In this document: positions 1 through 37,566 of the stretch, one piece after another
Layout of the letters: every line of letters starts with the position of its first letter
How positions within the stretch are numbered: the first letter of the stretch is position 1
DNA from: Gemmatimonadota bacterium
Lineage (GTDB): Bacteria; Gemmatimonadota; Gemmatimonadetes; Gemmatimonadales; Gemmatimonadaceae
DNA length: 37,566 nucleotides
Direction: 5' to 3'
Assembly: GCA_021324635.1 (NCBI GenBank)
Contig: JAJPIS010000100.1
Span: forward strand, 1 to 37,566
Translations under genes and position numbers: made by a program
Notes under the pieces: generated by a model
The model's database searches: none
Told to the model about the DNA's origin: nothing
What the model saw: only the letters and a program-made list of their open reading frames with translations

Positions 1-1442
1 GGCTCGTCCGAGGCCCGCTGCTCTCCGCCCGGCCGCCCCCCGGGCTCCCCGGCCGCTCCTCCGGCTGCCGCCCCGCTCGCTGCCTCGCTCCCCGCCCCAC
101 CCCGGGCCGCGGCCGCGCCAGGGTGCCGAGCCTCGTCGCCCGCCGAACGCCGGCTGTCGGCCGCCGCAGCCGACGCCGCAACGTCCAGCACGTCGGCGAG
201 CGGCACATACGCCTCGCTCGCCGACGCAGCCCCGGCATCCTCGGCGAACCAGTCGTCGACCGGCTCGCGCTCGGCGGCCCTGGCACCCGGCACGTCCGCC
301 CAGCCGCCGCCCGCCGGCGGCTCCGCCCCCACGCGGCCAGCCTCGGCACTGAAGCCCGCCGCCGCCGCGCCGGCCGCGCCGCCCGCGCCGGCAACGCTTC
401 CCGCCACGCGCCCAGGAAGCTCACCCACCCGCTCATCAGGACGGCCGTCCGGGCGTGTCCCCGCCCGGTCGCCCTGCCCCTCCCCCGCCCGCGCGTCCGG
501 GCGCCCACCGCCCGGCTCGGTCGCCGCGGCCACCGCCGCCCCGGCCACGGGCGCCGGCTCAGGCGCTCGCCCCGTCGGACGATCCGCCGCGACGACGGGC
601 GGACGATCGGACGTCCGCTCGTGCGCCACCCGTACGGTGGTCTCCGCGGCGGTCGGCGCCCGCACGGCCGAATGTGGCCGGTGCCGCCGGAGTAGCTCGT
701 GCGCGACGCCCATGTACGCCTGGGAGCCCGCCGAGGTGATGTCGTACAGCATGATCGGCTTGCCGAAGCTCGGCGCCTCGGCGAGGCGCACATTCCTCGG
801 GATCACGCTCTCGTAGACCTTGGGGCCGAAGTACTCCCTGGCGTCGGCCGCGACCTGCCGCGACAGGTTGAGGCGCGCGTCGTACATGGTCAGCAGCACG
901 CCCTCGATCGAGAGACGCGGGTTGACGCTCTGCTGGACCAGGTGGACCGTGTTCAGGAGCTGCGACAGCCCCTCGAGCGCGTAATACTCGCACTGCACGG
1001 GGATGATGAGCGCGTCGGCCGCCGCCAGCATGTTGACCGTGATGAGCCCGAGCGACGGCGGACAGTCGATGAGCACGAAGTCGTAGTCCCCGGCGATCGG
1101 CGTGAGCGCGTCGCGCATCGCCTGGTCGCGACGAGGGTGCGCGACCAGCTCGACCTCCGCACCCGCGAGGTCCGGCGTCGCCGGCAGCACGTCCAGGTGC
1201 TTGAACTGCACCCCCCGATGCCGCGCCTCGGCGGCCGTCGCCCCACCGAGCAAGAGGTCGTAGACGGTCGCCCCCAGGGACTCCCGCTGAAGCCCGATCC
1301 CGCTCGTCGCATTCCCCTGGGGATCGCCGTCGATCAACAGCGTGCGCTGCTCGGCCACCGCGAGGCTGGCCGCGAGATTGACGGCAGTGGTGGTCTTGCC
1401 GACGCCGCCTTTCTGGTTTGCGATCGCCAGGATGTGGGGCAC
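1..1442 (-). CDS. parA: ParA-family chromosome partitioning ATPase with long C-terminal extension (3' end off window)
   Basis: ParA is a deviant-Walker ATPase that binds DNA non-specifically and works with ParB-parS to segregate origins. The protein starts MPHILAIANQKGGVGKTTTA (GTG at 1442). The Walker A motif KGGVGKTT is at residues 11-18, followed by LLIDGDPQGN and by FVLIDCPPSLGL (Walker B region). The ParA fold ends near residue 255 (AYMGVAHELLRRH). The frame then stays open to base 1 as an Ala/Gly/Pro/Arg-rich, probably disordered tail of at least 220 residues, with one more structured acidic patch (DDWFAEDAG, then YVPLADVLDV). Ordinary chromosomal ParA proteins are about 250-290 residues, so the tail is unusual. 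No clear Shine-Dalgarno precedes the GTG; an in-frame ATG lies about 70 bases upstream. A parS site lies 90 bp upstream. parB would be expected downstream, outside the window. The family call is firm; the role of the tail is unknown. Confidence 0.93.
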   Translation of the reverse strand, partial: MPHILAIANQKGGVGKTTTAVNLAASLAVAEQRTLLIDGDPQGNATSGIGLQRESLGATVYDLLLGGATAAEARHRGVQFKHLDVLPATPDLAGAEVELVAHPRRDQAMRDALTPIAGDYDFVLIDCPPSLGLITVNMLAAADALIIPVQCEYYALEGLSQLLNTVHLVQQSVNPRLSIEGVLLTMYDARLNLSRQVAADAREYFGPKVYESVIPRNVRLAEAPSFGKPIMLYDITSAGSQAYMGVAHELLRRHRPHSAVRAPTAAETTVRVAHERTSDRPPVVAADRPTGRAPEPAPVAGAAVAAATEPGGGRPDARAGEGQGDRAGTRPDGRPDERVGELPGRVAGSVAGAGGAAGAAAAGFSAEAGRVGAEPPAGGGWADVPGARAAEREPVDDWFAEDAGAASASEAYVPLADVLDVAASAAAADSRRSAGDEARHPGAAAARGGAGSEAASGAAAGGAAGEPGGRPGGEQRASDE

Positions 1443-1531
1443 TGCTCGCGGGGTCGAAGGCCGGTCGACGAGGGCTGGGGATCGGATGGGCCGGAATATA
1501 GCGCGCGCCATCCAGCCACGCGCCCGCAAAT

Positions 1532-1547
1532 TGTTTCACGTGGAACA
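1532..1547. promoter_or_regulatory. parS centromere site
   Basis: TGTTTCACGTGGAACA matches the widely conserved bacterial parS consensus TGTTTCACGTGAAACA at 15 of 16 positions. It lies about 90 bp upstream of parA, where origin-proximal parS sites are common. It would be the loading site for ParB. Only the match and its position are seen; binding is inferred. Confidence 0.9.
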
Positions 1548-1732
1548 TTGGTGCCCGCCGCCCGCGGGAAGTCGGCCCGCGGCCCGGTCCGGCGGCCGCA
1601 TTGCCACAACAATGCGCCACGATCCGCCCACCAACGCACCACAATACCGGCGTGCGCGCCGTAGGGGCGGCATTCATGCCGCCCGCGACCCGCATCCCGC
1701 ACCGATGGCGGGGCGGCCGCGTCCCGCGGACA

Positions 1733-1794
1733 CCAACGGAATGGGTTTGTTGGATGGTGTCAGGGGCAATCGCACAGCGATTGCCCCTGACACC
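1733..1794 (+). repeat. Long palindromic element, copy A
   Basis: Arms of 18 bp (1756-1773 and 1777-1794, starting GGTGTCAGGGGCAATCGC) pair perfectly around a 3-base ACA loop. The preceding 20-odd bases (CCAACGGAATGGGTTTGTTG) are conserved in the two other copies in this window, so the repeated unit is larger than the hairpin. No coding function is seen. It could be a MITE-like element or an RNA hairpin. Confidence 0.85.
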
Positions 1795-2193
1795 GGGCAC
1801 GGCAACGACGGGTGGGGCCATCGGCCGCCGCGGCACGCCGGCGTGCGGCCGTCGGGCACGGCAACGACGGGGTGGGGACACGATGCCGTCGCGGGCACGT
1901 GGCCGCGTTGGGGGGGGGTGGCGTGCGTGTCCCGGCGCACCCGGAACGGCAACAACGGGCGCGGGGTGACGGCGCCGTGGCCACGGGCGGGCGTGTGGAT
2001 GCCCCAACAACCAACGACGGGGGGGGCGCATCGTGACGTCCCGTAGGGGCGGCATTCATGCCGCCCGCGACTTGCATCCCGCACAGAAGCCGGGGCGGCA
2101 TTCATGCCGCCCGCGATTCACATCCGCACGGATGCCCGGCACCGGGAACGGCAAACGGCCGGCGGGATGACGGTGCCGTGGCGACGCGCGGGT

Positions 2194-2241
2194 GCGTGGG
2201 TGCGGATGCGTGGGTGCGGACGCGTGGGTGCGGACGCGTGG
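2194..2241 (+). repeat. 14-bp tandem repeat
   Basis: GCGTGGGTGCGGAT, then two copies of GCGTGGGTGCGGAC and a partial fourth unit run head to tail. It is noncoding and lies inside the REP array. Confidence 0.85.
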
Positions 2242-2301
2242 CGCGGCGAACGACGGGTGGGTGACGGTGCCCGGCGTGGGCGCATCGCAACGTGGTGTAC
2301 C

Positions 2302-2398
2302 GTAGGGGCGGCATTCATGCCGCCCGCGACCCGCATCTGCACGGATGCCCGGCCCGGCATTCATGCCCCCCGCGACGCGCATCCGCACGGATGCCCGG
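2302..2398 (+). repeat. Left 97-bp terminal inverted repeat of the RAYT cassette
   Basis: Two REP units in tandem. Unit one is the GGGCGGCATTCATGCCGCCC hairpin followed by CATCTGCACGGATG. Unit two is a slightly degenerate CGGCATTCATGCC core followed by CATCCGCACGGATGCCCGG. Its partner is 3081-3177. Confidence 0.85.
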
Positions 2399-2454
2399 GC
2401 GCCCCCACCCGCACGGACGCCCCGCCCGCCGACGCGGGTACGCCCGCCGGTGCC

Positions 2455-2961
2455 TCACATCGGCACGGATGCCTGGTCCCTCCCCCGATATGTGGCGTCG
2501 AGCCACCGTCGCGGGTTGTGCGCGATGTAGGTCCGGCAGCGGTTCCAGTCGCGTGCGTCGCGAATCACGCGGTCGTGATACCCGCGCTGCCACAGAGTCC
2601 CATTTCGGCGCCGGAGAACCGCGCTCACGCGTTTCGCGGAAAGCCCCTTGAACAGCCCCACCACGCGACCCAGAGGCAGCGGCGCACCCGTGTCCAACCG
2701 CAGGATCGCGTGCACATGGTCCGGCATCACGACCGATGCGTCCACGATCAGGGCAGGGATCCGCCGGGGCAACTCGGCCAGGGCATCCGCCACGATCCGC
2801 CCCGCGAGGGTGAGGGCGAGCGTCCCTGCTTCCACCCGCGCCAGTATCGGTGCCCGACCCCGCACGACCGTCGTGATCAAGTACGCGCCCGGCGCCCTGT
2901 AGTCGTGCCCGGGTCGTCGCAACGTCCGACGCCGGATGCGCCTCGGGAATGCCCTCGCCAT
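2455..2961 (-). CDS. REP-associated tyrosine transposase (RAYT, Y1/HUH superfamily)
   Basis: RAYTs are single-domain HUH nucleases related to IS200/IS605 TnpA that nick and process REP hairpins as single strands. The 168-residue length is typical. The metal-binding HUH motif is MPDHVHAIL (H82, H84). The family's C-terminal block LWQRGYHDRVIRDARDWNRCRTY leads into YIAHNPRRW, so Y128 and Y145 are the candidate catalytic tyrosines. The ATG at 2961 gives the usual family N-terminus; a longer upstream frame is only repeat sequence. The last residues (QASVPM and the TGA stop) are encoded by half of a REP hairpin. The gene sits inside inverted REP ends, the arrangement expected if it acts on the repeats of this window. 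Confidence 0.88.
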   Translation of the reverse strand: MARAFPRRIRRRTLRRPGHDYRAPGAYLITTVVRGRAPILARVEAGTLALTLAGRIVADALAELPRRIPALIVDASVVMPDHVHAILRLDTGAPLPLGRVVGLFKGLSAKRVSAVLRRRNGTLWQRGYHDRVIRDARDWNRCRTYIAHNPRRWLDATYRGRDQASVPM

Positions 2962-3080
2962 GGCTGACTCTTGCCGCGATGCGTCATCGCCCCGTCGCGG
3001 CGACGGTCCACGATGCGACGCAAACGCCTGCGCCCCCGGCGCCCCGGCGCCCCCGGCGGCCGCACATGTCCGGGGAGCGA

Positions 3081-3177
3081 CCGGGCATCCGTGCGGATGC
3101 GGGTCGCGGGCGGCATGAATGCCGGGCCGGGCATCCGTGCGGATGTGAGTCGCGGGCGGCATGAATGCCGCCCCTAC
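3081..3177 (-). repeat. Right 97-bp terminal inverted repeat of the RAYT cassette
   Basis: The reverse complement reads GTAGGGGCGGCATTCATGCC and onward, and aligns without gaps to 2302-2398. It ends 38 bp before the start of the methylase gene. Confidence 0.85.
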
Positions 3178-3215
3178 TACGACAACGGGCGCGCCGCGGT
3201 GCACCTTTGTGGGCG

Positions 3216-4880
3216 ATGCGCTACATCGGGAACAAGACCAAGCTCCTGCCGTTCATCGATGACCTGCTCGACGGGCTGGGGCTCAGGCCGCGCCGCGCGT
3301 TCGATGCGTTCTCGGGGACGGCGGCGGTCGGGAGCTTTCTCAAGGCGCGCGGCGCACGGGTCGTGAGCTGCGACCTCATGACGTTCAGCTACGCGTTCCA
3401 GCGCGCCTATATCGTCACCGATCGGTACCCGGCCTTCGAGGGGCTGATGGACGACCCCGATCTCCGCGCCGCCCGAGCGCGCGCGGAATTCGCACACCGT
3501 GTGGATGCCCGGGTGCGCGAGCGGGAGGCGGCCGGCGAGGGGCGCGGTGCGCGCGCGCACGGGGCGCGCGATGCCGGCCGACGCGCGGACGGGCGCAGCG
3601 GGACGGGGCGCGTGCGGGCTGCCGCCGCGGCCGGTGACGCGGCGACGCGCGGGAACGCAGCCGCGACGCGCCGCCTCGACGAGATCCTCGTCTTCCTCGA
3701 TTCCTACCTCGACCCGCACACGTCGTTCATCTCGCAGCACTTCGCGGCCGCACTCGCCCCCGCGGAGCGCCCGACATGCGAGACGCACTCGACGCACTCG
3801 ACGCACTCGACGCAGGAGACGCGCGAGGCCCAGGCGACGCACGGGGCGCAGGCGACGCACGCACTGAATCCGACGCACGCCACGGCGCAGACGAGGACGG
3901 GGCAGACGAGGACGACGGACACAAGGGGCACGGCGCTCGTGACGAGCTCGACACAGGCGACGAGCACGGCGCACACCGGATGCGCGAGCGGGGCGCGGAG
4001 TGGCGATCCCGGCGACCTGGACGCCGGCGATGACGGACGGGCGCGGCACGGAGGGGCGGGGACGCTCACCCGGCCGAGCGCGCGCGGGAGCGGTGCGACC
4101 GATGTGCCGCCCGTGGCGCGGATGTACTTCACGCTCGACTGCGCGCGGCGGATCGACGCGGTGCGCGAGCGGCTGCACGAGTGGCAGAGTGCCGGCGCGA
4201 TCACGGACGAGGAGTTCTATCTGCTCCTGGCGGCGCTCGTCGAGGCCGCGGACGCGGTCGCCAACACGACCGGGATCTACGCGGCGTACATCAAGCAGTG
4301 GCAGCCCAACGCGCTCCGTCCGCTCCGCCTCCGACTGCCGGTGATCGTCCCGCCCGCGGACGTCGGCCCGGATGCAGACGATCGCGCGCGCGCGGATGAG
4401 GCGCGGTGCGTGGCCCATCTCGGTGATGTGTCGGCGATCGCGCCGCGCGCCGGACGGTTCGACCTGCTCTACCTCGATCCGCCGTACAACTCGCGGCAGT
4501 ACAACGCCTACTACCACGTGCCGGAGCTCATCGCGCGCGGCTGGTTCGGCGCGCCGGTCGCCTTGCGCGGGAAGACGGGGCTTCCGCCGGTCACCGACAC
4601 CAGGTCGGTCTGGTCGACGCGCGGGGGATGCGTCCCGGCGCTCGAGCAGTTGATCGCATCGGTCGACACCGATCACGTGGTGCTGAGCTACAACAGCGAG
4701 GGGATCATCCCGGAGGCCGAGATCGAGCGGATCCTGCGGGCCGCCGGCCGGCCGCGGACCTTCCGGCGGATCACGCGCGAATATCAGCGGTACCGATCCG
4801 ACCGCCCGAGCGCGACCCGGCGGTACACCGCGCATTCGGTCTCGGAGCACCTCTACTACGTTCGCCTCGCGGGACGGTAG
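3216..4880 (+). CDS. D12-class-like DNA adenine-N6 methyltransferase with low-complexity insertions
   Basis: Predicted to transfer methyl groups from SAM to adenine in DNA. The N-terminus MRYIGNKTKLLPFI and the SAM-binding DAFSGTAAVGSFL (residues 30-42) are followed by the catalytic DPPYNSRQYN (421-430). The order suits the D12/alpha class. The protein is 554 residues, far longer than the usual 270-400, because of inserts at about 103-150 (Arg/Gly/Ala) and about 183-298 (Thr/Ser/His/Gln-rich, including HST three times from a 9-base DNA repeat at 3782-3808). The ATG at 3216 was chosen because it directly begins the conserved RYIGNK block; upstream frame is repeat sequence. No restriction endonuclease gene is adjacent, so it may be an orphan (regulatory or anti-restriction) methylase. 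Confidence 0.86.
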   Translation: MRYIGNKTKLLPFIDDLLDGLGLRPRRAFDAFSGTAAVGSFLKARGARVVSCDLMTFSYAFQRAYIVTDRYPAFEGLMDDPDLRAARARAEFAHRVDARVREREAAGEGRGARAHGARDAGRRADGRSGTGRVRAAAAAGDAATRGNAAATRRLDEILVFLDSYLDPHTSFISQHFAAALAPAERPTCETHSTHSTHSTQETREAQATHGAQATHALNPTHATAQTRTGQTRTTDTRGTALVTSSTQATSTAHTGCASGARSGDPGDLDAGDDGRARHGGAGTLTRPSARGSGATDVPPVARMYFTLDCARRIDAVRERLHEWQSAGAITDEEFYLLLAALVEAADAVANTTGIYAAYIKQWQPNALRPLRLRLPVIVPPADVGPDADDRARADEARCVAHLGDVSAIAPRAGRFDLLYLDPPYNSRQYNAYYHVPELIARGWFGAPVALRGKTGLPPVTDTRSVWSTRGGCVPALEQLIASVDTDHVVLSYNSEGIIPEAEIERILRAAGRPRTFRRITREYQRYRSDRPSATRRYTAHSVSEHLYYVRLAGR

Positions 4881-5124
4881 GCCGGCACGGACGAGATCCC
4901 GCGGGCGCCGACGCACGACGCGGACACGCGAGGCGTGCGGCCCGGGTTCGAGGGCGGCGGCGAGCCGTCAGCACGATGGTGACGACCGACGTCGCGCGCG
5001 CCGTGCGGTCACGGTCCCGGCCAGGACGCGCCGTCCATCCCCGTTGGCCGGCCCGCCCGCTCCGCACGATGACTGCGCTGTGGCGTCGATGTGACCTGTC
5101 GCACGGCTGCGGCGTTGACTCGTC
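4881..5124. other. Intergenic stretch with no recognised feature
   Basis: The 244 bases between the methylase and the glycosyltransferase gene contain no convincing gene, hairpin terminator or repeat. Confidence 0.5.
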
Positions 5125-7344
5125 GTGAACGCGAACGCCGGCGCCGAGGAAGAGCCGCCACGCACCGCGCGCGCGGGGGCCGGAGGCGCGGCGGGGCCGA
5201 GTGTCGGCGCGAGCGGTGCGTCGGAGGCACCGTCGGGTCGGCGCCTGGACTCCGGGCGGTGGGCGGCGGGGAGCGCCGCGGCGCTGCTGATCGTGCTCGG
5301 GTTCTTGCCGGTCGCGCAGTGGGCCGGCGGGAGTCTCGACGGGCTGTACGCCGGTCTCGTCCGCGAGTGGGTCAGCGGCTCGGCGATCGCCGTCGGACTC
5401 GGCGCCGTCCTCGCCATCTGCTCGCGAGATGTCCCCGCGCTCTGGCCCGCACAGCGACTGACCCGGATGGCCACGAGGATCGACGGGTGGGCGGCGCGGC
5501 GCCCGCGTCACTGTGACGCCGCGATCGCCGGCGGTGCGACGGCGCTCGCCCTCCTGCTCGCGGTTTGGCTCTTCAACGCCCGCCCGATCCTGATCGACGA
5601 GATCGCCCAACTGCGCCAGGCGCAAATCTTCGCCGGCGGCCATCTCTGGCTCACCGCCCCACGCTTCCCGGCCTTCGTCAGCTCGCTCCTGATGGTGAAC
5701 GCCGGCGGCCGCCTCTACTCGCAGTTCCCGCCCGGCGGGCCGGCGATGCTCGCGCTCGGCCAGCTCCTCGGCGCCCCCTGGATCGTCGACCCGGTCGCCG
5801 CCGGCGTGTCGATCCTGGCCTTCGCCGCCCTCGTGCGCCGAGCCGAGGCTCGCCCAGTCGTCCGCGCCGGCGCCGTTGTGCTCTTCGCCTGCGCGCCCTT
5901 CGCGCTCTTCATGTCCGCCTCCCACATGAACCACGTCACGGCACTCATGTGGCTCCTGGTCGGCGCCGCCGCAGTCGCCGCGGCGCTGGCCGACGACACC
6001 CCCCATCCCCTGCTCGCCGCGGCGAGCGGCTTCGCCTTCGGCGCTGCCGCGACGATCCGACCGGCCGACGCGCTGGCCTTTGCCATTCCTGCCGCTGTCT
6101 GGTATCTGGCGCGCGTCTGGCGCGATCCGACGCGCTGGGGTGACATTGTCGCCGCCGGGCTCGGGCTCGCCCTACCCATCGGGGCGATGATGGCGGTCGA
6201 CGCGGCCACGACCGGCGCGCCGCTCCGGCTGGGGTATGCGGTGCTGTGGGGGAGCGGCCACACGTTGGGCTTCCACCGGGCGCCGTGGGGCGAGGCGCAC
6301 ACACCGCTTCGTGGTCTCGTCCACGTCAACACGTACCTGCTCCAGCTCCAGCGTTATCTCTTCGAGACACCGATCCCGTCACTCCTCCCCGCCGTCATCG
6401 CGCTCGCGTCGGCGCGGCGATTGACGGCGGTGGACCGGTACCTGCTCGCGAGCGCGGGCCTCCTCCTGGCGGTCTATTTCGCCTACTTCCACGAGGGCTT
6501 TTACCTGGGCCCACGGTTCGTCTTCCCCCTCGTGCCGGTGCTCGCGCTCTGGACCGCCCGTGCTCCGGCGGCACTCCGCGGCCGACTCGCCGAGCGGCCA
6601 CTGCTCTACCGCGGCGCGGTCTACACGCTGGCGGTGAGCGCGGGCGTCGCGATCGTCGTCGGCATCCCGGTTCGGGCGCTGGCGCATGCGCGCACGGGAG
6701 CGAGCGAGCGCTGGGCAACGCCGCAGGTGGCGAGCGCCGCCGGCGTGCACGGCGCCCTCGTGTTCGTGCGCGAGCCGTGGGACGCGCAGCTCGTCGCCCG
6801 CATGTGGGCGCTCGGTGTCTCGCATCCGGACGCGGAGGTGCTGTACGCGCACGTCGACGCCTGCCGGCTGGAGCTCGCCCTCACGGCGCTCGAGCAGGAT
6901 GCGTCGGACGGTGGCACCGCGAGTGGCACGGCGAGCGGCACGGCGACGCGTCCCGGGGCCACGGTCGGCGCGCCGACCGCCACCCGGGCGGCGGGTGCGG
7001 CCACCGGTGTGCTCCGGGCGCTCCTCCGCGACTCGGCCCGCGTGCACCGGCAGGCGCTCGCATCCGGTGTCACCGTGCACATGCAGGACGGTTACGAGCC
7101 GGCGCCGGTCTGCCTCGCCCGCGTCCGCGAGATGCTAGTCGGCACGGCGCCTCTCGCGCCCTTCCTCCTCCTCGACGACGGGAACATCTACGCGCGCGAC
7201 CTGCACGAGCGCGACACGCTGCTCGTGGCGGCGTATCCCGGCCGCCCGGTCTATCTGCTGCGCACCGACGGCCCCGGGGCGGAGGCGCTCCCCCGTTTTT
7301 TCCCCTACCGCCCGCCCGCCTCGGCGCCCGCCCTGTCCCCCTGA
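5125..7344 (+). CDS. Polytopic membrane glycosyltransferase, GT-C/GT39-like (ArnT/PMT type)
   Basis: Likely transfers sugar from a polyprenyl-phosphate donor at the outer face of the inner membrane. After an acidic/Pro-rich N-terminus there is a series of hydrophobic segments (for example AAALLIVLGFLPVAQWAGG, ALALLLAVWLF). The first large loop carries IDEIAQLRQAQIF near residue 155, the acidic Asp-Glu position typical of GT-C enzymes. About a dozen membrane segments run to near residue 510. The C-terminal 200 residues are soluble and probably extracytoplasmic, with a low-complexity GTASGTASGTA stretch near 595. The GTG at 5125 is the furthest plausible start; no strong ribosome site is seen, so the N-terminus is uncertain. 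It stands alone, so the acceptor is unknown. Confidence 0.75.
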   Translation: MNANAGAEEEPPRTARAGAGGAAGPSVGASGASEAPSGRRLDSGRWAAGSAAALLIVLGFLPVAQWAGGSLDGLYAGLVREWVSGSAIAVGLGAVLAICSRDVPALWPAQRLTRMATRIDGWAARRPRHCDAAIAGGATALALLLAVWLFNARPILIDEIAQLRQAQIFAGGHLWLTAPRFPAFVSSLLMVNAGGRLYSQFPPGGPAMLALGQLLGAPWIVDPVAAGVSILAFAALVRRAEARPVVRAGAVVLFACAPFALFMSASHMNHVTALMWLLVGAAAVAAALADDTPHPLLAAASGFAFGAAATIRPADALAFAIPAAVWYLARVWRDPTRWGDIVAAGLGLALPIGAMMAVDAATTGAPLRLGYAVLWGSGHTLGFHRAPWGEAHTPLRGLVHVNTYLLQLQRYLFETPIPSLLPAVIALASARRLTAVDRYLLASAGLLLAVYFAYFHEGFYLGPRFVFPLVPVLALWTARAPAALRGRLAERPLLYRGAVYTLAVSAGVAIVVGIPVRALAHARTGASERWATPQVASAAGVHGALVFVREPWDAQLVARMWALGVSHPDAEVLYAHVDACRLELALTALEQDASDGGTASGTASGTATRPGATVGAPTATRAAGAATGVLRALLRDSARVHRQALASGVTVHMQDGYEPAPVCLARVREMLVGTAPLAPFLLLDDGNIYARDLHERDTLLVAAYPGRPVYLLRTDGPGAEALPRFFPYRPPASAPALSP

Positions 7345-7461
7345 GCGCGTGTGACTCCGCGGAGCGCCGGCCGCGGCCCCGGGCGGGCGTTCCGGTGCAC
7401 GCCATTCCCCGCGGCCATGTCGACGGTCGACACGAACCGTCTCCGACACGGACTCCGGCGA

Positions 7462-7532
7462 TTGGCGTGCGATGCCATTGCCATACCATTTATGTGGGTC
7501 GCAAATGGCTTGACAGATGGCGTGAGTCGATG
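7462..7532 (+). promoter_or_regulatory. Candidate promoter/operator of the AbrB-PIN toxin-antitoxin pair
   Basis: TTGGCG (7462-7467) and TACCAT (7484-7489) are spaced 16 bases apart. The region carries two GCCAT motifs followed by two ATGGC motifs (7473-7521), an inverted arrangement expected for antitoxin autorepression. A TTGACA at 7510-7515 has no good -10 partner. This is weak, pattern-based evidence. Confidence 0.3.
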
Positions 7533-7544
7533 CCAGGTTGTGGT

Positions 7545-7832
7545 ATGTCAATCACCATCACAATGGATCGTGCCGGCCGGGTTGTCCTGCCGCGGCCGGT
7601 CCGCGACCGGCTTGGCCTTACCGGCAGCAGGTCGCATCGGATGGAGCTCATCGAGGCGCCCGAAGGGATCATGTTGAAGCCCGTCGGCGCGGATGTGCCG
7701 GCGACGCGCGACGCGAGCGGGTGGGTCGTCTTTCATTCCGACGTGGACGACCAGTCGGCGGAGTCGACTGATGCGGCGGCGCTTGTCGATGCCCTGCGCG
7801 AGCGGCGCACCCGTCAACTTGGTGGCGAGTGA
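7545..7832 (+). CDS. AbrB/SpoVT-fold antitoxin (VapB/MazE-like)
   Basis: Predicted antitoxin of the following PIN ribonuclease. The 95 residues begin MSITITMDRAGRVVLPRPVR, the swapped-hairpin AbrB signature in which a beta strand is followed by D/GRVVLP. The N-terminal 50 residues would bind the operator. The acidic C-terminal half (HSDVDDQSAE) would be the toxin-neutralising tail. The stop overlaps the toxin start by GTGA (7829-7832), so the two are translationally coupled. The ATG at 7545 is chosen because it is the start closest to the SITITMDRAG fold. Confidence 0.85.
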   Translation: MSITITMDRAGRVVLPRPVRDRLGLTGSRSHRMELIEAPEGIMLKPVGADVPATRDASGWVVFHSDVDDQSAESTDAAALVDALRERRTRQLGGE

Positions 7833-8287
7833 GCCCGCGGCGACGGTCCGGGACATTTTTCTGCGACACGTCGGTACTCGTTGCCGCCTCGGACACCGCG
7901 CACCAGCATCACCGCGCCTCTCTTGCCCTCGTTACGGCGGCCCGTCCCGGACAGGCATTCTGTGCCGCGCATACGCTGGCCGAGCTGTATGCCGTCCTGA
8001 CCGCCACTCCCGCCCCCCGCATGCGCCGCACGGCCGACGTCCTTGCGAACGTGGAGCACGCGGCGAGCGTGTTTACGGCCGTCGCGCTCGAGGTGGAGGA
8101 CTACCGGTTCGTGCTCCGCCACACGGCCGGTGCCGGGATCCGAAGCGGGAACGTGTACGATGGCCTGATCCTCAAGGCCGCCGAACGATCGGAGGCCGAC
8201 GCGGTGTACACCTGGAACGTCCCGCACTTCCTCCGCGTTGCCTGGCCGGGCATCGTCGCCCGCATCCGCGCTCCCCAGACTCTCTAG
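7829..8287 (+). CDS. PIN-domain ribonuclease toxin (VapC-like)
   Basis: PIN toxins cleave specific RNAs using Mg ions held by acidic residues. In this 152-residue protein the acidic set is D13 (FFCDTSVLVAA), E53 (LAELYAVLT) and D112 (VYDGLILKAA). N131 in YTWNVPHF takes the place of the usual T.N..DF block, so all core positions appear intact. The GTG start overlaps the antitoxin stop. No promoter of its own is needed. The length and four-motif order are normal for VapC. Confidence 0.87.
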   Translation: MSPRRRSGTFFCDTSVLVAASDTAHQHHRASLALVTAARPGQAFCAAHTLAELYAVLTATPAPRMRRTADVLANVEHAASVFTAVALEVEDYRFVLRHTAGAGIRSGNVYDGLILKAAERSEADAVYTWNVPHFLRVAWPGIVARIRAPQTL

Positions 8288-8291
8288 ACTG

Positions 8292-8831
8292 CTAGACCCG
8301 CAGCATCAGGTGCTCCTCATCGACGGCGCGGTCGCCGATCCTGATCGCCTCCTGCTCGACGCCGCAGAGGACGAAGCCCAGGGAGCGGTAGAGCCGGCGG
8401 GCGGGCTCCTGGTCCATGCTGACGCAGAGGGAGAGGATCCTGATGTCGGGCAGCGTGCGGGCGCGGTCGATCACGGCCTGGACGAGTCGGCGGCCGATGC
8501 CGCGGCCGCGGGCGTCGGCGGCGACATAGACGCCCCAGATCCGGCCGCGATGTCGTGTCTTGATGCGCGCCTCGCGCGAGAAGCCTGCGACGCCGCGCAG
8601 CCGGCCGTCGATGAACGCGCCGACCACGAACACGTCGGGGTGTCCCGCCCGCAGTGACGGCGCGATGGCCGCCGCCGGCGTCCGCCGGTGCTCCTCGGGC
8701 GTTGTGCCGAAGGCCCAGGGCTCGCGCTCGAGGCCCTCGAGCCGCACCGCCCAGAACTCCTCCGCATCGGCTTCACCGAGCACCCGGATCTCCACCATCG
8801 CCGGAATGTATTCGCGTCGTGCCGGCCTCAC
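8292..8831 (-). CDS. GNAT-family N-acetyltransferase
   Basis: Transfers an acetyl group from acetyl-CoA to an unidentified amine. Motif A is present as VAADARGRGIGRRLVQAVI (residues about 105-123), where RGRGIG binds the CoA pyrophosphate, followed by the C-terminal ARRLYRSLGF block. The GTG at 8831 is preferred because GAGGAG lies about nine bases upstream. An ATG 11 codons inside (8798) lacks a ribosome site. It ends five bases from the convergent PIN toxin gene and is divergent from hipB, sharing its control region. No substrate can be inferred. Confidence 0.86.
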   Translation of the reverse strand: MRPARREYIPAMVEIRVLGEADAEEFWAVRLEGLEREPWAFGTTPEEHRRTPAAAIAPSLRAGHPDVFVVGAFIDGRLRGVAGFSREARIKTRHRGRIWGVYVAADARGRGIGRRLVQAVIDRARTLPDIRILSLCVSMDQEPARRLYRSLGFVLCGVEQEAIRIGDRAVDEEHLMLRV

Positions 8832-8855
8832 CGAGGCGCGCTCCTCATGTGAGCG

Positions 8856-8898
8856 GATATATCGTTGTCTTTACAGCGTTCTATCGCAATGATATATT
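8856..8898. promoter_or_regulatory. Promoter and inverted-repeat operator of hipBA, shared with the divergent GNAT gene
   Basis: TTTACA (8870-8875), a 17-base spacer and TATATT (8893-8898) form a strong -35/-10 pair for hipB, placing the transcript start at about 8904-8906. Flanking it are GATATATCGTTG (8856-8867) and its inverted counterpart CAATGATATAT (8887-8897), with centres about 30 bp apart. This is a likely HipB autorepression operator covering the promoter. The AT-rich composition stands out in this GC-rich DNA. Confidence 0.65.
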
Positions 8899-8903
8899 CA
8901 CTT

Positions 8904-9278
8904 ATGCCGCGCAGCCTCCCATCGCTCCCCATTCCCGTCCGCCGCGACTTGCGGAAGCTCGGCGCGGACCTGCGTGACGCGCGACGGCGGCGCCGGATTA
9001 CCGCAGCCGTTCTCGCCGAGCGCGCGATGATCTCGCCGCCGACGCTGCGGCGCGTCGAACGCGGTGATCCTGCCGTTTCGCTCGGCATCTATGCCACGGT
9101 GCTCTTCGTGCTCGGCTTCGCCAACCGCCTGGAGGCGCTGGCCGCCGTCGAGCGAGACGCTGTGGGGCTCGCGCTCGAGGAAGAGCGGCTCCCGAAGCGC
9201 GTGCGGCAACGTCGAGCGGCAGTACGGCCCGACCGGACGCACGAGCCGCCGGGCGGTCCCGAGAGACAACACCCGTGA
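8904..9278 (+). CDS. hipB: XRE-family HTH antitoxin, HipB-like
   Basis: Predicted DNA-binding antitoxin that represses the operon and neutralises HipA. The HTH spans about residues 15-65: LRKLGADLRDARRRRRITAA, then LAERAMISPPTLRRVERGDP with the typical recognition helix TLRRVERG. The C-terminal tail (PKRVRQRRAAVRPDRTHEPP) is basic and probably flexible. The ATG at 8904 is chosen because the predicted transcript begins at about that base, implying a leaderless mRNA. An ATG at 8889 would lie inside the operator and upstream of the transcript start. The stop overlaps the hipA start by GTGA. Confidence 0.8.
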   Translation: MPRSLPSLPIPVRRDLRKLGADLRDARRRRRITAAVLAERAMISPPTLRRVERGDPAVSLGIYATVLFVLGFANRLEALAAVERDAVGLALEEERLPKRVRQRRAAVRPDRTHEPPGGPERQHP

Positions 9279-10555
9279 GCGAGCCCACCGCGTTCGTCCA
9301 CCTCGCGCTGGGCGGACGAACGACGCGCGTCGGCCGCCTGTGGACAACTGCCGCGAAGGGGCGCGAGACCGCCACGTTCGAATACGACCCCGAGTGGCTC
9401 CGCCACCCGGAGCGCTTCGCCCTCGAGCCGGCACTCGCACTGGGGCCGGGCCCCTTCCACACATCACTCGGTCGCGCCCTCTTCGGCGCCCTCGGTGACT
9501 CAGCGCCCGATCGGTGGGGCCGCACCCTCATGGCTCGGGCCGAGCGGCGGCGGGCCGCCGTGGAAGGGCGCCGGCCGCGTACCCTGCGCGAGAGCGACTA
9601 CCTCCTCGGCGTCTCTGACGTCGTCCGCCAGGGCGCACTCCGGTTCTCGACAACCCCCGACGGGCCGTTCCTCGCCGCGGACCCCCGCTGGAGCGTGCCG
9701 CCGCTCGTGGAGCTCCCGCGTCTGCTCGCGGCAAGCGGCCACGTCGAGGCCGACGACGAGACCGAGCCGGACATGCGACTTCTGCTGGCGCCCGGGTCCT
9801 CGCTCGGCGGTGCGCGGCCGAAGGCCTCCGTTCGTGACCGCGACGGCCATCTCCTAGTCGCGAAGTTCCCCTCGCGAACCGACGACATCGACGTCGTGCA
9901 ATGGGAGGCGGTCGCGCTGGGTCTCGCCGAGCGGGCCCGAATTCCCGTTCCGGCGTGGCGGGTCGAAGATGTGGCGGGTCAGCACGTCCTCCTCACGCGC
10001 CGCTTCGACCGTGTCTCCGCCGGAACGGGCGAGCTGATCCGCGTGCCGTTCCTCTCCGCTACGAGCATGCTCGGCGCCGCGGACGGCGAACTCCACAGCT
10101 ACCTGGAGATCGCCGACGCGCTCCGGCAGCATGGCGCCGCCACCGCGACCGACGTCCCCGCGCTGTGGCGTCGGATCGTCTTCAACATCCTCGTGTCGAA
10201 CACGGACGACCACCTCCGCAACCACGGCTTCCTCTACGGCGGTCAGGAGGGGTGGCGCCTCTCGCCCGCTTATGACCTCAATCCCGTCCCGACGGACGTG
10301 AAACCGCGCGTCCTGTCGACAGCCATCGGCCTCGACGAGGACGCGACGGCGTCGCTCGACCTCGCGCTCGAGACGGCGAGCGAGTTCGCGGTCGGCGCTC
10401 GCGAGGCCCGAGTTGTCGTGCACGAGGTGGGTGCCGTCGTGAGCAGGTGGCGTGAGGTGGCGGCCGGGCTCGGCCTCTCTGCGGCAGCATGTGACCGGAT
10501 GGTCTCGGCGTTCGAACACGAGGACCTCTCGGCGGCGCTCGCGGTCCGGCCGTGA
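9275..10555 (+). CDS. hipA: HipA-like serine/threonine kinase toxin
   Basis: HipA phosphorylates a tRNA synthetase and causes growth arrest. The 426-residue length is normal. Visible motifs in order are the Gly-rich loop GSSLGGARPKA (174-184), the ATP-lysine in VAKFPS (K197), the catalytic loop NTDDHLRNHGF (309-319) and the metal-binding PAYDLNP (D334). All catalytic positions look intact, so the kinase is probably active. The GTG start overlaps the hipB stop. The target cannot be predicted. Confidence 0.9.
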   Translation: MSEPTAFVHLALGGRTTRVGRLWTTAAKGRETATFEYDPEWLRHPERFALEPALALGPGPFHTSLGRALFGALGDSAPDRWGRTLMARAERRRAAVEGRRPRTLRESDYLLGVSDVVRQGALRFSTTPDGPFLAADPRWSVPPLVELPRLLAASGHVEADDETEPDMRLLLAPGSSLGGARPKASVRDRDGHLLVAKFPSRTDDIDVVQWEAVALGLAERARIPVPAWRVEDVAGQHVLLTRRFDRVSAGTGELIRVPFLSATSMLGAADGELHSYLEIADALRQHGAATATDVPALWRRIVFNILVSNTDDHLRNHGFLYGGQEGWRLSPAYDLNPVPTDVKPRVLSTAIGLDEDATASLDLALETASEFAVGAREARVVVHEVGAVVSRWREVAAGLGLSAAACDRMVSAFEHEDLSAALAVRP

Positions 10556-10645
10556 GACCCTGACACACGCGCGACCCGCGCGGCGTGCCCCTGCGGCGCG
10601 TGGCGGCCGAAGCGCCCTCCCTGCCGGACACCTCCGCGCGTCATT

Positions 10646-10674
10646 TTGCGATGATACACCATAGGGTGTAATGT
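10646..10674 (+). promoter_or_regulatory. ArsR-type operator inside a candidate promoter
   Basis: A perfect inverted repeat TACACC-ATAG-GGTGTA (10655-10670) lies between TTGCGA (10646-10651) and TAATGT (10669-10674), which are spaced 17 bases apart. The predicted start point (about 10681) falls just before the ATG at 10683. The downstream HTH protein binding here would block RNA polymerase. The palindrome is certain; the promoter is moderate. Confidence 0.6.
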
Positions 10675-10682
10675 TCGTGGGT

Positions 10683-11084
10683 ATGGACCGCCTGATGGAT
10701 GTGTTGACGGCGATCTCGCACCCCACGCGCCGGGCGATCATCGCGCAACTGGCGGCCGGAGGGCCCACCCGGTTCCTCGACGTCGCCCGACGCTTCGATA
10801 CGGCGCTGAACGCGGTGACCAAGCACCTGAAGCTCCTCGAGCGGGCGGGCCTCATCGAGCGCGAGAGACGGGGACGCGAGGTGCTGATCTCGTTCCGCGC
10901 CGAACCGCTACGCGACGTCGCCGGTTGGGTGCACGGGTACGAGCGGTTCTGGAATACGCAGCTCGATGAGTTCGAGCAGTACTTCACGAACAAGAACGCG
11001 AAGCACGGGAAGCACGGGAAGCACGGGAAGCACGGGAAGCATGGGAAGGATGGGAAGCACGCGAGACGGGAGACGACGCGATGA
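10683..11084 (+). CDS. ArsR-family winged-helix repressor with KHG-repeat tail
   Basis: The N-terminal 90 residues are a winged helix: AISHPTRRAIIAQLA, then NAVTKHLKLLERAGLIERERRGRE. This subgroup commonly pairs with SRPBCC genes, as here, with an ATGA overlap to the next gene. Instead of ending normally, the protein continues into a tail of Lys-His-Gly triplets made by a 9-base tandem repeat (AAGCACGGG four times from 11001, then three variants). The His-rich tail could bind metal, but a slippage by-product is as likely. The ATG at 10683 is chosen from the promoter position; an ATG at 10671 abuts the operator and would add MFVG. Confidence 0.85.
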   Translation: MDRLMDVLTAISHPTRRAIIAQLAAGGPTRFLDVARRFDTALNAVTKHLKLLERAGLIERERRGREVLISFRAEPLRDVAGWVHGYERFWNTQLDEFEQYFTNKNAKHGKHGKHGKHGKHGKDGKHARRETTR

Positions 11085-11545
11085 CCTCCATCAGGACGCT
11101 CGAGCTCAGGATCGAACGCAGCATCCCCGCGCCGCCGACCGACGTGTTCGACGCGTGGCTGGACCCCAGGGTCCCCGGCACGCCGTGGAACGCCGCGGAG
11201 CGGTTCATCGTGGACGCGAAGGTGGACGGGCTCTTCTACTGGACCCTCAAGGGGACGGCCCACTACGGCCGGTTCACCGCGCTCGAGCGGCCAGCGCAGA
11301 TCCGCCACACCTGGGTCTCGCCCAACACGCTCGGCGAAGAGTCGACGGTGACCGTGACCTTCCAGCCCGAGGGTGACGAGACGCGCATGATCCTCGTGCA
11401 CGCTGACCTCCCGGATCACGAGCGGGCGCGCGCCCACGAGGCTGGCTGGACCTACTTCCTCGGTGTGTTCCGCGAGCAGTTCGGCGACGGCTCGCGCAAG
11501 CCGTACCGGTGGGAAGAGGCGCACCCGCCGGCAGCGAGTCGGTGA
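11081..11545 (+). CDS. SRPBCC/AHSA1-domain protein
   Basis: Members of this family have a START-like fold with a hydrophobic ligand cavity; most have no known ligand. The 154 residues open LELRIERSIPAPPTDVFDAWLDP, the standard N-terminal strand and helix. GLFYWTLKG, GRFTALERPAQIRHTW and the final helix (EAGWTYFLGVFREQF) complete the AHSA1 pattern. It is translationally coupled to the ArsR-type regulator by ATGA, as in many soil bacteria. No catalytic motif is seen. Confidence 0.85.
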   Translation: MTSIRTLELRIERSIPAPPTDVFDAWLDPRVPGTPWNAAERFIVDAKVDGLFYWTLKGTAHYGRFTALERPAQIRHTWVSPNTLGEESTVTVTFQPEGDETRMILVHADLPDHERARAHEAGWTYFLGVFREQFGDGSRKPYRWEEAHPPAASR

Positions 11546-11590
11546 ACCCATCGCCCCGAGCACACGGCGAACACCCGGTACCAGCCGCCA

Positions 11591-11660
11591 CCACCCGCCG
11601 CACCCGCCGCCACCCGCTACCACCCGCCACCACCCGCTACCACCCGCTACCACCCGCTCA
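11591..11660 (+). repeat. 10-bp minisatellite upstream of the hydrolase gene
   Basis: Seven 10-base units related to CACCCGCTAC run in register between the SRPBCC and hydrolase genes. CACCCGCTAC itself occurs three times and the others differ at one to three positions. The array ends 17 bases before the ATG at 11678, so copy-number change would alter the leader of the downstream operon. Confidence 0.85.
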
Positions 11661-11677
11661 CCGAGGACGACGCCGCC

Positions 11678-12502
11678 ATGACTGCGCTCAGCGAGAGGAC
11701 GACGACCGCCACCGGCTATGCGGCCGTCAACGGTCTCGACATGTACTACGAGGTCGACGGCACCGGCGACCCGCTCATCTACATCCCACCGGCATTCGGA
11801 TTCGCCGGACAGAAGTCGTTTCCCACCCTGGCGCAGCGCCACGCCGTCATCACGGTCGATCTCCAGGGACACGGCCGGACGGCGGACATCGCGGAGCGCC
11901 CGCTGTCGATCGAGCAATACGCCGAGGATGTGGTGGGCCTCCTGAGACACCTCGGCATCACCAAGGCCGACATCTTCGGCGAGAGCTTTGGCGGCAGTGC
12001 CGCGGTCATGCTCGCGGTGCGTCACCCCGAGCTGGTCGGTCGCGTGGCGACGTACGGCGCGACGTTCGGCCCGCCGGCGCTCGCCCACAACCCGGCGATG
12101 CTCCGGTTCGACGCCCCGCCCACTCCGTGGTCCCATGACATCCAGTTCCAGCGGGAGAGCTACGCCAGGGTTGCCCCCGACCCCGACCACTGGCCGACGC
12201 TCTGGGAGAAGGTCGCTCGCGTTCAGTGGAACGGCTTTTCGCGCGACGAGCTGGCGTCGATCACGGCGCCGGTGCTCATCGCCGTCGGCGACCGCGATTT
12301 CGTCCGCGTCGAGCACGCACTCGACATCTCGCGGCTCATCCCGAACGCGGAGCTGGCGGTGATCCCCGATGCCGGCCACTTTGCCCTGATCTCCGAGCCG
12401 GAGCGCGTCATCCCGGTCGTCGAGCACTTCCTGCGGAAGCCCGCAGAGCGGCCCCCGGTGGCGACCGCCGGCATGGGCTACCATCCCGGCAAGACCCGAT
12501 GA
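11678..12502 (+). CDS. Alpha/beta-hydrolase fold enzyme
   Basis: Likely a soluble esterase, lactonase or C-C hydrolase. The fold markers are in order: the oxyanion strand LIYIPPAFGF, DLQGHGRT (residues 61-68), nucleophile elbow GESFGGS with S103, acid in VGDRDFV and histidine in DAGHFAL. The triad is therefore complete in 274 residues. No signal peptide is present. Its final bases overlap an in-frame upstream ATG of the RraA-like gene (ATGA at 12499), so it heads the five-gene operon. The substrate is not identifiable. Confidence 0.85.
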   Translation: MTALSERTTTATGYAAVNGLDMYYEVDGTGDPLIYIPPAFGFAGQKSFPTLAQRHAVITVDLQGHGRTADIAERPLSIEQYAEDVVGLLRHLGITKADIFGESFGGSAAVMLAVRHPELVGRVATYGATFGPPALAHNPAMLRFDAPPTPWSHDIQFQRESYARVAPDPDHWPTLWEKVARVQWNGFSRDELASITAPVLIAVGDRDFVRVEHALDISRLIPNAELAVIPDAGHFALISEPERVIPVVEHFLRKPAERPPVATAGMGYHPGKTR

Positions 12503-12549
12503 CCCAGGCCGCCCTTGCAGCGCGCCGGCCGCGCCGATACCGGTGCGCC

Positions 12550-13224
12550 ATGGCGACCTCCGGTCCTATCTTCCTGCCCATGAGCCACGATCTCCCGCGC
12601 CGGTGCCGCGCGATCGCCACGAGTACGTGGAGCGATGCGCTCGACCGGCTGTCGCTGCCCGGCGTCATCGAAGGACTCACGCTGCGGAGCGGAGCGGGCG
12701 CGATCGCCGGGCCGGCGCTCACCGTCCGCGAAGCGGCCGGCGCACTGGGGTCGCACCCGGTGCACGCCTTCACGCCCGGCACGTTCCTCGACGCGGTCCA
12801 ACCCGGCGCGGTGCTGGTCATCGATCTCGGCGGGGCCGCGGTCTCGAGCTGCGGCGGGCTCGTCGCTCTTGCCGCCGTCCAACGGGGCGCCGTCGGCCTC
12901 GTGATCGACGGCGGCTGTCGCGACATCGCCGACGTCCGCGCCGCCGGGCTCTGGGTCTCCAGCCGGCACGTGACGCCGACGTCCGGCCGAGGCCGGGCGA
13001 GCGTCGAGGCCATCGGCGTGCCCGTCACGATCGGTGGGGTTCGCGTGGCGGCCGGCGACTACATCGTCGGCGACGAGACGGGGGTCGTATGCCTCCCTGC
13101 GGCCCGGCTCGAGGAGCTGCTACCGATCGCCGACGCGTTGTCGCGCAAGGACGACGAGTTCGCGAACGCGCTTCGCGAGGGGCACACGTTCGCGGCCGCG
13201 GCGAAGCGATTGAGCCACATCTAG
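12550..13224 (+). CDS. RraA-like aldolase/decarboxylase family protein
   Basis: RraA-fold enzymes include 4-hydroxy-4-methyl-2-oxoglutarate aldolase, oxaloacetate decarboxylase and non-catalytic RNase E regulators. The active-site region is present: VIDLGGAAVSSCGGLVA (about 89-105) followed by GLVIDGGCRDIADVR with R124 and D125, the substrate/metal pair kept in catalytic members. Operon context with a ThDP enzyme and CoA-transferase favours the enzymatic role. Three in-frame ATGs (12499, 12550, 12580) are possible. 12499 overlaps the hydrolase stop as ATGA, while family N-termini begin near 12580. None has a clear ribosome site. Confidence 0.82.
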   Translation: MATSGPIFLPMSHDLPRRCRAIATSTWSDALDRLSLPGVIEGLTLRSGAGAIAGPALTVREAAGALGSHPVHAFTPGTFLDAVQPGAVLVIDLGGAAVSSCGGLVALAAVQRGAVGLVIDGGCRDIADVRAAGLWVSSRHVTPTSGRGRASVEAIGVPVTIGGVRVAAGDYIVGDETGVVCLPAARLEELLPIADALSRKDDEFANALREGHTFAAAAKRLSHI

Positions 13225-14882
13225 TGGCCGGCGTGCCCCGCCCCGGGCCGGAGGCGACAGGACCGACGTACGCGGACTGCGTCGTCCAGGCGCTGGCGGA
13301 GATCGGCGTGGCTCGCCTGTTCGGGATGCCGGGCGGCGGAAGCAACGCCGATCTGATCGAAGCCGCAGGACGCAGCGGCCTCCCCTTCTCCCTCGCTCAG
13401 ACGGAAACCGGGTCGGCGTTCATGGCGAGCGCGCAGGCCGAGCTCACGGGACGACCGGGCGCGTGCCTGGCCACACTCGGGCCCGGGGCCGCGTCGCTCA
13501 CCAACGGCGTCGCGAACGCGCACCTGGACCGCGTGCCGCTGCTCGTCCTGACGGACTGCCGAACGGACGAGGCGGCGGCGGTGATGCAGCATCAGACGCT
13601 CGCGCACGACGCGATCTTCGGATCGCTCGTCAAGCTCAGCGTGCGTCCGCGCGCGGGTGCGGTCCGCCCCGCCCTCCGCGCGGCGACCGATGCGGTGCTC
13701 GGCGCGCCGCCCGGTCCGGTCCACATCGATCTCGCCGCCGAGCTGACGTCGGCCGAGGTGCCGGCCGACGACGTCTGGCTCGCCGCCAAGGGCCGTCGCC
13801 CCGCAGGCGCCCAACCGGGCGAGCCCGGGTCACTCTCCCGCGCGAGCGAGGCCCTGCTCCGACGCGCGCGGCGGCCGGTCATGCTCATCGGCCTGGGCGC
13901 CCGGACGCCGGCCATCGCCGCCGCGGCGCGTGCGCTCGCCGCCCGGTACGCGATCCCGGCGCTCGTGACCTACAAGGCGAAGGGCGTCGTGCCGGACCGG
14001 CACCCGTGGTGCGCGGGCGTGCTCACCAACGGCGCGCTCGAGCGCGACGTGCTGGAGCGCGCCGACGCGTTCATCGCCGTCGGTCTCGATCCCGTCGAGC
14101 TCCTCCCCCGCCCATGGACGTCGACCGCACCGATGATCGCGCTCACGCCCTGGCCACTGCACCAGTCGCAGCTCCCGCTGTGCGATACGCTCGTGGGCGA
14201 CGTCGTCACCGGGCTGGCGGCGGTTGGCGATCAGCTCGGCGGGCCGTCCGACTGGGACGGCGGCGAGGTTCGGCGGGTGGCGGCGGCGCAGCGGGAGCGG
14301 ATGCGGCCCGCGGGGGACTCCGCGCAGCTCCTCCCACACCGCGTCGTCGAGCTCGCGGCCGAGGTGTACGGTGGATGCCGCATCACCGTCGATGCCGGCG
14401 CGCACATGTTCCCGGTCATGTCGCTCTGGCCCGCCGGCGAGCCGGGCGGCGTCCTCATCTCCAACGGGCTCGCCACCATGGGCTTCGCGCTCCCCGCCGC
14501 GATCGGGGCGGCGCTGATCGACCGTGCGCGGCCGACCGTGGCGTTCACCGGCGACGGAGGACTCCTCATGTGCCTGGCCGAGCTCCAAACGGCGGCCCGC
14601 GAGCGCGTGCCGGTCCGCGTCATCGTGTTCGACGACGGCGCACTGAGTCTGATCGAGGCCAAGCAGCGGCAGCGGGGGTACGCGATCCGCGGAGTCTCCA
14701 TGGGGGAGACCCGATGGGAGCACCTCGGGGCGGGATTCGGCGTGCCCGTCCGCACGGCGTGCGACGAATCCAGCTTGCGCGCGGCGCTCCGCGACACGGT
14801 CGGTGATACCGGACCGGTGTTGATCGCGGCCCGGATCGCCGCCCAGGCCTACCTGCCGACGATGCGCGCCCTTCGCGGATGA
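13224..14882 (+). CDS. ThDP-dependent enzyme, acetolactate synthase/benzoylformate decarboxylase-like
   Basis: Thiamine-diphosphate enzymes of this group decarboxylate or ligate 2-oxo acids. The 552 residues show the catalytic glutamate in AQTETGSAFMASA (E61), the LATLGPGAASLTNGVANA loop, a central domain with VMLIGLGART, and the ThDP-Mg motif GDGG (near residue 443). The motif ends VIVFDDG, where Asp stands for the usual Asn. The GTG start shares one base with the RraA stop (TAGTG), and the stop overlaps the next ATG (ATGA). No regulatory subunit gene is nearby, which argues against biosynthetic acetolactate synthase. The substrate is unknown. Confidence 0.85.
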   Translation: MAGVPRPGPEATGPTYADCVVQALAEIGVARLFGMPGGGSNADLIEAAGRSGLPFSLAQTETGSAFMASAQAELTGRPGACLATLGPGAASLTNGVANAHLDRVPLLVLTDCRTDEAAAVMQHQTLAHDAIFGSLVKLSVRPRAGAVRPALRAATDAVLGAPPGPVHIDLAAELTSAEVPADDVWLAAKGRRPAGAQPGEPGSLSRASEALLRRARRPVMLIGLGARTPAIAAAARALAARYAIPALVTYKAKGVVPDRHPWCAGVLTNGALERDVLERADAFIAVGLDPVELLPRPWTSTAPMIALTPWPLHQSQLPLCDTLVGDVVTGLAAVGDQLGGPSDWDGGEVRRVAAAQRERMRPAGDSAQLLPHRVVELAAEVYGGCRITVDAGAHMFPVMSLWPAGEPGGVLISNGLATMGFALPAAIGAALIDRARPTVAFTGDGGLLMCLAELQTAARERVPVRVIVFDDGALSLIEAKQRQRGYAIRGVSMGETRWEHLGAGFGVPVRTACDESSLRAALRDTVGDTGPVLIAARIAAQAYLPTMRALRG

Positions 14883-16315
14883 CCGAGCCCGCGGCGTCCG
14901 TGACACAGCAGCTCGCCGAGGTACTCGCCGCGACGACCGTCGGCGCGCTGCCGGATGTCGCGCTCGAGGGTGCTCAGCGGGCGGTCATCGATTGGGCGGG
15001 GTCGGCGATCGCCGGCGCGCTCGAGGGGCCGGCGCGCCTGAGTCAGCGGGTCGTGGCGGGGCTGGGCCGCTCCGACGAGGCGACCGTGCTCGCCGCCGGT
15101 CGCGCATCCGCCGCAGGGGCGGCGCTGGCGAATGGAGTCGCCGCCCACATTCTCGAGCTGGATGACATCCACAAGGCATCGACCGTGCACGCGGCCGCTC
15201 CGGTCATCGCGGCCGCGCTCGCGGTGGCCGAGCGGGAGCACGCGAGCGGAGCGCGCTTCATGTTGGCCGTCGTCCTCGGATACGAGGCCGCGCTCCGCAT
15301 CGGCGAGGCGGTGAATCCCAGCCACTATCGCTACTGGCATCCGACCGGGACGGCTGCGACCTTCGGCGCCGCCGCCGCGGCCGGGAGCCTCATCGGGCTC
15401 AGGGCCGAGGCGATGCGAGACGCCCTGGGGAGCGCCGGCACCCAGGCCGCGGGACTCTGGGAGTTCAACGCCGATGGCGCGATGAGCAAGCACCTGCACC
15501 CGGGCAAGGCCGCCTTCAACGGAATCCTCGCGGCGGACCTCGCTCGGCTCGGCTTCACCGGGGCGCGACGCATCCTCGAGGGCGACCGCGGATTCTTTCG
15601 CGCCATGAGCGGATCGCACGACGCGAGCCGCGTCACCGCCGGACTGGGCGAGCGGTGGAAGATCGTCGAGAACTGCTACAAGCTCCACTCCTGTTGCGGT
15701 CACACGCACACCGCGATCGACCTCGCGCTCGGACTCCGTGTGGACGGCCGGTTGGCGGACGGCGAGGCGGGGACGCCTGTGGCCGGGCGTGTCGCGGCGC
15801 GTGTCGCGTCCATCGACATCGAGACCTACGGGCCCGGCTACGCGATCGTGCGCGAGGGTAATCCACGGACGCCGTACCAGGCCAAGTTCAGCCTCGCCTA
15901 CTGCGTCGCCGTCGCACTGCTCGAGGGGCGGGTCGGACTCGAGCAGTTCGCCCCCGAGCGGTTCGGCCCGGACGGCCCGCGCGACGCGGCGACGCGAGCC
16001 CTGCTCGCCCGGACGCGGGTCGCCGTCCGGGACGACCTCACGGCCCGCTATCCCGCCGCCTGGCCCGCGCGGCTGGCGGTCACGCTCGAGACGGGCGACG
16101 TGCTGGCCGGCGCCTGTGAGTTCCCGCGCGGGAATCCCGAGAACCCGATCGACACGGAGGCGCTCGAGGGCAAGATGGTCGCCCTGCTCGAGCCCCGGTT
16201 CGGGGCGGACGTCGCGCAGCGGGTGCTGACCACGGTGCGGAGTCTCGGGTCGCGTATCGACATGGCGACCGCGTTCCGCGACATCGTGCCGGACGCGGCG
16301 CGCGCGACGGCATGA
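14879..16315 (+). CDS. MmgE/PrpD-family protein
   Basis: The family includes 2-methylcitrate dehydratase, cis-aconitate decarboxylase and imidodisuccinate-related enzymes. The 478-residue length is typical. Recognisable blocks are the AVIDWAGSAIAGA helix, HILELDDIHKASTVHAAAPVIAAALA, YRYWHPTGTAATFGAAAAA, SKHLHPGKAAFNGILAA and the C-terminal domain with CYKLHSCCGHTHTAIDLAL. The conserved D-D and H residues of the first block are kept. It is coupled to both neighbours by ATGA overlaps. Which acid is handled cannot be read from the sequence. Confidence 0.88.
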   Translation: MTEPAASVTQQLAEVLAATTVGALPDVALEGAQRAVIDWAGSAIAGALEGPARLSQRVVAGLGRSDEATVLAAGRASAAGAALANGVAAHILELDDIHKASTVHAAAPVIAAALAVAEREHASGARFMLAVVLGYEAALRIGEAVNPSHYRYWHPTGTAATFGAAAAAGSLIGLRAEAMRDALGSAGTQAAGLWEFNADGAMSKHLHPGKAAFNGILAADLARLGFTGARRILEGDRGFFRAMSGSHDASRVTAGLGERWKIVENCYKLHSCCGHTHTAIDLALGLRVDGRLADGEAGTPVAGRVAARVASIDIETYGPGYAIVREGNPRTPYQAKFSLAYCVAVALLEGRVGLEQFAPERFGPDGPRDAATRALLARTRVAVRDDLTARYPAAWPARLAVTLETGDVLAGACEFPRGNPENPIDTEALEGKMVALLEPRFGADVAQRVLTTVRSLGSRIDMATAFRDIVPDAARATA

Positions 16316-17472
16316 GCGCGGAGGCGCTCCCGCTCGCGGGACTCCGGGTCGTGGCCCTCGAGCAGGCGGTCGCGGGCCCGTTCTGCTCGCGTCAGCTCGC
16401 CGACCTGGGCGCCGATGTCATCAAGGTCGAGCGACCCGACGGCGGGGACATCGCGCGCGGCTACGACAGCGTGCTTCGCGGGCAGTCGGCGTACTTTGCC
16501 TGGTTGAACCGCGGCAAGCGGAGCATCGTCCTCGACCTCAAGCAGCCGGACGACGTGGCAGTCTGCCGGCGGTTGGTGGAGGGCGCGGACGTATTCGTCC
16601 ACAACCTCGCGCCGGGAGCGGTCGAGCGTCTCGGATTCGCGTACGATCACCTGGCGGCGCGGCAGCCGCGCCTCATCTGGTGCGGCATCTCGGGCTACGG
16701 ACCCGACGGGCCGTTCCGGGAGCGGAAGGCGTACGACATGTTGATCCAGGCCGAGTCCGGTGTGGTCGCCCTCACCGGGACGCCGGAGTCGGCGGCCAAG
16801 GTCGGCGTCTCGATTGCCGACATCGCCGCGGGCCTCTACGCGCACGCATCGATCCTGGCCGCCCTGCTTCAGCGCGGCCGCACCGGCCGGGGCGAGCGGA
16901 TCGACATCTCGATGCTCGAGTGTCTGACCGAGTGGGTGACGCCGGCGCTGTACGCGTGGATGGGGAGCGGCTCGACCTTGGCGCGCGCGGGGATGCGCCA
17001 CAACATGATCGTCCCGTACGGCGCCTACGCCTGTGCCGACGGCCCCGTCATGCTCGCCGTGCAGTCCGATCGCGAATGGCTCCGATTCTGCGACCAGGTG
17101 CTGGGCCTGCCGGCGCTCGCGCGCGACGACCGCTTCGCCACGAACGCGCAGCGACTCGCGAACCGGGTGGCGCTCGAGCGCCTGATCGAGGACCGCTTCC
17201 GGCGGCAGACGGCGGCAGATGTGACGGGCCGGCTCGAGCGGGCCGACATCCCGACGGCCGCCGTCAACGACCTCGCCGCGGTCGCCGCCCACCCGCAGCT
17301 CGCCGCGCGCGGGCGATGGACGACGGCCGGGACTCCGGGGGGCGAGATCCCGGCGCTCCTGCCCCCGCACAACCTCCACCGCGTCGCGCCCCGCATCGGC
17401 CCGGTCCCCGGGCTCGGAGAGCATGGCGACGAGATCCGGCGGGAGCTGGACGGTGGGCGCGACGGCGCCTGA
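16312..17472 (+). CDS. Class III CoA-transferase (CaiB/BaiF/formyl-CoA transferase family)
   Basis: Transfers CoA between carboxylic acids through an aspartyl-CoA thioester. The N-terminal LRVVALEQAVAGPFCSRQLADLGADVIKVERPDGGD is diagnostic, followed by FAWLNRGKRSIVLDLK. The catalytic aspartate is D170 in VGVSIADIAAGLYA, matching the position known in formyl-CoA transferase. At 386 residues it is full length. It is last in the operon and ends eight bases from the convergent mnmG. It presumably activates the substrate or product acid of the operon as a CoA ester. Confidence 0.9.
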   Translation: MSAEALPLAGLRVVALEQAVAGPFCSRQLADLGADVIKVERPDGGDIARGYDSVLRGQSAYFAWLNRGKRSIVLDLKQPDDVAVCRRLVEGADVFVHNLAPGAVERLGFAYDHLAARQPRLIWCGISGYGPDGPFRERKAYDMLIQAESGVVALTGTPESAAKVGVSIADIAAGLYAHASILAALLQRGRTGRGERIDISMLECLTEWVTPALYAWMGSGSTLARAGMRHNMIVPYGAYACADGPVMLAVQSDREWLRFCDQVLGLPALARDDRFATNAQRLANRVALERLIEDRFRRQTAADVTGRLERADIPTAAVNDLAAVAAHPQLAARGRWTTAGTPGGEIPALLPPHNLHRVAPRIGPVPGLGEHGDEIRRELDGGRDGA

Positions 17473-17480
17473 GGGAGGTC

Positions 17481-19433
17481 CTACAGCGCGGCGCCCGCGC
17501 CGCGGCGCCAACGCTCGACTTCGATCACCAGGTTCTGGAGGTCACTGGGACTCACGCCGGGGACACGGGACGCCTGGGCGAGAGTGCGAGGCCGGAGGGC
17601 CGCGAGCTTCTGGCGCGCTTCGTACGTCAGCGACTGCATCTCGCCATACGGGAGCGCCGCATCGAGCGCGAATGCGCCCATCCGCCGCAGCCGGTCGGCC
17701 TGCTCCCGTTCGCGCGCAAAGTAGCCCTCGTACTTGATCTCGAGCTCGGCGGTCACGACCGGCTCGCGACCCAGCGTCGAGCCCACGCCGGCGGCCGCGA
17801 ACAGGGCCTCCAACGACACGCCCTGGCGCCGCGCGAGCTCGATCGCCCGCACCGGCTGCGCGATCGGTGTGGTACCGGCCGCCGCCAGGAGCGACGCCAC
17901 CTGCTCGGGCCGCACGGCGGTCGATTCGGCCAGTGCTCGCGCCTCACGCTCGGCGGCCAGCCGGTCGGCCACGATCGTCGCCTCGGTCCCGTCGTAGAGG
18001 GCGAGGTCCCGCGCGATCGGCGCGAGGCGCGCCAGGGCGTTGTCCTGACGGACGGTGAGCCGGAACTCGGAGCGCGAGGTGAAGAGCCGGTAGGGCTCGT
18101 CGACGCCGCGCGTCACGAGGTCGTCGATCAACACGCCGATGTACGACGTGTCCCGACCGAGGATGAGCGGTGGCCGCCCCCGCGTGGCCAGGGCCGCGTT
18201 GAGTCCGGCGAGCACGCCCTGCCCCGCGGCTTCCTCGTATCCGGTCGTGCCGTTGATCTGGCCGGCGAAGTACAGCCCCGCGACGGCCCGCACGGCGAGC
18301 GTCGGATCGAGCTGCGTCGGCGGATAGTAGTCGTACTCGATCGCATAGCCGGCGCGCGTCTTCCGGACCCGCTCGAGCCCGGGCACCGACCGGAGGATCT
18401 CGAGCTGGACGGGCGCGGGCAGCGATGTCGAGAGGCCGTTCACGTACAGCTCGGCGGTGTCGTGTCCCTCCGGCTCGAGGAAGAGCTGGTGGCGGTCGGC
18501 GGCCGGAAACTTCACGATCTTGTCCTCGACCGACGGACAGTAGCGCGGACCGCGCGAGGCGATCGCGCCGCCGTACATCGCCGACTCGCCGATGTGGTCG
18601 GCGATGATGCGCTTCCCCGGCTCGAGCAGGAAGGTGATCCAGCACGGGAGCTGCGCCGGGTGCCGCGCGCCGGCGGCCGAGACGCGCGGGGCCGGCCAGA
18701 AGTGCGACCACGAGTAGTCGAACTGGTCGATCTCGCTCTCCTGACGGTCGAGCGCCGAGTAGTCCACCGAGCGCCCATCGATGCGCGGCGGCGTTCCGGT
18801 CTTGAACCGCCCCACCGTGAGCCCGACCGACTCGAGCTGCTCCGCGAGATGGGTGGCCGGCGCCTCACCGGCCCGGCCGCCGGCGAGCTGTCGATCGGTG
18901 CCGATGTGCATCCGGCCGCGTCCGAACGTCCCGGAGGTCACGACGACCGCCCGAGCTCCGAACCGCCGGCCTTCGATCGTCTCGATGCCGAGCACGCGCG
19001 GGATGCCGTCGCCCGAGCCCGAGTCGAGCAGCAGGCGCGCCACGGTCCCCTGGATCGGGTGGAGCCCGGCGTGTCGCTCGAGCAGCGACCGCACGGCGCG
19101 CCGATAGAGTCCCCGATCGCACTGTGCGCGCGGCGCCCAGACGGCTGGCCCCTTGCTCCGATTGAGCATCCGGAACTGGAGCATGGCGAGGTCGGTCGCC
19201 CGGGCCATGATCCCGCCCAGCGCGTCGACCTCGCGGACGACCGTGCCCTTGGCGACCCCGCCGATGGCGGGGTTACAGGACATCTGGCCGATGGTCTCGA
19301 GCGCGCTCGTCACGAGCGCGACGCCCGCGCCGAGCCGGGCCGCGGCGACCGCCGCCTCCGTTCCCGCGTGGCCGCCGCCCACGACGAGCACGTCGAACTC
19401 GGCTTCGGTCTCGAGGGTCCGGGATGCGGTCAC
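17481..19433 (-). CDS. mnmG: tRNA uridine-5-carboxymethylaminomethyl modification enzyme MnmG (GidA)
   Basis: With MnmE, MnmG installs the cmnm5 group on U34 of certain tRNAs using FAD and a folate donor. The 650 residues include the FAD dinucleotide fold VLVVGGGHAGTEAA (16-29), SCNPAIGGVAKG, the family signature GPRYCPSVEDKIVKF, and QINGTTGYEEAAGQG. All hallmark blocks are intact. The GTG at 19433 starts MTASRT. In many bacteria mnmG, rsmG, parA and parB are contiguous near oriC; here parA lies 16 kb away in the same direction and rsmG is not between them. Confidence 0.96.
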   Translation of the reverse strand: MTASRTLETEAEFDVLVVGGGHAGTEAAVAAARLGAGVALVTSALETIGQMSCNPAIGGVAKGTVVREVDALGGIMARATDLAMLQFRMLNRSKGPAVWAPRAQCDRGLYRRAVRSLLERHAGLHPIQGTVARLLLDSGSGDGIPRVLGIETIEGRRFGARAVVVTSGTFGRGRMHIGTDRQLAGGRAGEAPATHLAEQLESVGLTVGRFKTGTPPRIDGRSVDYSALDRQESEIDQFDYSWSHFWPAPRVSAAGARHPAQLPCWITFLLEPGKRIIADHIGESAMYGGAIASRGPRYCPSVEDKIVKFPAADRHQLFLEPEGHDTAELYVNGLSTSLPAPVQLEILRSVPGLERVRKTRAGYAIEYDYYPPTQLDPTLAVRAVAGLYFAGQINGTTGYEEAAGQGVLAGLNAALATRGRPPLILGRDTSYIGVLIDDLVTRGVDEPYRLFTSRSEFRLTVRQDNALARLAPIARDLALYDGTEATIVADRLAAEREARALAESTAVRPEQVASLLAAAGTTPIAQPVRAIELARRQGVSLEALFAAAGVGSTLGREPVVTAELEIKYEGYFAREREQADRLRRMGAFALDAALPYGEMQSLTYEARQKLAALRPRTLAQASRVPGVSPSDLQNLVIEVERWRRGAGAAL

Positions 19434-19569
19434 GCCGGAAAGCTAACGCGACAGCGTGTGGGCTCTGCCGCCTCGACACCGCGGTGGCTGGGGACGGTGG
19501 CGTCCTGCGGGGTCTCGGCTGTCGCGGGGATCGCCGAGTGCGGGGCCCGGCGGGTTAGACTTCCGCGAT

Positions 19570-19893
19570 ATGCCGATCGCGCTCACGGCCGCCTATCCGA
19601 CGCTCCTCGTCAGACGCGCAGCGTTCGAGCGGGTGGGACTCACGCGCGCGGCCCTCGACGCGCGGTTCGGTCTCACGCCCGACGAGTTTCAGGTCGAAGG
19701 CGATCTCATCGCGCTCGGCCCATTGGTCGGCGAGGACACGCTCACCGACACGATCGCGGAGCTCGAGCGGATGGGCCTCACCTACTTCGACGACTTCTTC
19801 GATCTGAGCGGGAACTGGCCGACGTGGCTCCGCCTCTACGCCGCCGCCATGTCGGCCGCGGCTCCCACCGAGGGCGGCCGGCCGGTCACGTAG
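19570..19893 (+). CDS. Hypothetical small soluble protein
   Basis: I do not recognise this 107-residue protein. It is acidic to neutral without membrane segments. It reads PIALTAAYPTLLVRRAAFER, then GLTPDEFQVEGDLIALGPL, and ends near YFDDFFDLSGNWPTWLRLYA, a Trp/aromatic-rich helix-like segment that looks conserved rather than random. The ATG at 19570 is preferred over an upstream GTG at 19456, which would encode only Gly/Arg/Pro-rich residues. It is divergent from mnmG and convergent with the LuxR-type gene. Confidence 0.6.
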   Translation: MPIALTAAYPTLLVRRAAFERVGLTRAALDARFGLTPDEFQVEGDLIALGPLVGEDTLTDTIAELERMGLTYFDDFFDLSGNWPTWLRLYAAAMSAAAPTEGGRPVT

Positions 19894-19911
19894 TCGACCG
19901 GCCGGGCCGGG

Positions 19912-20355
19912 TTACAGCACGACGACCCCCAGGCGGGCGCCGCGGGTGACGGCTTCCGTGCGGGTGGAGACATCGAGCTTCTCGAAGATCGCGCCCACGT
20001 GCGCTTTCACCGTGTGGTCGGAGATGCCGAGCCGCCCGGCGATCTGCTTGTTCCCGAGGCCGTCGGCGAGCAGGTTGAGCACCTCCACTTCGCGGCGCGT
20101 GAGGCGCTCGACGGCGCGCGGCGTGGTGTCCACGGACGCCTCCGCTCGGGGCGCGGCGGCTCCGCCGGCCAATGCGCGGGCGACGGCCGGGTGCACGGCG
20201 ACGAATCCCGTCGCCGCGGCCCGCGCGGCCGACTCGATCTCATCGTCGGTCGCCGACTGGGGGAGGAGCGCCCGTGCGCCGGCGCGCAGCGCGTCGCGGA
20301 TGCTCCCACGCCCGTCGACCGACACCAGGAAGATCCCCGGTCGAACTTCGTGCAT
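19912..20355 (-). CDS. LuxR-type HTH regulator with truncated receiver domain
   Basis: The C-terminal half is a NarL/Fix[40 protein letters not shown], then [13 protein letters not shown]. The N-terminal half matches only the last third of a receiver ([20 protein letters not shown], then [19 protein letters not shown]). The acidic pocket and phospho-aspartate are missing, so classic phosphorylation control is not possible. Total length is 147 residues against about 210 for a full family member. It lies 24 bases after the protease stop, in the same frame, and probably forms an operon with it. It is a functional variant or a degraded response regulator. Confidence 0.82.
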
Positions 20356-20379
20356 CTGCGGAAGACTAGCGGTCTGGCA

Positions 20380-21327
20380 TCACCGCTCGCCGCGGTCACC
20401 GACCGTCACGCGGAGCTCGCGCGGCTGGCCCCCGCGGACGATCCGGATCGCGATCGAGTGACCGACACGGTCCGTGCCGAGCGCCGCCATCAGGTCGCCG
20501 GCGTGGCGGATCGGCTCGCCGTCGAGCGCGACCAGCACATCGCCCATCACGAGTCCCGCCTGGTCGGCCGGGCTCCCCGGCTCGACGGCAATCGTGATCG
20601 CGCCGCGGGCGCCGCCGGGTGGCAGGCCGAGCGACGTGGCAGTCGACGGGGGCAACCGGACCGGCTGCACGGCAATGCCCAGGTAGCCGTGCGGGATGCG
20701 CCCGTGCGCGAGCAACTGGTCGATGACGCGGTCGACGGTGGATGCGGGGACGGCGATCGGCGCGCCGCGGCCGAGTCCCGACGTGGTGACGCCGACGATC
20801 TCCGCCCCGCCCGCACCCGCTCGGGCGAGCGCGCCGCCCGAGAACCCGTCGTGGATCGCGAGGTCGAGGCGGATCATCCGATCGATCCTGCCGCCGCGCC
20901 ACGTCCGCCACTCGCCGCCGGCGGTCCGGACGACGCCGAGGGTCGCGGTCAGGTCTCGGCCCGGGCGGCCGAGCGCGAGCACCAGCTCCCCGGGCCGGAG
21001 GTCCGCCGCGTCGCCGATCGGCGGCGCGGATCCGGCCGATCCGGCGCCGCTCGGCTCGAGTCGGAGCACGGCCAGATCGGTCGAGACATCGCGCCCGGCG
21101 AGCGTTGCGGCGGTCGTGGTCGCATCGCCGAGCGTGACCGTGATGTCCTGCTCGCGTCGGATCGTGTGGCTCGATGCGAGCACGATCCCCGGGCGCCAGA
21201 GGATGCCGCTCGCCGGGATGCGCTCGCGGGCGTGGATCGCGACCACCGCGGGACCGACCCGATCGGCGGCCGCTGCGAGGTCCGCTGAGAGCGCCGCCCA
21301 GGCGCCGGATCCGGAACTTCGTGCCAT
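20380..21327 (-). CDS. Trypsin-like serine protease with C-terminal PDZ domain (HtrA/S1C), apparently cytoplasmic
   Basis: The catalytic triad is visible: H54 (ASSHTIRRE), D84 (STDLAVLRL) and S163 (DGFSGGALARA). The PDZ domain follows at about 215-310 (YLGIAVQPVRL, then GSPADQAGLVMGDVLVALDG). The start at 21327 has a strong ribosome site (GGAGGG four to five bases upstream). From it there is no signal peptide or membrane anchor, unlike periplasmic DegP/DegS. At 315 residues it carries one PDZ only. The oxyanion/serine loop reads FSGG rather than GNSGG. It is probably co-transcribed with the LuxR-type gene downstream, suggesting a quality-control or regulated-proteolysis pair. Confidence 0.87.
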   Translation of the reverse strand: MARSSGSGAWAALSADLAAAADRVGPAVVAIHARERIPASGILWRPGIVLASSHTIRREQDITVTLGDATTTAATLAGRDVSTDLAVLRLEPSGAGSAGSAPPIGDAADLRPGELVLALGRPGRDLTATLGVVRTAGGEWRTWRGGRIDRMIRLDLAIHDGFSGGALARAGAGGAEIVGVTTSGLGRGAPIAVPASTVDRVIDQLLAHGRIPHGYLGIAVQPVRLPPSTATSLGLPPGGARGAITIAVEPGSPADQAGLVMGDVLVALDGEPIRHAGDLMAALGTDRVGHSIAIRIVRGGQPRELRVTVGDRGER

Positions 21328-21539
21328 AGACCCTCCGTTGATGCCGATGATGACCCGCGTCGCGCTACTCGACGCGGCCGACGTCGAAGCATGACGCCAG
21401 CGCCGGCGCGGGTACATCGGCCGTTCGGGGGAGGCCCCTCGTACCGGGCACCGCAACGACGGCGTGCACCCCGGTGCCGCAGCGGGCACGCGGCCACGTT
21501 GGCACCGGGAACGACACCCACGGGGCGCCGTGATCCCTC

Positions 21540-21900
21540 GTAGGGGCGGCATTCATGCCGCCCGCGATTCGCATCCCGCACCAATGCCGGGCGGCATTCA
21601 TGCCGCCCGCCGTTCGCATCCCACATGGATGCCGGCCGGCGTGGGATGCCGGCCGGGCGCGGTATTTCCCGCGCCGGGCGCCGTGTATCCCCAACCGCAA
21701 CGGCGAACGGCGTGAATGCCTGGCCCGGCATGTCACGCGGCGCGTGGCATCCCGCACCAATGCCGGGCGGCATGTCGCGCCGCCCGCGGGACGCCGGCCG
21801 GCCGGGCGTCGGTGCGAAATGCGGATCGCGGGCGGCATGAATACCGGGCCAGGCATCGGTGCGGGATGCGAATCGCGGGCGGCATGAATGCCGCCCCTAC
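21540..21900. mobile_element. Gene-less 361-bp element with RAYT-cassette-like inverted ends (possible MITE)
   Basis: It begins GTAGGGGCGG and ends CCGCCCCTAC. Each side carries about 97 bp built of two REP units (21540-21635 and 21802-21900) in inverted orientation, the same plan as the RAYT cassette at 2302-3177. The 165-bp interior has no gene. It is best read as a non-autonomous derivative that a RAYT could act on in trans; this is inference from architecture. Confidence 0.6.
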
Positions 21901-22150
21901 CGGGGGGCGACGGGACGCGGGCGGGGTGACGTGCCGAACGGCGGGCGGCGGGCGGCATGAATGGCGCCCCGGCATCGGTGTGGGATGCGCGTCGCGGGCG
22001 GCATGAATGCCGCCCCTACGCGCGGGGGCGCGCGGCGCGGGCGGCGGGACATGGCGAACGGCGGGCGGCATGAATGCCGACCGTACGGGTACACGCCCGG
22101 CGACGTGCGCGGACGGCGGCCCCGACATCGCGTCCGTCGTTGCTGTTTCC

Positions 22151-22214
22151 GGTACCAGGGGCAATCGCGTCGCGATTGCCCCTGGTACCATCCAAAAAAT
22201 CCCGTTCCTTTGGT
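22151..22214 (-). repeat. Long palindromic element, copy B (inverted orientation)
   Basis: Arms of 18 bp at 22151-22168 (GGTACCAGGGGCAATCGC) and 22172-22189 pair perfectly around a GTC loop. Relative to copies A and C, two bases of one arm differ and are matched by complementary changes in the other. The flank (22190-22214, read in reverse as ACCAAAGGAACGGGATTTTT) matches the leader of the other copies. Confidence 0.85.
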
Positions 22215-22345
22215 GGCCGCGGGACGCGGACGGGGCGACATGCCGCCCGGCATCGGTGCGGGATGCGAGTCGCGGGCGGCGCGACATGCCGCCCGGCATC
22301 GGTGCGAAATGCGAGTCGCGGGCGGCATGAATGCCGCCCCTACAC

Positions 22346-22367
22346 GGGGCGGCCTGGCGGCCGCCCC
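22346..22367 (-). terminator. Palindrome fused to the TonB receptor stop codon
   Basis: GGGGCGGCC-TGGC-GGCCGCCCC forms a nine-bp stem. Read in the direction of the gene, the stop is TAG and its G is the first base of the hairpin. An identical arrangement follows the sigma-54 regulator gene at 37102. There is no T-run, so intrinsic termination is not certain; an mRNA 3'-end block is another reading. Confidence 0.6.
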
Positions 22368-24574
22368 TATGGGATGTCGTACTGCACCGTCGCGTACACC
22401 GTGGCCGGCTGGCCGGGCGTGATGAAGTAGCCGGACTCCAGCTCGCGATACTGCGTGTCGAGGACGTTGCGGACGCCGATCTCGAGCCGTGCCCCCTGGC
22501 CGATGCGGACGCTGCCGCTCGCGTTGACGAGCGCGAACGCCGGGCGGGTGAGCCCGATCGCCTCCTCGAACGGGGTGTACTTGCCATTGAAGTTGGTGTC
22601 GAGGCGGAGTCGCCAGATCGCGTGCGGCGGCGCGAGATCGATCGCCGCATCGCCGACGAACCGCGACGTATTGAAGACCGTCTGCCCCGAGTAGTCGATT
22701 CCGTTGCCGGCGTCGACGAACCGCGTGTACTTCGCGTCGAGCACCGTGACATTGGTGGAGAGCACGACCGCCGGGGACGCGGTCAGCCGCCCCGTCACGT
22801 CGACCCCGCGGCGCCGGCTCGGGCCGCCGCTGATCGTCGTCACGCCGTTGAATACCTGCTCGTTGCTCAGATCCATGCGGAAGGCGGCGGCGTCGAGCGA
22901 TAGCCGCCCACGAGCGATCTTGACCCCGGCCTCGTAATCCCAGACCGTGATGAACGGCACCCTGGGATCGAAAATGACCCCGTCAGCCTGGCGGAAGCCG
23001 CGGGAGACGTTGGCGTAGACGCCGAGCCAGGGGAGCGCGCGCACGAGCAGCCCCGTCTTCGGGGAGAAGATGCCCTTGCTGTGCTGGAGACTCACCGTCG
23101 GCCCGAGCACGTAGAACGGGGCAGCCGGCGAGCTGTCGATCGACGACGGAACGCGCGCCGCGCTCGAGAGCTGGTCGACCCGCGCGCCGAGATCGACGCG
23201 CACGAACGGCGTCGCGTCGAACGAGGACTCGACGAACAGCCCGCCCGACCCCTGATGCGCGTGCACCAGCCCGAAGGGGATCGAGTCCTGCCGGAACGCG
23301 CTCGCGCGCTCCCCCCAGTTCTCGTAGTGCGAGTGGTCGTACCGCGCCTCGCCGCCGAAGGTGACGTGCAGGTGCGACGTCGCGTATGTGAGCGCGCTCG
23401 TCGCGCCGCCGCCATACCGGCCGTCGTACTCCCGGGTCTCGACGCCGCTCCCCTCGCGCAGCCCACCCAGTCCGGGCGGCGTGCTGAGCCAAAAGTTCCA
23501 GGTTCCCTGGGTCGAGAAGAGCGTCGTTCGCCACTCGAGGTCGGGCGACAGCATCACGCGGAGACTCGCGCGCTCCTGCGCACGCCGCTTGAACCCGCCG
23601 TCCCCGAGGTTCGACACGACGTTGTATCGCCTGCTGAGGTACGAGAGCGTGTCGAGGAATCCGGGGGAGTTGTACGTCGTCGCGTACAGCTCCGTCCCGA
23701 CGTCCAGCGTCGTCCGCCGCGAGAGATCGTGCACGAAGCGGCCGTGAACCTGTCCGACCTGGTTCTCGTCGTGCGGCCGCCAGCCGTCGTCGTGTGTACC
23801 ACGAATCCCGAGCACGCCGCTCGTGCCGCCGTGGTCGAAGCCGGTCAGCACCGACCCCAGGTAGCGCCCGAAGTTGCCTGCCTGGAGCTCGGCCCGGGTG
23901 CCCTGGACGCGCTCGACCGTGCGCACGTTCACCACGCCGGAGAACGCGAAGTTCCCGAACAGGGGGCTGGTCGGCCCCTTGATCACGTCGATCCCGCTCA
24001 CCGCCTCCGGGAAGATGAGGCTGAAATCGTTGTAGCCTTCCGCGTGCCCGTTCACGGGCTCGTTGATCGGGACGCCGTCGATCCAGAGTGCAATGTCGGT
24101 CGAGTGGTCGGAGCTGAATCCGCGGATCGACAGGTCCGACGCGAACCCCGGCCCCTGCCCCTGCTCGTGCACTTCCACGCCGGCGGTCTCGCGCAGTAGC
24201 TCCCACGGCGAGTTGGCCGGCGTCTGCGCGATGATGCTCGGCGTCACTCGCACGACGTCGATCGGCTCCGACGGATGCACGGGCGTGGTGGTGATCGTGA
24301 TCGCGCCCAGATGGGCGAGGTGGGCACCGGTGCGGGCGATCGAGTCCGCCCGCGCGGCCAGCACCCGCGCGCGGACGCTGTCGGCGTGGGCGCGGCCAGG
24401 CGGCTGCGGGATGTGACCGGTGACCGTATCCGCGTACGCGGCGGCCGCGGCGCTGTCGGCGGCGGTGGTCACGCCCTGGGCGGTGTCGGTCGGGGCCTGC
24501 GCGGCCACTCGCCGCACCGGAAGTACTGCCAGGAGCGCCAGCGTGGCGACGCCGCCGATCCGACGACGTGTCAT
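22367..24574 (-). CDS. TonB-dependent outer-membrane receptor
   Basis: The 735-residue receptor starts at ATG 24574 with a signal peptide (MTRRRIGGVATLALLAVLP, cleaved after VAAQ). A plug domain follows: ITITTTPVHP, SIIAQTPANSPWELLRETAG, LSIRGFSSDHSTDIALWIDG, then SGVVNVRTVERV. The rest alternates beta strands typical of a 22-strand barrel and ends with an aromatic-containing strand (ATVQYDIP). Upstream is a His/Cys-rich exported protein on the same strand, which hints at metal or metallophore uptake, but the ligand cannot be assigned. The longer upstream frame is only a 9-base tandem repeat. The TAG stop is shared with a repeat hairpin. Confidence 0.9.
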   Translation of the reverse strand: MTRRRIGGVATLALLAVLPVRRVAAQAPTDTAQGVTTAADSAAAAAYADTVTGHIPQPPGRAHADSVRARVLAARADSIARTGAHLAHLGAITITTTPVHPSEPIDVVRVTPSIIAQTPANSPWELLRETAGVEVHEQGQGPGFASDLSIRGFSSDHSTDIALWIDGVPINEPVNGHAEGYNDFSLIFPEAVSGIDVIKGPTSPLFGNFAFSGVVNVRTVERVQGTRAELQAGNFGRYLGSVLTGFDHGGTSGVLGIRGTHDDGWRPHDENQVGQVHGRFVHDLSRRTTLDVGTELYATTYNSPGFLDTLSYLSRRYNVVSNLGDGGFKRRAQERASLRVMLSPDLEWRTTLFSTQGTWNFWLSTPPGLGGLREGSGVETREYDGRYGGGATSALTYATSHLHVTFGGEARYDHSHYENWGERASAFRQDSIPFGLVHAHQGSGGLFVESSFDATPFVRVDLGARVDQLSSAARVPSSIDSSPAAPFYVLGPTVSLQHSKGIFSPKTGLLVRALPWLGVYANVSRGFRQADGVIFDPRVPFITVWDYEAGVKIARGRLSLDAAAFRMDLSNEQVFNGVTTISGGPSRRRGVDVTGRLTASPAVVLSTNVTVLDAKYTRFVDAGNGIDYSGQTVFNTSRFVGDAAIDLAPPHAIWRLRLDTNFNGKYTPFEEAIGLTRPAFALVNASGSVRIGQGARLEIGVRNVLDTQYRELESGYFITPGQPATVYATVQYDIP

Positions 24575-24580
24575 CCCGCG

Positions 24581-24607
24581 TGGCTCGCGTGGCTCGCGTG
24601 GCTCGCG
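24581..24607 (-). repeat. 9-bp tandem repeat in the TonB receptor leader
   Basis: Three perfect copies of TGGCTCGCG with a degenerate fourth lie immediately upstream of the receptor ATG. Copy-number change would alter leader length. Confidence 0.8.
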
Positions 24608-24725
24608 TACCTCGGGCGGACGCTGGTCGAGCGGGTGATCGGATGGGTGCGCCGGCCGGCCCAGGGCTCGGCGCGCGCGCACGTGTGGCATGAACACAGT
24701 CGATGGTCTCCGCACGGGGAGGTGC

Positions 24726-24773
24726 GGCCCGGGCGGGAATGCCCGGGCCGATCGCGGTGCGCGGACGCGCACC
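24726..24773 (-). repeat. Paired stem-loops between the His/Cys-rich and TonB receptor genes
   Basis: GGCCCGGGC-GGGAAT-GCCCGGGCC (24726-24749) and GGTGCGC-GGAC-GCGCACC (24756-24773) are both perfect. On the minus strand the second is preceded by TAGGGGC, so the pair looks like a diverged member of the REP family. It could also act as a terminator or attenuator after the His/Cys-rich gene. Confidence 0.6.
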
Positions 24774-24800
24774 GCCCCTAGCGACCCCGGATGTCCGAGG

Positions 24801-25364
24801 TCAGGCGCGGAGCGAGGGAGGACCGAGTGGGAGCGGGAGAACGACGTCCGGCGCAGAGCTCGCCTGGACGGTGGCCGTGGGCAGCGGCGATGCGGCCGCG
24901 ACCTCGATCGGCACGACCGGCAGGGCGACGAGACGCCCTGCGGCCAGGGTTACGAGGCCGGTGACGCAGCATGCGCCCGGACACGTGCAGTGATGCCCGT
25001 GATGGTGGGCCGGGTCGATCGGTGCGCTGCCGCCCCCGCCCCCGCCAGGCCCGCCATGAGCGCAGTGAGACGCGGTGGTCGCCGCCGGGCCCGTCGGCGC
25101 ACAGGGTGCGGCGCCATGCGGCCCATCGTGTGACGCCCCATGCGGCTGGCCGTGCGATGCGAGGTGCGACGCGAAATGCGACCCGGCGAGATGCGACCCG
25201 GGAGCGCTCGCGCCGTGCATCATCAGGCCGCCGTGCTCCGGGCAGACGTGCGACCCGAGCCCGGCCGCCACGGCGGTCGACCAGAGGCCGAGCGCGGCGG
25301 CGCATGTCCGCATCCATGGAGACCGGGTGTACCGGGTGGGCCGGCGCATCCGTCGAATGTACAC
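24801..25364 (-). CDS. His/Cys-rich exported protein (possible metal binder)
   Basis: The family is not recognised with certainty; it resembles small DUF2946-like proteins found near metal and TonB genes. A hydrophobic N-terminal segment (MRTCAAALGLWSTAVAAGLGS, the ATG at 25313) looks like a signal peptide. The middle is rich in His, Gly, Ser and Ala (HLASHGQPHGASHDGPHG). A compact cluster DPAHHHGHHCTCPGACC is followed by a second hydrophobic segment (VTGLVTLAAGRLVALPVV). The His/Cys cluster could hold copper or another soft metal. The outermost GTG (25364, preceded by AGG) is reported; ATGs at 25349 and 25313 are alternatives. Confidence 0.62.
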   Translation of the reverse strand: MYIRRMRRPTRYTRSPWMRTCAAALGLWSTAVAAGLGSHVCPEHGGLMMHGASAPGSHLAGSHFASHLASHGQPHGASHDGPHGAAPCAPTGPAATTASHCAHGGPGGGGGGSAPIDPAHHHGHHCTCPGACCVTGLVTLAAGRLVALPVVPIEVAAASPLPTATVQASSAPDVVLPLPLGPPSLRA

Positions 25365-25382
25365 CTGGGGGTGACGGCCCGC

Positions 25383-25655
25383 TCAGGCCTGCTTCGTCAG
25401 CTCGGACGGCTGGGGTTGCGGGGTGAGCGGACCGTGGCGCAGGAGTCCCTCCCACCCGCAGTTGAGGCACCAGCTCGAGCGGAGCGACGGGACGAGCCGG
25501 TTCCAGGCCCCGGTCTTGAGGCGTGCCGTCGGCGCATCACAGTTGGGGCATCGATCCCCGCGCGGGAGGATGTAGAAGAACACGATCGTGGCGGCGACGA
25601 TCCGGAGCACGAACAGGCCGCCGAAGATCAGCACGAAGATCGTAGCGTCGGACAT
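25383..25655 (-). CDS. Small membrane-anchored zinc-ribbon protein
   Basis: The 90-residue protein has one N-terminal membrane segment (TIFVLIFGGLFVLRIVAATIVFFYIL) followed by a cytoplasmic zinc ribbon with two CxxC knuckles (RCPNCDAPTARL and SWCLNCGWEG). The ATG at 25655 is supported by a strong GGGAGG five bases upstream. The function is unknown; the architecture suggests a scaffold or protein-interaction role. It sits between the NfeD-like gene and the His/Cys-rich gene on the same strand. Confidence 0.78.
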   Translation of the reverse strand: MSDATIFVLIFGGLFVLRIVAATIVFFYILPRGDRCPNCDAPTARLKTGAWNRLVPSLRSSWCLNCGWEGLLRHGPLTPQPQPSELTKQA

Positions 25656-25738
25656 ACGCGCCTCCCGCCGTCGGGGGGGAGTCTCGCGGGCAGGGTGGCT
25701 CCCCAACGTCTCGCGGCATGTGCCGTGCCGGAGCCAAA

Positions 25739-26404
25739 CTACAACCGTGCTTCGACGCGAGCCCAGGGCTCGACGTAGGCGACGCCGTCCTCGACTCGCT
25801 CGATGACGACCTCTCCGCCGACCACGAGCCGGGCGCCGTCCAGCCCCCGCGCCGGCATCCTGCGCGAGACGCCATCCACCTGGAGCTCGATCTCCCCCTC
25901 CGCCCCCTCCCCCCCTTCCGCCCCCTCGCCCACCTCGCCACCTCCACCAGCCGCCCCGGCTTCCGCCGCGCTGCCCTCACCACGGGCCGGGCCCTCGCGG
26001 GAGACGGTCCGAACGCGGGCGAGCGCGCCCTGGAGCACGTATCGCTCGTCGATCACCTCGGCCCGGGCGGCCGGGATCGCCCAGGCGGCGACGAGCGTCA
26101 GCGCGCCGGCCGCGCCGGCGGCCCCGGCGGCTCCGGCGATCCCGACGTCGGCGCCGGGTCCGAGCCGCGAGTAGCGGGCGAGCAGATAGCCCGTCGCGCC
26201 GAACACCGTCGCGAAGCCCGCGACCATCGGCACGTTGATGGCGAAGCGGTGCGCAGGTGCCGCGGCCGTCGTCGGGGTGGTCGATACGGGGGTCGCCGAG
26301 GGGGCCGGCGGTCGCGCGCGGGCCGGGCGCTCGATCCCGTTGAACATCGCCCGGACGCCGAGGAGCAACCCGAGCACGAACGCGCCGAGGAAGGCGTAGG
26401 CCAT
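25739..26404 (-). CDS. NfeD-like membrane protein with OB-fold C-terminus
   Basis: The protein (221 residues) has an N-terminal membrane segment (MAYAFLGAFVLGLLLGVRAMF), a second and third near residues 60-110 (MVAGFATVFGATGYLLA, then GALTLVAAWAIPAARAE), and a Glu/Gly/Ala low-complexity linker (GGGGEVGEGAEGGEG). The C-terminal strands (LDGARLVVGGEVVIERVEDG, then VAYVEPW) have the pattern of NfeD OB domains. NfeD proteins partner with stomatin-like proteins or proteases in membranes; no such partner is adjacent. It is separated by only three bases from the dienelactone-hydrolase-like gene upstream, so the two are likely co-transcribed. Confidence 0.7.
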   Translation of the reverse strand: MAYAFLGAFVLGLLLGVRAMFNGIERPARARPPAPSATPVSTTPTTAAAPAHRFAINVPMVAGFATVFGATGYLLARYSRLGPGADVGIAGAAGAAGAAGALTLVAAWAIPAARAEVIDERYVLQGALARVRTVSREGPARGEGSAAEAGAAGGGGEVGEGAEGGEGAEGEIELQVDGVSRRMPARGLDGARLVVGGEVVIERVEDGVAYVEPWARVEARL

Positions 26405-26407
26405 CGC

Positions 26408-27391
26408 TCAGCTGCCCAGGTATGTGTGGAACCACGCCAGCGTGCGCGGCCAGGCATCACGCGCCGCCGCGAGGTTGGCGGCGCCCTGCGCGTCGTGTGC
26501 GTCGTCCTGGGCGCGGAGGAAGCCATGTCCCGCCCCGCTGTAGACCTGGTCCGCGTAGGTCTTGTGGAGTTGCTTCATGGTCGAATCGGTGGCGGGGACC
26601 GTCGCCGAGATCCGCTCGTCGTTCCCGCCGTAGAGGCCGAGCACGGGGGCGCGGGCGTTCCCGAGCTGATCGCTGGCGGGCGGCGGGCCGTAGAAGACCA
26701 CCGTCGCCTTGAGGGCTGGTGTCCCGGCGGGCGCTGTCGCGACATCGTGGGCGAACGAGACCCCGCCGCCCCAACAGAAGCCGACCGTGGCGTAGACCGG
26801 CAGGGCCGACGGGAGATGCGTGGCGTAGGCGGCGGCCGCGTCGATGTCACGGTGGACCGCTGCGGGGTCGAGCGCCCGCACGGCCCGCACACCCTCATCG
26901 GGAACCATCGTATCCGGGGCCTGCGGTGGAAGCGTCCGGTGGATGAGATCCGGGACGATCGCGATGTAGCCATCGGCCGCGACCTGGTCTCCGACCGCCT
27001 TGATCCACGTGCTCATGCCGAAGATCTCGTGAATCACGACCACGACCGGCACCTTGTGATCGACCTGCGGATAGAAGACCCAGGCGCGGATGCTGTCGCC
27101 GGGCACGCCCGGCGTCGGAATCATGACATACTCACGGTGTCGCGGCGAGCGCGCGAGGGCTTCGGCGGCCGAACTGGCCGACGGCGGCGTCGGCGCCAGC
27201 CGCGTCGCTGGCGGGTGGCCATGTCGGACGGCGGCCAGTTGGGCGAGCAGCACATGGCGCCGCAGCAGGAGTCCGGCCGCGAGCACGATCGCGACGACGA
27301 GAACGGGGAGCGGGACCGAGCGTGGAACCGGGCGGCGCGAGCGCGAGGGCACAGGGGATGGGGCGGGTTGGCTGGACAGTGGCGTGCGCAT
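26408..27391 (-). CDS. Dienelactone-hydrolase-family protein with N-terminal membrane anchor
   Basis: An alpha/beta hydrolase of the dienelactone hydrolase family, 327 residues. The nucleophile is cysteine in VGFCWGGGVSF, the acid is in YGGNDERIS, and the histidine is in GAGHGFLRA. IHEIFGMSTWIKAV and PDLIHRTLPPQ are also family hallmarks. Unlike cytoplasmic enzymes it has a basic N-terminus followed by a hydrophobic segment (LPVLVVAIVLAAGLLL) that would anchor it or export it. The substrate is not inferable. The ATG at 27391 is preferred because sequence beyond it is a repeat and a GTC run. Confidence 0.86.
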   Translation of the reverse strand: MRTPLSSQPAPSPVPSRSRRPVPRSVPLPVLVVAIVLAAGLLLRRHVLLAQLAAVRHGHPPATRLAPTPPSASSAAEALARSPRHREYVMIPTPGVPGDSIRAWVFYPQVDHKVPVVVVIHEIFGMSTWIKAVGDQVAADGYIAIVPDLIHRTLPPQAPDTMVPDEGVRAVRALDPAAVHRDIDAAAAYATHLPSALPVYATVGFCWGGGVSFAHDVATAPAGTPALKATVVFYGPPPASDQLGNARAPVLGLYGGNDERISATVPATDSTMKQLHKTYADQVYSGAGHGFLRAQDDAHDAQGAANLAAARDAWPRTLAWFHTYLGS

Positions 27392-27417
27392 GGTGCCGAT
27401 CCGGTACAGGGTTGCAG

Positions 27418-27505
27418 TCGTCGTCGTCGTCGTCGTAGGGGCGGCATTCATGCCGCCCGCTGGCATTCCGTGCCGATCCCGGGCCGGCATCATGCCGCCC
27501 GCTGG
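27418..27505 (+). repeat. Trinucleotide run and REP hairpins upstream of the hydrolase gene
   Basis: A run of six GTC triplets (27418-27435) joins directly to a REP hairpin (27435-27460) and a decayed second copy (about 27483-27505). They lie between two divergent genes and would be within the leader of the hydrolase gene. The remaining 130 bases up to the padR promoter show nothing further. Confidence 0.8.
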
Positions 27506-27635
27506 CATTCCGCGCCGGGATCGGCGGCACGCATGCCGGCCGCCGTTCGGCATGTCATGCCTGTGGTTGGCGGGTGGCGTTGGATGGCCGCGTCTCCTGG
27601 CCGAGAACAATATGTCACCGCGCCGGCTACCAACC

Positions 27636-27670
27636 TTGCGATATATCGGCAGCCGTCTTAAGATATATCT
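27636..27670 (+). promoter_or_regulatory. PadR promoter with two phased palindromes
   Basis: TTGCGA (27636-27641) and TAAGAT (27659-27664) are spaced 17 bases apart. The perfect palindromes CGATATATCG (27639-27648) and AGATATATCT (27661-27670) overlap the two promoter boxes and start 22 bp apart, so they face the same side of the helix. This suggests autoregulation by a PadR dimer pair. Confidence 0.65.
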
Positions 27671-27696
27671 CACGTAATTACTCGAGAGGTGGACCG

Positions 27697-28302
27697 ATGT
27701 TCGGAGAGTGGAGGGAGTGGGGGTGCGGGCCCCGAGGGGCGCGCGGGAGTCGGGGCGGGGGCTGGGGCTGGGGGTGGGGCGGGTTCGGCGGACCGTGGGG
27801 CGGTGGGCCGGGTCCGCGCGGGCAGCGCGGCGGGTTCCGCGGGCGGATGTTCGAGCAGGGGGATCTCAAGTACGTGATCCTGCAATTGCTGAGCGACAAG
27901 CCGCGGCACGGTTACGAGATCATCAAGGCGCTCGAGGAGCGGCTCGGCGGCACGTACTCGCCCAGCCCCGGCGCGGTCTATCCCACGCTCACCATGCTCG
28001 AGGAGATGGGGTACGCACGGGCGACCGAGAGCGATGGGAAGCGGATCTACGAGATCACGCCCGAGGGCCGCGCCTACCTGGAGCAGAACAAGGGCGCCGT
28101 CGATGAGATCTTCGATCGCATCGCCGGGTTCGCGACGAGCTTCTTCGGCCCACCGATGGTCGAGGTCCATCAGGCGTTCAAGAACATCGCGCGCGCCACC
28201 TACGCGACGGCCACGCACCTCAAGGATCCGGAGCGCCTCAAGCGCATCCGTGAGATCCTCGAGCGGGCGGCCGCCGAGATCGAGGGCGTGGGCAGAGCCT
28301 AG
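27697..28302 (+). CDS. PadR-family transcriptional regulator with Gly/Trp-rich N-terminus
   Basis: The PadR winged helix is clear at about residues 50-130: LKYVILQLLSDKPRHGYEII, then KALEERLGGTYSPSPGAVYPTLTMLEE and GKRIYEITPEGRAYLEQ. A C-terminal dimerisation helix follows (KDPERLKRIREILERA). The first 48 residues are almost entirely Gly, Trp, Arg and Pro, as in other members of this subgroup. The start has GAGAGGTGG upstream. It is probably autorepressed through the two palindromes in its promoter. Its other targets are unknown; the cytochrome b gene downstream is a candidate. Confidence 0.9.
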   Translation: MFGEWREWGCGPRGARGSRGGGWGWGWGGFGGPWGGGPGPRGQRGGFRGRMFEQGDLKYVILQLLSDKPRHGYEIIKALEERLGGTYSPSPGAVYPTLTMLEEMGYARATESDGKRIYEITPEGRAYLEQNKGAVDEIFDRIAGFATSFFGPPMVEVHQAFKNIARATYATATHLKDPERLKRIREILERAAAEIEGVGRA

Positions 28303-28366
28303 TCCGAGTCGGATGCGCGTGGGCCGCTGGCAGTTTTGCGGCCCGCAGGGCATCCTTTGCCCCACC

Positions 28367-28389
28367 GGCGACTGCATGGCGCAGTCGCC
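28367..28389 (+). terminator. Stem-loop after padR
   Basis: GGCGACTGC-ATGGC-GCAGTCGCC has nine-bp perfect arms, 64 bases after the padR stop. No T-run follows, so it may be a terminator, a pause or a cytochrome-gene leader structure. Confidence 0.45.
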
Positions 28390-28409
28390 GCCCGTGTGTG
28401 GGGGGATCT

Positions 28410-29504
28410 GTGGCCGACCAGGCGACTCGGACTGTGCCGCGCACCGGCGAGGTCGACCGGCCCGGAGCGGCCGACATGTCCGCCGGGGGAGAGCGAGCCG
28501 AGGGAGAAGGCGGGCGGGTCCGGGAGCGGCTCGCCCTCCAGGGCCTCGACTACGCGATCGCGCCCGAAGCGAACCGGCTCGCATACATGCTGGGCGGGCT
28601 CACGTTCTCCGGCATCCTGCTGCTGATCGCGACCGGGCTCGTGCTCGACCAGTACTACAACCCCAGCCCGATCGCGGCCCACGACAGCGTCGTCTACATC
28701 ATGACGCGGGTGGCGCTCGGCGGCTGGATCCGGGGACTCCACTACTGGGCCGCGAGCATCGTCCTGGTGACGGTGTTCTTTCACACCTGCTGGGTCTTCT
28801 GGCGGCGCAGCTATGTGCGGCCGCGCGAGGTGACCTGGTGGGCGGGCGTCGCGCTCCTGATGGTGCTCTTCGCGCTCGCGTTCACGGGAACAGTCCTGCG
28901 CGCGGACCAGGAGGGTGGCGAGGCGCTCGCCCACGCGATCGCGGGGGCGAAGCTGTCGGGTCCGCTCGGGGTCCCGCTGAGCCCCGATTTCGCCCAGAGC
29001 ACGAATCTCCTCAGCCGGTTGCACAGCGCCCACGTCAGTCTCCTGCCGCTCACGATGCTCCTGCTCGTGGGCCTGCATTTCTGGCTCATCCGCACGCTCG
29101 GGATCAATTCGCGGCAGCCCAGGACGAGCCGTTTTTCCGAGCATCTTCCCAGGCTCACGGGGTACGCCCTGCTGCTGGTCGGGCTCGCAGGGCTGCTCGC
29201 CGCGTCCTTCCCGCCCCCGATCGGCCACCCCTCGGTCGAGGGGTTCGAGGTGACCAAGCCCTACTGGCCGTTCCTCTGGATCTACGTGGTCGAGAACTCG
29301 ATGGGCATCACCGGCATGGTGATCGCTCCGATCGTGATCTTCGGGTTCCTGTTCCTGGTCCCGTTCATCGATCGCCCGCGCGACGGCCGCGGACGCCACA
29401 AGCTCGTGACCGTGCTGGCGCTCATCGTGCTGGCGTGCTACGTCGGCGGGATCGTGTACGGCTTCTTCGCCCCACAGAAGTCCCACCTCGGGATGCAGAT
29501 GTGA
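28410..29504 (+). CDS. Cytochrome b (bc1/b6f type, N- and C-terminal halves in one chain)
   Basis: A diheme membrane quinol-oxidising subunit. The four heme ligands sit in two paired helices: H111/H125 (GLHYWAASIV, TVFFHTCW) and H208/H223 (SAHVSLLPL, VGLHFWLI). A C-terminal part with three further membrane helices follows (YWPFLWIYVVE, GITGMVIAPIVIFGFLFLVPF, LVTVLALIVLACYVG). The usual PEWY quinol-site motif is replaced by KPYWPF. The 364 residues include a 40-residue disordered N-terminus. No Rieske or cytochrome c1 gene is adjacent, so its redox partner is encoded elsewhere or is unusual. The GTG at 28410 is preferred because GGGGGG lies just upstream. Confidence 0.86.
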   Translation: MADQATRTVPRTGEVDRPGAADMSAGGERAEGEGGRVRERLALQGLDYAIAPEANRLAYMLGGLTFSGILLLIATGLVLDQYYNPSPIAAHDSVVYIMTRVALGGWIRGLHYWAASIVLVTVFFHTCWVFWRRSYVRPREVTWWAGVALLMVLFALAFTGTVLRADQEGGEALAHAIAGAKLSGPLGVPLSPDFAQSTNLLSRLHSAHVSLLPLTMLLLVGLHFWLIRTLGINSRQPRTSRFSEHLPRLTGYALLLVGLAGLLAASFPPPIGHPSVEGFEVTKPYWPFLWIYVVENSMGITGMVIAPIVIFGFLFLVPFIDRPRDGRGRHKLVTVLALIVLACYVGGIVYGFFAPQKSHLGMQM

Positions 29505-29511
29505 TGTCCCC

Positions 29512-30291
29512 ATGCTGACGCGTCACCTGCCTGCCGTGGGTCGCGGTGCACCGCGAGCGACCGCGCCCCGGCAATCCGGTCTATCCCCCCTCGCGTCGCT
29601 CTCGCCGCGTGCGTCGCTCGCCTCCCGCGGCGCGTGGGCGCGGGTGCCCACCGGGCTCGCGCTCGCCGTCGTGGCAACGGTCGTCTCGCCCGCGATCCGT
29701 GCCGACGCGCACGAGACGGGCGCGATCCGGGTCGCCGCCAAGGAGGTGCCGATCGGCGGCCGCATCGATGTCACGGGCGAGAAGCTGCCGAAGCACGAGT
29801 CGCTGACGCTCCAGCTTCGCGGGATTCTCGACAACTACGATGTCGGCCGGGTGACGACGGATACCGCGGGCCGGTTCGCGGCGCAGCTTCCCGTGCCGCC
29901 GGCCGCACCCGCGGGGACGTACACGCTGGTCGCGATCGCCTCCGACGGTGACGTGACCGCGCGTGCCGATCTCGTCGTCACGCCCGCCGGCACGACGACC
30001 GCCGCCGGGGGCGCTGCGGGCGCTGCCGGCGACACTGGATCGAGCGCCGCGGCGGGCGGCGGTGCGAGTACCGGCGGCGGCCACGACATGGCCGGCATGC
30101 CCGGCATGAGCGGGATGACCGGCCCGCACGCGACCGCCGAGCCGATGGTGATCGCGAGCACGACCACGCCCGCCCAGTGGGCGATCATCTGGGCCCTCAT
30201 CGTCGCGAGCGTCGTCGCCGGCATCGCCCTCATCCGGCGAGCCCCCACTTCACACCACGCGCGAGGAGGGCCGGCGACGGACAGCCGCTAG
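29512..30291 (+). CDS. Exported, membrane-anchored protein with Met/His-rich stretch
   Basis: I do not recognise the family firmly. The 259 residues have a long basic N-terminus, then a signal-like segment (VPTGLALAVVATVVSPAIRA). An extracytoplasmic beta-rich domain (PIGGRIDVTGEKLPKHESLT, then GRFAAQLPVPPAAPAGTYTL) resembles carboxypeptidase-regulatory or Ig-like folds. A Gly/Ala linker, a Met/His run (GHDMAGMPGMSGMTGPH, about 190-206) and a C-terminal membrane helix (WAIIWALIVASVVAGIALI) follow. The Met/His run is typical of copper-binding loops. It starts seven bases after the cytochrome b stop, so the two are probably co-transcribed. Confidence 0.7.
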   Translation: MLTRHLPAVGRGAPRATAPRQSGLSPLASLSPRASLASRGAWARVPTGLALAVVATVVSPAIRADAHETGAIRVAAKEVPIGGRIDVTGEKLPKHESLTLQLRGILDNYDVGRVTTDTAGRFAAQLPVPPAAPAGTYTLVAIASDGDVTARADLVVTPAGTTTAAGGAAGAAGDTGSSAAAGGGASTGGGHDMAGMPGMSGMTGPHATAEPMVIASTTTPAQWAIIWALIVASVVAGIALIRRAPTSHHARGGPATDSR

Positions 30292-30311
30292 CGCGCGTAT
30301 CGGCCGCGGTT

Positions 30312-30893
30312 CTACCGGCCGGTCGCTCGGAGCGACGCGATCTCGGACTCGGCGCTGGCGCGCATGCGCTCGGCGAGGGTCCTGAGTTCGGGGTGTGTCA
30401 ATTGCGGCGCGTAGCGGTCGATCAGCTCGATCCCGCGCTGATCGAGGGCGGCGACATCGGCGCGGAAGGCACGATCGTAAGCGGCGCCCGATCGCGTCGC
30501 GAGCGCGGCGGCGGTCGCGGAGTCGGCGTGCGAGACGCGTGGCGAGTAGCTGTCGTGAAAGAGCCCGGTCAGCGCGGCACGCAGGTGGTCCATCTCATCG
30601 TCGTGTGCCTTGTCCACCCGCTGGGCTGCGGTCTTCGCCGCTGACGCCCCGGGCCGGTGCATCGCGCCGTGCGCGAGGAGGGCGATCCCGCGATTGAGAT
30701 CCGCCATCTCCCGCAGGAACTGCTGGTCGGGCCCGCCCCCTCCCCCGCTGCTACTCGCAGCACCGCCCTGCGCCCGGAGCGGCGTCGCGATGGCGAGGAG
30801 CGGGACCAGGGCCGTCCCCAGCACCCGGGCCAGGCGCCGGCGCGCGCGCACCCGCGGAGCTCGAGCGACCATCGCTGACGAGCGACTACCCAT
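30312..30893 (-). CDS. Exported helical protein, DUF305/DUF4142-like
   Basis: The protein (193 residues) has a Sec signal (LARVLGTALVPLLAIATPLRA, ending AQG). A four-helix, ferritin-like pattern follows: QFLREMADLNRGIALLAHGAMH, KAHDDEMDHLRAALTGLF, YDRAFRADVAALDQRGIELI and LAERMRASAESEIASLR. The H-D-x-E-M spacing is reminiscent of DUF305 proteins, many of which lie in metal-resistance loci. The assignment is by pattern only. The ATG at 30893 has GAGG five bases upstream. It is convergent with the Met/His-rich gene. Confidence 0.65.
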   Translation of the reverse strand: MGSRSSAMVARAPRVRARRRLARVLGTALVPLLAIATPLRAQGGAASSSGGGGGPDQQFLREMADLNRGIALLAHGAMHRPGASAAKTAAQRVDKAHDDEMDHLRAALTGLFHDSYSPRVSHADSATAAALATRSGAAYDRAFRADVAALDQRGIELIDRYAPQLTHPELRTLAERMRASAESEIASLRATGR

Positions 30894-31052
30894 CGGAACC
30901 TCGAGGAGAACGGTGGCGGGATCGACCGATGTCAAATTACACCCGCACACGCCGCATCGACCTCCCCAGGTCCGACCGCCGCCGCGCCGGGCGCACCGAG
31001 CGGCCAGGTGCTCCGCGGCGGACGGCCGCGCGCGACCCCGTATCTTCCGGGC

Positions 31053-32159
31053 ATGTCGAGACGGGCCGCACGCGAGGTGCGCTACGCCGGAGCATCCCTC
31101 GACCGCGCGGCCGACCGGCGATCGGACGCCGAGTGGATCGCCGCCATGGCCGCGGACCCGCGCGCCCGCGTGCTTCCCATCTGGCGGGACAAGAACCTGG
31201 TCGCGAACCTGGTCGCGAACCTGGGCGGGCCCGACGGCGCCGGCGGCACCGGCGCCGCGCCGATCGGTGCACCGAGCGATGCGAGCCCACACGCGGGACC
31301 ACCGGCCGGTCCGCGCGCCGGGGCGTGGGCGGGGCCACCGCTCTCGGTCGACGACCGCGACGGGCGCGCGCTGACGTTCCTGGGCATCGATGCCACCGGC
31401 CCGGTGTTCGCCGCCGACGTGTCGCACCTCGAGGGCACGGCCCTCGCCGCCGGCGCCGCGGGCGGGACGTTCCTCGATCTTCGACATGCCGGCCCGCTCG
31501 TCGACGCGCACGACGCAGCCCTCATGGCCTTCGCGCGGGCCATCACCGGCTGGCACCGCCGGGCGCGCTACTGCGGCGTGTGCGGCGCAGCGACCGAGAG
31601 CCGGCAGGGCGGGCACATGCGCCGGTGCCGCGATGCGAGCTGCGGCGCCGAGCTCTTCCCGCGGACCGATCCGGCGGTGATCATGCTCGTGGAACACCCT
31701 GCGGACACGGCGCGCGACGCCCGATGCCTGCTCGCCCACCACAATCGGCTGCCGCCGCGCAGCTACACCACTCTCGCCGGGTTCGTGGAGCCCGGCGAGA
31801 CGCTGGAGCAGGCGGTCGCGCGCGAGGTGCTCGAGGAGACCGGCGTACGCATCGCCCAGGCGACCTACCTGGGATCCCAGCCGTGGCCTTTCCCCCACTC
31901 GCTCATGATCGGCTTCCGCGCCGTTGCCGAGGCGGGCACGAGCGACGCCATCACGGTCGACCGGGCCGAGCTCGAGGACGCACGATGGTTCACGGCGACG
32001 GAGCTCGACCGCTTCGGCGAGTGGGGCGACACCACCGCCGAGTACCAACTGCCGCGCCGCGACTCGATCGCGCGCATGCTGGTCGAGGCCTGGCGCGCCG
32101 AGCACGCCGAGGGGGTCAGGCCAAGGCGGCGTCGAGCTCGATCTTCACGTTCCCCTTGA
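31053..32159 (+). CDS. nudC: NAD(+)/NADH diphosphatase (NudC-like)
   Basis: NudC hydrolyses NADH to NMNH and AMP and also removes NAD caps from RNA. The zinc ribbon is complete (C174, C177, C192, C197). The Nudix box GFVEPGETLEQAVAREVLEE (243-262) is followed by TGV, and the NudC-specific SQPWPFP motif is at 275-281. At 368 residues it is longer than the usual 260-315, because of a Gly/Ala/Pro insert near 58-95 that starts with a 12-base tandem repeat (NLVANLVANL). Its 3' end overlaps the convergent osmC gene by 44 bases, an unusual tail-to-tail arrangement. Confidence 0.9.
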   Translation: MSRRAAREVRYAGASLDRAADRRSDAEWIAAMAADPRARVLPIWRDKNLVANLVANLGGPDGAGGTGAAPIGAPSDASPHAGPPAGPRAGAWAGPPLSVDDRDGRALTFLGIDATGPVFAADVSHLEGTALAAGAAGGTFLDLRHAGPLVDAHDAALMAFARAITGWHRRARYCGVCGAATESRQGGHMRRCRDASCGAELFPRTDPAVIMLVEHPADTARDARCLLAHHNRLPPRSYTTLAGFVEPGETLEQAVAREVLEETGVRIAQATYLGSQPWPFPHSLMIGFRAVAEAGTSDAITVDRAELEDARWFTATELDRFGEWGDTTAEYQLPRRDSIARMLVEAWRAEHAEGVRPRRRRARSSRSP

Positions 32160-32544
32160 GCGCGCCGGAGACCGGGCACCCATCCTTGGTCGCCTGAGCC
32201 GCCTTCTGGAAGGCGTCGGCCGAGGCGCCCGGGACGGTGGCGCGCACGGTGAGCTTCATCGTCGTGATCTTGAACCCCTCGCCGACCCGGTCGATCGTGC
32301 ACGCCGCCGCCGCCTCGATGCGCTTGGCGGGCGTCCCCGCTTTCTCCAGTCCCAGGCTCAGCGCCATCGCGTAACACGCGGCCTCCGCCGCCGCGAGCAG
32401 TTCCTCCGGGTTCGACCCCTTGGCGTTCTCGAACCGCGTCCCGAACGAATACGAGGCGTCGAGCGCGCCGCTCTCCGTCTTCACCGTCCCCTTCCCCTGT
32501 TGCAGTCCCCCTTCCCACACGGCGGTCGCGCGACGAGTCGGCAT
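32116..32544 (-). CDS. osmC: OsmC-type peroxiredoxin
   Basis: Reduces organic hydroperoxides with a pair of cysteines. Both are present in 142 residues: C57 in AAEAACYAMALS and C123 in DGCPVSGAL. The N-terminal RRATAVWEGGLQQGKGTVKTES and the GSNPEELLAAAEAAC block are standard for the OsmC (rather than Ohr) subgroup. The ATG at 32544 is supported by AAGGAG eight bases upstream. Expression is likely stress-responsive, but no operator is seen. Confidence 0.92.
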   Translation of the reverse strand: MPTRRATAVWEGGLQQGKGTVKTESGALDASYSFGTRFENAKGSNPEELLAAAEAACYAMALSLGLEKAGTPAKRIEAAAACTIDRVGEGFKITTMKLTVRATVPGASADAFQKAAQATKDGCPVSGALKGNVKIELDAALA

Positions 32545-32765
32545 TGCGAAAGCTCCTTCGAGGTGTGTGATGAGGGACGAAAGATACCGAGGACCCGGCG
32601 GCCGCCGCGGGAGTCTCCGCGGACTGTCCGTTCCTGGGACGACCCGTCCCGGGCGCGCACGACGGGGCCCCCGCCGAGGCTGCCGCCAGTCCATCCAAGC
32701 CATTGCGTGGCGGAGCGTTACGGCCTGCGCCCGGTGTGGCGCAGGTCTTCCGTACGGGAGACGCC

Positions 32766-34010
32766 GTGGACATCATCCGGACCCCACCCCGCAGGACCCG
32801 CCGCTACTGGCTGGCGACGGCCGGCGTCGTCGCGCTCGCGTCGGCGACCCTCGCCGTCAGCCGACTCGAGTCGCGGCCACCATCGGTCGAGCGCGGCACG
32901 CTCATGATCGATTCCGTTCGACGTGGAACGATGCTGCGTCAGGTTCGTGCCCCGGGCACGCTCGTGCCGGAGCACGTGCGCTTCATCTCGGCCCTCACTG
33001 CGGGCCGCGTCGAGCAGCTCCCGATTCGGCCGGGGGCCCGCGTCACGCCGTCGACCGAGCTGCTCGAGTTGAGCAATCCCGACGTGCAGCTCGAGGCCCT
33101 GACCGCGCAGCAGCAGCTCGCGGCCGCGCAGGCCCAGCTCATCACCAATCAGGCGCAGCTCGAGAACGAGCAGCTCACGGCTCGCGGACAGCTCGCGACC
33201 GCGATCGCCGACTCCGCCAACGCCGCCCGGCGCTCGGCGACCGCCGACGCGCTCGACCGGAAGGGGTTCGCCGGCCGCATGGAGGTCGACAGCGCACACG
33301 AGAGGATGCACGAGGCCGCCGAGCGGGTGGCGGCGGCGCGCCAACAGGTCCAGGTGCTGACCACGTCGCTCGGCGAGCAGCTCGCCGTCCAGCGGCAGCA
33401 AGTGGACCGCCTGAAAGCGATCGTCGAGTTCCAGGCCCAGCGCGTCGCGTCGATGCACGTCGTCGCTGGCGATAGCGGCGTCCTCGAGGAGCTCTCCCTT
33501 CAGCTCGGGCAGTGGGTCACGCCCGGCACGGTGCTCGCCAAGGTCGCCCAGCCGGGGAAGCTCAAGGCCGTGCTCAAGGTCCCCGAGACACAGGCCAAGG
33601 ACGTCGCGGCCGGGCAGGTGGTCGCCGTCGACACGCGCAACGGCGTCGTCCCGGGCCGCGTGACGCGGATCGATCCGAGCGTGCAGAACGGGACCGTGAA
33701 CGTCGAGGTGGGGCTCGAGGGGCAGCTGCCGGCCGGCGCGCGGGCGGACCTGAGCGTCGACGGCACGATCGAGATCGAGCGGCTCGACAACGTGCTCTAC
33801 GTCGGCCGCCCCGCCTTCGCCCAGCCGGACGCGAGCGTCGGCCTCTTCAAGCTCGACTCGCGCGGCACCACCGCCGTTCGCCAGACGGTGACGTTCGGGA
33901 GTGCCTCGGTGACCACGATCGAGGTGCGCGGCGGACTCAAGGCCGGCGACCGCGTGATCATCTCCGACATGTCCGCGTGGGACAACGCCAACAAGGTGCG
34001 CATCGAATGA
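32766..34010 (+). CDS. Periplasmic adaptor (HlyD/MacA-like) of an ABC efflux system
   Basis: Bridges an inner-membrane transporter to an outer-membrane channel. The protein has an N-terminal anchor (YWLATAGVVALASATLAVS) and a lipoyl-like half (RGTMLRQVRAPGTLVPEHV, GRVEQLPIRPGARVTPSTEL). A coiled-coil hairpin of about 130 residues rich in Gln, Ala and Leu follows (QLAAAQAQLITNQAQLENEQ and onward). The second lipoyl half (DSGVLEELSLQLGQWVTPGT) and a beta-barrel/proximal domain complete it (414 residues). The GTG at 32766 has GGGAG five bases upstream. It overlaps the ATPase gene by ATGA. No outer-membrane channel gene is in the window. Confidence 0.88.
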   Translation: MDIIRTPPRRTRRYWLATAGVVALASATLAVSRLESRPPSVERGTLMIDSVRRGTMLRQVRAPGTLVPEHVRFISALTAGRVEQLPIRPGARVTPSTELLELSNPDVQLEALTAQQQLAAAQAQLITNQAQLENEQLTARGQLATAIADSANAARRSATADALDRKGFAGRMEVDSAHERMHEAAERVAAARQQVQVLTTSLGEQLAVQRQQVDRLKAIVEFQAQRVASMHVVAGDSGVLEELSLQLGQWVTPGTVLAKVAQPGKLKAVLKVPETQAKDVAAGQVVAVDTRNGVVPGRVTRIDPSVQNGTVNVEVGLEGQLPAGARADLSVDGTIEIERLDNVLYVGRPAFAQPDASVGLFKLDSRGTTAVRQTVTFGSASVTTIEVRGGLKAGDRVIISDMSAWDNANKVRIE

Positions 34011-34801
34011 CGACCGTCAGCTCCCCCACGTCGTCCCCTCTCACGCCCCCGCCGAACGATGGCGGGTCGGCGCTGATCCGGCTCGAGGGGATCACCAAGG
34101 TGTTCTACACGGACGAGATGGAGACGCACGCGCTCGCCGAGGTCCACCTGGAGATCAAGGAGGGCGAGTACATCGCGATCGGCGGGCCGTCGGGCTGCGG
34201 GAAGACGACGCTGCTCTCGATCCTGGGGCTCCTCGACACGCCGACGAGCGGGCAGTACACGCTGGCCGGCCAGCCGGTCGGCTCCCTGTCGGCGGCCGAC
34301 CGGGCGCGGGTGCGGAACCGGCAGATCGGGTTCATCTTCCAGGCATTCAACCTCATCGGTGATCTCACGGTCTACGAGAATGTCGAGCTGCCGCTCACCT
34401 ACCGCGGCATGGCGTCCTCGGAGCGGCGGGAGCGGGTGCAGCGGGCGCTCGAGCGCGTCGGGATGGCGCACCGCACCAAGCACTACCCGGCGCAACTCTC
34501 GGGCGGCCAGCAACAGCGCGTCGCGGTCGCGCGGGCAGTGGCCGGCGACCCGCTGATCCTGCTCGCCGACGAGCCGACGGGGAACCTCGACTCGCAGAAC
34601 GGCGAGGCGGTCATGGGTCTTCTCCACGAGCTGCACGAGGGCGGCGCGACGATCTGCATGGTGACCCACGACCCCCGGTTCGCCCGCCACGCCGAGCGGA
34701 CGGTCCATCTCTTCGACGGTCGGGTGGTCGAGGAAGAGCAGGGGCCGCGCCGCGCCGCCGACGAGGCGACCCTCGGCCAGAGCGGATTCGGGGTCGCGTG
34801 A
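34007..34801 (+). CDS. ABC transporter ATPase (MacB/LolD type)
   Basis: Powers export by the adaptor-linked transporter. Walker A is GPSGCGKTT, the Q-loop is GFIFQAFNL, the signature is LSGGQQQRVAVARAV, Walker B is [14 protein letters not shown] and the H-loop is MVTHDPRFA. The length of 264 residues matches stand-alone MacB/LolD ATPases. The 22-residue Ser/Pro/Thr N-terminal tail is unusual. It is coupled at its start to the adaptor (ATGA) and at its end to the permease remnant (GTGA, 34798-34801). All motifs are intact, so it is likely active if a permease exists elsewhere. Confidence 0.93.
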   Translation: MTTVSSPTSSPLTPPPNDGGSALIRLEGITKVFYTDEMETHALAEVHLEIKEGEYIAIGGPSGCGKTTLLSILGLLDTPTSGQYTLAGQPVGSLSAADRARVRNRQIGFIFQAFNLIGDLTVYENVELPLTYRGMASSERRERVQRALERVGMAHRTKHYPAQLSGGQQQRVAVARAVAGDPLILLADEPTGNLDSQNGEAVMGLLHELHEGGATICMVTHDPRFARHAERTVHLFDGRVVEEEQGPRRAADEATLGQSGFGVA

Positions 34802-34950
34802 CGCGGGACCGGCTCGCCGTCGACCCGCGCTCCGCGCCGCGGTCGCTCCGACGCACGCGCGGCGTCACGACGGTGGCGGTGCTCGCGTCCTCCGTGCCCG
34901 CGCGGCGCGCGACCCGGATCGATCCGGTCGCCGCCCCGAGGTCCGCGTGA
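34798..34950 (+). pseudogene. 50-codon remnant of a FtsX/MacB-type permease gene
   Basis: This short ORF is too small for most gene finders. Its second half reads GVTTVAVLASSVPARRATRI and then DPVAAPRSA. That matches the well-known C-terminal tail of MacB/FtsX-type permeases, where the last membrane helix leads into a V-PARRATRIDP-ALR-like end. The first 20 codons are basic and unassigned. An intact permease would be 380-800 residues. The ORF overlaps the upstream ATPase by GTGA and the downstream ATPase by GTGA (34947-34950), so it looks like an in-frame internal deletion that kept translational coupling. It could instead be a deliberately retained linker ORF. Confidence 0.68.
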
Positions 34951-35699
34951 TCTGGTCGCGACGCTCCGCCGGCCGGGAGGCGCCCGAGGGGGCGGTCGGC
35001 GTGGGGCCGGCCGCCGCACCGCTCGCGGTGAGCGGACCCCTCATCGCGCTCCACAACCTCGAGCGGTTCTACGAGGCCGGGGGACAGCGCACGTACGTGC
35101 TGCGGAACATCACGCTCGAGATCGCGTCCGGCGACTTCGTGTCGATCATGGGACCATCGGGCGCCGGCAAGTCGACGCTCCTCAACGTGCTCGGGATGCT
35201 CGACAGCGGCTGGAGCGGAGAGTACCAGCTCGCCGGCCAGCCGGTGCACGCGCTGTCGCACAAGGCCCGCATCGCGCTCGGCCGTCGCCACATCGGGTTC
35301 GTCTTCCAGCAGTATCATCTGCTCGATGACCTCACGGTCGCCGAGAACCTCGACGTCCCGCTGTCGTACCGCGACGTGCCCAAGTCGGAGCGCCAGGCGC
35401 TTGTCGCCGACGCGCTCGACCGCTTCGGGATCGTCGGGAAGAAGGATCTCTACCCGCGCCAGCTCTCGGGTGGCCAGCAGCAGCTCGTCGGCATCGCCCG
35501 CGCCGTGATCGCGCGGCCGGCGGTGATCCTCGCCGACGAGCCGACCGGGAACCTCCACTCGAGCCAGGGGCGTGAGATCATGGCGCTCTTCCGCGAGCTC
35601 AACGCCAGCGGTACGACGATCGTCCAGGTCACGCACTCGGAGGAGAACGCCGCCGCGGGTAAGCGGGTCGTCGAGCTGCGCGACGGCTGGATGACATGA
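34947..35699 (+). CDS. Second ABC transporter ATPase (MacB/LolD type)
   Basis: The 250-residue ATPase has Walker [11 protein letters not shown]-loop [10 protein letters not shown], signature [15 protein letters not shown], Walker [14 protein letters not shown] and H-loop QVTHSEENA. It resembles the other ATPase of the cluster, but the residue after the signature differs (QQQL for QQQR) and the D-loop is NLHSSQ rather than NLDSQN. These could lower activity in a homodimer and suit a heterodimer. The GTG start overlaps the permease remnant. The stop overlaps the response-regulator start (ATGA). Confidence 0.92.
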
Positions 35700-37102
35700 T
35701 CACCGCCGGTCCGATGCCCGATACTGTTGCGACCACATCGACTGTCCGCCTGCCGCGGGTCCTCGTCGCCGACGATCAGCCGGACATCCTCGAGGCCGTG
35801 CAACTGCTGCTCAAGGGCGAGGGATACGAGGTCGAGACGGCGCTGTCACCGTCCGGGATCCTCCTCGCCGTCCAGCGTCACGACTTCGACGCGGCCCTGA
35901 TCGATCTCAACTATGCCCGGGATACGACCTCGGGCGCCGAAGGGCTCGACCTGCTCGGGCGGATCCGGGCGGTCGATCCGACGCTCCCCGTCTCGGTCAT
36001 GACCGCGTGGGGCAGCGTCGACGGCGCGGTCGAGGCGATGCGGCGCGGCGCCTATGACTACGTGGAGAAGCCGTGGGACAACGCGCGGCTGCTGCTCATG
36101 GTCCGGCGCCAGGTGGAGATGGGTCGCGCGCTGCGCGCCGGCCGGCAGCTCCAGACCGAGATCGAGACCCTGCGGGGCACGGCGGGGCGGCCGCTGTTGA
36201 TCGCGGAGTCGCCGCGGATGCGGCCCGTGCTCGACCTCATGGCCCGGATCGCGCCGTCCGACGCCAACGTCCTCATCACCGGTGAGCACGGCACCGGGAA
36301 GGAGCTCGTCGCGCAGTGGCTCCATGCCGCGTCGGCGCGCGCGACCAAGCCGTTCACCGCCGTCAACCTGGGCGGGCTCTCGGAGGGGCTCTTCGAGAGC
36401 GAGTTGTTCGGTCACGTCCGGGGTGCCTTCACGGATGCCAAGACGGACCGGGCCGGCCGGTTCGAGCTCGCTGACGGCGGGTCGCTCTTCCTCGACGAGA
36501 TCGCCAACATCTCGCTCTCGCAGCAGGCGAAGCTCCTCCGTGTGCTTCAGACGCGCGAGGTGGAGCGGGTGGGATCATCCCGCACCAAGCGGGTCGACGT
36601 CCGCATCCTCGCCGCGACCAACGCCGATCTGCGCGAGGAGGTGAGCGCCGGGCGGTTCCGTGAGGACCTGCTCTTTCGGATCAACACGATCGAGATCCCG
36701 CTTCCGGCGCTCCGCGATCGCCGGGAGGACATCCTGCCGCTCGCGCGTCATTTCCTCGACCGCCATGCCCAGCGCTACGGGCGGCGCGGGCTGACGCTGG
36801 ACGCGGGGGCCGCGCAGGCGCTGCTCACGCACAGCTGGCCGGGGAACGTGCGGGAGCTGGACCACGCCGTCGAGCGCGGCGTCCTGCTCGCGCAGGGGAC
36901 GAGCGTTCGCGCGGGTGACCTCGGACTCCGTCCGCCGGGCCCGCCGGCCCGGCTCGAGGACCTGACGCTCGCCGAGGCCGAGCGGGCGATCATCGAGCGC
37001 GCGCTCGCCCGGTTCGGCGGCAACGTGAGTCAGGCCGCCCGGGCGCTGGGCCTCAGTCGCAGCGCCCTCTATCGCCGCCTCGAGAGCAACGGGCAGGTGT
37101 AG
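35696..37102 (+). CDS. NtrC-type sigma-54-dependent response regulator
   Basis: A receiver (acidic pocket D26/D27, phospho-acceptor D70, T103, K125) precedes a sigma-54 AAA+ domain. The AAA+ domain has Walker A GEHGTGKE (196-203), GAFTDA contact loop (243-248), Walker B SLFLDE (263-268) and arginine finger FREDLLFRIN. A Fis-type HTH ends the protein (GGNVSQAARALGLSRSALYRR). All 468 residues are typical. It is coupled to the second ATPase by ATGA, so it may regulate this operon, possibly with a kinase encoded outside the window. The stop codon TAG is supplied by a repeat element. Confidence 0.94.
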   Translation: MITAGPMPDTVATTSTVRLPRVLVADDQPDILEAVQLLLKGEGYEVETALSPSGILLAVQRHDFDAALIDLNYARDTTSGAEGLDLLGRIRAVDPTLPVSVMTAWGSVDGAVEAMRRGAYDYVEKPWDNARLLLMVRRQVEMGRALRAGRQLQTEIETLRGTAGRPLLIAESPRMRPVLDLMARIAPSDANVLITGEHGTGKELVAQWLHAASARATKPFTAVNLGGLSEGLFESELFGHVRGAFTDAKTDRAGRFELADGGSLFLDEIANISLSQQAKLLRVLQTREVERVGSSRTKRVDVRILAATNADLREEVSAGRFREDLLFRINTIEIPLPALRDRREDILPLARHFLDRHAQRYGRRGLTLDAGAAQALLTHSWPGNVRELDHAVERGVLLAQGTSVRAGDLGLRPPGPPARLEDLTLAEAERAIIERALARFGGNVSQAARALGLSRSALYRRLESNGQV

Positions 37103-37123
37103 GGGCGGCCGCCAGGCCGCCCC
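37102..37123 (+). terminator. Palindrome fused to the sigma-54 regulator stop codon
   Basis: GGGGCGGCC-GCCA-GGCCGCCCC, 22 bases, begins with the G of the TAG stop. It is identical in sequence and placement to the hairpin at the TonB receptor stop (22346-22367, read on the minus strand). A full REP hairpin follows within a few bases in both places. Confidence 0.6.
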
Positions 37124-37284
37124 GCGGTAGGGGCGGCATTCATGCCGCCCGCCGTTCGCATCCCGCCCCGATGCCGGGACGGCCGCGTCCCGCGGCCCCG
37201 GTGTAGGGGCGGCATTCATGCCGCCCGCGATTCGCATCTGCACCGATGCCTGGCCCCGCATTTCGCGCGGGTCCCGCGTCCCGC

Positions 37285-37351
37285 GGCCACCAATGGAACG
37301 GGTTTGTTGGATGGTGTCAGGGGCAATCGCGACGCGATTGCCCCTGACACC
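37285..37351 (+). repeat. Long palindromic element, copy C
   Basis: Arms of 18 bp at 37313-37330 and 37334-37351 pair around a GAC loop, with the same conserved leader (ATGGAACGGGTTTGTTGGAT) as copy A. Confidence 0.85.
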
Positions 37352-37566
37352 GGGAACAACAACGACAGGTGCGATGACGGCACCGTGGCGTGCGGGCGTA
37401 TGGTGCCCCCGGCACCGCGAACGACGGGTGCGACCATCGGCGGGCGTGGGCGTTGGCACCACGGCGCGTGCCCGCCGGGAACAACCACGGCGGGCGCGAC
37501 GCGGGTGCCGCCGCGCACGGGGCAAACGTGCGCGCACCGTAGGGGCGGCATTCATGCCGCCCGCGA

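Follow-up and report, generated by a model that had tools for sequence, protein, structure and literature searches.

The window analysed here is the whole 37,566-nt stretch of contig JAJPIS010000100.1 from a Gemmatimonadota bacterium (GenBank assembly GCA_021324635.1). Near its left end, a RAYT (TnpA_REP) gene lies between two inverted arms built of REP modules, in a tract bounded by a parS-like site and a gene for a D12-class DNA adenine methyltransferase (Table 1). A previous sequence-only reading had proposed inverted ends of about 92/97 identity at this place, with RAYT as the sole gene enclosed. These ends are exact to the base, and counting gave 92 identical positions in 97 nt, with mismatches at arm positions 30, 32, 37, 67 and 76; the only gene between the arms is RAYT. 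When looser ends are allowed, the inverted repeat extends to 105 nt with 93% identity (2302-2406 / 3073-3177). An exact inverted match of 30 nt is the longest found in the segment; none of 200 shuffles gave one above 20 nt.

The same reading assigned two GTAG-type REPs to each arm. Each arm indeed holds two double-hairpin modules, but GTAG is confined to the outer module, and the inner one begins GGCCCGGCATTC. Both arms are predicted to fold into strong hairpins with GTAG unpaired in either fold, giving the palindrome with an unpaired GTAG at one end that is characteristic of the GTAG REP superfamily. An Rfam search of the window returned no match.

Table 1. Coordinates of the features discussed (positions in the window)
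Feature	Position	Strand	Remarks
parS-like site beside parA	1532..1547	.	TGTTTCACGTGGAACA; left conserved landmark; both congeners have TGTTCCACGTGGAACA here
Single GTAG REP unit	1661..1684	+	Beyond the proposed 876-bp unit; same orientation as left arm
Second two-module REP array	2043..2139	+	Beyond the proposed 876-bp unit; same orientation as left arm
Left arm, REP array of two 46-bp modules	2302..2398	+	GTAG 2302-2305 at outer edge; 92/97 to right arm, inverted
Degenerate third REP module	2444..2494 (approx.)	+	Overlaps 3' end of RAYT gene; 80% to 3063-3113, inverted
RAYT (TnpA_REP) gene, 168 aa	2455..2961	-	HUH D81-H-V-H84, W124-Q125, Y145-IAH-N149-P150; from Pfam, NCBIfam, motifs and fold
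Right arm, REP array of two modules	3081..3177	-	GTAG (minus strand) 3177-3174 at outer edge
D12-class DNA adenine methyltransferase gene	3216..4880	+	Right conserved landmark
Gene-free inverted pair of two-module arrays, GTAG outward	21540..21900	.	361 bp; design of the RAYT pair, RAYT absent

This locus probably lies close to the replication origin, because the parS-like site lies beside parA and is kept in both congeners. The REP/RAYT block is built up between parS and the next gene. Its spacer between two REP arrays carries a 14-bp tandem repeat (GCGGRYGCGTGGGT) at 2188-2241. The D12 methyltransferase has 554 aa, and its middle part (residues ~180-275), with simple repeats among which is ACGCACTCG at ~3785-3815, is unmatched in the versions of the congeners.

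The assignment of the gene rests on several lines of evidence. The ORF scores 28 bits against PF01797 (Y1_Tnp; cutoff 23) and 79.2 bits (E 2.9e-22) against NF047646, the REP-associated tyrosine transposase model, whose curated cutoff is 80. Using a profile built from 24 relatives, the best PDB match was E. coli TnpA_REP 4er8 (E 6.9e-7). The AF2 model (pLDDT 87) superposes on 4er8 with an rmsd of 1.9 A over 129 columns, giving the TnpA_REP fold by both profile and superposition, and also matches the ISDra2/IS608 transposases. The Y1 transposase domain carries HUH and Y...NP (H82/H84, Y145, N149, P150), the signature of class 2 RAYTs. H82, H84 and the catalytic Y145 are conserved among close relatives, and the HUH, WQ and Y...NP motifs are all intact. 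Residues W124, Q125, D130, R131 and R134 align with W94, Q95, E100, H101 and R104, which contact GTAG in TnpA_REP (PMC6006769); the changes of E100 to D and of H101 to R are reported for TnpA_REP subclasses 2.5 and 2.7 (PMC6006769). A search of the organism's own draft genome for other RAYTs found none. We infer that the gene arrived by horizontal transfer, and no donor is named, since its nearest relatives are poorly resolved in the tree (support 89/74).

REP modules, arrays and their distribution

The module totals 45-47 bp: hairpin 1 is GGGCGGCAT-TC-ATGCCGCCC, the spacer reads GCGAYYCGC, and hairpin 2, which is weaker, lies around CATCC...GGATG. Arrays of such modules were surveyed in the window and in 55 further stretches of the genome, which were picked by their GTAG-bearing matches. 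Among the 137 arrays obtained, 79 have one module, 39 two, 11 three, six four and two five. GTAG stands at the head module in 113 of the 137, a figure somewhat favoured by the GTAG-based choice of stretches, and in none of the 87 inner modules, a count that this choice does not favour. Across the 108 heads that carry the tag, the initial 26 nt, comprising the GTAG hairpin, are near-invariant, while the remainder, including the second hairpin, varies; the base preceding GTAG is C in 91 of them. RNAalifold covariation on the modules was uninformative for hairpin 1, which varies too little.

Of 18 cases in which neighbouring arrays face in opposite directions, 16 have GTAG on the outside (binomial p 0.0013); in the two exceptions the arrays are separated by more than 880 bp. 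The arm pair around RAYT has the same outward polarity and the widest spacing between hairpins, 737 bp, compared with 110-302 bp in the remaining pairs. Several GTAG-outward pairs have a common interior of ~150 bp and are REPIN-like composite elements. Dense REP clusters occur elsewhere in the window, at 21540-22343 and 37099-37562. Arrays of one to five tandem modules with GTAG on the first only, together with the lineage-restricted expansion of the family, are mildly new.

The 24-nt GTAG hairpin has 260 matches in the organism's own genome at up to three mismatches, compared with 0 for the reversed control. The repeat is dispersed in some 200-260 copies over the genome of this soil bacterium, and the two arms are ordinary members of the family. 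At up to two mismatches it is absent from the 98 other genomes of the family (present in 1/99, the own genome), and at up to one mismatch from the 394 other genomes of the phylum. The REP family and RAYT thus co-occur in one of 395 phylum genomes, with a many-copy flanking REP cognate to the RAYT of the same genome. The assembly is a draft of 127 contigs, many of whose REP arrays lie at contig ends (contigs starting or ending in arrays include C5:41, C43:80, C46:1, C52:89, C58:2 and C59:37); the counts are therefore lower bounds, and the repeats probably broke the assembly.

A RAYT is also present in one congener, G002, on a contig different from that of its parA-methyltransferase locus; it is 43% identical, is associated with another palindrome and was rejected as an ortholog on these grounds. 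In another genus of the same family, several RAYT copies are present in each of two genomes (G055 and G031). Four of these genes (L013, L014, L021, L023) are enclosed by inverted repeats of 59-222 bp with a CTAC-ended hairpin facing the gene, the polarity opposite to that in the window. Hymenobacter RAYTs (L069, L077, L098) have GTAG and two-hairpin inverted flanks of up to 114 bp, of a design like that in the window.

Possible movement of the REP family and of the gene

The locus is very probably a REPtron, that is, a single-copy RAYT amid its cognate GTAG REPs, with the REP family spreading in trans and the gene staying put. The gene is located between inverted REPs, and RAYT is single copy in the draft genome. 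RAYT, a predicted HUH/Y1 ssDNA endonuclease, would most likely bind GTAG and its hairpin on single-stranded DNA, and would cut and rejoin the DNA at the GTAG hairpin. REP units and GTAG-outward REP pairs would thereby be copied round the genome in trans, and the RAYT gene itself would remain at its arrival site. We infer the cutting at GTAG hairpins and the dispersal of REPs by RAYT from homology; other TnpA_REPs cut GTAG hairpins in vitro, and no evidence of tnpA_REP gene mobility was reported in the same study (Corneloup et al. 2021, PMC8266576). The near-invariant GTAG head and the outward pairing of GTAG point to an enzyme that recognises the array head. The cutting rules may differ from those of Pseudomonas REPINs, because direct tandem modules with one GTAG differ from the inverted doublets found there.

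It is also conceivable, though unlikely, that RAYT once arrived by transposon or transfer and is now fixed, dying or used by the host, the later spread of REPs being due to slippage and recombination and not to RAYT. The 45-47 bp tandem modules with no inner GTAG resemble slippage products, and the duplicated blocks exceed the REPs and include their flanks, as in the 290-nt block that contains array 2043-2139 with its 5' flank and is 93% identical to contig C53. Against slippage stand the near-invariance of the 26-nt GTAG head in 108 arrays in which the second hairpin varies, the pairs that hold GTAG outward and the intact motifs of RAYT.

The sequence-only reading took the arms as the limits of an 876-bp transposable unit, 2302-3177. 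It is very improbable that this unit is an autonomous IS-like element that moves whole and has the two 97-bp REP arrays for functional ends. Its inverted ends are equal in length with GTAG outermost, and each of the two arms has the other as its best match (94.8%, ranked 27th among 1596 pairs when 57 two-module elements were compared). This mutual best match is in favour of some pairing of ends; it is likewise compatible with local copying or gene conversion. In both congeners the order of parA, the parS site and the D12 methyltransferase is kept, with no RAYT and no REP between them. The tract missing from the congeners is ~1.6 kb and not 876 bp. The distance from parS to the methyltransferase start is 110 and 45 bp in the congeners versus 1,668 bp in the window, so that, on this comparison, the stretch gained (or, less simply, lost twice) is the entire ~1.6-kb REP block including RAYT. 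DNA alignment of the intergenic tract for exact insertion points found nothing alignable with the congeners beyond parS and the methyltransferase start.

Evidence from the organism's own genome also argues against the IS-like element. A search for second copies of the cassette found none; its interior (2410-3070) is single copy, as is RAYT, although identical extra copies could be collapsed in the 127-contig assembly, since many REP arrays sit at contig ends. A comparison with the interiors of the other inverted pairs found no sequence in common with it. Repeat homology crosses both proposed ends: 22 alignments to other REP loci span 2302 with at least 20 bp on each side, and nine extend 13-24 bp beyond 3177, at loci with no RAYT. 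Repeat coverage reaches zero only within the RAYT gene and past ~3200. The array-spacer-array block 2042-2400 recurs at six other loci with 69-72% identity and with no RAYT. No set of near-identical copies that move together, as in IS200/IS605, was found, and according to the published view REPtrons are not mobile as units (PMC6006769). That the ends delimit a transposable unit is therefore not supported. There is no sign of the gene and repeats jumping together, and the line between a domesticated RAYT and an insertion sequence is not blurred in the way that had been suggested. A related proposal is that the transposable unit is the head-tagged tandem array (one GTAG and one to five double-hairpin modules), RAYT being inside an array-ended element that occasionally moves whole. 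We consider this a long shot; if true, such an element would stand midway between insertion sequences and domesticated RAYTs, observed shortly after its entry into one Gemmatimonadota lineage.

Finally, expression control of RAYT by the inverted repeats, acting as hairpin terminators or attenuators and not in DNA processing, would accord with the strong predicted hairpins of the arms and with the degenerate module overlapping the 3' end of the gene, but is scarcely credible given the same arrays at many RAYT-free sites in both orientations, and it leaves the conservation of GTAG unexplained.

Comparison with known systems

RAYTs were defined in 2010 with inverted flanking REPs (Nunvar et al., PMC2817692). 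Among public relatives with enough flank, significant inverted repeats surround RAYT in 17 of 70, mostly with GTAG hairpins, compared with 0 of 205 mismatched controls. The premise that in known pairs the REPs are usually scattered or stand singly next to the gene was therefore wrong. Di Nocera et al. 2013 (PMC3733652) introduced the name REPtron and described flanking dimers, gene-end overlaps and double-hairpin inverted repeats. No RAYT report from Gemmatimonadota was found in the limited set of open papers searched.

The IS200/IS605 elements IS608 and ISDra2 share with the window RAYT the HUH/Y1 fold and, as predicted for the latter, hairpin recognition. Their class 1.1 motif is Y...Q, whereas the window RAYT has Y145-IAH-NP (Y...NP), and they have no terminal inverted repeats, in contrast to the long inverted ends and the single copy seen here. 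TIRtrons (Di Nocera 2013, PMC3733652) likewise have a RAYT-like gene within long inverted repeats. In two cases, from P. putida and P. fluorescens, a degenerate GTAG unit is joined to a second hairpin, while the ends in the window consist of intact GTAG REPs from an abundant family. With TnpA_REP class 2 (Quentin 2018, PMC6006769) the protein shares DHVH, WQ and Y...NP, ~168 aa and one copy; its signatures resemble those of subclasses 2.4, 2.5 and 2.7 (PMC6006769).

REPINs (Bertels and Rainey 2011, PMC3116915) are inverted REP pairs with a spacer, and the present genome has 15 further GTAG-outward pairs, several with the common interior described above. The Pseudomonas doublets are ~71-110 bp (PMC3116915), whereas the pairs here are 157-484 bp and built of arrays. 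The restriction of GTAG to the head of tandem modules yields a rule on enzyme recognition that can be tested. The REP family occurs in just one of the 395 phylum genomes and is missing from two congeners, which makes the locus a good case for genome invasion by a RAYT and its REPs. As in REPtrons (PMC2817692; PMC3733652), a single RAYT stands between inverted GTAG palindromic repeats that are abundant in the genome; where those REPtrons have single flanking REPs, the window has two-module direct tandem arrays in a Gemmatimonadota host. Taken together, the locus is best regarded as an ordinary but clean REPtron, new to its lineage.

Follow-up and report, generated by a model that had tools for sequence, protein, structure and literature searches.

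The receptor gene and its stop codon

The window, by which we mean the whole stretch of 37,566 nucleotides that was analysed, corresponds to C75, one of the 127 contigs that make up a 4.09-Mb genome. On its minus strand, a TonB-dependent receptor gene meets an array of REP copies at its stop codon. The features at this gene end are as follows:

22367..24772, minus strand: TonB-dependent receptor gene, 801 codons, stop TAG at 22369-22367
22346..22369, minus strand: hairpin A, TAGGGGCGGCC-GCCA-GGCCGCCCC, whose own TAG is the receptor stop codon
22320..22343, minus strand: REP B behind hairpin A, GTAG-headed, GTAGGGGCGGCATTCATGCCGCCC
21536..22366, no strand given: array of REPs separating the receptor gene from a trypsin/PDZ gene, adjoining the receptor stop
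22019-21996, minus strand: further exact REP B in the array
21900-21877, minus strand: further exact REP B in the array
21540-21563, plus strand: further exact REP B in the array

The receptor protein matches the Pfam families TonB_dep_Rec_b-barrel (3.9e-27) and Plug (2.3e-19), and its start is placed at 24697 by our self-written gene caller, versus 24772 for the open reading frame. Read along the minus strand, the gene end runs ...GACATCCCA TAG GGGCGGCC GCCA GGCCGCCCC GT GTAG GGGCGGCATTCATGCCGCCC. The TAG at 22369-22367 is thus directly visible as the head of hairpin A, as the sequence-only reading had proposed in stating that a repeat hairpin supplies the receptor stop. That reading also placed a GTAG REP at once after the hairpin; the REP is present, but a spacer of 2 nt separates the two. 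Hairpin A possesses a 9-bp stem and a 4-nt loop (GCCA), the first paired base being the G of the stop TAG, and its folding energy of -23.8 kcal/mol is equalled by none of 200 shuffles. The stems of hairpin A and REP B, 9 bp (z -4.6) and 8 bp (z -4.1), respectively, form palindromes within the 20-40 nt range of GTAG-type REPs. The receptor copy of hairpin A is headed by ATAG, not GTAG, with the last G of the head paired, and the REP B behind it is headed by GTAG.

The same arrangement exists at a second gene of the window, in which the coding end GTG TAG of a response regulator lies on hairpin A and is followed by REP B:

35696..37102, plus strand: sigma-54 response regulator gene, stop TAG 37100-37102 being the head of hairpin A
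37100..37123, plus strand: hairpin A, second copy of the window
37127..37150, plus strand: REP B after the second hairpin A

A second repeat family, a 39-nt near-perfect palindrome with the core GGGGCAATCGC..GCGATTGCCCC, occurs in three copies, all inside REP arrays:

1756-1794: 39-nt palindrome
22151-22189: 39-nt palindrome
37313-37351: 39-nt palindrome

Window positions 10992-11063 and 11572-11657 hold short tandem repeats (9 and 10 nt).

Repeat heads and stop codons across the genome

The sample comprises the window and 60 further stretches, 49 surrounding listed repeat sites and 11 from elsewhere, and is biased towards repeats. Heads were compared with stops in 58 stretches, amounting to 870,356 bases, with genes called by a self-trained model and not by standard annotation. 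In the window, the TAGGGGCGGC head is seen 14 times, compared with 0.07 expected. A survey of stops within the repeat had been suggested as a check, and its outcome bears out the overlap: of the 136 intact TAGGGGCGGC heads in the 870-kb sample, 12 form the exact stop of a called same-strand gene, versus none at 1-20 nt behind such a stop. The other distances behind a stop are 21-60 nt (14 heads), 61-200 nt (23) and further (30), and for the remaining 57 heads the nearest upstream neighbour is not a same-strand gene. No head falls within a same-strand called gene (0/136), and a single one falls within a gene on either strand (1/136). One frame of three makes the head a stop; all 12 overlapping genes use that frame, and no gene reading through the head in the other two frames was found in this sample. 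Eleven of the 12 genes have a Pfam match, the exception being a 193-aa gene on C48. The excess of heads exactly on stops is not chance. With up to two mismatches, REP B has 236 copies in the genome, being high-copy and extragenic like GTAG-type REPs.

G precedes TAG in 134 of the 136 heads. Both G-less heads (ATAG) are gene stops (2/12 versus 0/124, p = 0.007), a confinement that is expected if coding use holds the TAG. Two further candidates were set aside. The open reading frame at 699-1664 on the plus strand, which ends on a REP TAG, is spurious and uncounted, with no Pfam match and an overlap with the opposite-strand gene at 3-1442. A surplus of G before TAA (37/45) was dropped as a sign of decayed GTAG heads, most of these being common gene ends like AAG TAA or CAG TAA.

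Two side observations concern the surroundings of the heads. At C92:1630 (plus strand) and C92:2180 (minus strand), rhomboid and HbpS-like genes form a convergent pair, and the intervening repeat array touches both stop codons. Furthermore, TCG runs directly ahead of REP heads give rise to serine tails, nine serines in a BadF ATPase and six in an AI-2E transporter; such runs are situated at C55:20147 (L073 near 10116-10149), C123:27055, C72:4008 and window 27416-27436. TCGTCG lies ahead of 6 of the 136 heads, versus 15 of 1248 other CGTAG sites.

Hairpin A and REP B differ in their positions relative to genes. Hairpin A has 18 copies in the sample, usually with a REP B head after it, either intact or decayed. 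Eleven of these 18 copies lie close to the end of a same-strand gene, compared with 8 of 67 for REP B copies that come first in their array (p = 5e-5). Four of the 11 gene-end copies supply the stop, and seven, with broken heads, are located 1-21 nt after a separate stop. Of the seven remaining copies, four lie away from gene ends and retain an intact TAG head.

The transposase unit

Near the other end of the window lies a transposase gene between inverted repeats:

2455..2961, minus strand: gene for a RAYT-like Y1 transposase (168 aa, start ATG at 2961)
2302..3177, no strand given: transposase unit with 105-nt inverted repeats at 2302-2406 and 3073-3177

The Y1_Tnp match at window 2518-2739 is the sole one found in the genome (26.8 bits, cut-off 23), and the NCBIfam RAYT model NF047646, whose cut-off is 80, gives 77.4 bits. 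Matches to solved transposases are weak. An HVH and the Y of RTYIAHNP are visible by eye in the translation; they may represent the HUH motif and the catalytic tyrosine, and cleavage activity is putative. The 105-nt inverted repeats are 93% complementary and hold REP-like subunits, and each opens with the REP head (GTAGGGGCGGCATTC / GTAGGGGCGGC), as do the flanks of a REPtron. The stretch with the transposase spans about 1.77 kb here, whereas the corresponding DNA of G002, the syntenic congener, measures about 0.17 kb. This single RAYT-like transposase is likely the mobiliser of the REP population.

The G002 spacer opposite window 1449-3215, at about 199290-199460 of its contig C37, contains TGTTCCACGTGGAACA, which in our view resembles a parS site; the window contains no exact copy of TGTTCCACGTGGAACA.

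Orthologous gene ends in repeat-free relatives

No copy of REP B, allowing two mismatches, exists in the 40 related genomes searched, two of which are congeners. The receptor and response regulator genes belong to a block syntenic with G002. In both congeners the receptor ends in YDIF TTC TAG, compared with YDIP CCA TAG here; the stop is at the same codon, the change is limited to the last residue (F to P), and the DNA after the stop is unrelated. The final residue in wider relatives is also T, P, L, M, D or K, and the F to P change is therefore not strong evidence of harm. For the sequence-only reading, two findings together were to count against the hairpin forming the gene end: repeat-free orthologues ending at the same residue before unrelated DNA, and no genome-wide excess of such stops. 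The first is what the receptor displays, and the second is contradicted by the excess described above.

The orthologue comparison includes 7 of the 12 genes. The genes at C53:138, C123:27055, C92:1630 and C48:60763 have no match in the relatives' sequence examined, and the Vps10/BNR gene (C9) was excluded, its best orthologue being only about 43% identical. In the case of the response regulator, G002 has NGQ TGA versus NGQV TAG here (+1 codon), and no close orthologue was found in G001. In the case of the S9 peptidase, both congeners have ENMP TGA versus ENMPPAS TAG here (+3). The S15 peptidase, the C24 phosphodiesterase, the BadF ATPase and the lipid A acyltransferase all have TAG in the congeners. 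Here the S15 peptidase is two codons longer, the BadF ATPase gains ten residues including the nine serines ahead of its TAG, and the acyltransferase has a longer S/P-rich tail. The C24 phosphodiesterase has low-complexity tails, which make its orthologue length uncertain: its tail is two residues shorter than in G002 by alignment, yet longer when counted from the conserved MSRY. Six of the seven genes with an element end at a displaced position, compared with 14 of 34 control pairs of orthologues (p = 0.045), so the C-terminal ends are not wholly untouched. As far as these alignments indicate, the seven genes exhibit no convincing truncation and mostly small extensions.

Origin of the stop overlap

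We consider it probable that the feature is a GTAG-type REP pair, hairpin A and then REP B, which landed so that its head TAG is the receptor stop, and that such overlaps persist through tolerance and selection. Hairpin A and REP B would belong to a lineage-specific REP population, and one such element would have landed at the receptor 3' end with its head TAG coinciding with the stop codon. The release factor would read the head TAG as a stop, with the stem starting on the last base of the TAG, and the protein body would not be cut back, the last residue alone differing from the congeners. An in-frame TAG head would leave the element flush with the gene and without a readthrough tail, so that the insertion could be tolerated, and the TAG would afterwards be kept by selection as the stop. 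We infer mobilisation by the RAYT and a filtering role of selection, and the flush hairpin may also slow termination or protect the mRNA 3' end. Several observations weigh against this explanation. The ATAG head at the receptor makes that copy a degenerate element by strict head sequence, and the RAYT score of 77.4 is below the NCBIfam cut-off of 80. In addition, seven of the 18 copies of hairpin A sit next to a stop that they do not provide, genes with an element have displaced stops more often than control pairs (6/7 versus 14/34), and ancestral TAG (5/7) is no different from that of element-free TAG genes (4/9).

Instead, stop codons reading TAG (or containing CT) might be the preferred landing sites of the element, the TAG then being the host's own. 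The congener stop is already TAG in five of the seven genes, compared with 61 of 194 in a G002 background sample (p = 0.035), and occupies the same codon in the receptor; moreover, intact heads cluster at exactly 0 nt, and hairpin A lies near same-strand gene ends far more often than REP B (11/18 versus 8/67). However, TAG is retained in four of nine TAG genes that lack an element (p = 0.36 against 5/7), which makes the ancestral-TAG signal weak. The congener has TGA in two genes, with stops shifted by +1 and +3 codons. Furthermore, G precedes TAG in all but two heads, whereas congener stops have C, G or A before them, and the in vitro RAYT work, in its sections used here, treats GTAG as a part of the element that guides cleavage and not as the target (PMC8266576). 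Such targeting appears unlikely. The earlier suggestion of insertion at a TAG or similar coding end does fit the receptor, for which the repeat-free congeners have TAG at the same codon. The TAG may have been the target or may have come with the element, the congener stop being TGA for two of the seven genes.

Stop capture, in which the element landed just past the native stop and the head TAG took over as a backup once that stop was lost, is also a possibility of small weight. The change from NGQ TGA to NGQV TAG in the response regulator, that from ENMP TGA to ENMPPAS TAG in the S9 peptidase, and the nine-serine extension ahead of the BadF stop are all of the expected kind. However, many intact heads would then be located 1-20 nt behind native stops, where none of the 136 is seen, and the receptor has no extension.

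It is very improbable that hairpin A represents an intrinsic transcription terminator of the usual kind, unrelated to REPs. The same 22-nt hairpin sequence does occur outside this genome, once in each of 20 stretches from other genomes, and T runs follow several of these copies. Here, however, the bases after hairpin A are GTGTAGGGGCGG, with no T run; the hairpin recurs 18 times in the sample, mostly with a REP B head behind it; and none was found in the 392 kb of congener G002 searched. A hairpin A family common to other genomes was ruled out as well, with a TAG head in 0 of the 20 stretches. Lastly, truncation of a longer native C-terminus by insertion inside the coding region, which the sequence-only reading offered as replacement of the C-terminus, can hardly be right: the sole hint, itself not convincing, is the C24 phosphodiesterase tail aligned two residues short of G002, which is longer when counted from MSRY, and the repeat-free orthologues contradict it, with an unchanged receptor length (F to P only) and +1, +2, +3, +10 or variable low-complexity tails elsewhere.

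We also mention, as a rather doubtful idea, that the REP population lands on TAG stops as a safe harbour, in which a transposase-placed head would restore the stop in register and so rebuild the invaded gene end, and that hairpin A would be a subtype adapted to gene ends.

Comparison with known systems

A literature search on REPs of the host lineage found nothing, and the comparison is with REPs of other bacteria, in each case from parts of the cited reports. In E. coli, REPs nearer than 16 nt to a stop are associated with lowered translation (work cited in PMC12306157). The E. coli REPs within 15 nt of a stop and the present elements both place a hairpin near the stop; however, the REP there follows the stop (PMC12306157), whereas the present elements contain the stop codon, with its G taking part in the pairing.

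In REPtron or RAYT (TnpAREP) units, a Y1 transposase gene is situated between inverted GTAG-headed REPs, as in the present window (PMC2817692, PMC8266576), and in vitro the GTAG of such elements guides cleavage at a flanking CT or CA (PMC8266576). Compared with the REPtron sections of these reports, the RAYT score here is just below the NCBIfam cut-off, the flanks are 105 nt long with REP-like subunits, and cleavage by the enzyme is putative.

The closest likeness is to the GTAG REPs of Di Nocera, De Gregorio and Rocco (2013), short palindromes with an unpaired GTAG at one end, which are located mostly near gene 3' ends, form dimers or clusters, and often give the TAG stop to flanking ORFs through their termini (PMC3733652, in the sections examined). 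The elements here share this placement and grouping, but they form a different sequence family in a high-G+C lineage, and their stop overlap has been counted and compared with repeat-free congeners; the sections of PMC3733652 examined contain no orthologue comparison at such stops. Because stop-supplying GTAG REPs are already stated in those sections, the receptor overlap is a new case of a known REP habit, now with comparative evidence. A one-line remark in the literature thereby becomes a counted, comparable case, with a REP population in 1 of 41 related genomes searched. The congeners display the repeat-free state, the protein is almost unaltered by the overlap, and stop-codon targeting can be clearly tested against later selection.
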